Below are positions 1 through 64,000 of a stretch of 64,000 nucleotides of DNA, piece by piece. Position 1 is the stretch's first letter. Each line of letters begins with the position of its first letter. The notes under the pieces are model-generated. The model searched no databases, was not told the DNA's origin, and worked only from the letters and a program-made list of their open reading frames with translations. Source of the DNA: Lachnospiraceae bacterium. GTDB taxonomy: Bacteria; Bacillota; Clostridia; Lachnospirales; Lachnospiraceae. The stretch covers positions 1 to 64,000 of the forward strand of contig JAFUQM010000026.1 in the NCBI GenBank assembly GCA_017472325.1. Direction: 5' to 3'. A program made the translations under genes and the position numbers.

Positions 1-320
1 GGATAAATACAACACAATTCATCGAACTTCTGACCTCTTTTAGCATACTCTTCCAGTACTTCTGCAATCACATCTGCTGTCGTTGCAAAATCATCAGAAG
101 TCTTCTCACTTCTGTAAAAAGGTACAGCGGCACCTGCCTGTTTTGCTATTTCTGCAATTTCCTCATCCTCTGTAGATACCATAACCTCATCAAACATACC
201 TGATGCAAATGCTGCTTCGATAGAATACTGTAAAATTGGCTTTCCTAAAAACAATCTGATGTTTTTTCTCGGTATTCTCTTACTGCCGCCTCTGGCTGTA
301 ATGACTGCAATTCTTCTCAT
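1..320 (-). CDS. pseF: Pseudaminic acid cytidylyltransferase, 3'-truncated by window edge
   Basis: Only the first 106 residues are in the window; the 3' end lies beyond base 1. The start is the ATG at 318-320. The N-terminus carries the nucleotide-binding signature of CMP-sugar synthetases (AVITARGGSKRIPRKNI, about residues 5-21), followed by an EDEEIAE stretch. Family knowledge: PseF activates pseudaminic acid with CTP to CMP-Pse, the donor for flagellin or capsule glycosylation. The gene follows pseC by 16 bp and is the third gene of a pseB-pseC-pseF unit. CMP-Neu5Ac or CMP-legionaminate synthetase is possible from sequence alone, but the PseB/PseC neighbours favour PseF. Confidence 0.85.
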   Translation of the reverse strand, partial: MRRIAVITARGGSKRIPRKNIRLFLGKPILQYSIEAAFASGMFDEVMVSTEDEEIAEIAKQAGAAVPFYRSEKTSDDFATTADVIAEVLEEYAKRGQKFDELCCIY

Positions 321-336
321 GCGCTCTTCACCTTTG

Positions 337-1530
337 CTATTTCCTACATGCTGCTACAATTTTCTTTACTGCTGTAATAACATCTTCCACATCTGTATCT
401 GACATTGCATAATAAAGCGGCAATGTCACCATTTCATCATACAACTTCTCCGCTTTCGGACAAAGTCCCTTTGGATAGCCTGCATTTTCATAATACGGAT
501 GTCTGTATACCGGAATATAATGCACATTACAGCATATATTCTCTGCACCCATTGCTTCAAAAAATGCTCTTCTATCAATGGTAAGCAAATCCGGTTTGAT
601 TCGTAAAATATATAAATGCCTTGTTGTATCAGATTCTGGAATCTCTTCCTGTACTGTCAATTCCGGTATCTCGCTAAATGCCTCGTTGTATCTGTCTACA
701 ATTTCTTTTCGTCTCTTTGTAAATCGTTCTAACTTATCCAACTGGCTGATAATGAGTGCCGCCTGAATATCTGTTATACGATAGTTAAAACCATAATCTA
801 TCTGTTCATGATACCACGGTCCATCGGATACATGCTGATATTCTGTCTCATTTTTTGTAATACCATGAGAACGATACAACAGGAGCTTTTGATAGTACTC
901 CTCACTATTGGTAAGCACCGCACCACCTTCCCCACCGGTCACTGTTTTGACAGGATGGAAACTGAAGGTCGTCATATCTGCAATGGAGCCAATGCCCTTT
1001 CCCTTATACTTTGTGCCAATCGAATGTGCACCATCCTCAATCAACACAAGATTCTTCTCTTTACATAAAGCTGTAAGTGCATCCAATTCCACTGCCTGTC
1101 CTGTAAAATCAACTGCTACGACTGCTTTGGTTTTCTCTGTTACTTTTGCCTCCACGTCTTTCGGGTCGATATTATATGTCTTTTCATTGATATCTGCAAA
1201 GACTGGTTTTGCACCGCAATATAAAGCACAATTAGCAGATGCCGCAAATGTAATCGGGGTGGTAATCACCTCATCACCTTTGTCAACACCTGCCGCCATA
1301 CATGCAATATGTAACGCTGCCGTTCCATTGCTGACTGCTACTGCATATTTTGCACCCGTCAGCTCGCACAATCTCTTTTCAAGTTCTGTAATCTTTGGAC
1401 CACAAGTAAGATAATCACTTTTTAACACATCAACAACCGCCTGAATGTCCGCATCATCAATGTACTGGTGTCCGTAATATAATTTTGTCTCCCTTACCGG
1501 AATACCACCGTGTATTGCTAGTTTTTCCAT
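337..1530 (-). CDS. pseC: UDP-4-amino-4,6-dideoxy-N-acetyl-beta-L-altrosamine transaminase PseC
   Basis: A 397-residue DegT/DnrJ/EryC1-type PLP aminotransferase. The PLP lysine is K195 in SFHPVKTVTGGEGG, and EDGAHS (165-170) supplies the cofactor-binding Asp. Family knowledge: PseC transaminates the 4-keto sugar made by PseB, the second step to pseudaminic acid. It lies 64 bp downstream of pseB and 16 bp before pseF, so the three are very probably co-transcribed. The start at 1530 follows an AAAGGGACG-type ribosome site that is rather distant. The length is normal for the family. The function is well supported by pseB adjacency; other sugar aminotransferases share the fold. Confidence 0.9.
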   Translation of the reverse strand: MEKLAIHGGIPVRETKLYYGHQYIDDADIQAVVDVLKSDYLTCGPKITELEKRLCELTGAKYAVAVSNGTAALHIACMAAGVDKGDEVITTPITFAASANCALYCGAKPVFADINEKTYNIDPKDVEAKVTEKTKAVVAVDFTGQAVELDALTALCKEKNLVLIEDGAHSIGTKYKGKGIGSIADMTTFSFHPVKTVTGGEGGAVLTNSEEYYQKLLLYRSHGITKNETEYQHVSDGPWYHEQIDYGFNYRITDIQAALIISQLDKLERFTKRRKEIVDRYNEAFSEIPELTVQEEIPESDTTRHLYILRIKPDLLTIDRRAFFEAMGAENICCNVHYIPVYRHPYYENAGYPKGLCPKAEKLYDEMVTLPLYYAMSDTDVEDVITAVKKIVAACRK

Positions 1531-1559
1531 AGCTTTATCGTCCCTTTCCTAGCATAATT

Positions 1560-1587
1560 GGGGACAACCTCATTTGAAGCAGTCCCC
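1560..1587 (-). other. Hairpin between pseB and pseC
   Basis: Six-base arms GGGGAC (1560-1565) and GTCCCC (1582-1587) enclose a 16-nt loop in the 64-bp gap between pseB and pseC. In the direction of pse transcription no T-run follows, so it is unlikely to terminate. An mRNA-stabilising or processing hairpin inside the operon is a guess. Confidence 0.4.
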
Positions 1588-1594
1588 GCAGTTT

Positions 1595-2590
1595 TTATTT
1601 TTCCAGTTCTACTGTTTTTAATAATTCTTTGATTTCTTCTACTGATAACCATTCTGTATTGTTGTCTGAGCTGTAAGAAAATCCATCTGGCACTTTTTTG
1701 CCTGTTGGTGTTGGTTTTCTGCTGTTGCTCCATACCATTTGTGGATATACAATAAAATGCTTGTCATATTCGTATGTTGTCATGGAATCCTCTACAGTTA
1801 CCATAATCTCATGCAATTTTTCTCCTTCACGAATACCAACTTCTGGCATATTACAGCCTGGCATCATTGCTTCTGCAAGATCTGTAATCTTGAAGGATGG
1901 GATTTTAGAGATAAATGTTTCTCCACCCTTAGCTTCCTCTAACGCCTTAATCACAAGTTCTACCCCCTGTGTCAGGCTAATCCAAAATCTTGTCATACGG
2001 TAATCTGTAATCGGAAGTTCTGTACCGCCGTTTTTGATAATGTTATTAAAAAATGGGATAACAGAACCACGACTTCCTGCTACATTACCATAACGAACGA
2101 TAGAAAAGTTAATATCTTTATCACCTGCATACGCATTGGCTGCGATAAACAATTTATCTGACACAAGTTTTGTACCACCGTATAAGTTAACTGGATTAAC
2201 CGCTTTATCCGTAGAAAGTGCAACAACTTTCTTTACATTAGAGTCCAGTGCTGCATCAATAATATTCTGCGCACCATGTATGTTTGTCTTAATTGCTTCC
2301 TGTGGATTGTATTCACATGCTGGAACCTGTTTCATTGCAGCTGCATGAATTACATAATCCACGCCTTCAAATGCTCTCTGCAATCTTTCCTTGTCCCTAA
2401 CATCACCAATAAAAAAACGAAGTTTGTCCACATGGTCTTTGAATTCATTTGCCATCATCCACTGTTTAAATTCATCTCTGGAATAAATGATAATTTTCTT
2501 TGGCTCATAATGCTCTAATACATATTTCGTAAAGCATTTTCCAAAAGAACCTGTTCCACCTGTAATTAAGATTGTTTTATTATTTAACAT
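1595..2590 (-). CDS. pseB: UDP-N-acetylglucosamine 4,6-dehydratase (inverting) PseB
   Basis: A 331-residue extended SDR enzyme. The Rossmann motif GGTGSFG is at 11-17 and the family-typical MKQVPACEYNP at 86-96. The catalytic set is D128, K129 and Y137 with K141 (STDKAVNPVNLYGGTK). Family knowledge: it dehydrates UDP-GlcNAc with C5 inversion, committing it to pseudaminic acid. The start at 2590 has a strong AGGAGG site 7 nt upstream. It is the first gene of the pse unit and has its own sigma-A-like promoter (2623-2651). FlaA1-type naming would be equivalent. Confidence 0.93.
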   Translation of the reverse strand: MLNNKTILITGGTGSFGKCFTKYVLEHYEPKKIIIYSRDEFKQWMMANEFKDHVDKLRFFIGDVRDKERLQRAFEGVDYVIHAAAMKQVPACEYNPQEAIKTNIHGAQNIIDAALDSNVKKVVALSTDKAVNPVNLYGGTKLVSDKLFIAANAYAGDKDINFSIVRYGNVAGSRGSVIPFFNNIIKNGGTELPITDYRMTRFWISLTQGVELVIKALEEAKGGETFISKIPSFKITDLAEAMMPGCNMPEVGIREGEKLHEIMVTVEDSMTTYEYDKHFIVYPQMVWSNSRKPTPTGKKVPDGFSYSSDNNTEWLSVEEIKELLKTVELEK

Positions 2591-2622
2591 GAGTCTTCCT
2601 CCTACATTCTCTAAAACAATTT

Positions 2623-2651
2623 ATTTTATCATATTTTTCTATGAAATACAA
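2623..2651 (-). promoter_or_regulatory. Sigma-A-like promoter of pseBCF
   Basis: On the minus strand, TTGTAT (2646-2651) and TAAAAT (2623-2628) are separated by 17 bp. They lie 33 bp upstream of the pseB start. The 23-bp tandem repeat begins 5 bp upstream of the -35 box. Confidence 0.55.
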
Positions 2652-2655
2652 TTAT

Positions 2656-2701
2656 TTCCAACACGATACGCTGCTGTATTCCAACACGATACGCTACTGT
2701 A
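2656..2701. repeat. 23-bp direct tandem repeat upstream of pseB promoter
   Basis: Two head-to-tail 23-bp units (2656-2678 and 2679-2701), each starting TTCCAACACGATACGCT, differ at one base (GCTGTA versus ACTGTA at the end). A third, decayed unit starting TTCCAAAACATGCGCC follows from 2702. The array abuts the pseB -35 box. The position suits a regulator-binding array, but no regulator can be named. Confidence 0.85.
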
Positions 2702-2755
2702 TTCCAAAACATGCGCCTGTTCACCTGCAATTGCAGCAACTATAAACACTTCATA

Positions 2756-3778
2756 CTACTTACCATAACGTATTCTACGATACGTCTGCAAGGCTTTATA
2801 GTACACCACAAATAAAACCGGGGATTTCATATGCAGATTTATTAGTTTCTTCTGCTCTGCATCATATTTTTGTCCATAATATGGATTTTCTCGAAATGCT
2901 GGAAATTCCCGCTTCATACCGTCTGCCATTTTTCGTAGAAATGCCATTCTAATACGTTTTACACCAACCATATACGTAAATAAGGTGTTCACGTAGTACA
3001 ATTCGGTAAATCTGTCTTCGAGTTCAGTGTGATACTTTTCATAGAATCCATACTTTTTACACTCATTTACAAGCATCATTGCCGCAGTTAGCCTGTCCTC
3101 ACACTTTTGCTCACTAATATGATGTACCGTAGAACCTTCAAACTGATAATAATAGTAAAGCGGCTCCTCAATCCATTCAAAATGCTTAAAATGTAACATC
3201 CAGATTGGCGCTGCACAGTTATCTTCATAAAAAATTTCTTCTGGAAAATGCAGGTTATGTTCATCAATCACTGACTTTTTATATACTTTGATTACCATAC
3301 TTCCTGGTTTTCTCATAAGCAATTTATATTTTTCTTCATCTAACACGCCTGTCTGCTCTTTTGTATTATTATGCACAATTTTACCAAGTGCCATACTGTG
3401 TTCATGTACAAGGTGATAATCGCATCCAACCACATCCGCACCCGTTTCTTCTGCTTTCCCAATCAGCTTTTCATACATATTAGGCGCAATCCAGTCATCA
3501 CTATCGATAAATCCAATCCATTCACCCTTTGCCAGCGCAATGCCTATATTTCTGGCACCGCCCTGCTTTTTATTTTTAGGAGAATGCACTGCCTTAACAA
3601 TATCAGGATGCTTTTTTTCATATTGCCGTAAAATTTCATAGGAATTGTCCGTCGAACAATCATCCACTGCGATAATCTCAAAATCCCGTATTGTCTGAGC
3701 AAGCAAGGAATCCATACAATAATTCAATTTACCGTCTGCTGCCATATTATAAACAGGCACAACAATACTTAGCTTCAT
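2756..3778 (-). CDS. Family 2 glycosyltransferase
   Basis: A 340-residue GT-A fold enzyme: SIVVPVYN at the N-terminus, VDDCSTDNS for nucleotide binding, GGARNIGIALAKGEWIGFID and the DSDD metal motif near residue 94. The C-terminal part (EDNCAAP, then RFTELYYVNTLFTYMVG) is typical of capsule GT2 enzymes that attach sugars to a lipid-linked oligosaccharide. It is the last gene of the long glycan operon, 21 bp after the ABC flippase. Donor and acceptor cannot be deduced. Confidence 0.85.
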   Translation of the reverse strand: MKLSIVVPVYNMAADGKLNYCMDSLLAQTIRDFEIIAVDDCSTDNSYEILRQYEKKHPDIVKAVHSPKNKKQGGARNIGIALAKGEWIGFIDSDDWIAPNMYEKLIGKAEETGADVVGCDYHLVHEHSMALGKIVHNNTKEQTGVLDEEKYKLLMRKPGSMVIKVYKKSVIDEHNLHFPEEIFYEDNCAAPIWMLHFKHFEWIEEPLYYYYQFEGSTVHHISEQKCEDRLTAAMMLVNECKKYGFYEKYHTELEDRFTELYYVNTLFTYMVGVKRIRMAFLRKMADGMKREFPAFRENPYYGQKYDAEQKKLINLHMKSPVLFVVYYKALQTYRRIRYGK

Positions 3779-3799
3779 AACGTCTACTCTCTTACTTTC

Positions 3800-5536
3800 C
3801 TAGCGTTCTCTTGCAATTTTTCCATTTTCCACACGATATACCATGTCGCATTTTTCAATCGTCTGTAATCTATGCGCAATAATAACAAGTGTTTTTTTAC
3901 CATGAAGTCTATTAATAGACTCCATAATTGCAGCTTCAGTATCGTTATCCAATGCCGAAGTTGCTTCATCCAGAATCAGCACTTCCGGATCATTATACAA
4001 TGCTCTCGCAATACCAATACGCTGTCTTTGTCCACCCGACAAACGGATACCTCTTTCTCCGATTCCTGTATGAACTCCTTCTGGTAATGTTTTTACAAAT
4101 TCATCAAGCTGTGCTTCTTTTAGTGCATACCAGAGTTTTTCATCATCAATTTCATTTTCCGGAACACCAAATGCCACATTTTTACGAATATCATCATCCA
4201 GAAGATAAATCATCTGCGGAATGTAACCAACATTTTTCAGCCAGGCTCTGTAATGCTCCATGACATTTACACCATCAGCACATACTTTACCACCCTGAAT
4301 GTCAAGCAATCCTAGTAAAATATCAACAATCGTAGTCTTTCCTGCACCAGAACCGCCCACAATACCGATGGCATTACCAACCGGAATGTGCATATCTGCT
4401 TTATCAAAAATCAGTTTATCCGTATTTGGATACGCATATGTGATATGTTCTAACGTAATCTCTTTTGCTACTGGCAGCTTCTTTTCTGCCTCCTTCGCAT
4501 ACGACATATCCACATTATCATCACTAATCTCCTCTACAAGATTATCACTGACATTCATAAAGAACGGCTCGTAATAAGCCATCTGCGTTAACTGATTGTT
4601 AATACGACTTGCAGAAGGCATCAGTCTGACCGCAGCAACTGCAAACGCTGATAAAGACGGCAACATAGAAGCAAGTTCCTGTCCACTTACCACAAGATAG
4701 AGCATGTACACTACCATACCTGCAATGCAGACCGTTTCAATTAAAAGCTTTGGTGCATTGCTATACATCCCAAAACGCTCCATTGCCTTTACATAGCCAT
4801 ATCCACGTTTTAAATATTCATCGATAAAATACTTTTCTTTACCAATAATTTTGATTTCTTTAATTCCACCAACCGTTTGAGAAAGCCATTGGTATATCTG
4901 GCTTGCATAATCCTGATTTTCTTTTCCTGTTTTTTTCATAATCGGTTTGATAATCATCTTAATAATCACAAGTGTCAAAATCAGAATCCCGGCAATGATA
5001 ATTGTCATCTTGGAATCAATTAAGAAAATGGCAACACCTAAAGATACAAACACAATTACCTCAGAAGTCACCTGCAACAGTGATAAAATCAAAGCAAACA
5101 TATTCGTTACATCCGCTGCAATTGTTCTTTGAATTGTCGCAGTCTCCGCATTCAGATAAAATTCATACCCCTGCTTCATAAAATGACGCAGCATTCTTTC
5201 CTGTGTTGAAAACTGATTGCTGTAAACAAAACGGTACATCAATTTTTGCTGCATAAACAAAAACAGGTTTTTAAAAACAAATGCAAATACCAGTCCAACC
5301 AGTACAAGAATAATAAATTGTGTATAATTATCCAGATTCATGGCATGGTATATCGTTGACACTAAGCCATCACCATTCACTGCATCCGCATCTACAACTG
5401 CCTCAATGAGCGGATACACAAGCCCAATACTCGCTGTTTCCAAAACCGCACCTATAACCATCATAATCACAAGCAAAAGCATCGTCCTTTTTTGCTTTTT
5501 ATCCATCAATACCATTAACTTCTTTAGAATTTTCAT
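3800..5536 (-). CDS. ABC exporter, PglK-like lipid-linked oligosaccharide flippase
   Basis: A 578-residue half-transporter: six membrane segments in about residues 18-320, then an ATPase domain with Walker A GGSGAGKT (394-401), signature LSGGQ (499-503) and Walker B VLILDEA (519-525). The segment AVAAVRLMPSASRI (300-311) resembles the end of the membrane domain in PglK-type flippases. Family knowledge: PglK moves undecaprenyl-PP-oligosaccharides across the membrane. No Wzx-type flippase lies in this locus, so this protein probably fills that role (inference). The start at 5536 follows GGAGGAGAT closely. A lipid or drug exporter of the MsbA type is the alternative. Confidence 0.8.
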   Translation of the reverse strand: MKILKKLMVLMDKKQKRTMLLLVIMMVIGAVLETASIGLVYPLIEAVVDADAVNGDGLVSTIYHAMNLDNYTQFIILVLVGLVFAFVFKNLFLFMQQKLMYRFVYSNQFSTQERMLRHFMKQGYEFYLNAETATIQRTIAADVTNMFALILSLLQVTSEVIVFVSLGVAIFLIDSKMTIIIAGILILTLVIIKMIIKPIMKKTGKENQDYASQIYQWLSQTVGGIKEIKIIGKEKYFIDEYLKRGYGYVKAMERFGMYSNAPKLLIETVCIAGMVVYMLYLVVSGQELASMLPSLSAFAVAAVRLMPSASRINNQLTQMAYYEPFFMNVSDNLVEEISDDNVDMSYAKEAEKKLPVAKEITLEHITYAYPNTDKLIFDKADMHIPVGNAIGIVGGSGAGKTTIVDILLGLLDIQGGKVCADGVNVMEHYRAWLKNVGYIPQMIYLLDDDIRKNVAFGVPENEIDDEKLWYALKEAQLDEFVKTLPEGVHTGIGERGIRLSGGQRQRIGIARALYNDPEVLILDEATSALDNDTEAAIMESINRLHGKKTLVIIAHRLQTIEKCDMVYRVENGKIARER

Positions 5537-5584
5537 GTATCTCCTCCATGCGGCATGCTTCTTACGTATGTCCGCTTCGCATTT

Positions 5585-6664
5585 TTAAATCTGTGAATTG
5601 TAATTATGCAGTTCTGGATCCTCATAGGCATCCCAGAAACTCTGTCCAAGAACGATTTTCTCATCCACGAAATCAATCGTATCAATTGCTGTCGTCACAA
5701 TAGTAATTGCCTTCTTAAAGTGAATACCTTCAATAAAATTGAGTACTTCAATCGGGAATTTCCCTTCAATTACTGTACAATCAGGGCGTAGCGCCTTATA
5801 ATCCATATTTTCTCTCGGATGTGGCTTTATCACAACATGATAGCCTTCGCAATAATCTCTGATTATATCATGGCATATCTGTTTGCGAATCTCCGGATCC
5901 TGCGGATGTGGTTGTGGTAAAAACAACACGCATCCACCTTTTCCTTTCTCTCCAAGCGAAGCAATCACTTCGTCCGCATTCGGCATAAATACTTTTAAAA
6001 TTACCTTTTTCTGTTCATCTGTCAGCTTCATTTCCAAAGGTTTTCTCGGCACTTCAATATATTTATGATAATCGTACTTTAAGCACGATCTATCATTGAT
6101 TTCCATGTCAAGGCAATATTTCCCATAGCCGTTCTGTATGAAAAGTATATTTTTCGATGCCAGAAATGCTTTCAGTTCAAAATGCCCTCTATTCTCATAT
6201 CTTGCACCATCCAGATATTTCAAACAGTCCAGTCCATCCTCCAGCGCATGATAATATATTTTCTTATAGCTTAAATAATATCCAATCGGATCCCAGTCAC
6301 AATATACATAAATATCTTTGTAACGTTTAAAATCAATATCAATATATGGTTCCAACATTTTCGGGAATTTCTTCGTAAAAATAATACGATTTATCATATG
6401 CCATACAACATTGTTATGAGAAGCTGTATACTTAGCAAGCTCAGGAAACTCCGTATGCTTTTTTTCAATCAGTGTATACACCTTCCGAAACATACCGCAC
6501 TGCTCGAGTCGTTCCTTCAGATTGCCAAAATCGGTCGACAAGGTGCTTAATGCAATTTCTGCCTGTCCCCATTTTTCTTCCGGCAGGTCATATTCTTTTA
6601 ACAGCGTCACATATACATGATAAAATGTGTGACATACATAAATGCGTTCTCTATCCTGATTCAT
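5585..6664 (-). CDS. Polysialyltransferase-like (GT52-type) glycosyltransferase
   Basis: A 359-residue soluble protein with a GT-B-like layout. The N-terminus RIYVCHTFYHVYVTLLK matches the opening of bacterial sialyl/polysialyltransferase-like enzymes. YYHALEDGLDCL marks the domain middle. FLPQPHPQDPE and YHVVIKPHPRENMDY (the HP motif region) mark the C-terminal half. Family knowledge: such enzymes use CMP-nonulosonates. The only nonulosonate pathway in this window is pseudaminic acid, so a pseudaminyltransferase role is a reasonable inference. It lies 48 bp before the ABC flippase and 42 bp after a GT8-like gene. The family assignment is by eye. Confidence 0.65.
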   Translation of the reverse strand: MNQDRERIYVCHTFYHVYVTLLKEYDLPEEKWGQAEIALSTLSTDFGNLKERLEQCGMFRKVYTLIEKKHTEFPELAKYTASHNNVVWHMINRIIFTKKFPKMLEPYIDIDFKRYKDIYVYCDWDPIGYYLSYKKIYYHALEDGLDCLKYLDGARYENRGHFELKAFLASKNILFIQNGYGKYCLDMEINDRSCLKYDYHKYIEVPRKPLEMKLTDEQKKVILKVFMPNADEVIASLGEKGKGGCVLFLPQPHPQDPEIRKQICHDIIRDYCEGYHVVIKPHPRENMDYKALRPDCTVIEGKFPIEVLNFIEGIHFKKAITIVTTAIDTIDFVDEKIVLGQSFWDAYEDPELHNYNSQI

Positions 6665-6706
6665 TTTTGTACCTTTCCAGCGTTTCTACGCAGTATTATA
6701 CCCTGT

Positions 6707-7657
6707 CTAGTTCATCCATTTTCTTATTTTTATATGAATTTTATTTGCCAGCAAATACCCGTTTCTTGGTCTCTTTGCTTTTACGATACCCGTCATTTTA
6801 GCACATTTCTCTGCTTCTGGGAAGCAATTATGCTTCTGATAGTAATGATAAAGCCGCAACATACCTGTATCTTTTTCACTTGGCAGATGCCAGATACATA
6901 CAGGATTGGCCACTGTATTCGTGCTAATCAAATAAAAATCCTCTGTCCAATATCGAAAAATATACGGCGAAGCATTTATAACATTCGTTATTTTATGTGC
7001 CGCTACCGAAAGAATAAATTCATCTCCAGCATGCTCAAATACTTCAAAACCGCTTTTTTTAACATCTTCATAAATCTGCATACAGACATTCATATACTCT
7101 ATCAGCGCTTCACGCCTTCCGCAGACATATTCACCGCCAATGTGCGTAATACTTCCCTTCTTTGTCTGATACAGCTTATGATACGCATCTGTAATTGCCC
7201 ATCTGTCAGGGTGGCTGTAACTATGCCCTACTTCAAATAGCATAATCCCCTCATCCGCTTCCTGCCACATATCCGTATACGGATGCATCGTCACTGTATC
7301 AGCATCCAATAGCACAATATGTTCATATGCCATATGTTTCACCACATAATCAAGTGCGCACAACTTAAAAAATGCCAATGACCACACAAACTGTTTTGGC
7401 ATGACAAATGTTTCAAACGGAATTATCTTCACAAGAATGTCATGTGCAGCAAACAATTCTTCATACTGCCTAGGCAATGCTACATTCGTTACCAGCATAA
7501 CATCATCCTCTGGATTGTGCAGTTTCGCAGATTTTAGCGAAACAAATATATTCTTCATATAAAGTTCTAACACGCCTGCGTCTGCTTTTCCGCCTAGCTG
7601 CATGGAAGTCGCATAATCTTCCTTGCAGGCAAATGCATTCATAATCAAATTTTTCAT
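6707..7657 (-). CDS. Glycosyltransferase, GT8/glycogenin-like
   Basis: About 316 residues. HIVLLDADTVTMHPYTDMW contains the DxD metal motif of retaining GT-A enzymes, preceded by FVMPKQFVWSLAFFKLCALD and followed by IGGEYVCGRREAL. There are two adjacent ATGs (7660 and 7657). The GGAGG site is only 2 nt from the first and 5 nt from the second, so 7657 is preferred. It lies in the glycan operon between a GT4 gene and the polysialyltransferase-like gene. The specificity is unknown. Confidence 0.72.
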   Translation of the reverse strand: MKNLIMNAFACKEDYATSMQLGGKADAGVLELYMKNIFVSLKSAKLHNPEDDVMLVTNVALPRQYEELFAAHDILVKIIPFETFVMPKQFVWSLAFFKLCALDYVVKHMAYEHIVLLDADTVTMHPYTDMWQEADEGIMLFEVGHSYSHPDRWAITDAYHKLYQTKKGSITHIGGEYVCGRREALIEYMNVCMQIYEDVKKSGFEVFEHAGDEFILSVAAHKITNVINASPYIFRYWTEDFYLISTNTVANPVCIWHLPSEKDTGMLRLYHYYQKHNCFPEAEKCAKMTGIVKAKRPRNGYLLANKIHIKIRKWMN

Positions 7658-7697
7658 CATTACCTCCGCTCCACGGCACTAACATCCCAAAAGCACA

Positions 7698-8882
7698 TTA
7701 CTTCTTCTGTTTCATACTCCGATATGCTCTCCACGGCGGCAACACCTCTGCCACACTACAAGGTCCCTTATCTGCCATGACAAATTCTCCTTGCAAAAGT
7801 TTCACACACATCTCATATAAAACATTGGCTGCATTATCCGCATTCCACGTCTGTGCAATGGTTTCATACGCCTCTGCTCCAAGCTGCCGACACAGTTTTT
7901 CATCCTTGACAAGTTTTTCTACACACTGTAAAAATTCTTGCTTATTTCCATTTTTATAAATCAATCCATTTATGCCATCCCGAATCAAAAACGGTACCGC
8001 ACCAATCGCATGGTTTGCCACTACTGCACACCCACTGTTCATCGATTCATTTAAAACCGCACCCCAGCCTTCTAAATGATTGCTTGTAAACAGAAAAATG
8101 TCAGCTTGTTCCATAAACTGGCGTACCTTCTCCGGTTTCATAAATCCTTCTAGCGTAATAACCTCTTCTAGCTGCTTTTCTTTGATTTGTGCCTGGATCT
8201 TTTCTTTTTCCTGCCCATCACCAATCATTGTCATCCCAAAAGCATATCCTTTTTCTTTCAGATACTGCGCTGCTGCTACCGCATATTCCGGATGTTTCAG
8301 TTCCATAAATCTGCCTGCCCATAAAATATGTACAGGCTTATTCTCTGACCGCTTCCCTGCCATGAGAGTCTTTATATCGTATGGGATAAACTTAGGAAAA
8401 TATCCCCATTTCATCTTTTTATGCGGATATGCTTTCACAATTTGAAAGTCAGACGCCACATATCCACCACTACATAACAAATACACGCTTTTGCCACGGT
8501 ATTGTGTATGATCCTTATATTTGCGAATCAAACCTCTTGGTGAGATAGCTTTCCACTGTCCTTCACGATACAGTCTTTCACTATATCGAATCGTTATTTT
8601 ATCTGTCTGCAATCTCGGTTTGATTACACTTTCATTCTCTGTTCCTCCACAGATTACGATATCACTATCTAATAACAGTGCATCACAAAAATCCTTATGC
8701 TCATAATAACAATATACATACGGAATTGTCCGGATATCCACTGCCCAACCCATGCGGACCCGTTCCTCTTCCATTGGCTCAGTCTGGATAAAACAATAAT
8801 CACTGCCTAGTTTTTTTACCATTGCCTCAGAAAAAGGAATCTGATGATGATTAATATAATTTGAAATAAATGTGATTTTCAT
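7698..8882 (-). CDS. Family 4 glycosyltransferase
   Basis: A 394-residue GT-B enzyme: KITFISNYINHHQIPF at the N-terminus, ILWAGRFMELKHPEYAV in the Rossmann C-domain, and FLFTSNHLEGWGAVLNESMNSG with the E(x7)E-type donor-binding motif of GT4. Its start follows the upstream GT4 stop by 5 bp, so translation is probably coupled; a GGAG sits 11 nt upstream. It has no signal or membrane segment and is expected on the cytoplasmic face. Sugar specificity cannot be read. Confidence 0.85.
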   Translation of the reverse strand: MKITFISNYINHHQIPFSEAMVKKLGSDYCFIQTEPMEEERVRMGWAVDIRTIPYVYCYYEHKDFCDALLLDSDIVICGGTENESVIKPRLQTDKITIRYSERLYREGQWKAISPRGLIRKYKDHTQYRGKSVYLLCSGGYVASDFQIVKAYPHKKMKWGYFPKFIPYDIKTLMAGKRSENKPVHILWAGRFMELKHPEYAVAAAQYLKEKGYAFGMTMIGDGQEKEKIQAQIKEKQLEEVITLEGFMKPEKVRQFMEQADIFLFTSNHLEGWGAVLNESMNSGCAVVANHAIGAVPFLIRDGINGLIYKNGNKQEFLQCVEKLVKDEKLCRQLGAEAYETIAQTWNADNAANVLYEMCVKLLQGEFVMADKGPCSVAEVLPPWRAYRSMKQKK

Positions 8883-8887
8883 CAGTT

Positions 8888-10183
8888 CTATGACTCCATC
8901 ATAATCTCATAAATCTCTATCAGTCTGCGGTAATTCGCATCTCCATTGTGTGTCACCCTTGCCCGTCTTGCCGCAGACTCTGATATTTGTCTCGCAAATT
9001 CATCATTATCAAATACACGACTAATACATGCTACAAGCTGCTCACAGTTGCCTTTTGGATAAGTCAGTCCTTCCACACCGTCTAGCATCATATCTGGTAC
9101 ACCACCAACTTCAGATGCCACACACGGCACTCCAAGCAACATAGCTTCGCCCAAAGAATTGGGAGAATTCTCCAAAGCGGAAGCAAGTACATGCACATGA
9201 CTTTTTAAAAACTGCTTTTTCATTGCCTCTGCATCTAATTTTCCCAAAAAGACAACTGCTTCTTCCAAGCGAAACTCGTGAATCAAATCTAATAAATATT
9301 TTCCGTAAGAGGAAATTTTCAATTTTTCTTTCCAGGTTGTATAAGCAGTAACAATATCTCCTGCTACATACAATTTACAATCTGGATATCGTTCTCTTAG
9401 CTTAGCCATTGCCTTCAACATATAATGCAAACCCTTAATCGGATAATTTCCCTGACTTATAAAAATGGAATACCTCTCACAATCCTCTAAACACCATGCA
9501 CCCTCATAAAAATTACTTCTTAGTGTTTCATTCATAAAAAGATAACGTGCTTTTGGATTTACCGCATAGGTTTCTTCCCTATCAAAGGTTGTTCTTCCTG
9601 TAATATTGCCAGTCAAGCGTAGCGCCTGATTCTCCCGTTCTCCACGCATAACAAATTTTCTTTGTTGCTGCACCAGATTATCTTTTCTTAGGAAATCACG
9701 CAGTGTCCACCGTTTCTGCACTATTTGCGGAACATCTGCCATATATACCTTTGCATATGCTGCACAAAGTCCCTGAATGCCCACAAGGCTTCTTTCTGGC
9801 TTACCGAATGCTTTGAGTGCCGCATAAGTATGCCCAAACTCTGTTCCAAAGCAGTGTATCAAATCCGGCTGACAATCTGCCAGAATTTCTTCAAACCGGC
9901 TTTCTAATACAACATCATAAGTTTCGGGACAACGGGTATTTTCTACAAAACCATAGCATTCAACGTCCTGAATCATAATCGGATTACCACCAGATGTCAT
10001 AAGCATCGGATATGCCTTTTCATCCTCCACAGGAAAACAAACTGCCAGTTTCACCCCAGCATCTGCATTTTCTATTATTTTCTTTGCAATACCTGTAAGC
10101 CAGCCTTCCTTATTGCTTGCAGGACATCCAAGCGCCTCTGCCACAAACGGCAACATAATATTGCATACCCAAAGTATTTTCAT
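8888..10183 (-). CDS. Family 4 glycosyltransferase
   Basis: About 431 residues from the ATG at 10183, which has GGAGG 7 nt upstream; the in-frame ATG 36 bp earlier has no such site. N-terminal MKILWVCNIMLPFVAEALG, FISQGNYPIKGLHYMLKAM at the inter-domain hinge and ASALENSPNSLGEAMLLGVPC (E-x7-E region) place it in GT4. It differs from its GT4 neighbour (7698-8882), so it is not a recent duplicate. Cytoplasmic glycan assembly is inferred from context. Confidence 0.85.
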   Translation of the reverse strand: MKILWVCNIMLPFVAEALGCPASNKEGWLTGIAKKIIENADAGVKLAVCFPVEDEKAYPMLMTSGGNPIMIQDVECYGFVENTRCPETYDVVLESRFEEILADCQPDLIHCFGTEFGHTYAALKAFGKPERSLVGIQGLCAAYAKVYMADVPQIVQKRWTLRDFLRKDNLVQQQRKFVMRGERENQALRLTGNITGRTTFDREETYAVNPKARYLFMNETLRSNFYEGAWCLEDCERYSIFISQGNYPIKGLHYMLKAMAKLRERYPDCKLYVAGDIVTAYTTWKEKLKISSYGKYLLDLIHEFRLEEAVVFLGKLDAEAMKKQFLKSHVHVLASALENSPNSLGEAMLLGVPCVASEVGGVPDMMLDGVEGLTYPKGNCEQLVACISRVFDNDEFARQISESAARRARVTHNGDANYRRLIEIYEIMMES

Positions 10184-10230
10184 CGTTTTCCTCCACTTCA
10201 ACTCTGATACAGTCTCCATGCTGAATAACT

Positions 10231-11046
10231 CTACTTCCGTTGATACAGCAAATCTTTCATTTTGTTATACATACCAGACCACTTTTCATTCTGCGCTATC
10301 CTGCTTCTAAGCGGCGCAAGTGTTATCCACAAAATTAGTTTATATTTTAATATTTGCCCACTCGTCATGTATTTGCGGACAATTTCTGTATGTTCCTTTT
10401 TGGAGCGTTTGACATTCTCTTTTGTCTCCGAAAAGCCACCACCTTCATAATCTGCCACAGTCACATTCATATACTTAGGTCTTGCTTCCCCCACAAAATA
10501 ACTCCACAAAAAATGTTCATAATCAGCTCGTACTTTATATTCTGGTAAATATGCACGTCTACGCATCAAAGAAAGTGCATAGAAGCACGTCTGATGGCAT
10601 GGCACATTTCGATAACATGCAAACGCATCTATATGCGGATTAGATGCCACAACCGTATCTGTCAGTGCAGTATACGTATTGCCATAGTAAATCAGCGCAT
10701 GCTGTTTGCCATTGTCTCTTTCATCCTCTGTAATACATCTGTTTACCTGTTCTAACACTGTATTGTCGTGGAATAGGTCTCCACAATTCAAAAATAACAG
10801 ATATTGCCCCTGTGCTTTCTCTATTGCTTGGTTCATCGCCTCATAAATACCAGTATCTTTTTCTCTATATATCCGGATTTTTTCGTTGATAGGAAGACTT
10901 TCCACTGAGCCATCTTTAGAAAACCCATCCTTCACAACAATTTCATAATCTGTATACGTTTGACCTAAAATACTATTTACCGTCTCTGTCAACTTATTGC
11001 CTGCATTCAAACAAACTACAATAATACTGAATCTACTTTGCTTCAT
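10231..11046 (-). CDS. Family 2 glycosyltransferase, WcaE-like
   Basis: About 271 residues. FSIIVVCLNAGNKLTETVNSI, VVKDGFSKDGS, YREKDTGIYEAMNQAIEKA and LFLNCGDLFHD follow the pattern of WcaE-type GT2 enzymes, in which NxGD replaces the usual DxD. The ATG at 11046 is preferred over the in-frame GTG three bases upstream; the GGAAGGG site is about 14 nt away for either, so initiation may be weak. It sits 25 bp after the EpsG-like gene. Substrate unknown. Confidence 0.8.
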   Translation of the reverse strand: MKQSRFSIIVVCLNAGNKLTETVNSILGQTYTDYEIVVKDGFSKDGSVESLPINEKIRIYREKDTGIYEAMNQAIEKAQGQYLLFLNCGDLFHDNTVLEQVNRCITEDERDNGKQHALIYYGNTYTALTDTVVASNPHIDAFACYRNVPCHQTCFYALSLMRRRAYLPEYKVRADYEHFLWSYFVGEARPKYMNVTVADYEGGGFSETKENVKRSKKEHTEIVRKYMTSGQILKYKLILWITLAPLRSRIAQNEKWSGMYNKMKDLLYQRK

Positions 11047-11071
11047 CACATCAAACCATGCCCTTCCAGCT

Positions 11072-12178
11072 CTAATATATTTCCTCTGTCATATCTACAT
11101 CATGTTGCAGCACCCACGTCTGATATGGCACAATGCGAAGCTCATGCGCACTCGCTTTTCTAAGAAAGATTGCCAAATACAATACACCTGCCGCAATCAC
11201 TGCAACCTTAAAAAATCCTCGTACCTTCCTCTTTGATATACTATTTACCAAGCTAGGAATCAAGAAAACATGTCCAATCGTCATATAATAGCCAATTCTT
11301 GATATCTCCGGCAAAAAAGAACCACATGTATATAGCAGTAACGCCAGGATATTCAGATTAAAATAAAACGTATTCTGAGCATTTCCACGAATTGCCTGTT
11401 TATAGCAAAGCAAGGCAAGCACAAGCACCGCAATACAACGCATAATATTAATGATACTTGTTCCACCTTCCAGAAACATTGTCTCCTGATAACTCGGGTA
11501 TACCAGCAAAATCAGCTTCAGATAATATTCTCCGAATAGCAACCCACTCACTGCCAGCACACACATAGCGATAATTTGCCAACGTTTCCACACTCTGTTT
11601 GCCAATATATATAATGGAATGACAATCAGTGCCGACTTATGAATTGTAGCAACCACCAAAATAATCAGTATAAACTTCACATACTGTTTCTTCATCGCAT
11701 ACTTTGCCGCATAAAAAGCTGCAGCAAGCGCTAAATAATAACGCACGGTATTTAATGTCTGAAAATAGTAGGTCAACAGCATAAACAGCGTAAATGAAAA
11801 GAAAAAATCGTCACTTTGGTCGTACAATGCTTTTACCATAAATAGGATTGTTGCAAAGGCAAATAATGCAAGTATTGTAAGCTCCGTATCCACACCAAAA
11901 ATAAACTGCATCAAGCGTACAACAGCATTAAATCCAAATTCTGTTGGTACATATTCTCCAAGTGCAATCAGATCAAAAAAATATAAATAACGGTCGTAAT
12001 CATTCCCCACATATCTCCGGCATGAAGACACTGCAAATAGCAACAGAAAAATTGCTGTTAACAAAACCCAGTTACATACCTGGCGTCTGCTCAATACGCC
12101 TTTTTGTACCGTATCACTTTTTTTCACAAACGCAGCCAGACATATCGTAATGATTGTCAGTGCAATATAAACACCCAT
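11072..12178 (-). CDS. EpsG-family polysaccharide polymerase
   Basis: A 368-residue polytopic membrane protein with about ten hydrophobic segments. The conserved stretch SSCRRYVGNDYDRYLYFF, followed by EFGFNAVVRLMQ, is the EpsG-family hallmark. Family knowledge: EpsG proteins are Wzy-like polymerases in Firmicutes exopolysaccharide loci, acting on lipid-linked repeat units outside the membrane. It is the only polymerase candidate in the operon. The start at 12178 has AAGGAAGCAGAGG just upstream. Confidence 0.8.
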   Translation of the reverse strand: MGVYIALTIITICLAAFVKKSDTVQKGVLSRRQVCNWVLLTAIFLLLFAVSSCRRYVGNDYDRYLYFFDLIALGEYVPTEFGFNAVVRLMQFIFGVDTELTILALFAFATILFMVKALYDQSDDFFFSFTLFMLLTYYFQTLNTVRYYLALAAAFYAAKYAMKKQYVKFILIILVVATIHKSALIVIPLYILANRVWKRWQIIAMCVLAVSGLLFGEYYLKLILLVYPSYQETMFLEGGTSIINIMRCIAVLVLALLCYKQAIRGNAQNTFYFNLNILALLLYTCGSFLPEISRIGYYMTIGHVFLIPSLVNSISKRKVRGFFKVAVIAAGVLYLAIFLRKASAHELRIVPYQTWVLQHDVDMTEEIY

Positions 12179-12202
12179 CCTCTGCTTCCTTTCGACATCA
12201 GT

Positions 12203-12979
12203 CTACTTCGCTTCCTTAATTCCTTTTCGCATAATTGTATATGCCTTTTTCCACGGAATCTCCTGACACATGACATTTTTGTGTTTCAAAAGAAAACGAA
12301 GTGCTATCAATTTAGCAAGCCTGCCATACAAATAATGATACAGCACTCCTCTATCGTAGAAAAACTTCTCATGATATCCACTAAACCACGTCGATTCCCG
12401 TTCCGTTTCCCTTCCTAAGGTTACTGGGGCTTTATATACCTTTAATCCTTTTTTTAATACTTCTCTGATAAACAGACTATCTTCTCCGTTACTATATTTC
12501 GCTCCACCGCCAAACAACAAAGAAAATGTAATATTGTTTTTATGCAGCTTCTCTACCTTTGCTGCAAAGCTATATGTCGGATAACGCCCGCTATTATATA
12601 CTTTCACCTTACCATAGGAATCAATGTGATATGTTCTTCTTGACTCGCCAACATCAATGTTAAACAATATCATATCCGCTTCTGGGTTTTTACGAAACTC
12701 ATCCAATACAAGTTTTTCATAATCATCACTGTATACAATATCTTCATCTGAAAATAGGCAGATATCCCTATCTGCCCGTAAAAGTGCATTATTTCTACTA
12801 AGTCCTACGCCTCTTTCCGCAAAGGAATACGCCTTGATTGTATGCCCTTTTCGTTCAAACTCATCATACGCAAATTCCTGCCCCTGATTAACAATAATTG
12901 CATCTGAGGAAATATTCATCTGTTCTGCCAGTTCTCTCGGCTTTTTATCCACTGCGGATACTAGTAATTGCAATTCCAT
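12203..12979 (-). CDS. Family 2-like glycosyltransferase
   Basis: About 258 residues from ATG 12979, which has GGAG 6 nt upstream; the longer in-frame start at 13015 would overlap the Wzz-like gene and lacks a site. GVGLSRNNALLRADRDICLFSDEDIVY contains the SDED metal-binding position of GT2 enzymes. The N-terminal fold is short and diverged (no classical VxVPxYN). It follows the Wzz-like gene by 13 bp. Donor unknown; related proteins occur in capsule loci. Confidence 0.7.
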   Translation of the reverse strand: MELQLLVSAVDKKPRELAEQMNISSDAIIVNQGQEFAYDEFERKGHTIKAYSFAERGVGLSRNNALLRADRDICLFSDEDIVYSDDYEKLVLDEFRKNPEADMILFNIDVGESRRTYHIDSYGKVKVYNSGRYPTYSFAAKVEKLHKNNITFSLLFGGGAKYSNGEDSLFIREVLKKGLKVYKAPVTLGRETERESTWFSGYHEKFFYDRGVLYHYLYGRLAKLIALRFLLKHKNVMCQEIPWKKAYTIMRKGIKEAK

Positions 12980-12992
12980 AAGAAACTCCGTT

Positions 12993-14045
12993 CTATTGAT
13001 CTGATGATTCTCCAACTATTACAACTGCTGATGCTGCCGCCTTTTTTCTTCCCATCATATAATACTGATGAAAAAGTGTGCTATTGATATCCTCAATTTC
13101 AGCGCCAATAATTATTAAGTTGTAATTTAATAATTCCGTAATTTGTTTTTCTATTAGTTTACCATTACGTTTCCCATATGGTACTTTTAATATGACCGCA
13201 TCACACTCTGTACGAAGTTTGGCATAATCTGTTGCCAGTTGTGTGTCCAAATCTCCTATGGTAACATGTGCTATTTTATCTATATCTATTTTATTAATTT
13301 CAGACAAATATTTTCTTTGATATGCAATATTATTCTTCCGCTGCTTTTCATTGGCTTCCCGCTGCCATCCATCCGCAAATGTCATTCCTAACACCGGATA
13401 GCCGTATCGCTTTTGAAACGCAATCGGAATATAAATAGAATCATCTAGCGCAAAATAGAGCAATAGCGCCAGTACCGATATGACAAACCCTGCTACTGCT
13501 CCTGCCACTGCCACACGCAACGTATCTAACTCTACCACAACAAGGCTAGAAGGCACTCTTTGCATTACCTCAACACCTTTGAATTCCTTCATTACATCTA
13601 CAAAGTGCAACATCGACTGCTCTGTCGCATCTGCAATCCGCTGTGTCAGTTCTTGGTCTGTCGTTGTAACAACAATAGAAAGCAATCGGATATCTGAAAG
13701 CGGTTCCACATAAACTGCATCTGAAATAATTTCAGCCGGTACATCCCCCAACAATTCTACCGAATACCCCTGTATTTCATCCGTTTTCATAAGACTGTTC
13801 CATGTATAGTCATTGTAATGCTGATATACATCACCATTTTCATCCACATTGAATTCCAGATAATATTTATACTGTGCACGATATTCTCTTGCCGGTGCAT
13901 ACACCACATGAGTCAACATATAAATAGCAGTTGTTATTATTGTTCCCACTGCAACAGAAAGCAGTACAATCCACAATTTTCTTATGAATAATAAAAATAG
14001 CAGTTTACCATCAATTCCTTCCTGCATCCATTCTCTTTCTGTCAT
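12993..14045 (-). CDS. Wzz/CpsC-like chain-length protein with P-loop-less kinase-like tail
   Basis: A 350-residue protein with a membrane segment at about 24-44, an extracytoplasmic region 45-180 and a second segment at about 183-205: the Wzz/CpsC layout. The cytoplasmic tail (210-350) resembles the end of BY-kinase CpsD (ECDAVILKVPYGKRNGKLIE, then IIIGAEIEDIN). I find no Walker A motif or tyrosine cluster. Family knowledge: Wzz proteins set polymer length, and Firmicutes usually pair them with a separate CpsD kinase; none lies in the window. The start has AAAGGAGCC 5 nt upstream. Confidence 0.8.
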   Translation of the reverse strand: MTEREWMQEGIDGKLLFLLFIRKLWIVLLSVAVGTIITTAIYMLTHVVYAPAREYRAQYKYYLEFNVDENGDVYQHYNDYTWNSLMKTDEIQGYSVELLGDVPAEIISDAVYVEPLSDIRLLSIVVTTTDQELTQRIADATEQSMLHFVDVMKEFKGVEVMQRVPSSLVVVELDTLRVAVAGAVAGFVISVLALLLYFALDDSIYIPIAFQKRYGYPVLGMTFADGWQREANEKQRKNNIAYQRKYLSEINKIDIDKIAHVTIGDLDTQLATDYAKLRTECDAVILKVPYGKRNGKLIEKQITELLNYNLIIIGAEIEDINSTLFHQYYMMGRKKAAASAVVIVGESSDQ

Positions 14046-14092
14046 AGCGGCTCCTTTTTGTCTATTCGCATTCTACCTAGCGTAATAATATA

Positions 14093-15490
14093 CTATTTCA
14101 TATCTGTTTTCTTCATCGCAGTTGTTTGATTCGCATCGACACCTTCCGTACTCTCTGGTTTCAATAAAATCTTGAGTGTCAAAAGCATCAACTTAATATC
14201 CATCCATACGCTATAATTTTCTATATAAAACAAATCCAGTTTTAATTTATCATATGGTGTTGTGTTGTATTTGCCATATACTTGCGCATATCCCGCAAGC
14301 CCTGCCTTTACTTTTGTACGATATACAAACTCTGGCATCTCTTCCACATATTGCGCAATAATCTCCGGTCTTTCCGGGCGTGGTCCGATAAAAGACATCT
14401 CGCCCTTTAATATATTGATCAACTGCGGCAATTCATCAATACGTACCATACGGATAAATTTGCCAATCGGTGTAATTCTGTCATCATTTTTGGATGCCAA
14501 TCTAGCCACACCATCTTTTTCAGCATCCACACGCATACTACGGAATTTGAGAATATAAAACTCCTGCATATCTCTTGTACAACGTACCTGCTTGTACAAC
14601 ACCGGCCCTCTGTCATATAGCTTAATGGCAATTGCAGTCACAAGCATAAACGGAGATGCCAGCACAACTAAAATCAACGCACACACAATATCAATCGTTC
14701 TCTTTACAAAGCGCTGTTCAAAAGTCAACACATATTCCCTCAGGAACAGAATTGGCGTGTCAAATAAATGCAGCTGGTCTGCACCTCTTAACATAATATC
14801 CGGAATCTTCGGCATCATATATACGCGAATAGAATCTCCGTAACAGAATTTTAACAGCTTATTGCGTACCTCTACTGGGATATCCCACAACACAAGTGCA
14901 TCATATCCCTTCTTTGCCTCCATCTCAATCTGCTCCGTCCCTGCTTCTATATGAATCGATTTCTCAATTTTATATTTATCAGGTCTGCTTTTAAATTTTT
15001 CTGTAATATCATCAATCGATCGCTCCCCATAAACAAGAAGCAGCTTTCTTGGTGGAAAGACTTTCTTATATAAATGGTTACACCCTGCCGTCCATACGCC
15101 AGCCAGAACAATATCTGCTAGTGTTACATATATTATTGGTACAACCGGTGCTACCCAACCATACATCAATGAGATTTGCATATAAGAAATCACATTGGCG
15201 CATACAAGAGAGAAACATTGCGAGAAAAATACATCTCCAGCCTTTAGATAGCCTATTTTCATACCACCATACATCTGCATAAAGAAAAATAGCAATAGAA
15301 AATATACCAACAGTATCAAGACATGTCCACGGAAATAGAATTTGATTCCGACATCTCTCTGATAACCTCTCAATACAAGCGGATAATATATCTGAAACCA
15401 TGCAAAAGCATAAATTCCCACCTGCAATAAGATTCCCACAAGTGATAATTGTAATATAATTAGTCTTTTTAATGATTCTATTTTTTTCAC
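14093..15490 (-). CDS. Polyprenyl-phosphate sugar-1-phosphate transferase (initiating enzyme)
   Basis: A 465-residue WbaP/CpsE-type protein: four or five hydrophobic segments in 1-130, a CoA-binding-like middle, a further segment near 270-290 and the catalytic domain (YKQVRCTRDMQEFYILKFRS, then FIRMVRIDELPQLINILKGE, GPRPERPE and KAGLAGYAQVYG). Family knowledge: it loads the first sugar phosphate onto undecaprenyl phosphate and so starts repeat-unit assembly. It starts with GTG (15490), supported by AAGGAG 5 nt upstream. It is 12 bp after the GtrII-like gene. Sugar specificity cannot be assigned. Confidence 0.9.
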   Translation of the reverse strand: MKKIESLKRLIILQLSLVGILLQVGIYAFAWFQIYYPLVLRGYQRDVGIKFYFRGHVLILLVYFLLLFFFMQMYGGMKIGYLKAGDVFFSQCFSLVCANVISYMQISLMYGWVAPVVPIIYVTLADIVLAGVWTAGCNHLYKKVFPPRKLLLVYGERSIDDITEKFKSRPDKYKIEKSIHIEAGTEQIEMEAKKGYDALVLWDIPVEVRNKLLKFCYGDSIRVYMMPKIPDIMLRGADQLHLFDTPILFLREYVLTFEQRFVKRTIDIVCALILVVLASPFMLVTAIAIKLYDRGPVLYKQVRCTRDMQEFYILKFRSMRVDAEKDGVARLASKNDDRITPIGKFIRMVRIDELPQLINILKGEMSFIGPRPERPEIIAQYVEEMPEFVYRTKVKAGLAGYAQVYGKYNTTPYDKLKLDLFYIENYSVWMDIKLMLLTLKILLKPESTEGVDANQTTAMKKTDMK

Positions 15491-15502
15491 AATAACTCCT
15501 TC

Positions 15503-17074
15503 TTATCGCATTTTGATTACCAATATGCCATCTACCATCCTGACAGAATCCTGTGCCGGGAAAGTTCCCATATTTTGTACCGTTTCCATTTGCGACAATG
15601 TGCTTTCTTCCTCATCCGTTGCTTCTAACAAACTAACATTCAAATAATGTTTCATGAATGACACATAGCTGTCTGTTTTATCCAAAACATAATCGCTTCT
15701 CGACGCATAATAACCACGAAGTACTTCCAACGTTGCTTCTGTAGTTGGATATTTGTTATAATCTGGAAAACCTCCGACAAATGCTACTTTAACCCACGGA
15801 TGGTACTCTTCCATTTGCTCAATGCGATCTACAATCCGCAGACACAACGAATAGCTTTTCTCATACCGTTCATTCATATTGTAATATGCAATATTAGACA
15901 TGAGGAAAAAGTTAAATACCATAACAAAAGTTGAAACAACGCATATCCACTGGCATGCAATTGCCGGCTTTTCCTGAAACATGCACATACGTAACGTATA
16001 CCGTTCCGCCAGAACAATACCAAAAATGAACAACAATGCCCACGGCATACGCAATAACAAATAAACGAATGTATCCGGAAACATCACACAGACAATCGTT
16101 GCTCCTAACGGTAAAAATACTACCAAAAGTACCGCCAGTACCATGCGGTCAACTCTTTTTAAACGTCCGTTTTTGACAAATGCAATAATATACATTACAA
16201 CACAGAGCAAAATAATAACATAAAATGCTATTGCCATAAATCCGTTTGTTGTCAATACATTGCCAGAAAATGCAAAACTTGCAAAATTATGGTACGCCTC
16301 GTATATACCTCTTGGAATATCAGAAATGACTATACTGTCAATTCTATCTGTTCCACTATATCCGGAAAGTTCTACATTTTTTACCGCTTGCATTACTTTC
16401 ACAGAAATGACATATAAAACATAGCCAACTATGCCCATTGTCATATCATTTCTAATCTTAATCCATATTACTTTTATACTATCTTCTTCAATCAACTCCA
16501 GAAGCAGTGTCAATATACAAATCACAATCGTAAAGGACATATATGCCTGATATGTGCCAATGCTAAGCGCAAGTAATACTGCTCCAAGCATCCAACCATG
16601 CTTCTTGCGGTCTGTCACTAGAAAAGCAAGCGTGCTAAGCAAAAGTGCAAGCATATAGCCATCAAATGTATACATATAGCAGATGGTAGATGCAATGGTT
16701 GGGAATGTCACGAGCATTCCAGAAGTCAGTACAATAAAAATCGGACTTTCTATATGAAAAATTTCTACGATAACTGCTGCTGTAATTCCTAAAAACAAAA
16801 TACCCAAAAGTCCATTTACAAGTGGTAGATTAAAATAAGAACTAATGCCACACATATACGTAAGAAATGGTCTGCCTGAACTGAGCATATCCTGGTCGGA
16901 ATAAAGATTCCACATACTATCCCATGTCAGCAAAGTATTCGTCAGTGCATAAATATGTGTCACAATTCCAATCACCACTGCAGATATAAACGCAGTCTTC
17001 CATGACGGTTTTAATGCCTTATACACTTTGCCTATCAACTGATCTGGTGCTACCATTTGCTTCATAAATGTCAT
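15503..17074 (-). CDS. GtrII-type membrane glucosyltransferase
   Basis: A 523-residue protein with about ten membrane segments. The segment TWDSMWNLYSDQDMLSSGRP near residue 52 matches the first outer loop of GtrII-domain proteins, and the C-terminal about 80 residues are extracytoplasmic. Family knowledge: GtrII enzymes transfer glucose from polyprenyl-P-glucose (made by GtrB) to an outer polysaccharide. The gene just upstream is GtrB-like, supporting this. No GtrA-type flippase gene is seen beside them. The start at 17074 lies close to GGGAG. Confidence 0.75.
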   Translation of the reverse strand: MTFMKQMVAPDQLIGKVYKALKPSWKTAFISAVVIGIVTHIYALTNTLLTWDSMWNLYSDQDMLSSGRPFLTYMCGISSYFNLPLVNGLLGILFLGITAAVIVEIFHIESPIFIVLTSGMLVTFPTIASTICYMYTFDGYMLALLLSTLAFLVTDRKKHGWMLGAVLLALSIGTYQAYMSFTIVICILTLLLELIEEDSIKVIWIKIRNDMTMGIVGYVLYVISVKVMQAVKNVELSGYSGTDRIDSIVISDIPRGIYEAYHNFASFAFSGNVLTTNGFMAIAFYVIILLCVVMYIIAFVKNGRLKRVDRMVLAVLLVVFLPLGATIVCVMFPDTFVYLLLRMPWALLFIFGIVLAERYTLRMCMFQEKPAIACQWICVVSTFVMVFNFFLMSNIAYYNMNERYEKSYSLCLRIVDRIEQMEEYHPWVKVAFVGGFPDYNKYPTTEATLEVLRGYYASRSDYVLDKTDSYVSFMKHYLNVSLLEATDEEESTLSQMETVQNMGTFPAQDSVRMVDGILVIKMR

Positions 17075-17116
17075 CTATCTCCCAAACTAGATTTGAATTT
17101 TATACAATATCTACTA

Positions 17117-18046
17117 TCAAAACTCTTCCTTCACAAGATAAAGAGGTCTCTGCTTTACTTCCATATACATCTTCGCCATATACTGTCCAACGATACCCAG
17201 ACAAAAAAGCTGCACACCGCTAATAAGTGAAATAATACATACTAATGACGGCCATCCAGCAACTGGGTCACCAAACACAAGCGCTCTCACAAAAACGAAT
17301 AACAAAAGCAGAATCGAAAGAATACAAAAAAGCAACCCAACAATTGCCGACAGTGACAGTGGCATCGTCGAAAACGCCATAATTCCATCCAGAGAATATA
17401 ATAATAACGACCAGAAGGACCACTTCGTCTCTCCCTTTGTCCTCTCAATATTCTCGTACTCTAACCATTTTGTCTCATAACCAACCCAGCCAAAGATGCC
17501 TTTGGTAAAACGATTATATTCCTTCATCGCCAAAACAGCATCAACCACTTGTCTGGTCATAAGACGATAATCTCTCGCTCCGTCTACAATTTCCGTCTTA
17601 GAAATCTTTTTCATCAATCTATAAAATCGTCTCGCAAAAAAGGAGCGAATCACCGGTTCTCCCTTTCTGGAAACACGTCTTGTTGCCACAGAATCATATC
17701 CCTGGTCTATATAAGAAAACATCTCCGGCAGTAATGCTGGTGGGTCCTGTAAATCCACATCCATTACAACAACGTAATCACCTGTCGATTTTTGCAAACA
17801 CGCAAAGATAGCAGCTTCCTTCCCAAAATTCCTTGAAAATGACACAAGGTGGATTCTTGTATCCCTCTCATGCAACCTCTTCACTTCTGCTACCGTTCCA
17901 TCCCGTGAGCCATCATCCACATATAAGAGTTCCACTTCCAATTCTTTCTCTTCAAAATAAGTATTCAGTTTGCTAACTTCTTCATAAAACGGTACAACCG
18001 TCTCTTCCTCATTGTAGCATGGCACTACAATACTTAGTTTTTTCAT
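17117..18046 (-). CDS. GtrB-like polyprenyl-phosphate glycosyltransferase
   Basis: About 309 residues from ATG 18046 (GGAG 6 nt upstream; the ATG 12 bp earlier overlaps that site). KLSIVVPCYNEEETV, VDDGSRDGT, SFSRNFGKEAA and VVMDVDLQDPP are DPM1/GtrB signatures, followed by two C-terminal membrane segments (about 225-250 and 262-285). Family knowledge: it forms undecaprenyl-P-glucose or a similar donor. The downstream neighbour is the GtrII-like transferase, suggesting side-chain decoration outside the cell. Confidence 0.85.
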   Translation of the reverse strand: MKKLSIVVPCYNEEETVVPFYEEVSKLNTYFEEKELEVELLYVDDGSRDGTVAEVKRLHERDTRIHLVSFSRNFGKEAAIFACLQKSTGDYVVVMDVDLQDPPALLPEMFSYIDQGYDSVATRRVSRKGEPVIRSFFARRFYRLMKKISKTEIVDGARDYRLMTRQVVDAVLAMKEYNRFTKGIFGWVGYETKWLEYENIERTKGETKWSFWSLLLYSLDGIMAFSTMPLSLSAIVGLLFCILSILLLLFVFVRALVFGDPVAGWPSLVCIISLISGVQLFCLGIVGQYMAKMYMEVKQRPLYLVKEEF

Positions 18047-18138
18047 ACCAATCTCCATTCTGAAGTATTACCACCGTTGTCTGGCTCAATATGTCCGCAT
18101 CCATTTTACCACAATTTTCCCTATATGAAAATGCGTTT

Positions 18139-18885
18139 CTATAATCTTCTTTTTACTGTTCTAATCGCATAAAACACAAAATTATATGCACTATAAAGCA
18201 AACTCAGCTTTTCTACCTTACGATAAAGATTCCAAATTCTCTGAATTGCTGCAAATTTATTTGATGAAAGCGAATTGGCAGGTCTTCTGTACAGCACAAG
18301 AACCTCATCCACTCCGTATGCTGTGTAATTCTGCCGCAGAATATTCCACCATGTTGCCGTATCCTCGCTTTTCACATCCGGCATATACATCAGGTGCTTT
18401 GGAATCTTCTCAGTATCAAACAGAACAGTGCTTGTAAATATAATTGTATTTTTTAACGCTTCTCTATAAGTCAGACTTTCTGGCACGTGAGCTATCTTGC
18501 CTTTCCCAACTCCATTTTCATCTGCATATTCATAAGAAGAAAATACAAAACCTGCATTTTTTTCTCTCATCAACGCCAATTCTTTCTCAAGCTTGTCCGG
18601 TTTCCAAATATCATCAGCATCCAAAAAAGCAATATAACGTCCTTTTGCCACATCAAGTCCTGCATTTCTTGCCAATGCCGCTGTCCCTTGCTTTTGGGGA
18701 ATAATCAGATGAATCCGGTCATTTGTCATCTTCTCTACAATTTCCTGGGTTTTATCTACCGAACCATCTTCCACAATTAAGAGTTCCCAGTCTGGATAGG
18801 TCTGTGCCATCACAGAAGCAACCGTTTCTTCTATATACTTTTCTGCATTGTAAGCTGGTATGATAATACTCACCGTTTTATTCAT
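18139..18885 (-). CDS. Family 2 glycosyltransferase
   Basis: About 248 residues starting at ATG 18885. GGAG lies 8 nt upstream, while an ATG two codons earlier is too close to it. VSIIIPAYNAEKYIEETVASV, VEDGSVDKT, AARNAGLDVAKGRYIAFLDADD (DxD motif) and a W at KPDKLEKELAL fit GT2 enzymes of capsule loci (TuaG-like). It is the first gene of the 14-gene operon, right behind a promoter (18923-18931). Donor and acceptor unknown. Confidence 0.85.
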   Translation of the reverse strand: MNKTVSIIIPAYNAEKYIEETVASVMAQTYPDWELLIVEDGSVDKTQEIVEKMTNDRIHLIIPQKQGTAALARNAGLDVAKGRYIAFLDADDIWKPDKLEKELALMREKNAGFVFSSYEYADENGVGKGKIAHVPESLTYREALKNTIIFTSTVLFDTEKIPKHLMYMPDVKSEDTATWWNILRQNYTAYGVDEVLVLYRRPANSLSSNKFAAIQRIWNLYRKVEKLSLLYSAYNFVFYAIRTVKRRL

Positions 18886-18922
18886 TGCCATATCTCCATC
18901 CACTATTTACTCATTAAATTTT

Positions 18923-18931
18923 ATTATACCA
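18923..18931 (-). promoter_or_regulatory. Extended -10 promoter of the glycan operon
   Basis: On the minus strand TGGTATAAT (TATAAT at 18923-18928) is an extended -10 element. The T-rich end of the preceding terminator (TTTCTT, 17 bp upstream) would have to serve as the -35. It lies 37 bp before the first glycosyltransferase start. Confidence 0.55.
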
Positions 18932-18939
18932 CGTTTCAT

Positions 18940-19003
18940 AAAAAAAAGAAACAGACACCCCATTTCAGGTATTTGCATATAACAAATCCTAAATTGTGGT
19001 GTC
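18940..19003 (-). terminator. Rho-independent terminator of the Spo0A-like gene
   Basis: Read on the minus strand, GACACC pairs with GGTGTC at the base, continuing through CAATTT/AAATG and GATTTG/CAAAT to a TTATATG loop. TGTTTCTTTTTTTT follows. It lies 22 bp after the Spo0A-like stop codon and insulates it from the glycan operon. Confidence 0.8.
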
Positions 19004-19024
19004 TTATATTTTATATGTATTCAT

Positions 19025-19399
19025 TTAAGATAAGTGTTTCAATTTCCAATCCAGTCGTACCTTATCTGCAATTCTTGCAATATATTCACTATTTGTTGGT
19101 CTTCCCTTGAAAGTGTGGACAGAATATCCAAACAGTTTCTCCATCATGGCTTCATCACCTCGTTCCCACGATACTTCAATAGCATTCCGTATCGCTCTTT
19201 CAACGCGTTGATCTGTTGTTCGAAATGATTTCGCAATAGTAGGATATAATACCTTGGTCACACTTCCCACCACATCTAAATTTTGTTCCGTCATTATAAT
19301 TGCCTTTCTTAGATAATGGTATCCCTTCAAATGTGCTGGTACTCCCATATCCAACATAATACGAGTCACATACTCTTCGATTTCTACTTCCCGACTCAC
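19025..19399 (-). CDS. Stand-alone Spo0A C-terminal DNA-binding domain protein
   Basis: A 124-residue protein made up entirely of the Spo0A effector domain: GVPAHLKGYHYLR (19-31), GSVTKVLYP (45-53), the recognition-helix region RTTDQRVERAIRNAIEVSW (60-78), LFGYSV (89-94) and GRPTNSEYIARIADK (99-113). About 15 residues precede the domain and there is no receiver domain, so it cannot be phosphorylated like Spo0A. It starts with GTG at 19399, with AGGAG 7 nt upstream. It has its own promoter region and terminator and lies between the GDP-fucose operon and the capsule operon. A transcription factor for this locus is inference. A decayed copy of a full spo0A is unlikely because no receiver remnant is seen upstream. 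Confidence 0.88.
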   Translation of the reverse strand: MSREVEIEEYVTRIMLDMGVPAHLKGYHYLRKAIIMTEQNLDVVGSVTKVLYPTIAKSFRTTDQRVERAIRNAIEVSWERGDEAMMEKLFGYSVHTFKGRPTNSEYIARIADKVRLDWKLKHLS

Positions 19400-19495
19400 A
19401 CTATCACTCCTCTCTCACTTGATTCGCTATGTATGTTTACATAACGTGGTTATGATAGCATATGTCAAGAATGAGTGTAAATTCTGAAAAGTCGC

Positions 19496-19504
19496 ATTAT
19501 AACA
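19496..19504 (-). promoter_or_regulatory. Candidate promoter of the Spo0A-like gene
   Basis: Minus-strand TGTTATAAT (TATAAT at 19496-19501) is an extended -10. A second possible start is a perfect TTGACA (19463-19468) nearer the gene, but no good -10 lies 16-18 bp from it. Which of the two is used cannot be settled by eye. Confidence 0.4.
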
Positions 19505-19517
19505 GTGAATGTTTCAC
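19505..19517. promoter_or_regulatory. Palindrome GTGAATGTTTCAC beside the -10
   Basis: Perfect 5-bp arms GTGAA and TTCAC around TGT lie directly upstream of the extended -10 of the Spo0A-like gene and 20 bp beyond the manC stop. The position suits an operator. A weak hairpin at the end of the manC transcript is the alternative. Confidence 0.4.
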
Positions 19518-19537
19518 ATTTTTATATGTTTATTTTT

Positions 19538-20605
19538 TTATAAATACTTTTCCTTCCCAAGTTCTGTTAACTTTTGAACTACAAACTTAGTTTCTTGTGA
19601 GCATTCTTTTGCACATACAAGAATTGCCCCATCTGATTCCACAATCACGAGGTCTTTGACACCAACAGCAGCTATCAGCTTATCATTGGTATAACAAATG
19701 CAATTCTCGCTATTGATAATTACGTGGTCACCATGAAGAATATTACCGTTTTCATCGGCTTCCCTAACTCCCGGAAGCGCATCCCAACTTCCAATATCAT
19801 TCCAGCCGAAATCACCTTCCACCATGAGAACACCTTCGGTTCTCTCCATAATTCCGTAATCGATAGAAATCTTCGGTATCTGCGGATACAGTTCTTTGAT
19901 AACCTGTTCTTCTTCCGGCGTTTGCATTGCTGCCTGGATCTTCATCATATATTCATAAATATCTGGCAGCAATTGTCGGAATTTTTCCAGAATAGTCGAC
20001 GCTTTCCACACAAACATGCCACTATTCCATACATACTCGCCACTTTCAACGTACATCTTAGCAACCTCTGCCTGTGGCTTTTCCACAAATTCATCTACAA
20101 TCCGATACGTTTCATTCTCTGCCGGATGGCTTTTGATATACCCATATCCTGTAGACGGAAATGTTGCTTTGATTCCAATTGTAATTAACCGATCTGTCGT
20201 TTCTGCCAGAGAAATTGCCTGTTCCAACACTTTTCTATAGGCATCCTCATCTTTTATATAATGATCAGAAGCAAGTACACACATAACACCATCGCCATAT
20301 TTATGAAGTAATTCTACAGCAGCATAGCCGATGCAGGCTGCTGTATTTCTAGCCGCAGGCTCACGTAAAACATGTTCTGTACTTACCCTTCCTTCTGTAA
20401 TCTGTAACAGTGCATCTGCCTGTTTTTCATTGGTTACAACAAAAATATTTTCAGGCTCCACAACACCCTGCAGTCTGTCAATCGTCAGATTAATCATCTT
20501 ATCTGTTCCGCACAAATCCAAAAACTGCTTAGGTCGTGCTTCTCTGCTCAGCGGCCAAAAACGTGTTCCACTGCCTCCTGCCATAATAACTCCATATCTT
20601 TTCAT
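19538..20605 (-). CDS. manC: Mannose-1-phosphate guanylyltransferase
   Basis: A 355-residue nucleotidyltransferase with GGSGTRFWPLSREARPKQF (10-28), VLREPAARNTAACIG, ASDHYI, FVEKP and YVWNSGMFVW, as in GDP-mannose pyrophosphorylases. It ends at the nucleotidyltransferase/beta-helix part, so it lacks the C-terminal isomerase domain of bifunctional enzymes. It makes GDP-mannose from GTP and mannose-1-phosphate and is third in the gmd-fcl-manC operon (15 bp after fcl), feeding GDP-L-fucose synthesis. Confidence 0.92.
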   Translation of the reverse strand: MKRYGVIMAGGSGTRFWPLSREARPKQFLDLCGTDKMINLTIDRLQGVVEPENIFVVTNEKQADALLQITEGRVSTEHVLREPAARNTAACIGYAAVELLHKYGDGVMCVLASDHYIKDEDAYRKVLEQAISLAETTDRLITIGIKATFPSTGYGYIKSHPAENETYRIVDEFVEKPQAEVAKMYVESGEYVWNSGMFVWKASTILEKFRQLLPDIYEYMMKIQAAMQTPEEEQVIKELYPQIPKISIDYGIMERTEGVLMVEGDFGWNDIGSWDALPGVREADENGNILHGDHVIINSENCICYTNDKLIAAVGVKDLVIVESDGAILVCAKECSQETKFVVQKLTELGKEKYL

Positions 20606-20619
20606 TGCGTTTTCTCCTT

Positions 20620-21561
20620 CTACTTTCTTGCAATATCAATGTTTTCACAAAACCATTCATACGCAAGCTTTACCCCTTCTTCTAACTCCACTTTGTGCTG
20701 CCAGCCCAATTCATGCAGCTTGCTCACATCTGTCAGTTTTCTTGGTGTACCGTCTGGCATACTGTCATTCCATACAATATCACCTGCAAAGCCCACTGTG
20801 TCTTTTACAATTTCTGCCAGTTGTTTGATTGTCACTTCCTTACCAGTTCCAATATTAACATGCTGTACTCCACTGTAATTTTCCAGCAAAAATACACAAG
20901 CATCTGCCATATCATCCACATACAAAAACTCACGAAGCGGCATTCCAGTTCCCCACAATTCCACAAAATCTGCTCCACTTACTTTAGCTTCATGAAATTT
21001 ACGAATCATTGCAGGCATAACATGAGAATTGTTCAAATCATAATTATCACGAGGACCATACAAATTCGTAGGCATACAACTAATAAAGTCGTCCCCATAC
21101 TGTTTCTTATAAAATTCACACATTTTTAATCCTGAAATCTTTGCCAAAGCATAGGCTTCATTAGTTGGTTCCAGCGGACCAGTTAACAATGCCTCCTCTG
21201 GAATTGGCTGCGGCGCCATCTTAGGATAAATACAGGTACTTCCTAAAAACAGTAACTTTTTCACATTATAATCATGACAAGACTGAATTACATTACATTG
21301 TATCTGAAGATTTTCACAAATAAATTCTGCCGGTGTTGTATTATTGGCATGAATACCGCCCACCTTCGCCGCTGCAAGTACAACAACATCCGGTCTTTCT
21401 TCCTCAAAAAAACTTCTGACATCTGCCTGATTGGTCAAATCCAGTTCTTGATGCGTTCTTCCAACAATATTTTGATACCCCTTACTTTGCAAATTTCTGA
21501 CAATGGCACTGCCAACCAATCCTCTATGCCCTGCTACATATATCTTATCTGTCTTATTCAT
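20620..21561 (-). CDS. fcl: GDP-L-fucose synthase
   Basis: A 313-residue SDR epimerase/reductase: [10 protein letters not shown] for NADPH binding, LGSTCIYP, and the catalytic YALAKISG (Y136-xxx-K140 by count from the start). Family knowledge: it converts GDP-4-keto-6-deoxymannose to GDP-L-fucose. It follows gmd by 15 bp and precedes manC by 14 bp. The start at 21561 follows AGAGGAAACACAG. Confidence 0.94.
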
Positions 21562-21576
21562 CTGTGTTTCCTCTTC

Positions 21577-22659
21577 TTATTTTGTGGACTTCTTCTGGTT
21601 TTTCTGCTTATATTCTTCACAACTCATACCAGCAATTTCCTTCATATCCGCTTCCATCATCATAGCTACCAAGCCCTTAAAATCTGTTTTACGTTTCCAT
21701 TTTAACTCTTCTTCTGCCTTCGCGCAGTTACCCCAGAGGAATTCCACCTCCGCTGGACGATAAAATTCTGGATTGACATCAACCAACAATCTTCCAGTTA
21801 CACTGTCATACCCTTTCTCATTTACACCAGTACCTTCCCATCTGATTGTAATACCTACTTCTCCAAACGCAGCTTCCACAAATTCACGTACTGTATGTGT
21901 CTCATTTGTAGCAAGCACATAATCGTCGGGTTTGTTCTGTTGCAACATGAGCCACATACCTTCTACATAATCTCCTGCAAATCCCCAGTCACGTTTTGCA
22001 CTCATGTTACCTAATGTTAATTTCTCCTGTTTTCCTGCAAGAATATTTGCAATAGCAAGTGTTATTTTTCTTGTCACGAAATTTTCGCCTCTTCTTGGTG
22101 ATTCATGATTAAACAAAATACCATTGCATGCAAACATATTATAAGATTCTCGATAATTGACAGTAATCCAGTAAGAATATAATTTTGCAACCCCATATGG
22201 ACTCTTAGGATAAAATGGAGTTGTTTCACTCTGTGGCGCTGTTTCTGGCAAACCGCCAAATAATTCAGATGTAGATGCCTGGTAGTATCTGCAGGTACCT
22301 CCATTGACACGGATTGCTTCTAACAACTTTAATGTACTGACACCAGTAGCTTCTGCTGTATACTCCGGTACTTCAAAGGAGACTCCAACGTGAGACTGTG
22401 CTGCCAGATTATACACTTCTGTTGGACGAATCTCCGAAATCAAACGCATCAGGTTGCTTGAGTCTGTCGTATCTGCAAAATGCAGAAAGAATTTAACTTT
22501 ATGATAATCCGAATGGAGCAGATGATCGATTCTGCTTGTATTGGAAATACTATGTCTTCTTATTAAACCATGTACCTCGTACCCTTTCTCTAAAAGAAAC
22601 TCCGCAAGGTATGAACCATCCTGTCCTGTAATACCCGTAATCAATGCTACATTATTCAT
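21577..22659 (-). CDS. gmd: GDP-mannose 4,6-dehydratase
   Basis: A 360-residue SDR dehydratase: [20 protein letters not shown] at the N-terminus, [34 protein letters not shown], and [10 protein letters not shown] with the catalytic Tyr and Lys. It forms GDP-4-keto-6-deoxy-D-mannose, the step before Fcl. It is the first gene of the GDP-fucose operon, with AAAAGGAGAATAAATAT before its ATG. It is divergent from an AraC-type regulator across a 124-bp region with phased repeats, so it is probably that regulator's target. Confidence 0.95.
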
Positions 22660-22691
22660 ATATTTATTCTCCTTTTAGTTAAATTTTGCTA

Positions 22692-22720
22692 TTCCAATAG
22701 TGAGTATACTATTGTATAAT
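22692..22720 (+). promoter_or_regulatory. Candidate promoter of the araC-type gene
   Basis: TTCCAA (22692-22697), 17 bp, TATAAT (22715-22720) on the plus strand. The -35 is a 4/6 match. It overlaps the gmd promoter on the other strand. Confidence 0.4.
22695..22714. promoter_or_regulatory. Inverted repeat over both divergent promoters
   Basis: CAATAGT (22695-22701) and ACTATTG (22708-22714) form a perfect 7-bp inverted repeat around a 6-bp centre. It covers the gmd -10 and the spacer just upstream of the araC-side -10, as expected for a shared operator. Confidence 0.5.
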
Positions 22721-22731
22721 AGCGCTAACAA
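22703..22731 (-). promoter_or_regulatory. Candidate promoter of the gmd operon
   Basis: On the minus strand TTGTTA (22726-22731), 17 bp, TATACT (22703-22708), about 44 bp before the gmd start. Confidence 0.5.
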
Positions 22732-22783
22732 GTTAAAATATTGCGTGAAAATAGTAAAATATTGCTATACCAGGGAGGCATCT

Positions 22784-23620
22784 ATGGCAAAGTCACTGTC
22801 AAATCGTATTCTCGCCACTCCATCTGCCTATGCAAAAGAACACTTTTTATATGTGCAGGAGACAGGAACACTACAGAGTATCGAACCTCATATCAGCCAG
22901 CGAAAAAACCTAAACTCGTTTCTTTTCTTTGTTGTTATTGCAGGAGAAGGCATCCTCACTTATAATAACAATAGTTATTTATTGAAAGGTGGGGATTGTG
23001 TGTGGATAGACTGCAGGCAACAATACTCTCATGAAAGCAGCGCCTCCTCCCCCTGGAAACTAATGTGGGTACATTTCTATGGAGCTGCCGCTGCAGCATT
23101 CCATGATTCCTATTTGGCTGCTGGAAATCATTTTATTTTTTCACCATCAGACATTTCTTCTTTTATAGAATGTCTGACCAGTTTATACGATATTCAAAAA
23201 GAAAATAATTCACTTACAGAACTTATGGCAAATAAATATCTCACTGATATTATCACCCTGTGCTATACAGAAAATAACAGTAATGGCAAAGAAAATATAT
23301 CTCCCTCCCATTCCCTTGCACAGGTACGTGCTTATTTGGATGAACATTTCACTGAAAAGATAAACTTAGAAGAACTGGCCAACCGCTTTTTTATTAGCAA
23401 ATTCCACTTATCCAGGGAATACAAACGTATCTATGGCATTACAATAGGCAATGATATTACTGCCAAACGTGTTTCCCGTGCAAAATCACTGTTACGCTTT
23501 TCAAACCAGTCCATAGAACAAATTGCCATAGCTTCTGGCTTCCAGGATGCAGCCTATTTTATCAAAGTATTTAAACATGCCGAAAACATGACTCCTTTGG
23601 AATATCGCAAAAAATGGTAA
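22784..23620 (+). CDS. AraC-family transcriptional regulator
   Basis: About 278 residues from ATG 22784, which has GGGAGG 5 nt upstream; the frame is open 84 bp further up without a good site. The N-terminal half (about 30-110) is a cupin-like sensor (FVVIAGEGILTYNNNSY, LLKGGDCVWIDCRQQYSHE). The C-terminal 100 residues carry two helix-turn-helix units (INLEELANRFFISKFHLSRE and IEQIAIASGFQDAAYFIKVF). It is divergent from gmd and followed by a membrane protein on the same strand. Control of gmd is inferred from the repeats. The effector, probably a sugar, is unknown. Confidence 0.88.
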   Translation: MAKSLSNRILATPSAYAKEHFLYVQETGTLQSIEPHISQRKNLNSFLFFVVIAGEGILTYNNNSYLLKGGDCVWIDCRQQYSHESSASSPWKLMWVHFYGAAAAAFHDSYLAAGNHFIFSPSDISSFIECLTSLYDIQKENNSLTELMANKYLTDIITLCYTENNSNGKENISPSHSLAQVRAYLDEHFTEKINLEELANRFFISKFHLSREYKRIYGITIGNDITAKRVSRAKSLLRFSNQSIEQIAIASGFQDAAYFIKVFKHAENMTPLEYRKKW

Positions 23621-23633
23621 AAGTATTATTTTT

Positions 23634-23649
23634 CGATAGTTTACTATCG
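23634..23649. other. Palindrome CGATAGTTTACTATCG
   Basis: Perfect 7-bp arms with a 2-bp centre, 13 bp after the AraC-type stop codon and about 80 bp before the next gene. There is no T-run after it on the plus strand, so an operator is as likely as a weak terminator. Its ACTATCGCTAACA flank echoes AATAGCGCTAACA near 22717. Confidence 0.4.
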
Positions 23650-23732
23650 CTAACATATAAAAAAGTACTATACGAACAACGTGTAAGGTAATATACTTGT
23701 ACTATCTTATCCATGCAGAAAGGTAATCTGAT

Positions 23733-25496
23733 ATGAAAAATTTTTTAAAAGCTAATTATATAAGAATTTTGATGGCGTATTTTGCTGCTTTTGCAATCAT
23801 CAACGTAGGACACATTGCAACCACACATATTATAACGGTTGTTATTTTTACTTTTTGTCTGATTTCACTCTGTTGGATTGATGAAACGCTCAAAAAGCAA
23901 ACTTCTATTTCTGCCAGCAGGCTTTCCTTTGGATTTGCCCTCTTCTTTTCCACGCTTTACATTCTGGCAGAACACAATACTCTGACTGGCGGATTGACCA
24001 ACCGTCTATTTTGTCTTGCTTATTTATTATTTACGTATATTGGGCTGACTATATTATTTTATAAACTACTTTGTTGCCTGTATGCATTATCGGCTGAATG
24101 CCACATCTTTGATGTTTCTGCTGGCAATTCTATGACGAAGTACCATTTCTGGATTTATGCTGCAGTGATACTGCTCTGTCAATTACCTTATTTTTTATAT
24201 CAATACCCAGGTGTCATGACTCCAGACAGTATCAATCAGTATAAACAAATTATAGGGATTCTTCCATACAGCAATCATCATCCCTGGATACACACAATGG
24301 TAATCAAGCTGTGTCTTTCTCTCGGTCATCTTTTTACAGAAGATGTCACAGTTGGCATTGCTGTATACACTTTATTACAAATGTTCATTATGGCTCTCAT
24401 TGAAGCCTTTTTCATTACAACGTTACGTAAACAAGGTTTACAGCGAAAATTCAGTATTCTGCTTGTTGGCTTTTTTGCCCTAGTTCCCTATAATGCTCTA
24501 TTTGCCGTTACAATGTGGAAAGATGTCCTGTTTGCAGGCAGCCTGCTCCTGTACACTACCATTTTATACCGTTTTTGTATTCTACTAAGAACTGGAAAAG
24601 GACTTTGTTCTTCTCCAGCAGATCTGGTTCTTTTTACAGTGTCCGCAATATCTATGTGCTTGATGCGTTCCAACGGTTGGTATGCCTTTTTATTCGTGAC
24701 ACCTTTTTGCTTTTATTTTTTCCGCAAGTACTGGAAAGTTATTGGAATTTTACATGTCGTAATCTTTGCAGTAGTACTTACAGTCAAAGGTCCTGTACTC
24801 AATGCTTATAACGTCGCACCAACAGAATTTACAGAAGCATTATCCATTCCTATTCAACAGGTTGCCCGTGTAATTGCAAATGGCGGTGAGTTAACAGACA
24901 ATCAATGGAACTCTCTTGATAAAATATGTGATACAACGCAAATAGCACCACAATACGACCCAGATTTATCCGATCCCATGAAAAATCTACTATATGCACA
25001 TGGCACCGCATATTTTGATGAACATAAGGCAGAATATTTTTCTCTATGGTTGGAGCTTGGTCTAACATATCCGCTGGATTATCTGGATGCCTATATTGAT
25101 CAGACAAAAGGCTACTGGTTCAGCATCTCCCCTATTGGTCTTTCCAACGAAGGCATCATGGCCAATGATCTTGGACTAACATGGCAACCTCTGATTCGTG
25201 GTACTGTAGTCATTAAGCTATATGAACTTAGCTCAAAACTATACACTATTTTCCCTATTTTGGGCATCCTATGGAGTATAGGCGGACTATTCTGGATTGT
25301 TCTGGCTGCACTTGGCAACTGTATTGTAAACAGCAAAAAGCAATATTGCATTTTATATCTTCCAGCAATAGCTGTGATGCTGTCTGTTATGATATCTACT
25401 CCTGTAGCAGCAGAATTCCGTTATGCCTACGCATTTATCTTAACAGCTCCATTATTATTGCTTGCCAGTTTAGAAAACACCAGAACAATACAATAG
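23733..25496 (+). CDS. Polytopic membrane protein, possible GT-C-type (DUF6020-like)
   Basis: A 587-residue protein with roughly twelve membrane segments. An early outer loop holds YPGVMTPDSINQYKQIIG and NHHPWIHTMVIK, a layout like the acidic first loop of GT-C fold glycosyltransferases. TMWKDVLFAGSLL and CLMRSNGWYAFL are further conserved-looking segments. I associate this pattern with DUF6020 membrane proteins; no biochemical role is known to me. It lies 112 bp behind the AraC-type regulator, preceded by AAAGGTAATCTGAT. A role in glycan export or decoration is only suggested by context. Confidence 0.6.
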   Translation: MKNFLKANYIRILMAYFAAFAIINVGHIATTHIITVVIFTFCLISLCWIDETLKKQTSISASRLSFGFALFFSTLYILAEHNTLTGGLTNRLFCLAYLLFTYIGLTILFYKLLCCLYALSAECHIFDVSAGNSMTKYHFWIYAAVILLCQLPYFLYQYPGVMTPDSINQYKQIIGILPYSNHHPWIHTMVIKLCLSLGHLFTEDVTVGIAVYTLLQMFIMALIEAFFITTLRKQGLQRKFSILLVGFFALVPYNALFAVTMWKDVLFAGSLLLYTTILYRFCILLRTGKGLCSSPADLVLFTVSAISMCLMRSNGWYAFLFVTPFCFYFFRKYWKVIGILHVVIFAVVLTVKGPVLNAYNVAPTEFTEALSIPIQQVARVIANGGELTDNQWNSLDKICDTTQIAPQYDPDLSDPMKNLLYAHGTAYFDEHKAEYFSLWLELGLTYPLDYLDAYIDQTKGYWFSISPIGLSNEGIMANDLGLTWQPLIRGTVVIKLYELSSKLYTIFPILGILWSIGGLFWIVLAALGNCIVNSKKQYCILYLPAIAVMLSVMISTPVAAEFRYAYAFILTAPLLLLASLENTRTIQ

Positions 25497-25504
25497 TGAA
25501 TATC

Positions 25505-25533
25505 TTGTATAATTCTGTCATTTTTAGTATAAT
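25505..25533 (+). promoter_or_regulatory. Promoter of the DUF212 gene
   Basis: TTGTAT (25505-25510), 17 bp, TATAAT (25528-25533), 48 bp before the start at 25582. A second TATAAT at 25508-25513 is part of the same AT-rich stretch. Confidence 0.5.
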
Positions 25534-25581
25534 AATAAACAAATATTTTAAATGATTACACACAGAAAAGAGAGTGCCACA

Positions 25582-26043
25582 ATGCAGTTTTTTACAGACT
25601 TAATTCAAAACCCAATTTTAATGTCTGCCGTTATAGGTTGGCTTATTGCACAAGTATTAAAAACAATTATCCACCTTATCATGACTCGTCAGTTTGTAGC
25701 CGAACGTCTCGTTGGAAGCGGCGGGATGCCAAGTTGTCATTCTTCAACTGTATGTGCACTTACAACTGCAACAGGTATGATATATGGTGTATCAGGATAT
25801 GAATTTGCAATTGCCTGTATCCTGGCGATTGTTGTTATGTATGATGCTATGGGGGTAAGACGTGCTGCTGGCAATCAGGCTAAGATTTTAAACGAGATGA
25901 TAGATATGTTTTCCCATATGGGCAAAAATCTTTCGGCACATGATACATTAAAAGAATTTATTGGTCATACTCCTATTCAGGTATTTGCAGGTGCTATATT
26001 AGGCATTATCATCGCAATCGTCGTATGCACCCTTATGATGTAA
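25582..26043 (+). CDS. DUF212/YuiD-type divergent PAP2-like membrane protein
   Basis: About 153 residues from ATG 25582 (AGAGAG 7 nt upstream). Four or so membrane segments surround a conserved GSGGMPSCHSS motif (about 45-55) and YDAMGVRRAAGNQAKILN (about 86-103). These are the acid-phosphatase-like signature of the divergent PAP2 family. Family knowledge: a lipid-phosphate phosphatase role is proposed but not established. It ends at a bidirectional terminator and is convergent with the YerB-like lipoprotein gene. Confidence 0.85.
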   Translation: MQFFTDLIQNPILMSAVIGWLIAQVLKTIIHLIMTRQFVAERLVGSGGMPSCHSSTVCALTTATGMIYGVSGYEFAIACILAIVVMYDAMGVRRAAGNQAKILNEMIDMFSHMGKNLSAHDTLKEFIGHTPIQVFAGAILGIIIAIVVCTLMM

Positions 26044-26062
26044 GTTTCTTCACACATATATA

Positions 26063-26111
26063 TTTAATAAGGTCCTAAGAGTTCCAGTGGAATTCTTAGG
26101 ACTTTATTAAA
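26063..26111. terminator. Bidirectional terminator
   Basis: A long near-perfect hairpin: TTTAATAAGGTCCTAAGA pairs with TCTTAGGACTTTATTAAA (one bulge) and GTTCC/GGAAT close the loop. Its A- and T-rich base serves both convergent genes, the DUF212 gene (+) and the lipoprotein gene (-). Confidence 0.9.
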
Positions 26112-26147
26112 TGTACGGATAACTCATAAAACGAAAATCCGCTATTT

Positions 26148-27272
26148 TTACTTAATCGTTGGTGTTGTATCATCCTGTACAACTGCAATGAATGTTTTAC
26201 CTGTGTTTAACTGAATCTCATTGCCGTCCATATCATAATAACGTGTTACGCCAAATTCTTCTGTTTTGGTCCATGTAATTGGAATTGCTTTTCCATTTGT
26301 AATGTAATAACCGCCCATTCCAATATCGTGTACACGGAATCCTAAATATCCTTTATCATCCAACACTTCATAATGTGCTGTCTGGAGAATTACATTCTTA
26401 AACGTTAACTGCTCACCAGTTTCTGCATCTATCTGCTTTTCTCCATATAAATATTTATAATACAAACCATCTTCTTCATTATATGTGAGGCTTGTTTTGG
26501 TTGTCGGAAAACAATCAGACAAATCAATGCTTACAGCATCAGTCACACCATTTGCACCCTCTAATGTAGTAGGCTCGCCTGGCTTTGCAAATTGAAAGTG
26601 TTCATCTTCATAAGAATCTCTATGTTCTTCCGGATATCCAAGATCCTCCATTGCTTTTAAAAGGCTACTTGCGCTTACATACGCATTGTGCGGTGAACTC
26701 TTGTCCTTTGTACGGAAAAACGCATTGGCACCCGGAGCACTTGTCTCAGGTGTTCCATCTGAATACGTACCACTTATGTTGTGGATATCATCACGAGATA
26801 CCACATCTCTCATATAAAACACACCGCCGAAATGTACTAAAATTGGGTCCCACTCCATTGCCCAATGAATGTAATAAAGGCGGCAGCTTCTAATATTGCC
26901 AATCTGTTCTAAATTCTGCCAGTCATGTATAATCGCCATCTGACGAGACATATTGCCTTCTTCCATACATTCATATAATACGTCCGCTTTCCCAATACCA
27001 TACTGCGGCTGAGCAGCCTTGTCTGTTGGCATCATGATTGCAATCGGTCTCTGTTGTTCTAACTCTTCAGGAATCCATTCATTTGTAATGGAACTTCTCA
27101 CGGTACCTTCCGGACCGACTTCATCCTCTGCATTTGCTTGAGAATTTTCTATACCGGTATCACTTTCCAATACAATACCGTTATTTTCTCCTGTTTCGTC
27201 TCCATTACCACATCCGGTCAAAAAAACTGCTGTGGATAAAGCCGCCAGAAGAAGTAAACTCCACTTTTTCAT
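26148..27272 (-). CDS. YerB-like lipoprotein (DUF3048)
   Basis: About 374 residues from ATG 27272. The start follows GAGGAAATATAT and gives a lipoprotein signal peptide MKKWSLLLLAALSTAVF ending in the lipobox LTGC. The mature part holds RPIAIMMPTDKAAQPQYGIG, VLYECMEEGNMSRQMAIIHD and IGNIRSCRLYYI, typical of DUF3048/YerB proteins. It is expected on the outer face of the membrane; the function is not established. An acidic linker (EDEVGPEG) separates the anchor from the domain. It is monocistronic with its own extended -10 promoter. Confidence 0.85.
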   Translation of the reverse strand: MKKWSLLLLAALSTAVFLTGCGNGDETGENNGIVLESDTGIENSQANAEDEVGPEGTVRSSITNEWIPEELEQQRPIAIMMPTDKAAQPQYGIGKADVLYECMEEGNMSRQMAIIHDWQNLEQIGNIRSCRLYYIHWAMEWDPILVHFGGVFYMRDVVSRDDIHNISGTYSDGTPETSAPGANAFFRTKDKSSPHNAYVSASSLLKAMEDLGYPEEHRDSYEDEHFQFAKPGEPTTLEGANGVTDAVSIDLSDCFPTTKTSLTYNEEDGLYYKYLYGEKQIDAETGEQLTFKNVILQTAHYEVLDDKGYLGFRVHDIGMGGYYITNGKAIPITWTKTEEFGVTRYYDMDGNEIQLNTGKTFIAVVQDDTTPTIK

Positions 27273-27352
27273 ATATATTTCCTCACTTTCAGGCCTGCCA
27301 TTCGCCACTCATTGCACATGCAAACACGCAAGCACGCTCCTCGCTAACGCTC

Positions 27353-27361
27353 ATTATAGCA
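27353..27361 (-). promoter_or_regulatory. Extended -10 promoter of the YerB-like gene
   Basis: Minus-strand TGCTATAAT (TATAAT at 27353-27358); no good -35 lies 16-18 bp upstream. The leader of about 75 nt is unusually G+C-rich for the region (GCGTTAGCGAGGAGCGTGC) and may contain structure. Confidence 0.55.
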
Positions 27362-27494
27362 CAATTATTCGTATGCGTCATTAAAAATTACAAAATTGTT
27401 ACAAATTTAAGATTTCTTAATTATTTTTTGCAATGCATTCTAAAACATACTTCTTTTTTTCAAAAATATAAGCGTACAAATAGAATTCCCTTGC

Positions 27495-27523
27495 TTGCAT
27501 AAACTACAGTTAGGTTGTATGAT
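27495..27523 (+). promoter_or_regulatory. Promoter of rfbD
   Basis: TTGCAT (27495-27500), 17 bp, TATGAT (27518-27523), 43 bp before the rfbD start. The rest of the gap to the lipoprotein gene (about 27362-27490) is A+T-rich and shows nothing else I can name. Confidence 0.5.
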
Positions 27524-27566
27524 ATAAGAAAAGAAAATTGCATTCTATAATGAAAGGATTTATAAC

Positions 27567-28412
27567 ATGAAAAACATTATTGTTACAGGTTGCAACGGTC
27601 AGTTGGGACGTGCAATCAATGAAATTTATGCTGCTAACACAGAATATCATCTCATTAACACAGATGTCGCTGAATTAGATATAACAAATATTGACAAAGT
27701 TATGCAGTTTGCAAGAGAGGTTAACCCTTATGCTATTATTAACTGTGCGGCACACACTAATGTTAACGCATGCGAATCACAGGAAGACCTTGCATTCAAA
27801 ATCAATGCTATCGGTCCTCGCAATTTAAGTATTGCAGCAACTGAAACCAATGCCAAACTGATTCAGGTTTCTACAGACTATGTCTTTCCAGGTAATGGCA
27901 CTGTTCCATACAAAGAATTTGATGCTCTCGCTCCACAGAGCGCATATGGACGTACCAAATTAGAAGGTGAGAAATTTGTAAAAGAATTTGCACAAAAATA
28001 TTTTATTATTCGTACTGCATGGTTATACGGAGATGGCAACAATTTTGTAAAAACAATGTTAAAACTTGCCGAAACAAATGATACTGTTAACGTTGTAAGA
28101 GACCAGTTTGGAACACCAACAAGCGCTAAGGAACTTGCTGCTGCCATTGCACACCTTCTTCCAACAGATAACTACGGGACATTCCACGGTACATGCGAAG
28201 GTGCATGCTCTTGGGCTGATTTTGCAGTAGAAATCTTCAAACAAGCTGGTAAATCAACAAAAGTAAATCCAATTACCACAGAGGAATATCCTACACCAGC
28301 CGCTCGTCCTGCATATTCTGTTCTTGAAAACTATATGCTGAATATGACAACAGATTTCAAATTCGCCGAATGGAAGGATGCCTTAACCGTATACATGAAA
28401 ACGTTATTATAA
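27567..28412 (+). CDS. rfbD: dTDP-4-dehydrorhamnose reductase
   Basis: A 281-residue SDR enzyme: TGCNGQLGRAINE for NAD(P)H, STDYVFPGNG, and YGRTKLEGEKFV with the catalytic Tyr/Lys, then RTAWLYGDGNNFVKTML. Family knowledge: RmlD makes dTDP-L-rhamnose in the last step of the rml pathway. It stands alone, with no rmlA, B or C in the window. A related reductase with another substrate is therefore possible. The start is supported by AAAGGATTTATAAC. It ends at a bidirectional terminator. Confidence 0.85.
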   Translation: MKNIIVTGCNGQLGRAINEIYAANTEYHLINTDVAELDITNIDKVMQFAREVNPYAIINCAAHTNVNACESQEDLAFKINAIGPRNLSIAATETNAKLIQVSTDYVFPGNGTVPYKEFDALAPQSAYGRTKLEGEKFVKEFAQKYFIIRTAWLYGDGNNFVKTMLKLAETNDTVNVVRDQFGTPTSAKELAAAIAHLLPTDNYGTFHGTCEGACSWADFAVEIFKQAGKSTKVNPITTEEYPTPAARPAYSVLENYMLNMTTDFKFAEWKDALTVYMKTLL

Positions 28413-28415
28413 GCA

Positions 28416-28452
28416 CCAAACGCCGGCGTGTTTCACAAGCCGTCTTATTGGA
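28416..28452. repeat. 37-bp repeat, single copy
   Basis: One 37-bp unit starting CCAAACGCCGGCGTG and ending GTCTTATTGGA, between rfbD and the leuA terminator. One C separates it from the A-run (28454-28459) of the terminator, exactly as at 49285 and 53712. Its core CGGCGTGTTTCACAAGCCG is an imperfect palindrome. Confidence 0.9.
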
Positions 28453-28453
28453 C

Positions 28454-28490
28454 AAAAAACTGCGCATACATGAATGTTGCGCAGTTTTTT
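28454..28490. terminator. Bidirectional terminator between rfbD and leuA
   Basis: AAAAAACTGCGC pairs with GCGCAGTTTTTT around a 13-nt loop. It has T-runs in both directions and serves the convergent rfbD (+) and leuA (-). Confidence 0.92.
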
Positions 28491-28498
28491 TATAAGTT

Positions 28499-30175
28499 CT
28501 ATTCGCCAAGTCCTAATCTGTTTACTGCAGAGAAAATAGCACGTACAGAAGCTCTTGTAATGTTGGAGCTTACACCAACACCGTATGTAACTCTTCCGTC
28601 ATCAGCATCTAACATATGGATATATGCTGCTGCCTGTGAATTAGCACCACTCTGCAAAGCATGCTCTTCATAGTCAAGAACTTTGATACGTACACCAAGA
28701 CATTCTTGCAATCCTCTCTGCACCGCATCAATTGGTCCATTTCCGACTGCTTCAAAGCTCTTTTCTACTCCATGATCTGTATAAAGGACAGTAACTTTTG
28801 TATCAAATACTGAATTTACTTCATCACTCATATCATCCACACGGATTTTTCTAAAGTGAATTGGTTCTTTCTGCTCCAGATATTCTTCACGGAACTGTTC
28901 CATAATCTGTTCTGGCGCCACCTCACCCTGTTTCTCTGAAATCTTCTGGATAACATTGGCAAATTCCTTGTGCATACCTTTTGGAAGTTTAAATCCAAAG
29001 TAGGTATCCATAACAAAGGCTACACCACCTTTTCCAGACTGTGAGTTAATACGAACAATTGGTTCGTACTCTCTTCCGATGTCTGCTGGATCGATTGGCA
29101 AATATGGTACCTGCCATATTTCACTCTGTCGTTCCTTCATCGCATGAACACCTTTATTGATAGCATCCTGATGAGAACCAGAAAATGCAGTAAATACTAA
29201 TTTACCCGCATATGGGTGTCTTGGATGAATTGGAATCTTACAGCATCTTTCATAAATCTCAATAATATCATTCACACGTTCAATGTTCAGTTCAGGATTA
29301 ATTCCCTGTGAGAACATATTATATGCAATATTGAGTACGTCCACGTTACCAGTTCTCTCACCATTACCAAACAACGTACCTTCCACTCTGTCTGCTCCCG
29401 CAAGCATTGCTAACTCTGCTGAAGCAACACCAGTACCTCTGTCATTATGAGGATGTACACTCAAAATAATACTTTCTCTATCTTCAAAATGATTATTCAT
29501 CCATTCAATCTGGTCTGCATATACGTTTGGTGTTGTCATCTCTACTGTAGATGGCAAATTGATTATAATTGGGTTTTCTTTTGTTGCTCCCCAAGTTTTC
29601 TGTACTGCTGTACAAATATCTAGTGCAAAATCCAGTTCTGTTCCTGTAAAGCTTTCTGGTGAATATTCCAGAATGATTTCCCCTGGAAATTTCTCTGCAC
29701 GCTCTTTTACCATCTTGGTACCTGCAATAGCGATTTCTTTAATCTGCTCTCTATCCATTCCAAATACAACATCTCTTTGTAATGTAGATGTCGAATTGTA
29801 GATATGTACAATTGCCTGTTTACAACCCGCAATAGATTCAAATGTTCTGTCAATCAGTTCTTCTCTACACTGTGTCAGTACCTGCACTCTTACATCATCA
29901 GGAATCATCTTACGTTCAATTAACTGGCGTAAGAAATCAAATTCAATCTGACTTGCTGCTGGAAAACCAATCTCAATTTCTTTGAAACCAAGCTTGATTA
30001 AAAATTCAAACATTTCAATCTTTTCCTGCACAACCATAGGATCGATTAATGCCTGATTACCATCACGCAAATCTACACTACACCATATTGGTGCTTTTTC
30101 AATCTCCTTATTTGGCCATTCTCTTTCCGGATAATCCACTACTGGATTTCTCCGGTATCTTTTATAATTCAACAT
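28499..30175 (-). CDS. leuA: 2-isopropylmalate synthase
   Basis: About 558 residues from ATG 30175 (GGAGG 8 nt upstream; the upstream in-frame ATG overlaps that site). The catalytic barrel has CSVDLRDGNQALIDP (metal-binding Asp), LSVHPHNDRGTGVASAELA and GTLFGNGERTGNVD. The C-terminal leucine-sensing domain ends with YAAYIH-like segments and ITRASVRAIFSAVNRLG. It is the long LeuA class. It condenses acetyl-CoA with 2-oxoisovalerate to start leucine synthesis. No other leu gene is adjacent. It lies behind an HPr gene with a terminator between and no room for a T-box leader. Confidence 0.94.
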   Translation of the reverse strand: MLNYKRYRRNPVVDYPEREWPNKEIEKAPIWCSVDLRDGNQALIDPMVVQEKIEMFEFLIKLGFKEIEIGFPAASQIEFDFLRQLIERKMIPDDVRVQVLTQCREELIDRTFESIAGCKQAIVHIYNSTSTLQRDVVFGMDREQIKEIAIAGTKMVKERAEKFPGEIILEYSPESFTGTELDFALDICTAVQKTWGATKENPIIINLPSTVEMTTPNVYADQIEWMNNHFEDRESIILSVHPHNDRGTGVASAELAMLAGADRVEGTLFGNGERTGNVDVLNIAYNMFSQGINPELNIERVNDIIEIYERCCKIPIHPRHPYAGKLVFTAFSGSHQDAINKGVHAMKERQSEIWQVPYLPIDPADIGREYEPIVRINSQSGKGGVAFVMDTYFGFKLPKGMHKEFANVIQKISEKQGEVAPEQIMEQFREEYLEQKEPIHFRKIRVDDMSDEVNSVFDTKVTVLYTDHGVEKSFEAVGNGPIDAVQRGLQECLGVRIKVLDYEEHALQSGANSQAAAYIHMLDADDGRVTYGVGVSSNITRASVRAIFSAVNRLGLGE

Positions 30176-30223
30176 GTTATCTGCCTCCATTTTCTATAAC
30201 ATATTAATAATATCTACAACATA

Positions 30224-30251
30224 CAAAATGCCCATCAAAATACAGATGGGC
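30224..30251 (-). terminator. Terminator after the HPr gene
   Basis: GCCCATC and GATGGGC (30230-30251) form a perfect 7-bp stem with an 8-nt loop, followed on the minus strand by ATTTTG. The T-run is short, so some readthrough into leuA is likely. Confidence 0.65.
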
Positions 30252-30265
30252 CAAAATTGTATCTA

Positions 30266-30532
30266 TTAGTATTCACCAAGACCATTCTCAATCGCTCTGA
30301 CTAAGGATTCCAGTGCTTCCTGCTCATCTTCGCCTTCGCACACGAATTCTACTTCGTCACCACATTTTACACATGCTCCCAGTACGCTTAATACGATCTT
30401 CGCATTTGCTGTATTTTCTCTAAATTTAAATGTAATTAACGATTTGAACTGCATTGCCTCTTTACATAGGATGCCTGCTGGTCGTAGATGTAACCCTGTT
30501 GGATTTTTGATAGTAACCTTCTGGCTTACCAT
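30266..30532 (-). CDS. ptsH: HPr-family phosphocarrier lacking Ser46
   Basis: An 88-residue HPr from ATG 30532 (GGAGG 8 nt upstream; the reading frame opens earlier at a TTG that overlaps this site). The PTS site is intact: H15 in GLHLRPAG. The usual regulatory serine at position 46 is isoleucine (NAKIVLSVLG, I46). HPr kinase/phosphorylase therefore should not modify it at that site. Family knowledge: His15 relays phosphate from enzyme I to sugar permeases, and Ser46-P drives CcpA repression. No ptsI is adjacent. A second, canonical HPr may exist elsewhere. Confidence 0.85.
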   Translation of the reverse strand: MVSQKVTIKNPTGLHLRPAGILCKEAMQFKSLITFKFRENTANAKIVLSVLGACVKCGDEVEFVCEGEDEQEALESLVRAIENGLGEY

Positions 30533-30623
30533 ATAATGTCCCTCCAATTTCTATACGTCTTATCCCCTAGTAAATTCTACCTTCTTTAACTATATCATTT
30601 TTTATGTTTCATCACAAGTGCTT

Positions 30624-31973
30624 TTATAGCATAATGTTCTGGATGAGGTTTGCCAGTTTCTTCGCTTCCTGTTCAATTAAAGTCTGGTCTTTTCCTTCAA
30701 TCATGACACGCACTAACGGCTCTGTACCAGACGGTCTAATCAGCACTCTGCCTTCCCCTGCAAACATTTTCTCCAGCTCTGCAATCGCATTTGCAATCTC
30801 AGGATATTCCATATATTTCTCTTTTTTATGATTTGGTACTTTCGCATTTACAAGCGCCTGTGGAAGCACTTCCATAATAGACGCTAATTCAGAAAGTGGT
30901 TTTCCTGTTTCTACTAAAACTTCTAACAGATGTAAGGCACTTAACAAACCATCACCTGTTGTATTCTCATCAAGGAAAATAATATGTCCTGACTGCTCAC
31001 CACCGAGATTTGCCCCAATTGCTTTCATTTCTTCCAAAACATATCTATCCCCAACTTTTGTCTGTTTTATTTCAATGTCATGCTCACGTGCCATTAGCAT
31101 AAAGCCAAGATTGCTCATAACTGTTGCCACAATGGTATCTTGTTTCAGACAACCTTTTTTCTTCATATGATTGCCGACAATTGCCATAATCTGGTCACCA
31201 TCAACGATTTCTCCCTTTTCGTCCACCGCAAGAAATCTATCCGCATCACCATCAAACGCAAGTCCCATATCCGCTTTCTCATACACTACTCGTGCTTTCA
31301 ATTCCCCCATATGAGTAGAGCCACAGTTCGCATTAATATTCGTTCCATCTGGATTATTATGAATAGCAATTACTTCTGCCCCAAGTTCCTTCAACGCTTC
31401 AATGGAAGTATAAAAAGATGCACCTTCTGCACAATCAACAACAAGTTTTTTACCTGTCAAATCCAGATTTACAGACTGGATTGCATGATTGATGTATTCC
31501 TCTCTGGCATCTGTACGGTATTTGATTTTACCTACACCAGAACCTGTTGGGAATTTAATCCCTTCCATATTGCTCTTAATCAATGCTTCAATTTCATCTT
31601 CAAGCTCATCTGGTAATTTATAACCATTGCCATCAAAAAACTTAATACCATTAAATTCTACAGGATTATGTGAAGCAGAAATAACAACACCTGCATCTAC
31701 TTTATATTTTCTTGTTAGATAAGCAACTGCTGGTGTAGGCACAACTCCTACAAAGACCGCATTTGCACCTACCGAACAAGCTCCTGCCATCAACGCATTC
31801 GCAAGCATATCACCAGAAATTCTTGTATCACATCCTACCATAATCGTTGGTCTGTGCTGATTTTCCTTTGTCAACACATAAGCGCCTGCCTGCCCTAACT
31901 GCATCGCTAAAAACGGAGTTAATTCTTCATTTGCTACGCCTCGCACACCATCTGTTCCAAATAATCTAGCCAT
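30624..31973 (-). CDS. glmM: Phosphoglucosamine mutase
   Basis: A 449-residue alpha-D-phosphohexomutase: the phosphoserine loop ISASHNP with S101, metal-binding DGDADR, sugar-binding GGEQSGH and phosphate-binding [11 protein letters not shown]. It interconverts glucosamine-6-P and glucosamine-1-P for UDP-GlcNAc and peptidoglycan synthesis. It is third in cdaA-cdaR-glmM, a conserved Firmicutes order in which GlmM can bind and inhibit CdaA. The start at 31973 follows AAGGAAGAAAAG. Confidence 0.96.
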
Positions 31974-31983
31974 CTTTTCTTCC

Positions 31984-32008
31984 TTGGTGTAAAATCACTT
32001 CACACCAA
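31984..32008 (-). other. Hairpin between cdaR and glmM
   Basis: TTGGTGT and ACACCAA are 7-bp arms with an 11-nt loop in the 78-bp gap. There is no T-run, so terminator function is unlikely; a processing or stability element is possible. Confidence 0.35.
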
Positions 32009-32051
32009 TACTCCTTTCTTCTCAGCAACTTTTCGCTGCGAAATCAATCCT

Positions 32052-33332
32052 TTATTCAGCAACTTCTTTTTCAATTACCATAATAATTTGCACTTCTTCA
32101 GCCAATGTTACATTCTCTGGCAAATTATATGATACATTTATATGATATCGCCCTTCTTTTAATTCTTCTATCTGGTTTTCTTCCATAAAGGCTGCAACAT
32201 CAACCATTCCTATCATAGAATCTTCTGCAATTGCATCTACATTTGCCTGAAGTCCCTGAATTGTAACTTCCATCGTTTCTTCCATTTCATCCAGATTCAT
32301 TGTCATATCTTCCGGAAGTCCTAACACCTGCATATTAGCAGCATCTAAAGTAAATGTTTTGGTCACTTCTGGTTCAATATACACCTTAACCGCTGCTACA
32401 TTCGCTGAATTGCCACCCACAAGTGAAGTATTTTCTGGGAGATATCTCTTTGGCTCAATATAAGACAATACATCTTCTGTTGCACCTTCGATATCAATAT
32501 CATCAACTAATATTTCAGAAATATTTTTTACTACATTACTCTTTCCAGCAATTACAATTGTCTCTGGTGCGCATTCAATCACACCCGTTGGCTGATAGCC
32601 TGCTGCCGGTGTTCCTACCGTTGTTACCACAAATGGCACTTCTTTCTGTTGTAAAATTTCTACCGTAACATTAAATTTATTAATACTCTTTGTGATATTA
32701 CTACTATCAATCAGATTACCTTCTGTATCATAAAGTTCAAGAGTGCCTTCTGTTTTGATATCCTCTTTCACGCCAGCAACTGAAACCGTGACCTTAGCAC
32801 TGGCAATCTGCGACATTACAGATTCTGGTCCGCTAAGATGTACCAAGTTCTGATTAATTGAAATATTACCAACCATATAACCAGATGCCGGTTCATCCTT
32901 TGTCACTGGTTTTACAACAAGCTGCGCCTTCTTCATATCTTCTACTTTAATTTTTAAAGTATCAATACTTGCATTGATATTGCCTTCTAATCTACTTGCA
33001 TATTTATTGGTTGTCACATTAATATGCACGGTATCATTAAATGTACGCTCAGTCATATCTGCTGTCGCCACAATATTTTCATTATTAATCTCGTCTAATA
33101 TTGACCGCTTTCCGGTAATCTGAATTCGGTCAATGACATCCGTATTATCGAGAACTTCATATACTTTGCCATCGTTCGTAAGAACTTCTTTATTGAGAAT
33201 CTCGACCGGTATATCTCGGAAAGTTTTGGTCTGTGTCGGATCATTAATATTGACAGATATCAGCCATAAAAGTGTTGCCACAATCACGGCCAATATTTTT
33301 AATCCGATATTATCTGTTAATTTTCTTTTCAC
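32052..33332 (-). CDS. cdaR: YbbR-domain protein CdaR, regulator of CdaA
   Basis: A 426-residue protein with one N-terminal membrane anchor (IGLKILAVIVATLLWLISV, about 9-27) and then four YbbR-type repeats outside the membrane (each opening like VPVEILNKEV, LVVKPVT, VPFVVTTVG, KTFTLDAA). Family knowledge: CdaR binds CdaA and modulates c-di-AMP synthesis. It starts with GTG (33332), overlapping the cdaA stop by 4 bp, with AAGGAG 6-7 nt upstream, so it is translationally coupled. It precedes glmM. Confidence 0.92.
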   Translation of the reverse strand: MKRKLTDNIGLKILAVIVATLLWLISVNINDPTQTKTFRDIPVEILNKEVLTNDGKVYEVLDNTDVIDRIQITGKRSILDEINNENIVATADMTERTFNDTVHINVTTNKYASRLEGNINASIDTLKIKVEDMKKAQLVVKPVTKDEPASGYMVGNISINQNLVHLSGPESVMSQIASAKVTVSVAGVKEDIKTEGTLELYDTEGNLIDSSNITKSINKFNVTVEILQQKEVPFVVTTVGTPAAGYQPTGVIECAPETIVIAGKSNVVKNISEILVDDIDIEGATEDVLSYIEPKRYLPENTSLVGGNSANVAAVKVYIEPEVTKTFTLDAANMQVLGLPEDMTMNLDEMEETMEVTIQGLQANVDAIAEDSMIGMVDVAAFMEENQIEELKEGRYHINVSYNLPENVTLAEEVQIIMVIEKEVAE

Positions 33333-34195
33333 TCTTTGCTCCTTCCTTTCCAGAATCTGCGCTTTTTCTCTTCATTCGTCTGCTTATTCTGTACTAATTG
33401 AAGCTTTTCACGAAGACCGTCTGCATCCAATCCGCGATACAACTCACCTCTGTATGCCACACTAACCTTGCCCGTTTCCTCAGATACAATAATTGTAAGA
33501 GAGTCTGTAATCTCAGAAATACCGACACCAGCACGATGTCTTGTACCCAAATCCTTGCTAAGCGCCATATTATCTGACAATGGCAAATAACAGGTTGCTG
33601 AAATAATTCTGTCTCCGCGTATAATAACAGCACCATCATGTAATGGTGTATTATGTTCAAAAATATTAATTAGTAACTGGCTTGAAACAATACCGTCCAC
33701 TTCAATCCCAGTTCTTTCAAATTCAGATAAGGAAAGTTTCTGCCCTACAACAATCAAAGCACCTGTTTTTACCTTTCCCATCTCAAAACTTGCTTTTACA
33801 ATTTCATTGATTGTTTTATCAGAAAACAATCCGTCCTCGATTTTATTAGAATCAAATGGCAAAAGGGATGACAGAATATTCTGTCTTCCCAATTGTTCTA
33901 ATGCCCTACGAAGTTCCGGCTGCAATACGATAATAATTCCAAGTGCCAGTATATATATCACATTATTGGCAATCCATAGAATTGTACTCATCTCAAAATA
34001 AGCAGCCACCACAAGGAAGAGCATAATGGTAACAACGCCCTTTAGTAATGCCCACGCCTTTGTATTTTTAATCCACAACATAATTTGGTACACCAAAAAG
34101 GAGATAATAAGTATCTCCACAATATCTTCCCATCTTACGGTTGGAATTCTTGCACTTCCCAGATACGTCTGTACAAAGGTGTTAATTCGATCCAT
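33329..34195 (-). CDS. cdaA: Diadenylate cyclase CdaA
   Basis: A 288-residue protein with three N-terminal membrane helices (about 25-90) and a DAC domain with the catalytic signatures PLHDGAVIIRGD and GTRHRAGVG. It makes c-di-AMP from two ATP at the membrane; c-di-AMP controls potassium and osmolyte balance and cell-wall state. It is followed by cdaR with a 4-bp overlap and preceded, 2 bp away, by an uncharacterised membrane protein gene. The C-terminus is basic (KKRRFWKGR). Confidence 0.96.
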   Translation of the reverse strand: MDRINTFVQTYLGSARIPTVRWEDIVEILIISFLVYQIMLWIKNTKAWALLKGVVTIMLFLVVAAYFEMSTILWIANNVIYILALGIIIVLQPELRRALEQLGRQNILSSLLPFDSNKIEDGLFSDKTINEIVKASFEMGKVKTGALIVVGQKLSLSEFERTGIEVDGIVSSQLLINIFEHNTPLHDGAVIIRGDRIISATCYLPLSDNMALSKDLGTRHRAGVGISEITDSLTIIVSEETGKVSVAYRGELYRGLDADGLREKLQLVQNKQTNEEKKRRFWKGRSKE

Positions 34196-34197
34196 GT

Positions 34198-35208
34198 TTA
34201 TCTTATCCTATTTCCTGTTTTTGATTGATATTCTCTGGCAGATGTACGTTGCCCTCCTGCCTTAGATTGTGTAGCCGATTTTCTCTGTACATTAATTCGC
34301 TTTACAGATTTATCCGCTACGGCCACTGTTATTTTCGGTACAGCCTTCACATAATAATAATATTCATCATCTTCAAACTGTACATATTCCGTTCTTGTAT
34401 AATCTACATTAAACACGAAGAACTTAATTACCTGTGCAAGTAACACAGAAATAATTGCCCCTATAATCGTTCCAATAATAGATATATTTAAATCCAGTAC
34501 CAATTCTCCCATCAAAAGAATCAATACATTCAAAATTGCTCCTGCTATCATAGCAATTGTCCACGCATAGTCCATTGCTTTTTTTCTAATAACAAACACT
34601 ACAAGTATAGTCACTGCAAATGTTGCTACTACCATGAACATCAACTGGTTATTTAAAACACCATCTATCATAATACGTATTTTCTGCATTTCGCTTTCTA
34701 CTTCCGTTGAACTAAAAGCCGCCACATTAGTCACGACATAATCCAACACATAATACGTAACGACACCAAATGATGTAGATACAATAGATGCCGGACTGCA
34801 AAGCAACCCTGCTACCAATGGTATTACAATCGGTATATTCAACATAAAACAAATCGGTGTTAGCAACACCAACAGTGCATCTTTGGGTGATAGTCTAAAA
34901 TATAATAAAAACATCAGCAAAAAAATACATAATGCAACTGCTGCACATTCCATTGACAATGTATACAAATGTAACAGAACAAACACTGCTGACACAATAA
35001 TCGTAAAATTATAGGGAAGGCAGGAACATAATAGTGCTATAACAAGCACTACCATGATATTATCTATCCGGCTCATGTATCCTAATTTGGAATTTACTAG
35101 ATTTAGAGAAATAAATGCTAATAAAAACTTAAATGCCGGTGTTATGTAATTCTCGTATTTGCTATATATTTTTCTGATATTTTCCTTCAGTACTAACAGA
35201 CTCTTCAT
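34198..35208 (-). CDS. Uncharacterised polytopic membrane protein upstream of cdaA
   Basis: About 336 residues from ATG 35208 (AGGA 8 nt upstream; the longer in-frame start overlaps the previous gene). There are about eight membrane segments, including FKFLLAFISLNLVNSKLGYM and IVIPLVAGLLCSPASIVSTSFG. A cytoplasmic tail of about 60 residues follows that is basic and low in complexity (SVKRINVQRKSATQSKAGGQ). I do not recognise the family. The 2-bp gap to cdaA suggests tight co-expression and perhaps a role in c-di-AMP or envelope control (inference). Confidence 0.7.
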   Translation of the reverse strand: MKSLLVLKENIRKIYSKYENYITPAFKFLLAFISLNLVNSKLGYMSRIDNIMVVLVIALLCSCLPYNFTIIVSAVFVLLHLYTLSMECAAVALCIFLLMFLLYFRLSPKDALLVLLTPICFMLNIPIVIPLVAGLLCSPASIVSTSFGVVTYYVLDYVVTNVAAFSSTEVESEMQKIRIMIDGVLNNQLMFMVVATFAVTILVVFVIRKKAMDYAWTIAMIAGAILNVLILLMGELVLDLNISIIGTIIGAIISVLLAQVIKFFVFNVDYTRTEYVQFEDDEYYYYVKAVPKITVAVADKSVKRINVQRKSATQSKAGGQRTSAREYQSKTGNRIR

Positions 35209-35230
35209 CTTGCTGTTCCTTTCAAGCTTC

Positions 35231-35629
35231 TTACTTCTTTCCTTCCTGTCCATACATTGCTGACAATTCCTTCAAATGATTATAATATCTTTTCAGACTC
35301 GCCCGCGCCTTATTGTATCGATAGGCATAAATAATATAGGAAAGTAATGCGTAAACTGCTACAAAAATCACATAAAGCAGCAATATTTTCTTACCAAACA
35401 CAAGCAAATCAATCTTATATATATTCTGCATAAATGTCTCAAAATCATAAAACACATACATTGCACATATAATCCCAAATGCCATTGTAGCACTTATTAC
35501 TGCTTTCATTACTTGAAGACTGATATAATCGCCACGGAAATAACTGCCTATGGCAACATTTTTTTTACCATCATTATCTTCATAAGAAGCCATCTGCGTC
35601 ATTAATTTGATACGTTCTTCGTTTAGCAT
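35231..35629 (-). CDS. Small membrane protein, function unknown
   Basis: 132 residues: a hydrophilic N-terminus (MLNEERIKLMTQMASYED), two membrane segments (about 40-62 and 80-105) and a basic helical C-terminus (RYNKARASLKRYYNHLKELS). The start at 35629 follows GGGAGTTACAG. It lies 22 bp before the larger membrane protein gene and is probably the first gene of the unit running to glmM. I know of no characterised relative. Confidence 0.65.
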   Translation of the reverse strand: MLNEERIKLMTQMASYEDNDGKKNVAIGSYFRGDYISLQVMKAVISATMAFGIICAMYVFYDFETFMQNIYKIDLLVFGKKILLLYVIFVAVYALLSYIIYAYRYNKARASLKRYYNHLKELSAMYGQEGKK

Positions 35630-35697
35630 CTGTAACTCCCATCTGCATAATTTAGCATTTAATTATAACACAAGACAGGTTATAAGTAAAATTCCTA

Positions 35698-36105
35698 TTA
35701 TAAGAAACGCATTTTAGAAGATGCATCCGGTGCTTTCTTAGGCGCCACTGGTTTTGGAGCTTCTGGTTTTCTAATAACATCTGAAAACTGTCTTGTCATG
35801 TCATTTTTACATTTATCACAAAAACGTCCACTTTTAATAGAAGCACCACATTTTTCACATGGAATTCCAATAGGTGAATCGTCTGTAAATGTCAATCTTT
35901 CTTCTCTAATCCACTGGTTAATCTGTGCAACCTCCACCTCGCAACTCTCAGAAATATCCTGAACACCAACCCCTGGATGACTGCGCACAAATTCCTTAAC
36001 CTCTATAAATTTCTCTTCCAACTTCTCTCTGCATGCCATGCATAAACGTGGCCCTGAAATATAGTTAAAAATTCTTCCACAAGTTCTACAGTTTCTTACT
36101 TCCAT
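35698..36105 (-). CDS. yvyF: YvyF-like flagellar operon protein
   Basis: 135 residues: an N-terminal zinc-ribbon-like pair (CRTCGRIF and CMAC), a helix-turn-helix-like middle (GVGVQDISESCEVEVAQINQWI), and a second pair (CEKCGASI and CDKC). A Pro/Lys-rich tail follows. It resembles YvyF/TIGR03826 proteins that sit between comFC and flgM in Bacillus. Here too it directly follows comFC (16 bp). The molecular role is unclear; a link to flagellar gene control is inferred from context. AAAGGAGG precedes the ATG. Confidence 0.8.
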   Translation of the reverse strand: MEVRNCRTCGRIFNYISGPRLCMACREKLEEKFIEVKEFVRSHPGVGVQDISESCEVEVAQINQWIREERLTFTDDSPIGIPCEKCGASIKSGRFCDKCKNDMTRQFSDVIRKPEAPKPVAPKKAPDASSKMRFL

Positions 36106-36121
36106 TTAAAATATCCTCCTT

Positions 36122-36841
36122 TTATAAACCATTCCCGATCGCCAGTGTCAGAAAAAAAACATGCTTCACACCTGATTTTTTTAATTCTGCTGCAATTTCG
36201 TTTATGGTACTTCCTGTTGTATATATATCATCTATTACAATGACTACTTCTAATTTTACATCATCTGTACAGATTTTGAAAGCCTTTTTCAGATTATTTT
36301 GTCTCTCCTGCGGGTTTAGTTCTTTCTGCGGTATTGTCGGTTTTATTCTAACAAGGAACTTTGGATAAACTGGAATACGCAGACAAGCACCTACTTCCTC
36401 TGCTAGAAGGTTCGCCTGATTATATCCTCGGCATCTTTCTTTTGCCAAATACATCGGTACAGGTATCAGTGCATCTGCTTTCCACATTCGTATCTGTTCC
36501 CCTAGCTGCTCTGCTATCTGTCTTCCAAAAAACTTAGCATACTCTTGCCGTCCCATATACTTAAATCGATAAATAGATTTTTGTATGCATTCATATTCAT
36601 ACAAAGCTCTTCCCATATCATAGTTTCTAATACCACAGCTACAATCCAAGCAATACTCACGTTCCATATCTAAAAGACTTTTTCCACATTTTCTGCAGTA
36701 AGGCTCTTTTATATATTGTAGCTTTGACACACATTGTCTGCAAATAAGTTCTCCTACTGGCGTTACGATATCATCGCATATCGGACACCGCCTAGGAAAC
36801 AGCAACTCTAATATTCCATGATAAATTTTATGAAGCATCAT
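36122..36841 (-). CDS. comFC: ComFC-like phosphoribosyltransferase-domain protein
   Basis: About 239 residues. Two zinc-binding CxxC pairs lie near the N-terminus (CPICD, CRQC, CRKCG, CLDC). The PRPP-binding motif VIVIDDIYTTGSTINE is near the end. Family knowledge: ComFC/GntX proteins serve DNA uptake, probably at the single-strand entry step. The start is one of two adjacent ATGs at 36841 and 36838, overlapping the recD2 end by 11-14 bp. The longer frame to 36904 lacks homologous sequence. There is no comFA in the window. Confidence 0.85.
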   Translation of the reverse strand: MMLHKIYHGILELLFPRRCPICDDIVTPVGELICRQCVSKLQYIKEPYCRKCGKSLLDMEREYCLDCSCGIRNYDMGRALYEYECIQKSIYRFKYMGRQEYAKFFGRQIAEQLGEQIRMWKADALIPVPMYLAKERCRGYNQANLLAEEVGACLRIPVYPKFLVRIKPTIPQKELNPQERQNNLKKAFKICTDDVKLEVVIVIDDIYTTGSTINEIAAELKKSGVKHVFFLTLAIGNGL

Positions 36842-39077
36842 GATATCCGGCAACTTCTCTGATACGGTCACATAATCCAGTAAATCTCTTCTGCTCACTT
36901 TCATTGGCTATCATTTCACGTACAGTCTCACTACTTCCTAATATTGTAACACACTGTTTAGCACGCGTCACTCCTGTATATAACAGATTTCTATTAAATA
37001 GCATTTTAGGACCAGCTAACAGTGGCATGATAACTGCCGGATACTCACTTCCCTGCGATTTATGAATCGTAATCGCATATGCAAGTTCTAATTCATCCAG
37101 TTGTCCATATGCGTATGTTACCTGCTTATGTTCATCATATTCCACAACAACAGTCTGCGCATAATCATTGATTTCTCTAATAGTTCCCATATCGCCATTA
37201 AAAACACCCAGGCCTTTATCAATCGGAATTCCATATCGACTTACAATCTCCCATTCCAATTGATAATTATTTTTTATCTGCATCACTTTATCTCCCTGCC
37301 TAAACAGGTTTTCTCCATAAGCATGCTCCTTTTTACTCGGATTTGCAGGATTCAGATACTGCTGTAAAATGCGGTTCAAACTTTCTACCCCAAGCGGTCC
37401 TTTTCTCATCGGTGTCAACACCTGAATATCATATTTGTCCGCATTTACATACTTGGGCAACTTATCCTGAATTAACTGAATCATATGCTTGTAAATCACT
37501 TCAGGATAGCCTCTTTCCAAAAAGAAAAAATCTTTGCTTTTATTTTCCAGTGAAATCTGTTCTCCTCTATGAATTCTATGTGCATTCACAACAATATCGC
37601 TTTCGCCTGCCTGTCTGAAGATTTTTTGAAGCATTACGACAGGGAAATTTCGACTGTCTATCAAATCTTTTAATACTTGTCCTGCACCTACAGACGGAAG
37701 CTGATTAACATCTCCTACCATAATTAACCTTGTTCCCGGCACAAGTGCCTTGAGAAGTGATTGAAACAAATGAATATCCACCATTGACATTTCATCAATA
37801 ATGATAACATCAGCTTCCAATGGATTTTCCGCATTCCGTTCAAAGGAAGCACCTCTTTTTTCATCATCTACCGCCCCATTCAGTTCAAGTAATCGATGAA
37901 TTGTTTTCGCTTCGTACCCAGTTGTCTCCGTCATTCGTTTGGCTGCTCTTCCTGTAGGCGCAGCCAGATATATATCCATGCCTTCTTCTTCAAAGTATCG
38001 AATCATAGCATTAATTGTTGTTGTCTTACCCGTACCTGGTCCACCCGAAAGAATTACAATACCATTCTTAACGCTTTCCAATACAGCATGCCTTTGCAAT
38101 TCATCCAGTTCAATGTCTAACTGTTTCTCAAGATGTTCAATTTTACGTCTAACTACTTTTTCCTGCTCTGCTTCATTTTCCCATAATTCACACACATTTA
38201 ACGATTCCAGCATAGAGGCACAATTTAATTCTTCATAATAGTAACTCATACTATATACATTTCTATGCCCGTTCTTTTCTTTTATGACAATCTTTTTATC
38301 CATCATAAGATTCGCCAACTGCGACTGTATAGCTTCTTCCTGCAATTCCAAAAGCAAAGCCGCTCTTGTAAGAAGCAATTCTTCTGGCAGATACACGTGT
38401 CCTTCCAATGAACCTTGTAACAATGTATACAGAATACCACTCCGTATCCGAAAATCAGAATCTGTATGAATACCTATTTTAGATGCAATCTCATCTGCCA
38501 TTTTAAATCCGATTCCAGCAATATCCTCCGCAAGCTGATACGGATTCTCCTGCAAAATACCATACAATCTGGCATTGTATGTGTCATATATTTTTACTGC
38601 CAATGTATTAGAAATTCCATATTTTTGCAGAAATATCATAGCTTCCCGCATATCCTTCTTCTCTTCCATCTGACAGGCAATTTCCCTTGCTTTTCTCTCA
38701 CTAATGCCTTTCACTTCCGCCAACCGTTCTGGTTCTTCCTCAATAATCCGAAAAGTATCTTCTCCAAACCGTCTGATAATTCTACCAGCCAATGCAATCC
38801 CGATTCCTTTGATTGCACCAGAGCCAAGATAACGTTCCATGCTCTCCAAATCATCCGGCGCTACAATTTTATAAGCATTTATTTTAAATTGACGTCCATA
38901 TGCAGCATGTTCAATGTAATCACCTTCTGCCTCTATCGTCTCACCCTGGTCAATCGTTTTTAACATGCCAACACATGTAATTTCTTCCCCATCGCATACG
39001 AGATTCAATACAGTATACCCATTTTCACTATTTCGAAAAATAATATGCTCTACATACCCTTTGATTTGTTCCATCAT
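36828..39077 (-). CDS. recD2: RecD2-type ATP-dependent DNA helicase
   Basis: A 749-residue SF1B helicase: an N-terminal OB-like domain and helix-hairpin-helix region (SGAIKGIGIALAGRIIRRFG, EVKGISERKAREI), Walker A GGPGTGKTTTINAM near 345, Walker B VIIDEMSMVD, and the C-terminal ITIHKSQGSEYPAVI motif. It is the RecD2 form that works without RecBC; in Firmicutes it affects fork progress and mismatch repair. It overlaps comFC downstream. GGAG lies 5 nt before the first of two ATGs. A diverged 37-bp repeat copy lies 20-56 bp upstream of its start. Confidence 0.94.
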   Translation of the reverse strand: MMEQIKGYVEHIIFRNSENGYTVLNLVCDGEEITCVGMLKTIDQGETIEAEGDYIEHAAYGRQFKINAYKIVAPDDLESMERYLGSGAIKGIGIALAGRIIRRFGEDTFRIIEEEPERLAEVKGISERKAREIACQMEEKKDMREAMIFLQKYGISNTLAVKIYDTYNARLYGILQENPYQLAEDIAGIGFKMADEIASKIGIHTDSDFRIRSGILYTLLQGSLEGHVYLPEELLLTRAALLLELQEEAIQSQLANLMMDKKIVIKEKNGHRNVYSMSYYYEELNCASMLESLNVCELWENEAEQEKVVRRKIEHLEKQLDIELDELQRHAVLESVKNGIVILSGGPGTGKTTTINAMIRYFEEEGMDIYLAAPTGRAAKRMTETTGYEAKTIHRLLELNGAVDDEKRGASFERNAENPLEADVIIIDEMSMVDIHLFQSLLKALVPGTRLIMVGDVNQLPSVGAGQVLKDLIDSRNFPVVMLQKIFRQAGESDIVVNAHRIHRGEQISLENKSKDFFFLERGYPEVIYKHMIQLIQDKLPKYVNADKYDIQVLTPMRKGPLGVESLNRILQQYLNPANPSKKEHAYGENLFRQGDKVMQIKNNYQLEWEIVSRYGIPIDKGLGVFNGDMGTIREINDYAQTVVVEYDEHKQVTYAYGQLDELELAYAITIHKSQGSEYPAVIMPLLAGPKMLFNRNLLYTGVTRAKQCVTILGSSETVREMIANESEQKRFTGLCDRIREVAGYHDAS

Positions 39078-39096
39078 TGTCTCTCCTACTTACCCA

Positions 39097-39133
39097 CAAA
39101 ACGCTGTCATTCTTTGCAAGCCACCTTATTCGA
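39097..39133. repeat. 37-bp repeat, diverged single copy
   Basis: Exactly 37 bp, starting CAAAACGCTGTCATTC and ending CCACCTTATTCGA. About 27 of 37 positions match the other units, and the palindromic core is lost. It lies in the recD2 leader, near an A-rich stretch (39136-39145). Confidence 0.6.
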
Positions 39134-39155
39134 TTAAAAGAAAAACCACTTAACA

Positions 39156-39231
39156 GCCACTGTCATTTAATGGCACTTTCTAATCATTAAGTTAAGCCCT
39201 CTGCTCTATTGTATTAAATTGAGCAAAGGGC
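39156..39231 (-). terminator. Hairpin pair after the chemoreceptor gene
   Basis: Two stems lie downstream of the chemoreceptor stop: GCCCT-GCTC/GAGC-AGGGC (39196-39231, two mismatched positions) and GCCA/TGGC (39156-39174). On the minus strand the T-rich TGGTTTTTCTTTT follows the second. Together they probably end transcription, but neither is a textbook terminator. Confidence 0.45.
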
Positions 39232-39296
39232 CTTCTCTTCGATAACTTATCTATATCATATTAACACTTATTGTTACTGTCGAGTTAATTCGCATT

Positions 39297-40619
39297 CTAT
39301 TCTTCACGCAACTCAAACTTAGCAACCATTTCCTCCAAAGCAATGGACTGCGATGAAAGTTCCTCGCTTATTGCAGATGTTTCCTGTGCAGCAGCTGAAT
39401 TGCTCTGAATAACAACAGAAATTTGATCAATTCCTGTTTCAATCTGTCTCAACATATCAGCCTGTGTTCGGGATGATTCTGCAGAACTAGATGCCATATC
39501 TGCAAACGATTCCATATTCGCAAGAACTGTTACAATAGTTTCCATAGTATGTTCCACAATTTTATTGCCTGCTTCAATCTCTACAAGAGATTTGCTAATC
39601 AGTTCTCTTGTCGTTACAGCAGACTGCGCACTATCAGCAGCAAGCTTTCCAATTTGATCAGCTACTACCGCAAAACCTTTTCCTGCTTCTCCAGCTCTCG
39701 CTGCCTCTATAGATGCATTTAATGACAACAAATTGGTCTGGGATGCAATATCCTCAATCGCCGCAATAATATTTTCAATTTCTTTAGAAGTTTCTGTAAT
39801 ACGCTCCATTGCATCTGTAAGCTGATTAATCTCTTCACGGCTCTTTTCTGCATCCTGTGCAGCGGCTTTTGCGTCTGTTGCTGCTTTCACAGCACCTTCA
39901 GCACTGTCTTGGGAGATATTAGTTACGTTCTCGATTGTAGCAGTAAGCTCTTCTACAGCACCCGCTTGATTGGTCGCGCCCTCTGCCAAATCCTGTGCAC
40001 TACCCGCTAACTGTTCAGCACCTATCATAACCTGCTCAGAGGCATCTCGAATCTGACGCAAAGTACCATCCAACTGGCGATTTAACTTTCTCATACCCAG
40101 AATCAACATCCTAAAATCGCCCACATAGCTATCTTCTACTTTTGTAGAAATATCAAAACGGCCTTCTGCCATTTCTCCCAGCAAATAGGATGCATCTGTA
40201 ACAACCGCATGCATCTGTGAACATGCTCCACGCAGACTCTCCGCTAATTCACCAAATTCATCTTGACTTTCATATGCAATCTCGATATCGAACTCACCCG
40301 CCTGCAATTTATGCACTGCAGTCTGTAATTCCAGAACAGGCTCTTTTATTGCTATTGTAAGACTTTTAGATACAACCCTACATAAGCTCAAGTTAAATCC
40401 TACTGCAACTATCAATAAGACAATAGCTATAATACCACGGTATGAAGTAAATGCATTATCCCCTGCCATACTTGCATACATTACAATATTTGAAATAGCA
40501 ATGATTGTAGTTACAATAAATCCTACAATAATAGCGGTAAAAGATTTTTGAAATTTTTTGTCCAGCTTTACATTTTTTAAATTCTCATTCATCTTAACAT
40601 TTTTTGATGTTTCGTTCAT
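39297..40619 (-). CDS. Methyl-accepting chemotaxis protein without extracellular sensor domain
   Basis: 440 residues. Two membrane segments (about 28-50 and 62-82) are joined by a loop of only about 12 residues, so there is no ligand domain outside. A HAMP-like region and a second HAMP-like block (85-190) follow. The signalling domain has the tip [20 protein letters not shown] and [12 protein letters not shown]. The N-terminus holds a short duplication ([16 protein letters not shown]). It probably senses an internal or membrane signal. It lies upstream of recD2 and downstream of the flagellar rod genes. GGGGG is 7 nt before its ATG. Confidence 0.9.
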
Positions 40620-40728
40620 CTTCAGTCCCCCAGTCTAACCTTATCTTTCTTCAGCAAAATTATCGCATATTTGTTAAATTATATCATATGTTACAAAGAA
40701 AAAAAAGATAAATATGTTAATAATATAT

Positions 40729-40763
40729 AAAAAAGAAGCTGTGCACTATTATGCAACAGCCTC
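40729..40763 (-). terminator. Terminator of the mbl-flhO-flhP unit
   Basis: On the minus strand GAGGCTGTTGCA and TGCACAGCTTC pair (one bulge, one mismatch), followed by TTTTTT. It lies 63 bp after the rod-binding protein gene. Confidence 0.75.
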
Positions 40764-40825
40764 AACATATTAATTTGGCTAAATGACATTGGCTCAACAA
40801 TCGTCATTTAATACATCATTATATT

Positions 40826-41185
40826 CTATAACTCATAATTACGTTTCATTTGTTCATACATCATCTGTGCAAGCCCCAGACTATTCTGCTCTGTAGACTG
40901 TGCTGCCAGCTCTTGTATCATATTATCTTTAAAATAATCTACCAGAGAAGATGTAGAAGAAGAACTATATTCTGATTCTGGTACAGTTTTCTGCATTTGC
41001 TTGAATACCTGCTCAACAAAATATGCTTCAAACTCTTTGCATACCTCCATCAATTCATCATCAGTTGCATTTGCATACCCATTTTCTGCTAACTGTGTCA
41101 TACGCTCTGTTTTCTGAGAAGTTGCTGTATTCGTAATGTAATCGCTGTACATTGCATTCATAGAATTTAATGAACTTATATCCAT
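40826..41185 (-). CDS. FlgJ-like rod-binding protein
   Basis: 119 residues matching the N-terminal rod-binding half of FlgJ: LMEVCKEFEAYFVEQVFKQM (about 45-64), then YFKDNMIQELAAQS and SLGLAQMMYEQMKR. It has no muramidase domain, as is usual in Firmicutes. It probably caps or guides rod assembly and lies 35 bp after flhP. A Ser-rich stretch (EYSSSSTSS) separates the helices. The start is supported by AGGTGAGATATA. Confidence 0.88.
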   Translation of the reverse strand: MDISSLNSMNAMYSDYITNTATSQKTERMTQLAENGYANATDDELMEVCKEFEAYFVEQVFKQMQKTVPESEYSSSSTSSLVDYFKDNMIQELAAQSTEQNSLGLAQMMYEQMKRNYEL

Positions 41186-41220
41186 TATATCTCACCTCTG
41201 TTATCTACATTTGTTACTTA

Positions 41221-42039
41221 TTATCTACGCAACTGATTCGCCTGCTGCATCATCTCATCTGATGCCTGAATTGCTTTGGAATTCATCTCGTAAGCACGCT
41301 GTGCCACAATCAGATTTACCATTTCATCTGCAACCTGAACATTAGAGCCTTCCAAATATCCTTGTACAATACGACTCTTATCGATAGGATTGTTCGTCGT
41401 TGTTTCATTGATAGCTTCACCGCTCGCTGCAGATGCCTCAAAAAGACCACTATCTGTTTTCTCTAAACCAGCCGGATTCGTAAACTGGAATACACCAATC
41501 GTAATACCAAGTGATGCTGGATTGTTCCGCTCATCTGGATAGCAAAATTCACCATCTGCTGTAATTGTAATCAGACTTGGAGACAGGTCACTATCAAACA
41601 TAATTGCTCTTCCTTCCGAATCCAGTACCGGAAGACCATCCGATGTTGTTAACGCTGTACCATTCGTACCAATTGACATGTTAAAGTTACCATTTCTTGT
41701 ATAATATGTATTACCATCAATGCCTCTTACTGCAAAAAAACCTTTACCATCAACGGCAAATGCAGAATCGCTTTCCGAAGCAAGCATACTTCCCTGTTTA
41801 AAAATAGAGGTAATCGCCGAATTACGTGTACCCAAACCAACCTGTGCTGGAATTGGTTTATTTTCTCCATTGGCAGTTGTTGTCTTTGTCTGCAATGTCT
41901 GATAAAGCAGTGATTTAAACTCAGCCACCTCTGTTTTATATCCTGTTGTATTGACATTTGCCAAGTTATTAGCAATTGTATCAACATTTGTCTGCTGTGC
42001 AAGCATACCTGTTGCAGCCGTCCAAAGTGATCTTACCAT
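41221..42039 (-). CDS. flhP: Flagellar basal-body rod protein FlhP/FlgG
   Basis: A 272-residue FlgG/FlgF-type rod protein. The N-terminal rod signature is NNLANVNTTGYKTEVAEFKS (about 25-44), the middle has YYTRNGNFNMS and DGLPVLDSEGR, and the C-terminal coiled region is SNVQVADEMVNLIVAQRAYE ... ASDEMMQQANQLRR. It forms the distal rod. The order mbl-flhO-flhP matches Bacillus, hence the symbol. AGGAGG lies upstream of its ATG. Confidence 0.92.
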   Translation of the reverse strand: MVRSLWTAATGMLAQQTNVDTIANNLANVNTTGYKTEVAEFKSLLYQTLQTKTTTANGENKPIPAQVGLGTRNSAITSIFKQGSMLASESDSAFAVDGKGFFAVRGIDGNTYYTRNGNFNMSIGTNGTALTTSDGLPVLDSEGRAIMFDSDLSPSLITITADGEFCYPDERNNPASLGITIGVFQFTNPAGLEKTDSGLFEASAASGEAINETTTNNPIDKSRIVQGYLEGSNVQVADEMVNLIVAQRAYEMNSKAIQASDEMMQQANQLRR

Positions 42040-42052
42040 ATTATGCTACCTC

Positions 42053-42829
42053 CTATAATTTACCAAGCTGATTTACAGCAATATCTAATGAGCTATCATA
42101 TGTCTGAATAATCTTCTGATTGGTCTCATATGCTCTTGTAACAGAAATCATCTGCACCATTTCAGATACTACCTGTACATTGGATGCTTCCAAATATCCA
42201 GAATATACCTTTGCATCCGCTGGTTGCTCCTCAGCACCTTCTACAGGCTGATAATAATTTTCACCATAATGTTCTAAATAATTATAGTCTTCAAAATCAG
42301 TAACTTGTATTTCAGCAACTGGCGCACCCCCCTGCCAAATTGTTCCATCCTGCTCTACAGTAAAATCCTGCATCGGGTCGATTTGAATTGGATTTTCATC
42401 TGTTCCAAGTACATAATCTCCATCTTTGGTTACAAGATAGCCATCATTATTTAATGTAAAAGAACCATCTCGTGTATACTTTGTAGAAGTATCTCCCGCT
42501 TTATTTGTAAACTGTATGGCAAAAAATCCCTGTCCAGAAATTGCCATATCACAAGCATTATCTGTAATACGAAAAGACCCCTGCGAGTAGTCTGTATAAT
42601 TCTCGCCAATTTTAACGCCCATGTTCATAGTTCCAATTCTGCGGGCAATATTAGGCGCCTCAGAATTGTCCTTAATTTTAAACGCAAGCTCATCCTTAAA
42701 AGAACGGCTTGTCGACCCCTCTTTTTTATATCCTGTTGTCGCTGCATTTGCGAGATTATTGGTCAGGACATCCATTCTATTCTGTTCATTTACCATTCCG
42801 CTATAAGCGGTATACAGACCCTTTAACAT
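42053..42829 (-). CDS. flhO: Flagellar basal-body rod protein FlhO/FlgF-like
   Basis: A 258-residue rod protein: LTNNLANAATTGYKKEG near the N-terminus, the GQGFFAIQF and YTRDGSFTLNNDGYLVTKDG blocks, and the C-terminal SNVQVVSEMVQMISVTRAYE. It lies between mbl (30 bp) and flhP (13 bp). Exported by the flagellar type III system to the rod. AAGGAGGAG precedes the ATG. Confidence 0.92.
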   Translation of the reverse strand: MLKGLYTAYSGMVNEQNRMDVLTNNLANAATTGYKKEGSTSRSFKDELAFKIKDNSEAPNIARRIGTMNMGVKIGENYTDYSQGSFRITDNACDMAISGQGFFAIQFTNKAGDTSTKYTRDGSFTLNNDGYLVTKDGDYVLGTDENPIQIDPMQDFTVEQDGTIWQGGAPVAEIQVTDFEDYNYLEHYGENYYQPVEGAEEQPADAKVYSGYLEASNVQVVSEMVQMISVTRAYETNQKIIQTYDSSLDIAVNQLGKL

Positions 42830-42859
42830 TTTACTCCTCCTTCAGGTGTTGGAAAAAAG

Positions 42860-43855
42860 TTAGATATCTTCTCTGTAGCCTGCAAGAAATTCTACATACT
42901 TACCTGTACCAATCGCAACAGCCGTCATCGGATCTTCTGCTGTCATTGTATTGATACCTGTTTTCGCCTCAATTAAATCCTCAAGACCACGAAGCAAACT
43001 TCCACCGCCCGTCAACACAATACCTCTGTCAGCAATATCTGCTGCAAGTTCTGGTGGTGTCTTTTCCAATACACTATGAATTGTTTCTACTATTTGCGAT
43101 GTTGTCTCTGCCAATGCCTCTTCTGTTTCCGCAGAAGAAACCTGTACTGTCTTAGGAAGACCAGTTACAAGGTTACGGCCTCTAACATCCATATAATCAA
43201 CCTCAGCTCTCTTATAAGCTGAACCAATTTTAATCTTCAAATCCTCTGCTGTTCTCTCACCAATCAACAGATTATGTTTTTTACGCATATAGCGCACAAT
43301 TGCCTCGTCAAAATCATCACCTGCAATTTTGATAGAAGCACTAACTACTGTACCACCAAGTGAAATAACTGCAATATCAGAAGTACCACCACCGATATCT
43401 ACAATCATGTTGCCGCATGGTCTTGAAATATCAATACCAGCTCCGATAGCGGCTGCAATTGGCTCTTCAATAATGGATACTTCTCTTGCACCAGCTTGGA
43501 ATGTTGCATCCTCAACAGCTTTTCTCTCGACTTCTGTAACACCACTTGGTACACAAACAGCAATTCTAGGTTTTCTAAAACTCTTCTTACCGAGTGCTTT
43601 TTTGATGAAATACTCCATCATCTTCTCTGTTACTTTATAATCAGAAATAACACCTTGTCTTAACGGTCTAACTGCTACGATATTACCTGGTGTTCTACCA
43701 AGCATCAATCTCGCTTCTTCTCCAATTGCTTTAATTTTATTTGTATCTCTATCGAAAGCCACTACTGAAGGCTCTTTCAGTACGACTCCTTTTCCTCTGA
43801 TGTATACAAGGATACTCGCTGTACCCAAATCGATTCCTACGTCTGTAAACTGCAT
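42860..43855 (-). CDS. mbl: MreB-family actin homologue (Mbl-like)
   Basis: About 331 residues from ATG 43855 (AGGAG 8 nt upstream; the frame opens 18 bp earlier). Actin-fold ATP motifs are GIDLGTASILVY, IVDIGGGTSDIAVISLGG and ILTGGGSLLRGL. It organises peptidoglycan synthesis along the cell cylinder. Adjacency to flhO and flhP is the Mbl context of Bacillus; by sequence MreB, Mbl and MreBH are hard to tell apart here. It is the first gene of the unit, with its own promoter. Confidence 0.93.
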   Translation of the reverse strand: MQFTDVGIDLGTASILVYIRGKGVVLKEPSVVAFDRDTNKIKAIGEEARLMLGRTPGNIVAVRPLRQGVISDYKVTEKMMEYFIKKALGKKSFRKPRIAVCVPSGVTEVERKAVEDATFQAGAREVSIIEEPIAAAIGAGIDISRPCGNMIVDIGGGTSDIAVISLGGTVVSASIKIAGDDFDEAIVRYMRKKHNLLIGERTAEDLKIKIGSAYKRAEVDYMDVRGRNLVTGLPKTVQVSSAETEEALAETTSQIVETIHSVLEKTPPELAADIADRGIVLTGGGSLLRGLEDLIEAKTGINTMTAEDPMTAVAIGTGKYVEFLAGYREDI

Positions 43856-43955
43856 ATGTCCGGCTCCTTTCAAATATCAATATCTATCTTAATGTTTTCC
43901 AAATGATTGCAATTTAAACATGCTTATCTCAAGCATACACTATTACATCTCAAAT

Positions 43956-43983
43956 ATTATACATGAAACCTTGATATTTTCAA
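43956..43983 (-). promoter_or_regulatory. Promoter of mbl-flhO-flhP
   Basis: On the minus strand TTGAAA (43978-43983), 16 bp, TATAAT (43956-43961). The leader is about 95 nt. No sigma-D motif is seen, so the flagellar rod genes here seem to follow the cell-shape gene. Confidence 0.6.
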
Positions 43984-44010
43984 AGGGTTTTCACAAAATT
44001 CCTTAAAATT

Positions 44011-44059
44011 AAAAAGGATGCACAAAAAGAGCAGTTCCTTCTGCCCCTTTTCCGCATCC
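44011..44059 (-). terminator. Terminator of uvrBA
   Basis: GGATGC/GCATCC at the base, AAAAG/CTTTT and GCAG/CTGC inside, with a 6-nt loop; TTTTT follows on the minus strand. It lies 172 bp after the uvrA stop. The stretch 44060-44230 between them shows nothing I can name. Confidence 0.85.
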
Positions 44060-44230
44060 ATGCCGTTCTCAATATATATCGGCACTTTTTTTCAATACTT
44101 TATAGTTCTCTAGAACTTTTCTAAAAAACATTTTTCCCTTTTTCGCATATCTCGCACGCAGTTGCACTACTGTCCGGCACGAAATTCAACTCATTAAAAA
44201 CAACAATCATAATTCCGAATTCAGGAGTCA

Positions 44231-47083
44231 TTAGGACAACATTTTCTTGATATAGGCACCCGTATAAGATTTTGGATTCTCAGCAACCTGCTCTGGTGTC
44301 CCCTCAGCCACAATGGTACCACCTTTGTCACCACCTTCTGGACCAATATCAATAATATAATCCGCAGTTTTGATAACATCAAGGTTATGCTCAATTACAA
44401 CAACCGTATTACCGCCTTCTGCAAGTCTCTGCAGAATTTCTGTCAGTTTATGAACATCCGCAAAATGCAATCCTGTGGTAGGTTCATCCAGAATATAGAT
44501 TGTCTTACCTGTACTTCTTCTACTTAACTCTGTTGCTAGTTTAATTCGCTGCGCTTCACCACCCGACAATGTTGTAGACGGCTGTCCAAGCTTAATATAA
44601 GAGAGTCCCACATCATATAGTGTCTCAATTTTATGGCGAATCGAAGGTACATTTTCAAAAAATGTCAATGCTTCTTCCACGGTCATATCAAGAACATCAA
44701 AAATGCTTTTTCCCTTGTATTTAACATCCAATGTTTCTCTATTATAGCGTTTTCCTTCACACACCTCACACGGTACATATACATCCGGCAAAAAGTGCAT
44801 CTCTATTTTTAGAATACCATCACCACTGCACGCCTCACAACGTCCGCCTTTTACATTAAAGCTAAATCTTCCTTTTTTGTAGCCCTTAGCTTTGGCATCT
44901 GCAGTAGATGCGAACAAATCTCTAATCTGATCAAAGACACCTGTATACGTCGCCGGATTAGAACGAGGGGTACGACCAATCGGAGACTGGTCAATATCAA
45001 TCACTTTGTCTAATTGTTCAATCCCCGTAATATCTGCATGTTTGCCTGGTATTGTTCTGGCACGGTTTAACTCTTTTGCAAGCCTTTTATAAAGAATCTC
45101 ATTAACAAGAGAACTTTTACCACTACCTGACACTCCTGTCACACATGTCATGACACCAACCGGAAATTTTACATCTATATTTTTCAGGTTATTTTCTGCA
45201 GCTTTCTTTACAGTCAGATATCCTGTCGGCTTTCTTCTAGATTCTGGTACAGGAATTTTTAGGGCACCACTTAAATACTGTCCTGTTACAGATTCTGGCA
45301 CCTTCATAATCTCTTCTGCTGTACCCTGTGCCACAACTTGTCCGCCATGCGAGCCTGCGCCCGGACCGATATCCACAATATGGTCTGCAGCAAACATCGT
45401 ATCTTCATCATGCTCTACAACAATCAATGTATTCCCCAAATCACGCAGATTGCGCAGCGTACTAAGAAGTTTATCATTATCCCTTTGATGCAGGCCAATA
45501 CTAGGCTCGTCCAGAATATAACATACGCCAACTAAGCCAGAGCCTATTTGCGTTGCCAGACGAATTCTCTGCGCTTCACCTCCTGATAACGTTCCTGTCG
45601 CCCTGGAAAGTGATAAATATTCCAGTCCAACATCTATCAAAAATCCTACTCTTGCGCGTATTTCCTTTAATACCTGCTTACCAATCAGCTGCTGTTGTTT
45701 GGTCAGTTCCATTGTTTGCAAAAATTCATGTAATGCACCAATCGATAGCGAAGTGATTTCGTGAATATTCTTATCACACACCGTAACTGCCAGAGAACTT
45801 TGTTTTAGGCGCATTCCTTTACACAGTTTACACGGTGTAATGCGCATAAATGTTTCATATTCCTGTTTCATAATATCAGAGCCTGTCTCTCGGTAACGAC
45901 GCTCCATATTTTTAATCAGACCTTCAAACGCAACAGGATATACTCCTTTTCCACGTTGTCCTTCATAATATACAAGCACTTCTTTGCCATTCGTTCCATG
46001 AATTAATATATTTTTTATCTTGTCTGGATAATACTGATATGGTGTTTCCAAATCAAATTGAAATTCTTTACAAAGCGCTTGCAAAATCGCATTGGTAAAG
46101 CTGCCTTTATCCGCACAGGATTGCCATCCCATTGCCACAATTGCACCCTCTGCAATGCTCTTACTTTTGTCAGGAATCATCAGGTCCTCATCGAACTCCA
46201 TTTTGTAGCCAAGACCAAAACAATCGGGGCATGCACCAAATGGATTATTAAAGGAAAAACTTCTTGGCTCCACTTCTTCAATGCTGATACCACAGTCTGG
46301 ACACGCAAAACTCTGACTAAAATTCATCTGTTCTCCATCAATTACATCTACCAGAAGCAGTCCCTCTGCAAGCGAAAGGACATTTTCAATAGAATCTGTC
46401 AGTCTTCTTTGGATTCCTTCCTTTACAACAAGTCTGTCAACCACAATTTCAATGCTATGCTTGATATTCTTATCTAATTTGATTTCTTCAGAAAGTTCAT
46501 ACATATTACCATCTACACGCACTCTGACATAACCGCTTCGCTTTGCTCTTTCAAATATCTTTTGATGCTCACCTTTACGTCCTCTTACCACTGGTGCAAG
46601 CAGTTGCACTTTACTTCCCTCAGGCAATTCCATAATATGGTCTACCATCTGGTCAACACTCTGTTTTTTAATCTCCTTGCCGCACTTAGGACAATGTGGT
46701 ATGCCAATCCTTGCATATAACAATCTAAAGTAATCATATATCTCTGTTACTGTACCTACTGTAGAACGCGGATTGCGATTGGTTGATTTCTGGTCGATAG
46801 ATATTGCCGGAGACAAACCTTCGATTTTCTCCACATTCGGCTTCTCCATCTGCCCCAGGAATTGTCTTGCATAAGACGACAGTGACTCCATATATCTTCG
46901 CTGTCCTTCTGCATATACCGTATCAAAAGCAAGGGATGATTTACCAGAACCACTTAATCCTGTTAGTACCACGAATTCGTTACGTGGTATATCCAAATCA
47001 ATATTCTTCAAATTATGCTCACTTGCTCCCCTAATTTTAATATATTCCCTTCTCGGAAGCATTTTGACTGTTTTCTCTTCCAT
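44231..47083 (-). CDS. uvrA: Excinuclease ABC subunit A
   Basis: About 950 residues from ATG 47083 (AAAGGG 6 nt upstream; the frame opens 51 bp earlier without a site). Two ABC modules: Walker [15 protein letters not shown] and [14 protein letters not shown], signatures [15 protein letters not shown] and [14 protein letters not shown]. Zinc fingers are [16 protein letters not shown] with CPDC, and CEACSGDG with CEVC. It finds DNA lesions together with UvrB. It lies 64 bp after uvrB in a uvrBA operon and so shares its LexA-like control. Confidence 0.97.
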
Positions 47084-47147
47084 GATTATCCCTTTCTTGC
47101 ACATACATCCTTCTAAGATTTTCTTGTAGTACAATTTATCAGTTACT

Positions 47148-49136
47148 CTATTCTTCTATCTGTTCTAATTGTTTCTTTAATTCCACCATCTTATCACGAA
47201 GTTCTGCTGCCGCCTCAAAGTTGAGGTCTGCTGCTGCCTTTTTCATCTTCTTCTGTACATCACCAATTAGTTTTTCCAATTCCTGTCTTGTCATGGATTC
47301 TGGATCTTTGTCGAATTTCACTTCTTCCTTCGCAATCTCTTTGGAAATGCTAATCAAATCTCTGACAGCTTTTTTTATCGTCTGTGGTGTTATTCCATGT
47401 TCTTCATTATATTTCTGCTGAATCTGACGTCTTCTCTCTGTTTCTTCAAGCGCTGTCTTCATCGAATCCGTTATAACATCCGCATACATAATAACGTGTC
47501 CTTCTGCATTTCTGGCAGCACGTCCAATCGTCTGAATCAAAGATGTTGCAGAACGAAGAAATCCTTCTTTATCTGCATCCAAAATTGCCACAAGCGAAAT
47601 CTCTGGAATATCAAGACCTTCTCTTAACAGGTTGATACCTACAAGTACATCAAAAACATCCAAACGCATATCACGGATAATCTCAGCACGCTCCAATGTA
47701 TCAATATCTGAATGCAGATATTTTACTCTGATTCCCACCTGACGCATATAATCAGTCAAATCCTCTGCCATCTTTTTCGTCAGAGTTGTAATCATAACTT
47801 TATTATGCTTTTCAATTTCTTTATTGACTTCTGAAATCAAATCATCAATCTGCCCTTCCACAGGCCGCACTGATACCTCTGGGTCCAGTAGTCCAGTCGG
47901 ACGTATAATCTGTTCTGTCCGAAACAATTCATGTTCTTCCTCATATACAGATGGAGTTGCAGATACAAAAAGCATCTGATCTATCTTACTTTCAAATTCC
48001 TCAAAATTGAGTGGTCTATTATCAAGCGCTGATGGTAATCTGAATCCATAATCTACCAATGTTTCTTTTCTCGAACGGTCACCCGCATACATACCCCGAA
48101 TCTGTGGTATTGTCATATGGGATTCATCAATAATAATCAAATAATCATCTTTAAAAAAATCCATCAGCGTATGCGGTGTTTCTCCCGCTTCCATACCACT
48201 CAAATGTCTGGAATAATTCTCAATTCCTGAGCAAAATCCAGTTTCACGAAGCATCTCTACATCAAAATTGGTTCTTTCAGAAATCCTCTGCGCTTCTATC
48301 AGCTTATCTTCGCCTTTAAAATAGCGGATACGCTTCTCTAATTCTTTTTCTATCTCTACGCAAGCGTGGTTAATCTTCTCCTGTGGTACAACATAATGAG
48401 ATGCCGGAAAAATAGTGATATGCTCTAATACTGCATGTACTTGTCCTGTCAACGGATCCACTTCTGCAATACGGTCGATTTCATCTCCAAAAAATTCCAC
48501 TCGGATAAGATAATCTCCACCAACTGCCGGATTAATCTCTACAACATCCCCTCTGACACGAAAACAGCTTCGCTCCAAATCAATGTCATTTCTGTCATAT
48601 TGGATATCGATTAACTCACGCAATACTTCATCTCTATCTTTTACCATGCCAGGACGCAAGGAAACCATCATGCCCTGGTAATCGTCTGGACTTCCCAACC
48701 CATAAATACAAGACACGCTGGCTACCACAATTACATCCTTCCGTTCTGCCAATGCCGCTGTGGCAGAAAGGCGCAGTTTATCTATTTCATCATTAATAGA
48801 AGAATCCTTTGCAATATACGTATCACTAGATGGCACGTATGCTTCTGGTTGATAATAATCGTAGTAGGACACAAAATACTCTACCGCGTTCTCCGGGAAA
48901 AACTCCTTGAACTCTCCATATAACTGTCCTGCCAATGTCTTATTATGCGCAATAATCAAAGTCGGTTTATTCAAGGCAGCAATAATATTTGCCATCGTAA
49001 ACGTCTTACCAGAGCCTGTCACACCAAGTAGCGTCTGAAACTGATTCCCTTTTCTAAAACCTTCTACCAATTCTGCAATTGCCTGAGGCTGGTCACCGGT
49101 GGGCTTATATTCTGAGTGTAATTTGAATTTATCCAT
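47148..49136 (-). CDS. uvrB: Excinuclease ABC subunit B
   Basis: A 662-residue SF2 helicase: Walker [14 protein letters not shown], the beta-hairpin region [24 protein letters not shown], the motif VI segment QTIGRAARN and a C-terminal UVR motif ([20 protein letters not shown]). It loads onto lesions with UvrA and recruits UvrC. The start at 49136 has CAGGAAG just upstream. Its leader of about 170 nt carries two 37-bp repeat units, behind a promoter with a LexA-like box. Confidence 0.97.
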
Positions 49137-49211
49137 GATTCTTCCTGTTTTACCCTTCCACTATACTCACGAACTTTTCTTCTTTTTCCTTATATCATAC
49201 TTTCATAACAA

Positions 49212-49285
49212 CGAAACGACAGCACGCTTCACGCGCCGTCTTATTCGACCAAACGCCGGCATATTTCACAAGCCGTCTTATCGGA
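49212..49285. repeat. 37-bp repeat, two tandem copies
   Basis: Units 49212-49248 and 49249-49285 are exact head-to-tail 37-mers. The second starts CCAAACGCCGGCATATT and ends GTCTTATCGGA. One C separates it from the A-run of the terminator at 49287. If the promoter at 49314-49342 is right, both units are transcribed in the uvrB leader. Confidence 0.9.
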
Positions 49286-49286
49286 C

Positions 49287-49334
49287 AAAAAACGTGTATG
49301 AATAGCTTTCCCTATTATAGCACATCCATACACG
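49287..49334 (-). terminator. Terminator hairpin overlapping the uvrB promoter
   Basis: CGTGTATG (49293-49300) and CATACACG (49327-49334) form a perfect 8-bp stem, with TTTTTT after it on the minus strand. The loop of 26 nt contains the uvrB -10. RNA from the upstream kinase/liv genes could fold it, but uvrB RNA starting near 49307 could not. Confidence 0.6.
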
Positions 49335-49342
49335 CTTTGCAA
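49314..49342 (-). promoter_or_regulatory. Strong sigma-A promoter of uvrBA
   Basis: On the minus strand TTGCAA (49337-49342), 17 bp, TATAAT (49314-49319), with TGC before the -10 (extended -10). Confidence 0.75.
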
Positions 49343-49353
49343 ACATTTGTTCT
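49340..49353. promoter_or_regulatory. LexA (DinR)-like SOS box
   Basis: Minus-strand AGAACAAATGTTTG matches the Firmicutes SOS box CGAACRNRYGTTYC at 12 of 14 positions, including GAAC and GTT. It overlaps the -35 of the uvrB promoter, as expected for a repressor site. Confidence 0.7.
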
Positions 49354-49379
49354 ATTTTGTTGATATCAATTATTTTGTA

Positions 49380-50003
49380 CTACACCCCAAAGCGAACCTT
49401 GCGATATGCCAAAATTTCTTCTTTACATTTTTCAAATCCAAGTTTACCACTGTGCAAACAGAGGTCATAGTTTCTCGCATCTGTCCAGTCCTGACCTGTA
49501 TAATACTTGTAATAATCTCCACGATATTTATCTATCTTGGCAATATACTTTTCAAGTTCACGCGGTGACATACTATTACGTTCCATAGCCCTATCAAAGC
49601 AAAACTTCTCATCCGCATAAACAAAAACACTCATCACATTAGGATAATCGCGAAGCACATAATCCGCACATCGTCCAACAATAACACAGGATTCCCGATC
49701 AGCAAGCTGTTTGATAATCTTCGCCTGGTAGTTGAATAGGTTTTTATCAGATACAAAATCATCTGACTCAGGGGATATTAAGTCTCCGTCATAGACATCT
49801 TTGAAGCGTCTAAATAACGTATTTTTCTTTAATTTTTCATCCACTTCTCCGAATAATGCTTCATTGATTCCGCTATCTTCGGATGCAAGTTTTAGAATAT
49901 CTCTGCTGTAAAATGGAATTCCCAACTCGTCAGCAACCATTTTGCCTACTGTCTTACCACCGCTTCCATACTGTCTTGCAATCGTTATTACAATATTTTC
50001 CAC
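49380..50003 (-). CDS. Cytidylate kinase-like protein
   Basis: A 207-residue P-loop protein: IARQYGSGGKTVGKMVADEL at the N-terminus, ILKLASEDSG, and ESCVIVGRCADYVLRDYPNV, as in the cytidylate kinase-like family common in Clostridia (distinct from Cmk). The substrate is unknown. It starts with GTG at 50003, with GGGGG 8 nt upstream. It lies 17 bp after livF and may be co-transcribed with the liv genes; its product's link to amino-acid uptake is not evident. Confidence 0.8.
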   Translation of the reverse strand: MENIVITIARQYGSGGKTVGKMVADELGIPFYSRDILKLASEDSGINEALFGEVDEKLKKNTLFRRFKDVYDGDLISPESDDFVSDKNLFNYQAKIIKQLADRESCVIVGRCADYVLRDYPNVMSVFVYADEKFCFDRAMERNSMSPRELEKYIAKIDKYRGDYYKYYTGQDWTDARNYDLCLHSGKLGFEKCKEEILAYRKVRFGV

Positions 50004-50020
50004 AGCTTCTACCCCCTTTT

Positions 50021-50731
50021 TTATTCTCCTAAATATGCCTTTTTGATAGAATCATCATTAATTAAATCTTTCGCATCACCCGAAAGCACAATCTTACCAG
50101 TTTCTAAAACATACGCTCTATCCGCTATCGATAATGCTTTCTTTGCATTTTGTTCCACTAGCAGAACCGTCGTTCCACCAGCACTAACCTTCTCAATAAT
50201 ATCAAAAATCTCATTTACAAAAATTGGCGACAAACCCATAGAAGGCTCATCCATAACAATCATCTTCGGATTAGACATCAATGCGCGTCCCATTGCCAGC
50301 ATCTGCTGTTCACCGCCAGACAACGTACCTGCTCTTTGGTTTTTACGTTCTTCCAATCGTGGAAAACGCTTATATACATTGGCCAAATTCTCAGCAATTT
50401 CTTTTTTATCTTTTCTGGTATATGCTCCCATTTTGAGATTTTCATAAACACTAAGCTGCGAAAATACACGACGTCCTTCTGGAACATGTGCAATTCCCAT
50501 TTCTACAATTTTGTGAGCAGGCATCTTCGTAATGTCCACTCCTTCAAACATAATCGAACCATGCTTCGCTGGCAAAAGTCCTGTAAGTGTATGAAGTGTT
50601 GTTGTCTTTCCTGCACCATTTGCGCCTATCAGCGCAATAACCTCTCCTTGATTTACCTCAAAAGAAACGTCCTTCAATGCCTGAATTACACCATAATACA
50701 CTTGTAACTCCTTTACTTCCAACATTGCCAC
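50021..50731 (-). CDS. livF: Branched-chain amino acid ABC transporter ATPase LivF
   Basis: A 236-residue ABC ATPase: Walker A GANGAGKTTTLHTL, signature GTLSGGEQQMLAMGRAL, Walker B MIVMDEPSMGLSP. The short LivF form. It starts with GTG (50731) behind AGGAGG; an ATG two codons on is possible. It pairs with LivG on the LivH-LivM pore. It lies 15 bp after livG. Confidence 0.92.
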   Translation of the reverse strand: MAMLEVKELQVYYGVIQALKDVSFEVNQGEVIALIGANGAGKTTTLHTLTGLLPAKHGSIMFEGVDITKMPAHKIVEMGIAHVPEGRRVFSQLSVYENLKMGAYTRKDKKEIAENLANVYKRFPRLEERKNQRAGTLSGGEQQMLAMGRALMSNPKMIVMDEPSMGLSPIFVNEIFDIIEKVSAGGTTVLLVEQNAKKALSIADRAYVLETGKIVLSGDAKDLINDDSIKKAYLGE

Positions 50732-50746
50732 TTTTCCGTTCCTCCT

Positions 50747-51505
50747 CTATTCACCCAAATATGCCGTAATAACTGCCGGATTGTTTAATACTTCTTCTGT
50801 TTTACCCTGTGTAAGTACCTGTCCAAAATTCAGCACTGTTAACTCTTCACAAATTCCGCTTACCAGCTTCATATCATGTTCAATCAAAAGAATGGTCATA
50901 CCAAACTTTTCTCTCACAAAACGAATGGTATCCATGAGTTCGCCAGTTTCATTCGGATTCATACCCGCTGCAGGTTCATCAAGCAACAATAGCTTTGGTT
51001 CTGTCGCAATTGCTCTTGCAATTTCCAACTTACGTTGCTTACCATAAGGAAGATTGCTCGCTAAAATGTCAGCCTCTGCATCCAAATCAAATACTTTTAA
51101 AATTTCCATCGCACGACTGTTCATCTCTTTTTCCACACGATAATATTTAGGCAATCTAAAGATACCTTCTATCGTTGAATAGGTATTATGATTGTGCAGT
51201 CCTGCTTTTACATTATCCAATACCGATAATTCCTTAAACAGGCGGATGTTCTGAAAAGTTCTAGCAATCCCACCCTTGTTAATCTCCACAATTGACTTAC
51301 CTGTAATATCTTTGCCATCCAGACGTACAATTCCTTCATCCGGCTTATATACTCCTGTAAGTAAATTAAATACAGTTGTCTTACCAGCACCGTTAGGGCC
51401 AATTAAGCCATAGAGCATACCCTCTTCGATTGTCAAATCAAAACCATCTACCGCACGAAGACCACCGAATGAAATAGACAATCCTTTTACTTCTAACATT
51501 GCCAT
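50747..51505 (-). CDS. livG: Branched-chain amino acid ABC transporter ATPase LivG
   Basis: A 252-residue ABC ATPase: Walker A GPNGAGKTTVFNLL, ARTFQNIRLFKELSVLDNV (LivG-typical), LPYGKQRKLEIARAIA as signature, and LLLDEPAAGMNPNE as Walker B. It lies 2 bp after livM, so probably coupled. AAGGAGG precedes the ATG. Confidence 0.94.
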   Translation of the reverse strand: MAMLEVKGLSISFGGLRAVDGFDLTIEEGMLYGLIGPNGAGKTTVFNLLTGVYKPDEGIVRLDGKDITGKSIVEINKGGIARTFQNIRLFKELSVLDNVKAGLHNHNTYSTIEGIFRLPKYYRVEKEMNSRAMEILKVFDLDAEADILASNLPYGKQRKLEIARAIATEPKLLLLDEPAAGMNPNETGELMDTIRFVREKFGMTILLIEHDMKLVSGICEELTVLNFGQVLTQGKTEEVLNNPAVITAYLGE

Positions 51506-51507
51506 AA

Positions 51508-52575
51508 TTATTCTGCCTCCTTCATGTTTCTGTTCTTAATCTTTGCTTTGATTTTTGCTCTCCAATTAATTGCTGATGGTGCCCAGTTAAATAACATCAT
51601 AGCTATCAGGACAATTGCATATATCAGCATACGATAATCAGAAAGTCCACGTAACACCTCTGGAAGAACTGTCAATATAACTGCCGCAATCATAGAGCCT
51701 CTGATATTACCAATTCCACCAAGTACCACAAATACTAAGATTAAAATAGATGTGTTGTAATCAAATTTCTTTACAGTCAACGTTGATAAATTGTGTGCAT
51801 ATAAAACACCCGCCACACCTGCCAGCGCTGCAGAAATGGAAAATGCCATTAATTTATACTTGGTTATATTAATACCTACAGATTCCGCAGCAATTCTGTT
51901 ATCACGAATTGCCATAATCGCACGTCCACTTCTGGAGTGAATCAAATTCAATATGATAAAAAGTGCAATCAGTATCAGAATAACGCCAATTGTAAATGTA
52001 GAGTTTTTAGGAGTTCCCGTAATACCAAGCGCACCCTTGATAATGACTTCACCATCAGGTGCCATGTTAAGACTTGCAGTATCTGTTACTGAAAAATGTA
52101 AACCATCGGCATCACGTCCTACATACATAACATTCATGAGATTTTTAATAATCTCACCAAATGCCAACGTCACAATTGCCAGATAGTCACCTCTCAATTT
52201 CAGTACCGGAATTCCGATTAGTATGCCAAAAATTGCTGCAACACCAGCTCCAATTAAAATCGCAAGAATAAAGCGAAGCATTTCTGGAAGTGCATCTCCT
52301 ACAAGCACCGAAAAGAAAGCACTCGCATATGCACCCACGCACATAAATCCGGCATGTCCAAGACTCAATTCACCTGATATACCTACTACAAGATTTAAAG
52401 AAATTGCTGCAATTACATAAACACACAGTGGAACCAAAAGGCCTTTCATCAAACTGGAAATATTGCCCGTTGTAACAAGCAGCTGCACTACAAGATAAAC
52501 AACCGCTACCAACAAATAGGTAATCGTATTGCTTTTTGTTGTTTTGTTCATCGTTTTTAAAATATTCATTTTCAT
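51508..52575 (-). CDS. livM: Branched-chain amino acid ABC transporter permease LivM
   Basis: A 355-residue permease with about nine membrane segments. LSLGHAGFMCVGAYASAFF and LRGDYLAIVTLAFGEIIKNL are conserved LivM blocks; SGRAIMAIRDNRIAAESVGI is the ATPase-coupling loop. The C-terminus is lysine-rich (RAKIKAKIKNRNMKEAE). It lies 9 bp after livH. Confidence 0.94.
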   Translation of the reverse strand: MKMNILKTMNKTTKSNTITYLLVAVVYLVVQLLVTTGNISSLMKGLLVPLCVYVIAAISLNLVVGISGELSLGHAGFMCVGAYASAFFSVLVGDALPEMLRFILAILIGAGVAAIFGILIGIPVLKLRGDYLAIVTLAFGEIIKNLMNVMYVGRDADGLHFSVTDTASLNMAPDGEVIIKGALGITGTPKNSTFTIGVILILIALFIILNLIHSRSGRAIMAIRDNRIAAESVGINITKYKLMAFSISAALAGVAGVLYAHNLSTLTVKKFDYNTSILILVFVVLGGIGNIRGSMIAAVILTVLPEVLRGLSDYRMLIYAIVLIAMMLFNWAPSAINWRAKIKAKIKNRNMKEAE

Positions 52576-52584
52576 AGACTTCCC

Positions 52585-53469
52585 TTACACTTTCTCCTGA
52601 ATGTTCTTTCCGAACAAACCCGTAGGTTTGACCAATAAAACTATAATCAAAACCGCAAATACAATTGCATCTGCTACCTGCGAAGATATGTAGGCTTTGC
52701 CTAAAATTTCAATAATTCCTAACAAGATTCCGCCAATCATAGCTCCCGGAATGGAACCAATTCCTCCAAATACCGCTGCAACAAACGCCTTAATACCAGG
52801 CATCGCACCTGTATAAGGTGTCAAACTTGGATAAGCTGAACACAAAAGCACACCTGCAACAGCCGCCAAACCAGAACCAATGGCAAAGGTCAATGATATT
52901 GTTGCATTCACATTAACACCCATGAGCTGTGCGGCACCGCGATCCTCTGAAACTGCTTTCATTGCTCTTCCAGGTTTTGTCTTATTTACAAACAACATCA
53001 ACCCACACATAATAACAAGACAGGTAATAATCGTCACGATAGTTGTTCCTGTAATCGTCAACTCTCCCTGCGCCAAAGATACGGAAGGACATGTAATAAT
53101 ATTAATAAAGGATTTGGTATCTGCGCCAAATATTAAGAGTGCTGTATTCTGCAAAAGATAACTAACACCAATTGCTGTAATTAATACTGCCAATGACGAA
53201 GAAGCATTACGCAACGGCTTATACGCCACCTTTTCAATTACAATTCCCAAAACTGTACATGTTCCCATTCCAATCAACACCGCAAGATAAGGATTCATTC
53301 CTGCTCCTGTTAATAATGTAAGAACTGTGTATGCTCCAATCATGATGACATCACCATGTGCAAAATTCAGCATCTTCGCAATTCCGTATACCATGGTATA
53401 ACCCAATGCGATAATCGCATACACGCTACCTAAACTTATGCCATTAATTAAATACGATATAAAACTCAT
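52585..53469 (-). CDS. livH: Branched-chain amino acid ABC transporter permease LivH
   Basis: A 294-residue permease with about eight membrane segments: LGSVYAIIALGYTMVYGIAK and NFAHGDVIMIGAY at the N-terminus, GRAMKAVSEDRGAAQLMGVN as the coupling loop, AAVFGGIGSIPGAMIGGILL near the end. It is the first gene of livHMGF, separated from livJ by a terminator and a 111-bp repeat array. Confidence 0.94.
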   Translation of the reverse strand: MSFISYLINGISLGSVYAIIALGYTMVYGIAKMLNFAHGDVIMIGAYTVLTLLTGAGMNPYLAVLIGMGTCTVLGIVIEKVAYKPLRNASSSLAVLITAIGVSYLLQNTALLIFGADTKSFINIITCPSVSLAQGELTITGTTIVTIITCLVIMCGLMLFVNKTKPGRAMKAVSEDRGAAQLMGVNVNATISLTFAIGSGLAAVAGVLLCSAYPSLTPYTGAMPGIKAFVAAVFGGIGSIPGAMIGGILLGIIEILGKAYISSQVADAIVFAVLIIVLLVKPTGLFGKNIQEKV

Positions 53470-53501
53470 ACTCGTCCCCTTCTAAATATAATATATTTGC
53501 T

Positions 53502-53510
53502 TATTATAAC
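53502..53510 (-). promoter_or_regulatory. Candidate promoter of livHMGF
   Basis: Minus-strand TGTTATAAT (TATAAT at 53502-53507), an extended -10; TTGCTA (53527-53532) is 19 bp upstream, rather far. It lies 32 bp before the livH start. Confidence 0.5.
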
Positions 53511-53601
53511 ACATACTTTTTCATCATAGCAAGCTATATCCTTCTTAGTTATGCCAAATCTGTAAACACAATACTACTATTCTATAAGAGAACACCTGAT
53601 T

Positions 53602-53712
53602 TCAAACGGGAGCACACTTTACAAGCCGTCTTATTAAACCAAACATCGGCACATTTCACGAACTGTCTTATTAGACCAAACGCCGGCACGTTTCACGAGC
53701 CGTCTTATTGGA
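53602..53712. repeat. 37-bp repeat, three tandem copies
   Basis: Units 53602-53638, 53639-53675 and 53676-53712 are exact 37-bp steps. The third starts CCAAACGCCGGCACG and has the clearest palindrome, CGGCACGTTTCACGAGCCG (53684-53702). The first is the most diverged. One C separates the third from the A-run of the livJ terminator. In the 305-bp livJ-livH gap, the rest (53511-53601) is A+T-rich and shows nothing further. Confidence 0.93.
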
Positions 53713-53713
53713 C

Positions 53714-53762
53714 AAAAAAGAGGATACCCTCCAAATCATATGTGATTTAAAGAATATCCTCT
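53714..53762 (-). terminator. Terminator after livJ
   Basis: AGAGGATA/TATCCTCT at the base and AAATCA/TGATTT at the top form a long hairpin; TTTTTT follows on the minus strand. It sits 12 bp after the livJ stop, so binding-protein mRNA can exceed permease mRNA. Confidence 0.88.
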
Positions 53763-53774
53763 AAATAAATTATA

Positions 53775-54929
53775 TTACATTGCTTTATAAGCACCGTCTG
53801 TGATAACAACTGCTTTAGGCTCTTTGTTAGGTTCTCCAGATTCATCCCATGTAATAGTTCCTGTAAGACCTTTCAAATTAATCTGTGTCATAGCACCCTT
53901 GAGTGCATCACAAATATCAGAAGCAGACATATCTGCTGTTACACCTGCTTTTTCAATAGCTGCTTTAATTGCGTATACTGCATCATATGCATCTGCTGCA
54001 AACTGCATTGGAACTTCGTTGTTATATTTTTCTGCATAAGTTGCAACAAACTTCTGAGTTGCTTCATCTTCTGCATCAGCAGCGAATGGTGTAAGAAGCA
54101 TAACACCTTCAGCTAAAGAAACATCAAAGTTTTCTACACCAAGAATACCATCCAAACCATCGCAACCAAAAATCTTTGGTGAAAAACCTACATCATTTGC
54201 CTGCTGTAAAATCAGAGAAGCTTCCTGATAATAGATAGGTAAGAATAATAACTCTGCGCCACTGTCTTTTGCTTTCTGTAACTGTACTTTAAAGTCTGTT
54301 TTGCTATCAGCTGTAAATGCTTCTGTAGCAACTACTTCAATTCCCTGGTTCGCTGCTTCAGCTTTAAAGCTTTCACAGATACCTGAAGAATATGGATCAG
54401 AGCTATCATAAATAATAGCAACTTTTGTTGCCAACTGATTCACACCTATGTACTCAGCTGACTTTGTACCCTGTGCTGGGTCAGAGAAGCATAAACGGAA
54501 TGCATTAGGACCACTAATACAATCAACAGCTGTTCCTGATGGAGTAATAAGGAACATATTGTCAACAGAAGCCTCTGCCTCTACTGCAATACATGGAGCA
54601 CTTGTTACAGTTCCAACCATCATCTGCATACCCCAGTCTTTGAGGTTGTTGTATGCATTCACAGCTTTTTCTGCATCATGCTCATCATCTTCCATCTTAA
54701 ACTCAATCATAGTGCCGTTAATACCACCTGCTGCATTGATTTCTTCCACTGCAATCTGGGCACCCTTATTAACTGCATCACCATATGCTGCTGCGCCACC
54801 TGTCAGCGGACCTGCTGCACCAATTTTGAATACAGCTTCACCTGTAGTAGCTGCTTCATTGCTACCGCATCCTGCCAAGCATCCTACTGCAAGCATTGTT
54901 ACAAGTACAAAACTAATAATCTTTTTCAC
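53775..54929 (-). CDS. livJ: Branched-chain amino acid-binding lipoprotein LivJ-like
   Basis: A 384-residue type I solute-binding protein. Signal peptide MKKIISFVLVTMLAVGC with lipobox LAGC, then a short linker and FKIGAAGPLTGGAAAYGDAV, GINGTMIEFKMEDDEHDAEK, and DAYDAVYAIKAAIEKAG. It binds Leu/Ile/Val-type ligands outside the membrane and delivers them to LivHM. It starts with GTG (54929), with AGGAGGG 8 nt upstream. Other amino-acid or amide ligands are possible. Confidence 0.92.
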   Translation of the reverse strand: MKKIISFVLVTMLAVGCLAGCGSNEAATTGEAVFKIGAAGPLTGGAAAYGDAVNKGAQIAVEEINAAGGINGTMIEFKMEDDEHDAEKAVNAYNNLKDWGMQMMVGTVTSAPCIAVEAEASVDNMFLITPSGTAVDCISGPNAFRLCFSDPAQGTKSAEYIGVNQLATKVAIIYDSSDPYSSGICESFKAEAANQGIEVVATEAFTADSKTDFKVQLQKAKDSGAELLFLPIYYQEASLILQQANDVGFSPKIFGCDGLDGILGVENFDVSLAEGVMLLTPFAADAEDEATQKFVATYAEKYNNEVPMQFAADAYDAVYAIKAAIEKAGVTADMSASDICDALKGAMTQINLKGLTGTITWDESGEPNKEPKAVVITDGAYKAM

Positions 54930-54967
54930 AATTATTTCCCTCCTATAGTGTTTGTTACTTCCGAATT

Positions 54968-54996
54968 ATATTATACAAAATCACTTTACTTGTCAA
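54968..54996 (-). promoter_or_regulatory. Promoter of livJ
   Basis: On the minus strand a perfect TTGACA (54991-54996), then TAATAT at 17 bp (54968-54973) or TATAAT at 15 bp (54970-54975). The start codon is about 40 bp downstream. Confidence 0.65.
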
Positions 54997-55028
54997 TAGC
55001 AACCGCAGCTACGATAGCATTTCAAGGT

Positions 55029-56258
55029 TTACTGTCCCATTAATATTTCTTTTGCACGCTCCAACTGATTATCCGTTCCAGATTCCACATATAAAGCGGC
55101 ATCAAATTCCACAACTTCATCTGGCTCAATTCCCACTTTATGGATATTGTTGCCATTTGGTGTATAATAATTGCTAATTGTTAATTTTAATGCTGTACCA
55201 TCTGAGATACTAATAACCCGTTGTACAATCCCTTTACCATAAGTTGTTGTACCTACCAATGTACCTTTTCCATAATCCTTTATGGCACCAGCCAGTATTT
55301 CAGATGCACTTGCACTCGCCCCATCTATCAATACCACAAGTGGTATTTTGATTTCTCTTGCACCATCACAGTAATATTCTGTCTTCTCACCGTATTTATC
55401 CTCTGTATATACAATCAGACCTTCCGGCAATAGCATTCGAGCAATATCTGTAACCACGGTCAGACTTCCACCAGGATTGCCTCGTAAATCCAGAATCAAC
55501 TCCTGCATGCCTGATTCTTTTGAAACAGCAAGCGCTTCTGCAAACTGATCCACAGTGACATCATCAAACTCTGTAATCTGAATATATGCCATAGTTTCTG
55601 TTAACATCTTATATTCAACAGTTGGTGTTTCCACTTTTCTGCGTTCTACCGCAATATCCAAATATTCTCCACTACCTTCACGGTAAACAGTAATCACAAC
55701 TGTCGTACCTTCTTCTCCCTTAATCAGTTTCACAATATCAGCAGTCTCATATTGATATACAGACACACCATCCACGGCATATATGATATCACCTGACATC
55801 AAATCACTTTCTTCTGCTGGTGTTCCCGGAATGATATCACTGACATAAGCATAATCTGCGGTTTTCTCTTTGCCTATATAAGCACCAATTCCATAATAAA
55901 CACCTTCCGTCTGTTCCATCAAAGACGTTAAATCTGCAATCGACAAATATTCAGAATAAGGGTCTCCAAGCGAAGCTAGCATGCCCTCATAGGCACCATC
56001 TTCCAAAGTTTCTTCATCCACTTCATCCAAATAATATGTCTCTATTGTTTCCTGAATCAACTGCATCTTTTCCAAAGTATTGTCATCCAGAAATTGCTCT
56101 GTCACACTAGCAGAAACAGCTTCTTTCGTGCCTTCCTTTACCTTATCATGCTGTATCCACGTATATATTTTTGTCGCCGTAAAGGCACCACATACCAGAA
56201 AAGCTGCAATCAGTAAACCACTGACAACACCGCTCCAGTAACTTTTTTTATCTGGCAT
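55029..56258 (-). CDS. ctpA: C-terminal processing peptidase CtpA-like (S41)
   Basis: 409 residues: an N-terminal membrane anchor (SGVVSGLLIAAFLVCGAFTA), a PDZ domain (YYGIGAYIG through GDIIYAVDGVSV) and an S41 domain with LILDLRGNPGGSL, the catalytic Ser in DGASASASEILAGAI and the Lys in TTYGKGIVQ. It cleaves proteins outside the membrane. It lies 40 bp after the M23 hydrolase and completes ftsE-ftsX-M23-ctpA. It may regulate the hydrolase, which is inference. Confidence 0.92.
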   Translation of the reverse strand: MPDKKSYWSGVVSGLLIAAFLVCGAFTATKIYTWIQHDKVKEGTKEAVSASVTEQFLDDNTLEKMQLIQETIETYYLDEVDEETLEDGAYEGMLASLGDPYSEYLSIADLTSLMEQTEGVYYGIGAYIGKEKTADYAYVSDIIPGTPAEESDLMSGDIIYAVDGVSVYQYETADIVKLIKGEEGTTVVITVYREGSGEYLDIAVERRKVETPTVEYKMLTETMAYIQITEFDDVTVDQFAEALAVSKESGMQELILDLRGNPGGSLTVVTDIARMLLPEGLIVYTEDKYGEKTEYYCDGAREIKIPLVVLIDGASASASEILAGAIKDYGKGTLVGTTTYGKGIVQRVISISDGTALKLTISNYYTPNGNNIHKVGIEPDEVVEFDAALYVESGTDNQLERAKEILMGQ

Positions 56259-56298
56259 TTTTACTCATCCCTAACTCTGCTTAATATCATTATACTTT

Positions 56299-57516
56299 TT
56301 ATGAAGATAAATAATTCCACGGATTCACATAGCTTCCGTTCAAGCGCACACTAAAGTGCAGATGATTGCCCGTCGAACGACCTGTAGTTCCTACTGCTGC
56401 AATTTTCTGCCCCTTTGTCACCACCTGTCCCTTGGACACGTACAATGCGGAAGCGTGCATATAAATGGTATACAGTCCTCCACCATGATCTATCATTACA
56501 TAGTTACCCATAGAGCCATTATAAGTTGCCGCAACAACCTCACCGTCATATGCTGCCAAAATTGGAGAACCACCTGGTGCTGCCATATCAATTCCGTTAT
56601 GAAACTGCGGTACTTTCAGAATTGGATGAATACGATTTCCATAATCATCTGAAATTCTCGTATAAGCAGGTGCTGGCCACTTAAACTGGCCACCATCATA
56701 AATAATAGCTGACTTGTTTGCTGCCGCAAGCCGCTTTTTCTCCTCAGCAACCTGTCGTTCCAGTTCTGCAATCTCTGCATTTTGCGCAGCAATCTCTGCT
56801 TCATATTCTTTAATTGCTGCTTCCTTATTGTCAATATCGTTTTCGTAAGCTCTAATTTCTTTCTCTTTGGTTGCAATCAGCGTCTGTACTGATGATTGTT
56901 CATTCTCCAGCGCTGTCTGTGCCTCTGCCAGAGTTGCCTTCTGTTCCTCCAGCAACGCCTTACATTCTTCTACTGCTTGGCGGGTCTGCTGAAATTTCTG
57001 AAGCTGCTCCCTATCATATTGTGAAAGCTGCTCTACATAATCTGCCTTATTCAAAATCTCTCCAAAGCTGTCCGCAGACAAAATCATCTCCAGATAGAAG
57101 CTCTCTCCACGCTCATACATAAACTTAATACGCATCTTCATTGCTTCATACTGCGCTTCTTCTGTCGCAACCGCTTCCTTTAACTGCATTGTTGTTGTCT
57201 CAATTTCTTCTTCCTTTGTATCAATCAAACCCTGCAGCTCTTCAATTTTCTCTTGAATTGTGTTCAGCTTGCCATCCAGCTCTACTACATAAGTTGCCAG
57301 ATTTTCTTTTGATGCTTCCAGTTCTTTCACTAGCTTCTGAACATCACTAAGTCCCTGTTGTAATATTTTTTTCTCATCCTGTGCTTTTTGAATGTCTGCT
57401 TCCTTCTGCTTGATAGAATCATTGGTCAAGGCAGACGCATGTGTTATTCCACATACGGACATCGCAAACGCAAATATAAGAACAACGGATACTATTTTCT
57501 TCCAGTTCTGCTTCAT
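56299..57516 (-). CDS. EnvC/PcsB-like M23 peptidoglycan hydrolase
   Basis: 405 residues: a signal peptide ending THASA, a long coiled coil (about 33-265, rich in E, K, Q and A) and a LytM/M23 domain with intact zinc ligands (FHNGIDMAAPGG and TGNHLHFSVRLNG). Family knowledge: FtsEX drives coiled-coil hydrolases of this type (CwlO, PcsB, or EnvC with amidases) by conformational change. Here the M23 domain looks active itself. It starts 4 bp after the ftsX stop. Confidence 0.92.
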   Translation of the reverse strand: MKQNWKKIVSVVLIFAFAMSVCGITHASALTNDSIKQKEADIQKAQDEKKILQQGLSDVQKLVKELEASKENLATYVVELDGKLNTIQEKIEELQGLIDTKEEEIETTTMQLKEAVATEEAQYEAMKMRIKFMYERGESFYLEMILSADSFGEILNKADYVEQLSQYDREQLQKFQQTRQAVEECKALLEEQKATLAEAQTALENEQSSVQTLIATKEKEIRAYENDIDNKEAAIKEYEAEIAAQNAEIAELERQVAEEKKRLAAANKSAIIYDGGQFKWPAPAYTRISDDYGNRIHPILKVPQFHNGIDMAAPGGSPILAAYDGEVVAATYNGSMGNYVMIDHGGGLYTIYMHASALYVSKGQVVTKGQKIAAVGTTGRSTGNHLHFSVRLNGSYVNPWNYLSS

Positions 57517-57520
57517 TCTA

Positions 57521-58426
57521 TCATACCCTTAAATGCTTTCTTACTGTTACAAAGCTACCAAAAAATCCAATACCAATCCCGATTCCCAAAGCAACTGGTG
57601 TCAATACAGAAAAGATTTCTCCAACCGGAAGAAAATTTAACAATCCTGTTAAAATAGAGAAACGCTCTCCCATATAAATGACAACTTTTTCATAAATGAT
57701 ATATATAATTCCAAGTGGTAACAAAGACCCGATAATCCCAATCATAATTCCTTCAATCACAAATGGGGAACGTACAAAAAAGTCCGTTGCACCAATATAT
57801 TTCATAATATTAATCTCTTCTTTACGTACAGAAATACCGATTGTAACAGTATTGCTAATTAAGAAAACCGATACAGCTAACAAAATGCCAATAATACCAA
57901 TAGACACATAAGCAATCATAGAATTTACGCCTGTTAACATATTGGCTGTCATTTCAGATTTGTTAACCGTTCTAATACCTTCCAATGATTCCAGATACGT
58001 AACGAGCGCATTCTGCATAGAAACATCATTTAGATAGATTTCATAGCTTTCCGAATTCGCCAGCGGATTTTCCGTATAGCCTTCTGCATATTCTGGATAA
58101 TCACCAAAATAATCTGCTTTAAATCCTTCCCAAGCCTCTTCTGCGGAGATAAAATTATATTCTCTTACCTCTACACGCTTGCCAATCAGTTCTCCAATCT
58201 CCTGCTTTCTGGCATCATCTAACCCTTCATCAAAAAATACCGTGACAGATACTCCTTCTTCAGCCGTCTTTACAATATGCTGAAAATTCGCCAATACAGC
58301 ATAAAAAAGCCCAAACAAAAACAGACATGCCGCAATTGTCGCAATAGAAGCAAGCGAAAACCATTTGTTTCTAATGATATTTTTAAATCCCTGTTTCATC
58401 GTATATCCCAATGTACTAATCCTCAT
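57521..58426 (-). CDS. ftsX: Cell-division ABC transporter permease FtsX
   Basis: About 301 residues from ATG 58426 (AGGTGG 8 nt upstream; the frame opens 12 bp earlier at GTG). Four membrane segments: one near the N-terminus (FSLASIATIAACLFLFGLFY), an outer domain of about 120 residues, then three more. SKIRKEEINIMKYIGA-type loop (VRKEEINIMKYIGATDFFVR). It overlaps the ftsE end by 11 bp. It carries FtsE's signal to the hydrolase encoded next. Confidence 0.93.
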   Translation of the reverse strand: MRISTLGYTMKQGFKNIIRNKWFSLASIATIAACLFLFGLFYAVLANFQHIVKTAEEGVSVTVFFDEGLDDARKQEIGELIGKRVEVREYNFISAEEAWEGFKADYFGDYPEYAEGYTENPLANSESYEIYLNDVSMQNALVTYLESLEGIRTVNKSEMTANMLTGVNSMIAYVSIGIIGILLAVSVFLISNTVTIGISVRKEEINIMKYIGATDFFVRSPFVIEGIMIGIIGSLLPLGIIYIIYEKVVIYMGERFSILTGLLNFLPVGEIFSVLTPVALGIGIGIGFFGSFVTVRKHLRV

Positions 58427-59153
58427 CGATATAACCACCTTTTTCTTCGTCGCTTACAATAATACCTTTCTTCATTGTAATAACTCTCTTCTGCATGGCA
58501 TTTACAATTTCTCTGTTATGTGTCACCACTAACACAGTAGTACCATTTTTGTTAATCTCCTCTAACAGTTTCATGATTTCCCATGAATTCTTTGGATCCA
58601 GATTACCCGTTGGTTCATCTGCCAACAGTATTGGTGGATTATTCACAAGCGCTCTGGCAAGTGCAACTCTTTGCTGCTCCCCACCCGAAAGCTGTTTTGG
58701 CTTTGCTTTATACTTACCAGCAAGTCCTACTACAGAAAGCATACTCGGTACATTTCTTCTGATTTCTTTTGTTGGCACCTGGATAATACGTTGTGCAAAC
58801 GCTACATTATCATATACATTTCTATCCTTTAAAAGACGGAAATCCTGAAAAACAACTCCCATATTCCGGCGAAACATCGGAATATGTCTTCGTTTCAGAT
58901 GAACAACATCGCAGCCATTCACATAAATTTCTCCTTCTGTCGGAAGCAATTCCCTTAACAGAAGTTTAATCAGAGTCGACTTTCCGGATCCGCTATCCCC
59001 TACGATAAATACAAATTCTCCCCTGTTCACTTTCAAACTTACTCCGTTTAAAGCCGGTGCGCCTGTAGAATAAGATTTACTTACATCCTTTAGTACAATC
59101 ACTTCTTTTGGTTCTGTTGTACCTTTCTTTATTCTCTTTGCTTCTTTTGCCAT
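58416..59153 (-). CDS. ftsE: Cell-division ATPase FtsE
   Basis: A 245-residue ABC ATPase: an extra basic N-terminus (AKEAKRIKKGTTEPK), Walker A GDSGSGKSTLIKLL, FQDFRLLKDRNVYDNVAF (FtsE-typical), signature LSGGEQQRVALARAL, Walker B ILLADEPTGNLDP. It powers FtsX to regulate septal or sidewall peptidoglycan hydrolysis. It is 27 bp after the PucR-like regulator gene, probably in one transcript with it. Confidence 0.94.
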   Translation of the reverse strand: MAKEAKRIKKGTTEPKEVIVLKDVSKSYSTGAPALNGVSLKVNRGEFVFIVGDSGSGKSTLIKLLLRELLPTEGEIYVNGCDVVHLKRRHIPMFRRNMGVVFQDFRLLKDRNVYDNVAFAQRIIQVPTKEIRRNVPSMLSVVGLAGKYKAKPKQLSGGEQQRVALARALVNNPPILLADEPTGNLDPKNSWEIMKLLEEINKNGTTVLVVTHNREIVNAMQKRVITMKKGIIVSDEEKGGYIDED

Positions 59154-59180
59154 TTATCTTCACCTATTCCTAAATATTTC

Positions 59181-60269
59181 CTAATACTCAAAGCTTTCCA
59201 TGTATTTCATATAGCGCACAACCATCAAAGCAATTTTAAACGTTATCGCATCTTCAAATACTCTCAAATCCAGTCCTGTACTCTTCTGCAGCTTATCAAG
59301 ACGATACACAAGCGTATTTCTATGAATAAACAGCTGTCTTGAAGTCTCTGAAACATTCAAGCTGTTTTCAAAGAACTTATTAATTGTCACAATTGTTTCT
59401 TCATCAAAATCATCCGGACTCTTACCCGCAAAAATCTCTTTGATAAACATCTTGCACAGCGGAATTGGTAACTGGTAAATCAATCGCCCAATACCTAGTT
59501 CGCTATAGGCAATAATATCTCTTTCCTCAAAGAAAATGCGACCTACATCCAACGCCATTTTCGCCTCTTTATAAGAGCGACTGACATCTTTTAATTCTTT
59601 GACAATCGTACCATAAGCAATATGTACATGTTTGATTCCTTCTTTTTCCAAATAATGACAGATTGTTCTTGCTGCTTTATCTATCTCCGCATTACCATCA
59701 CCATCTGCGAGTTCTTTGATTACAATTACATTGCTCTCATCTACTGCAGTAACAAATTCTTTACTGCTACTTCCATAGCTGTGACGGATCATTTCCAAGA
59801 CATTATTGTCTTTTCCATTTTCTACTTTTACAATCATACATACCCTTTTGACATCTGTCTGAATATGCAGTTTTTTGGCACGACTGTAAATATCAATGAG
59901 CAGCAAATTATCAAGAAGCAGATTCTTGATAAAGTTATCTTTGTCAAAGCGTTCCTTGTAAGCAACAAGAAGATTCTGAATCTGAAATGCTGCCATCTTG
60001 CCAATCATATATAAATCTTCTCCTGCACCATTCACAATCAAGATGTATTCTAACTGTTGTTCATCATATATTTTTAAATACTGATTACCCTGTATCTCCT
60101 GGCTATCTGCTGGTGAATCCGCAAACTCTGTAATCAGCCTTATGTCATTGCCTATATCATTGGATGTTGTTGCTGCAATCTTACCATCTATGTCTGCAAT
60201 ACATAAATCTACTCTGGCAATCGTCTTAATCCCTTCTATCGTATTCTGCATGATTTGATTTGATATCAT
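59181..60269 (-). CDS. PucR/CdaR-type transcriptional regulator
   Basis: About 362 residues from ATG 60269 (AGGAG 7-8 nt upstream; the longer frame to 60317 would start in the promoter-like region). An N-terminal sugar-diacid-recognition-like region (IKTIARVDLCIADIDGKIAA), a GGDEF-like middle (VHIAYGTIVKELKDVSRSYK) and a C-terminal PucR helix-turn-helix (NVSETSRQLFIHRNTLVYRL). Family knowledge: such proteins sense carboxylates or purine products. Here it stands directly before ftsEX, so a control link to cell-wall hydrolysis is possible but unproven. Confidence 0.85.
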   Translation of the reverse strand: MISNQIMQNTIEGIKTIARVDLCIADIDGKIAATTSNDIGNDIRLITEFADSPADSQEIQGNQYLKIYDEQQLEYILIVNGAGEDLYMIGKMAAFQIQNLLVAYKERFDKDNFIKNLLLDNLLLIDIYSRAKKLHIQTDVKRVCMIVKVENGKDNNVLEMIRHSYGSSSKEFVTAVDESNVIVIKELADGDGNAEIDKAARTICHYLEKEGIKHVHIAYGTIVKELKDVSRSYKEAKMALDVGRIFFEERDIIAYSELGIGRLIYQLPIPLCKMFIKEIFAGKSPDDFDEETIVTINKFFENSLNVSETSRQLFIHRNTLVYRLDKLQKSTGLDLRVFEDAITFKIALMVVRYMKYMESFEY

Positions 60270-60513
60270 ATAACCTCTCCTTTTACTGGCATCCCCAATA
60301 TTATACAATTTATACATATTGTCCTACGTGAAAGTCCCAAATTTTCACATACCTGTGTTACATTTTAATACATTTCTACAAAAAAATCCATACTTAAAAC
60401 GACTTATTTTATGCAATTTAGCTGTTTTTACCAGTTTTTTTCATTTTTTCTTACTATGCAACCTACACAATACTTTTTAAAGCACCGCAATCCCATGCCT
60501 ACTTTTTGTAATC

Positions 60514-60560
60514 AAAAAGAAGCTGCGCACTTTTTGAATTTATCGCACAACAGCTTCTTT
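60514..60560 (-). terminator. Terminator after the WecG/TagA-type gene
   Basis: AAAGAAGCTG/CAGCTTCTTT with an inner GC pair region; TTTTT follows on the minus strand. It starts at the gene's stop codon. The rest of 60270-60513 is A+T-rich; TATAAT (60300-60305, minus) is a possible -10 for the PucR-like gene. Confidence 0.8.
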
Positions 60561-61231
60561 TATTCTTCTTTGTTACGGTAATCCGCTACTTTTTTACGAA
60601 ATACTTTTTTATAAATATAGCGCATCACACGTTTCCACGCATTCTGCCGTCTGGTTCGCGCAACATTTCCTTCCAAAAGAGCCAGCCAAACCGCCGCATT
60701 GATTTTTTTCTTATTTTCATACATCAGACATTCCTGACGCGGGGAAGGAAGTCGTGACAAAATAATATCCGGCACCAAATCATTGATTTCATTAATCAGA
60801 TTATCAATATTCATTTCTGGTGCAACAACTTCTTTTCCTACAATCTGAAGATTTCCTTGCAAACCAATCAATTCATCCTGCAACAATTGCAATCCTTCCG
60901 GGGTTTCTGCCAAAAGAAATAGTTTGCGTTTTTCTCTTGCCGTCTTTTTTAGAAACTCGGTCAAAAAAGCGTCTTCTTCCACTTCTTTGACCCTATTCTT
61001 ACTCAGCCCGCCATCCGTATTCAGAATGTCCGTTTCCGCACAAACCGTCATATCCATAGACTCTATCCATTCTTTTTGTGCGGCATTTCCATCTGCCGTC
61101 ACCAGAATCTGAGATGAAATATAGGCAATTGTATTTAGCGCTCTGTTCTTCATATACCCGTCCACGAGTTTTAAAGATTCACGCAATGCATAATCTTTCA
61201 ATTGAATCCCCAGTACATTTATCTCTTTCAT
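60560..61231 (-). CDS. WecG/TagA/CpsF-family glycosyltransferase, divergent
   Basis: About 223 residues from ATG 61231, 11 bp after the upstream stop. KLFLLAETPEGLQLLQDEL, LQIVGKEVVAPEMN, and PDIILSRLPSPRQE (the PxQE hallmark) mark the GT26 family. The N-terminal catalytic region is diverged (NTDGGLSKNRVKEVEED). The end is strongly basic (WKRVMRYIYKKVFRKKVADY), likely a membrane-surface helix. Classical members add ManNAc to lipid-linked GlcNAc for teichoic acid. It lies apart from other glycan genes; substrate unknown. Confidence 0.75.
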   Translation of the reverse strand: MKEINVLGIQLKDYALRESLKLVDGYMKNRALNTIAYISSQILVTADGNAAQKEWIESMDMTVCAETDILNTDGGLSKNRVKEVEEDAFLTEFLKKTAREKRKLFLLAETPEGLQLLQDELIGLQGNLQIVGKEVVAPEMNIDNLINEINDLVPDIILSRLPSPRQECLMYENKKKINAAVWLALLEGNVARTRRQNAWKRVMRYIYKKVFRKKVADYRNKEE

Positions 61232-61241
61232 GTAATCACCA

Positions 61242-62162
61242 CTAAACCCCAAGTACTACTGTAGTAAAAATCATATATGCAAGGCATAAAAGAACACCTG
61301 CAACAAAACTTCCTGTAAGCATCTTTTCTTTTGCATTTCCGCGATTTGTCCAGATTGCTTTTAGCGTTCCCATTCTTCCTTCGTTATTCGCAATCCACAC
61401 CAATACACACGCAGCAATTGCTGTTGTAATCATCGCTATCACCATGTAAACGCAAATGACCAGAATCCACTGCTGGCTTCCCACTTCAGCCGAACTCTCT
61501 TCCAAAGCAGCCTCTGGAAGCATTGTTTCTGTCAAAAACAATAGACAGACCGAATTGCCATTAAACACAATATGAAAAAGAATGGATGACCATATACTTC
61601 CAGTTGCTTCTACAAGCAACACAAGCACAATACCAAGCACAAATGCATACGGTGCCTGGTTAAAATTCATGTGAATTAATCCAAACAGAAACGCAGACAG
61701 AATGAGTGCCTGGAAAGTCGTTCCTGAATTCTGATACCCTCTGTACACAACTCCCCGAAAAACCATTTCTTCTATCATAGGTGCAAAAACAGCCATCATG
61801 AAAAACATCACTCCAAAAGGCATATTCAACACATCTTCACTTATTCCTGCTACTGCATTTTCTACAAACAGCATGGAAACTGCATTGATTACCGTCGTTA
61901 ACGGCATCATCAGATACGTGAATAGAACAACCATCAGCATGGACGATATTTTCACTTTACGAAACGATAAAAGTGACCTTCTTTGCCCCTTTGAAGTTAT
62001 CCAAAAAATAGCTGCCGGTATTGCAATCATCATTTGACTCACTATGAAATTCGTAACAATGTCAATCTCAACCTTGATGATTCCAAAGTTCAAAACAGTA
62101 ACTACTGCCAAATGCGTTAGAATCATAATCAGAAAAAGTCTGTTTACTTTTTTACTGTTCAT
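61242..62162 (-). CDS. CPBP-family intramembrane metalloprotease
   Basis: A 306-residue protein with about eight membrane segments. The Abi/CPBP motifs are present: EExxxR (PMIEEMVFRGVVYRGYQ), FxxxH (FGLIHMNFNQ) and HxxxN (FHIVFNGNS). Family members cleave CAAX proteins or process peptides; in Firmicutes roles in bacteriocin immunity are known for some. It ends 10 bp before the WecG-type gene and follows the 77-residue protein by 7 bp. The substrate is unknown. Confidence 0.88.
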   Translation of the reverse strand: MNSKKVNRLFLIMILTHLAVVTVLNFGIIKVEIDIVTNFIVSQMMIAIPAAIFWITSKGQRRSLLSFRKVKISSMLMVVLFTYLMMPLTTVINAVSMLFVENAVAGISEDVLNMPFGVMFFMMAVFAPMIEEMVFRGVVYRGYQNSGTTFQALILSAFLFGLIHMNFNQAPYAFVLGIVLVLLVEATGSIWSSILFHIVFNGNSVCLLFLTETMLPEAALEESSAEVGSQQWILVICVYMVIAMITTAIAACVLVWIANNEGRMGTLKAIWTNRGNAKEKMLTGSFVAGVLLCLAYMIFTTVVLGV

Positions 62163-62169
62163 TGATTAC

Positions 62170-62403
62170 TTAATTCTCCATCATAAAATTGACCAGCTTT
62201 GTGATATCATCTGGTTCATATGCAATCAATTCCAATTCAGAAATTGATGGATCAGCAAAAATACTTTCCAAAGATACATACTGTGAAAGTTTAGATTTCA
62301 AATTCAATCTGTCGCCTTCACCTGTCACCAATTCTACTTTTCCTTCACAATCGTTAATCACATCAAAAAACTTATCTACATTTTTGATATTCTGCACTTT
62401 CAT
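62170..62403 (-). CDS. Small conserved-looking cytoplasmic protein
   Basis: 77 residues with a balanced charged sequence (KVQNIKNVDKFFDVINDCEG, LVTGEGDRLNLKSKLSQYVS, LELIAYEPDDITKLVNFMME). It has no signal, membrane segment or cysteine motif beyond one Cys. I do not recognise a domain. AGAGGAGAGAG precedes the ATG and TATAAT (62430-62435, minus) gives a possible promoter, so it looks like a real gene leading the unit with the CPBP protease and WecG-type gene. Confidence 0.65.
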   Translation of the reverse strand: MKVQNIKNVDKFFDVINDCEGKVELVTGEGDRLNLKSKLSQYVSLESIFADPSISELELIAYEPDDITKLVNFMMEN

Positions 62404-62466
62404 AATACTCTCTCCTCTTTATATCCTAAATTATACTAATCCAAGCAAAAATGCAAGCAACCCATT

Positions 62467-63306
62467 TTACTTTATTTTACGGATCGCTTTTTCTGTAATC
62501 TCAATTCTTCCCTGCTTTAATAAACCACCAACAGCCCTTTTAAATTCATTTTTGCTCATACCAGTTTCCCGTCTGATGACTTCCGGATTGGCTTTATCAT
62601 TAAACGGTAATGCCCCATCAAAACTATCAATAATCTGCATCACCTTTTCCGCATCTGTCTGCATTTGAATATATGCTTTTTCTCTAATACTCAAATTTAA
62701 TTTACCATCTTCTTTGCGATGCGTTACTCTTGCCGCAACATCATCCCCAACCCGAATATCGCCATACAATTCTTTACGTGGAATCAACGCAGAGTAACAA
62801 TTGTCAACTGCAACGAAAGCACCAAACTCTTTGCTGATTTCATATACACGACCAGTTACACGGTCTTCTTTATCATATGGACTGTCTGTTCTCAAATACT
62901 CATAAACATTCATGGTTGCACATAAACGACTACTTTTATCCACATAAAGCGCAACAAGACACTTTTCTCCTTCTTTCATTCTTTTGGTTTGTTCCCTAAA
63001 TGGAAGAAGCAAATCTTTCTCCAAGCCCCAATTTAAAAAGGCGCCTATTTTGCCTACCTGCGAAACTTCCAGTTCTGCAACTTGTCCAAGTTCCAATTTG
63101 GGAGTATTGGTTGTAGATATCAGACGATCCTTAGAGTCCTTGTACACAAACACTTCTATCTCATCACCGATTCCAATTCCTGCTGGTACCTGTTTGATTG
63201 GCAGAAGTACCTTTTCATCCTCATCCGGATTTTCTGGTGCAAGGTACACACCAAAATCCACTTTTTTCACAACGCGTAACTTCTGTTTTTTTCCCAATTG
63301 TATCAT
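62467..63306 (-). CDS. cvfB: CvfB-like S1 RNA-binding protein
   Basis: A 279-residue protein with three S1-like OB domains (MIQLGKKQKLRVVKKVDFG; VAELEVSQVGKIGAFLNWGL; DRVTGRVYEISKEFGAFVAV) and a C-terminal winged helix (NPEVIRRETGMSKNEFKRAV). This is the CvfB/YitL layout. It binds RNA and affects virulence-factor expression in Staphylococcus; the general role is not settled. It lies 2 bp after the thioesterase gene and is probably coupled to it. Confidence 0.92.
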   Translation of the reverse strand: MIQLGKKQKLRVVKKVDFGVYLAPENPDEDEKVLLPIKQVPAGIGIGDEIEVFVYKDSKDRLISTTNTPKLELGQVAELEVSQVGKIGAFLNWGLEKDLLLPFREQTKRMKEGEKCLVALYVDKSSRLCATMNVYEYLRTDSPYDKEDRVTGRVYEISKEFGAFVAVDNCYSALIPRKELYGDIRVGDDVAARVTHRKEDGKLNLSIREKAYIQMQTDAEKVMQIIDSFDGALPFNDKANPEVIRRETGMSKNEFKRAVGGLLKQGRIEITEKAIRKIK

Positions 63307-63308
63307 AA

Positions 63309-64000
63309 TTATTGCACCTCGATTACTGCATATGGTCTTTCTTCTGTGTCACAAAGCTGTATCACTGTTCCATTTTCTGTATTTCCTATGAATGGCACAA
63401 TCACGTCACCCAATACTGCCTGCTTCTTATACTCGGCCCGCAATTGATGTATCGTCTGTTCCGAGCGCAAATAGTCCATTGCCATACTGATATACTGCGC
63501 ATTATTGACATGATTATTAGAATCAATATGATGTGCCTTTACTAAAATTTCTTCTCCCCTTATATTAGAAGACGGAAGTGCTATCTTACGCGGCGCATAT
63601 TCCATGTCCAATTTTTCTTCCAGCACATACCCTTCTTCCATTGCTGCATTGGGTTTTACCGGATGCATCGTATTCGTATGAATCAGTGTCCAAATAGAGT
63701 TTGCTTTGACTATCTTCTCACCTTTTATGTTTTCCATAAAAAAATTACGATATCCAATAAATCCTTTAAAAGCATACGGAAATGTAGCAACAGTAATATC
63801 CTCACAAAAGCGCGGATATTCTTCAATTACTATCTGCCACGCGCTCATAACCCATGCCAGATGATTCTCTTTTAGATATGCAACACCCAACCCCAGACTT
63901 TCTGAATGAAACACGGAACAATCCTGAAAATAATTAATCATGGCATCCAGATTCATACGTCCAGCTTCGTCAGTTTCACTATATCGCACCTTAGTCTGAA
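63309..64000 (-). CDS. Acyl-ACP thioesterase, 5'-truncated by window edge
   Basis: About 230 residues are visible; the N-terminus is cut at base 64000. The GTG near 63989 is an internal Val in QTKVRYSETDEAG, not a start. Hotdog-fold blocks are MINYFQDCSVFHSESLG (first domain) and KAHHIDSNNHVNNAQYISMA (second domain, N/H catalytic region). It releases fatty acids from acyl carrier protein. It is probably first in a unit with cvfB. Confidence 0.88.
   Translation of the reverse strand, partial: QTKVRYSETDEAGRMNLDAMINYFQDCSVFHSESLGLGVAYLKENHLAWVMSAWQIVIEEYPRFCEDITVATFPYAFKGFIGYRNFFMENIKGEKIVKANSIWTLIHTNTMHPVKPNAAMEEGYVLEEKLDMEYAPRKIALPSSNIRGEEILVKAHHIDSNNHVNNAQYISMAMDYLRSEQTIHQLRAEYKKQAVLGDVIVPFIGNTENGTVIQLCDTEERPYAVIEVQ

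Follow-up and report, generated by a model that had tools for sequence, protein, structure and literature searches.

The question raised by this locus is whether an HPr protein that has His15 but Ile in place of Ser46 is a phosphate carrier exempt from carbon catabolite control, as was proposed in a preliminary description of the sequence, or a single departure from an ordinary HPr. The gene lies on the minus strand of the window, by which we mean the whole 64,000-nucleotide stretch of Lachnospiraceae DNA analysed here. It encodes 88 amino acids plus a stop codon, starts with ATG and has GGAGG 8 bases 5′ of the start. A strand or frame artefact was ruled out: the plus strand contains stops and the minus-strand frame is open. 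The product scored 77.7 bits against NCBIfam TIGR01003 (cut-off 47.9) and 97.8 bits against PF00381 (cut-off 23), which places it in both families. It also carries the active-site His15 of HPr phosphocarriers together with Arg17. Of the two features of HprK-regulated HPr in Bacillota, Ser46 is absent (Ile, ATC) and an HprK in the same genome is present. Translation of the minus strand (codons CAT and ATC) bore out the residues first reported, with no strand given, at positions 15 and 46.

We use H15/S46, which we take to be the standard HPr numbering. In phmmer comparisons, residues 1-82 of the window HPr matched 1-82 of chain 1mo1 (Crh, presumably from B. subtilis), and residues 5-87 matched 5-87 of the HPr chain 3le1. 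Both matches were gap-free, and both chains have Ser at the column of Ile46. The alignment had been called ungapped; this was right for these two chains but not for B. subtilis HPr entries such as 1sph (HPr of that species by origin, we assume), where residues 8-87 matched 8-88 with one gap whose place was not given. Other HPr chains matched at equal length over 3-81 (1txe) or 7-79 (1ka5), which makes it improbable that the gap precedes residue 46.

On the minus strand of the window the gene order was cdaA, a ybbR-like gene, glmM, the HPr gene and leuA. The gene between cdaA and glmM, to which we assign the name ybbR on assumption, had no NCBIfam match at 1e-20. We compared the locus with those of 109 relatives (29 loci from a search of 397 family genomes and 80 further loci; 82 distinct sequences). 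Matches to glmM were present in 82 of these loci and matches to leuA in 90, with both in one locus in 65; ybbR and leuA matches without glmM were seen in 23. In a tree of 98 rows and 87 columns, a length at which most forks stayed open, the window HPr fell inside the glmM-linked class (SH-aLRT 97). By locus and clade it thus belongs to this class, and it lacks the Ser46 of the class. Promoter-like sites near the HPr gene gave no sign of function, with two in the region against 2.6 expected in shuffles.

Table 1. Features of the HPr locus in the window and of two related genes elsewhere in the same genome.
Feature	Position	Strand	Evidence or residues
HPr, glmM-linked class (His15, Arg17, Ile46, Ser49)	30266..30532	-	Sequence, profiles, chain alignments, orthologues
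Codon 15, CAT (His), phosphocarrier residue	30488..30490	-	His in 109/109 relatives
Codon 46, ATC (Ile); AGC/AGT (Ser) in 109/109 relatives	30395..30397	-	
glmM (phosphoglucosamine mutase), upstream neighbour	30624..31973	-	TIGR01455, 581 bits vs 448
leuA (2-isopropylmalate synthase), downstream neighbour	28499..30190	-	TIGR00970, 741 bits vs 697 (28499-30178)
Terminator-like hairpin past HPr stop codon	30230..30251	-	7 pairs, fold z-score -4.3
Promoter-like site upstream of HPr gene	30589..30617	-	No better than chance
Crh-like protein gene by whiA	L009:7428-7691		Glu15/Ser46, Thr17
PTS-operon HPr of the same genome (C53)	L010:9219-9476		His15/Lys46

Ile46 proved to be a singleton. All 109 relatives, which were 85-93% identical to the window HPr, had Ser46 (codons AGT 59, AGC 50), and each of them also had His15, Arg17 and Ser49. 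Matches to the window HPr, paralogues included, were found in 389 of the 397 family genomes. When the 397 genomes were searched for an exact DNA pattern that specified Ile46, this genome was the only one to match. A similar pattern that left codon 46 open and ran one codon longer at its end matched 221 of them. Among the 150 matches listed for it, which do not include this genome, all had Ser codons (AGT 73, AGC 73, TCN 4); for the 176 genomes without the motif the pattern says nothing of residue 46. Ile46 as a trait of Lachnospiraceae is ruled out by the relatives and the two patterns. The same counts, which show how narrowly Ile46 is conserved, speak against it as the conserved mark of a specialised exempt carrier: its orthologues are dual-site proteins. 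The genus is represented by this genome alone, and Ile46 rests on one sequence. When 64 loci were ranked by their glmM, leuA and cdaA, the best was 88% identical, so the change falls somewhere on a seemingly long branch.

The same genome encodes a full-length HprK, which scored 369 bits (cut-off 240) and carries GESGIGKS at residue 154. A predicted enzyme I gene (598 bits, cut-off 342) makes relay through His15 possible, as had been supposed. Six HPr-domain loci were recovered from the genome, which is 61.9% complete, and none of them has both His15 and Ser46. A Crh-like protein with Glu15 and Ser46 is encoded in the order uvrC-hprK-ROK glucokinase-murB-rapZ-whiA-crh. A second HPr, with His15 and Lys46, shares an operon with the genes for PTS IIA, IIBC and enzyme I, and is called the PTS-operon HPr below. 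Three short HPr-like proteins (L004, L005 and L006) have no His15 equivalent and keep the motif AKS(I/M)(L/M)G; they are possible extra targets of HprK. Both an hprK and another HPr gene, for which the preliminary description had advised a search, are therefore present, and so are further members of the HPr family in which Ser46 is retained, namely the Crh-like protein and the short HPr-like ones. The intact HprK and the six loci rule out that the window HPr is the sole HPr of a genome without hprK. A second copy of the glmM-linked HPr in the unrecovered part of the genome would be unusual, since at most one match per genome was seen, by eye, in the rows of the open pattern.

Is Ile46 a real allele? 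Codon 46 (ATC) is one G-to-T change from AGC. The genome is a draft and may be a metagenome bin, so Ile46 could reflect an erroneous base or a strain in the minority, with the species at large having an ordinary Ser46 HPr. Of the alternatives this one survives best, and we hold it to be possible though rather unlikely. In its favour, a single base change is involved, seen in one genome by exact pattern and in no relative; the assembly is a draft of 80 contigs with the low completeness given above, and is the sole genome of its genus; and picking findings from many windows favours singletons. Residue 46 is the sole HPr column where the window sequence alone breaks invariance. Lone departures are not rare in this protein: among 110 sequences, a single one departs at 8 of the 61 near-invariant columns, so one such departure is not statistically remarkable. 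Ile46 is interesting through its place, at the best-known regulatory site of the protein, and that the sole break falls there counts against an error. So does the state of other genes. Window-only breaks of invariant columns numbered 0/173 in glmM (81 relatives), 0/211 in leuA (89 relatives), 0/90 in HprK, 0/25 in the Crh-like protein and 0/11 in the PTS-operon HPr (29 relatives each). Together these 0/510 breaks argue against a poor assembly; they rule out one that is generally error-ridden and leave a single base error possible.

We consider it fairly probable that the window HPr is the glmM-linked general HPr in which the Ser targeted by HprK has become Ile, and that it is a natural S46A-like allele. 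The replacement would have arisen most simply by one base change, AGC to ATC. Enzyme I would still phosphorylate His15 and HPr would hand the phosphate on, and HprK would be unable to phosphorylate residue 46. At high levels of glycolytic intermediates the protein would then be neither a CcpA-type co-regulator nor a slowed substrate of enzyme I, and its behaviour would resemble that of ptsH1 (S46A), the laboratory allele. Ser46 signalling by the intact HprK would fall to the Crh-like protein and perhaps to the three short HPr-like proteins. We infer relay competence, loss of phosphorylation and the regulatory consequences alike from the sequence. Ile at 46 could disturb the relay itself, because residue 46, which we take to be the start of helix B, lies beside His15 in the known structure. 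Thr17 in place of Arg17 may weaken the Crh-like protein of this genome as a substitute.

Ile46 might also do partial damage that the cell can bear as long as the PTS-operon HPr (Lys46) serves the PTS, which would leave the glmM-linked protein free to drift. The presence of a second His15 HPr next to enzyme I and IIA/IIBC in a PTS operon makes this conceivable, but no other invariant column of the window HPr is broken, and at most loci it is roughly as well conserved in identity as glmM and leuA, or better, a comparison biased by the choice of relatives by HPr similarity. We regard such drift as improbable. Phosphorylation by HprK at the nearby Ser49, with control kept, is very improbable: Ser49 is present in the window HPr, but it is found in all 109 dual-site relatives and therefore did not arise as a substitute along with Ile46, and it presumably lies inside helix B, as in known HPr structures.

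The reading as a natural S46A-like allele can be set against known systems. In profile, His15, Arg17 and length, the window HPr is like Bacillota HPr (ptsH, with His15 and Ser46), and its orthologues at the same locus are dual-site proteins; it differs in having Ile46 where those proteins have the Ser46 that HprK targets. Like Crh, it is a member of the HPr family with one of two sites lost. However, Crh has lost His15 and kept Ser46, and the pattern here is reversed, as in the earlier comparison with a mirror image of Crh; the genome also has its own Crh-like protein. The PTS-operon HPr (His15, Lys/Arg46) shares with the window HPr a relay site without the HprK serine, but it lies outside the glmM-linked clade and is common, whereas the Ile46 HPr is a singleton. 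A further parallel is the ptsH1 (HPr-S46A) allele of B. subtilis and P. thermoglucosidasius, in which the carrier His is kept, Ser46 is gone and Crh is present (PMC9631020, in excerpt). That allele is laboratory-made and has Ala, whereas the window HPr is natural, has Ile and belongs to a Lachnospiraceae-type genome. No HPr S46I was found in our literature search, and little was found on HPr serine phosphorylation in Lachnospiraceae among titles and abstract openings.

Excerpts of PMC9631020 report that HPr-S46A is no longer phosphorylatable at residue 46. In B. subtilis, S46A freed several genes from repression in part or in full, and what repression was left at some operons was gone once Crh was altered as well. 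In P. thermoglucosidasius, repression persisted with S46A by itself, which carried a fitness cost; neither single change (HPr or Crh) abolished it, and the double mutant was not obtained (same excerpts). For Thermoanaerobacterium, parts of PMC3526391 report matches to HPr, HprK, Crh and CcpA, and no growth on arabinose in a strain altered at HPr positions 45 and 46. In view of these P. thermoglucosidasius and Thermoanaerobacterium results, losing Ser46 does not necessarily just lift repression. Spontaneous crh suppressors are described in a strain with altered hprK (PMC13130090), and Ser46 does not appear in the excerpted account. PMC12445079 and PMC2405797, also in excerpt, served as background only.

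For CcpA itself, no protein of this genome exceeded the TIGR01481 cut-off (best 178 of 442 bits), and the same was true of all 100 family genomes surveyed, this one included. The cut-off may suit Bacilli only. In the control just 2 of 14 genomes had a protein above it, so we do not conclude that CcpA is missing. As no protein reached the cut-off, the part of the standard model that runs through CcpA is unproven in Lachnospiraceae. The partner of Ser46-phosphorylated HPr or Crh may here be a diverged regulator of the LacI type, or a factor of another kind.

Single-site relatives of HPr were also looked for across the family. Crh-like matches, paralogues included, occurred in 392 of 397 family genomes. 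In the best 30 loci (own genome included) Glu15 and Ser46 were both present in 30/30, and residue 17 was Arg in 27 and Thr in three, this genome being among the three. A search of 100 family genomes for the PTS-operon type gave some HPr match in 98. Its best 30 loci (L160-L189) had His15 in 30/30 and, at residue 46, Lys in 16, Arg in 11, Gln in two and Ser in one; in 20 of these 30 an enzyme I match stood in the same short locus. Both sets of 30 are the top matches to such queries and therefore lean towards the query type. In the tree, the Crh-like rows were set apart (99), and the PTS-operon rows lay outside the glmM-linked clade without forming one resolved clade. The PTS-operon HPr is thus a common relay-only type in bacteria of which 95/100 genomes had an HprK match; we found no description of it in a literature search that covered mostly titles.

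Glu15 of the Crh-like proteins (L126-L155) might mimic phosphorylated His15. Crh of P. thermoglucosidasius has Gln at this position (PMC9631020, in excerpt), and phosphate on His15 stops HPr from binding CcpA, as cited in part of PMC3526391. If that block holds here, Glu15 would make Crh-like proteins a poor stand-in for an HPr with free His15.

These results bear on the proposed exempt carrier. Such a carrier does seem to exist, but as the PTS-operon HPr, in which 29 of the 30 best loci lack Ser46 (Lys or Arg in 27), and not as the Ile46 protein; the idea fits the former better. We tentatively suggest, as a doubtful but possible reading, that Lachnospiraceae split duties among three proteins, the HPr next to glmM having both sites, that of PTS operons only relaying and the Crh-like protein next to whiA only regulating, and that in this lineage the dual-site HPr has turned relay-only, so that relay and HprK signalling are fully uncoupled. 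If this were true, no HPr-family protein would join both functions here, and HprK would signal without slowing the PTS.

If real, the Ile46 HPr would show that a mutation well known from the laboratory also occurs in nature, among anaerobes of the gut and rumen. The family pattern, with relay-only and regulator-only proteins beside a dual-site HPr, is of wider use than the Ile46 allele, because comparisons between lineages could then test what is gained when sugar uptake is coupled to catabolite control.
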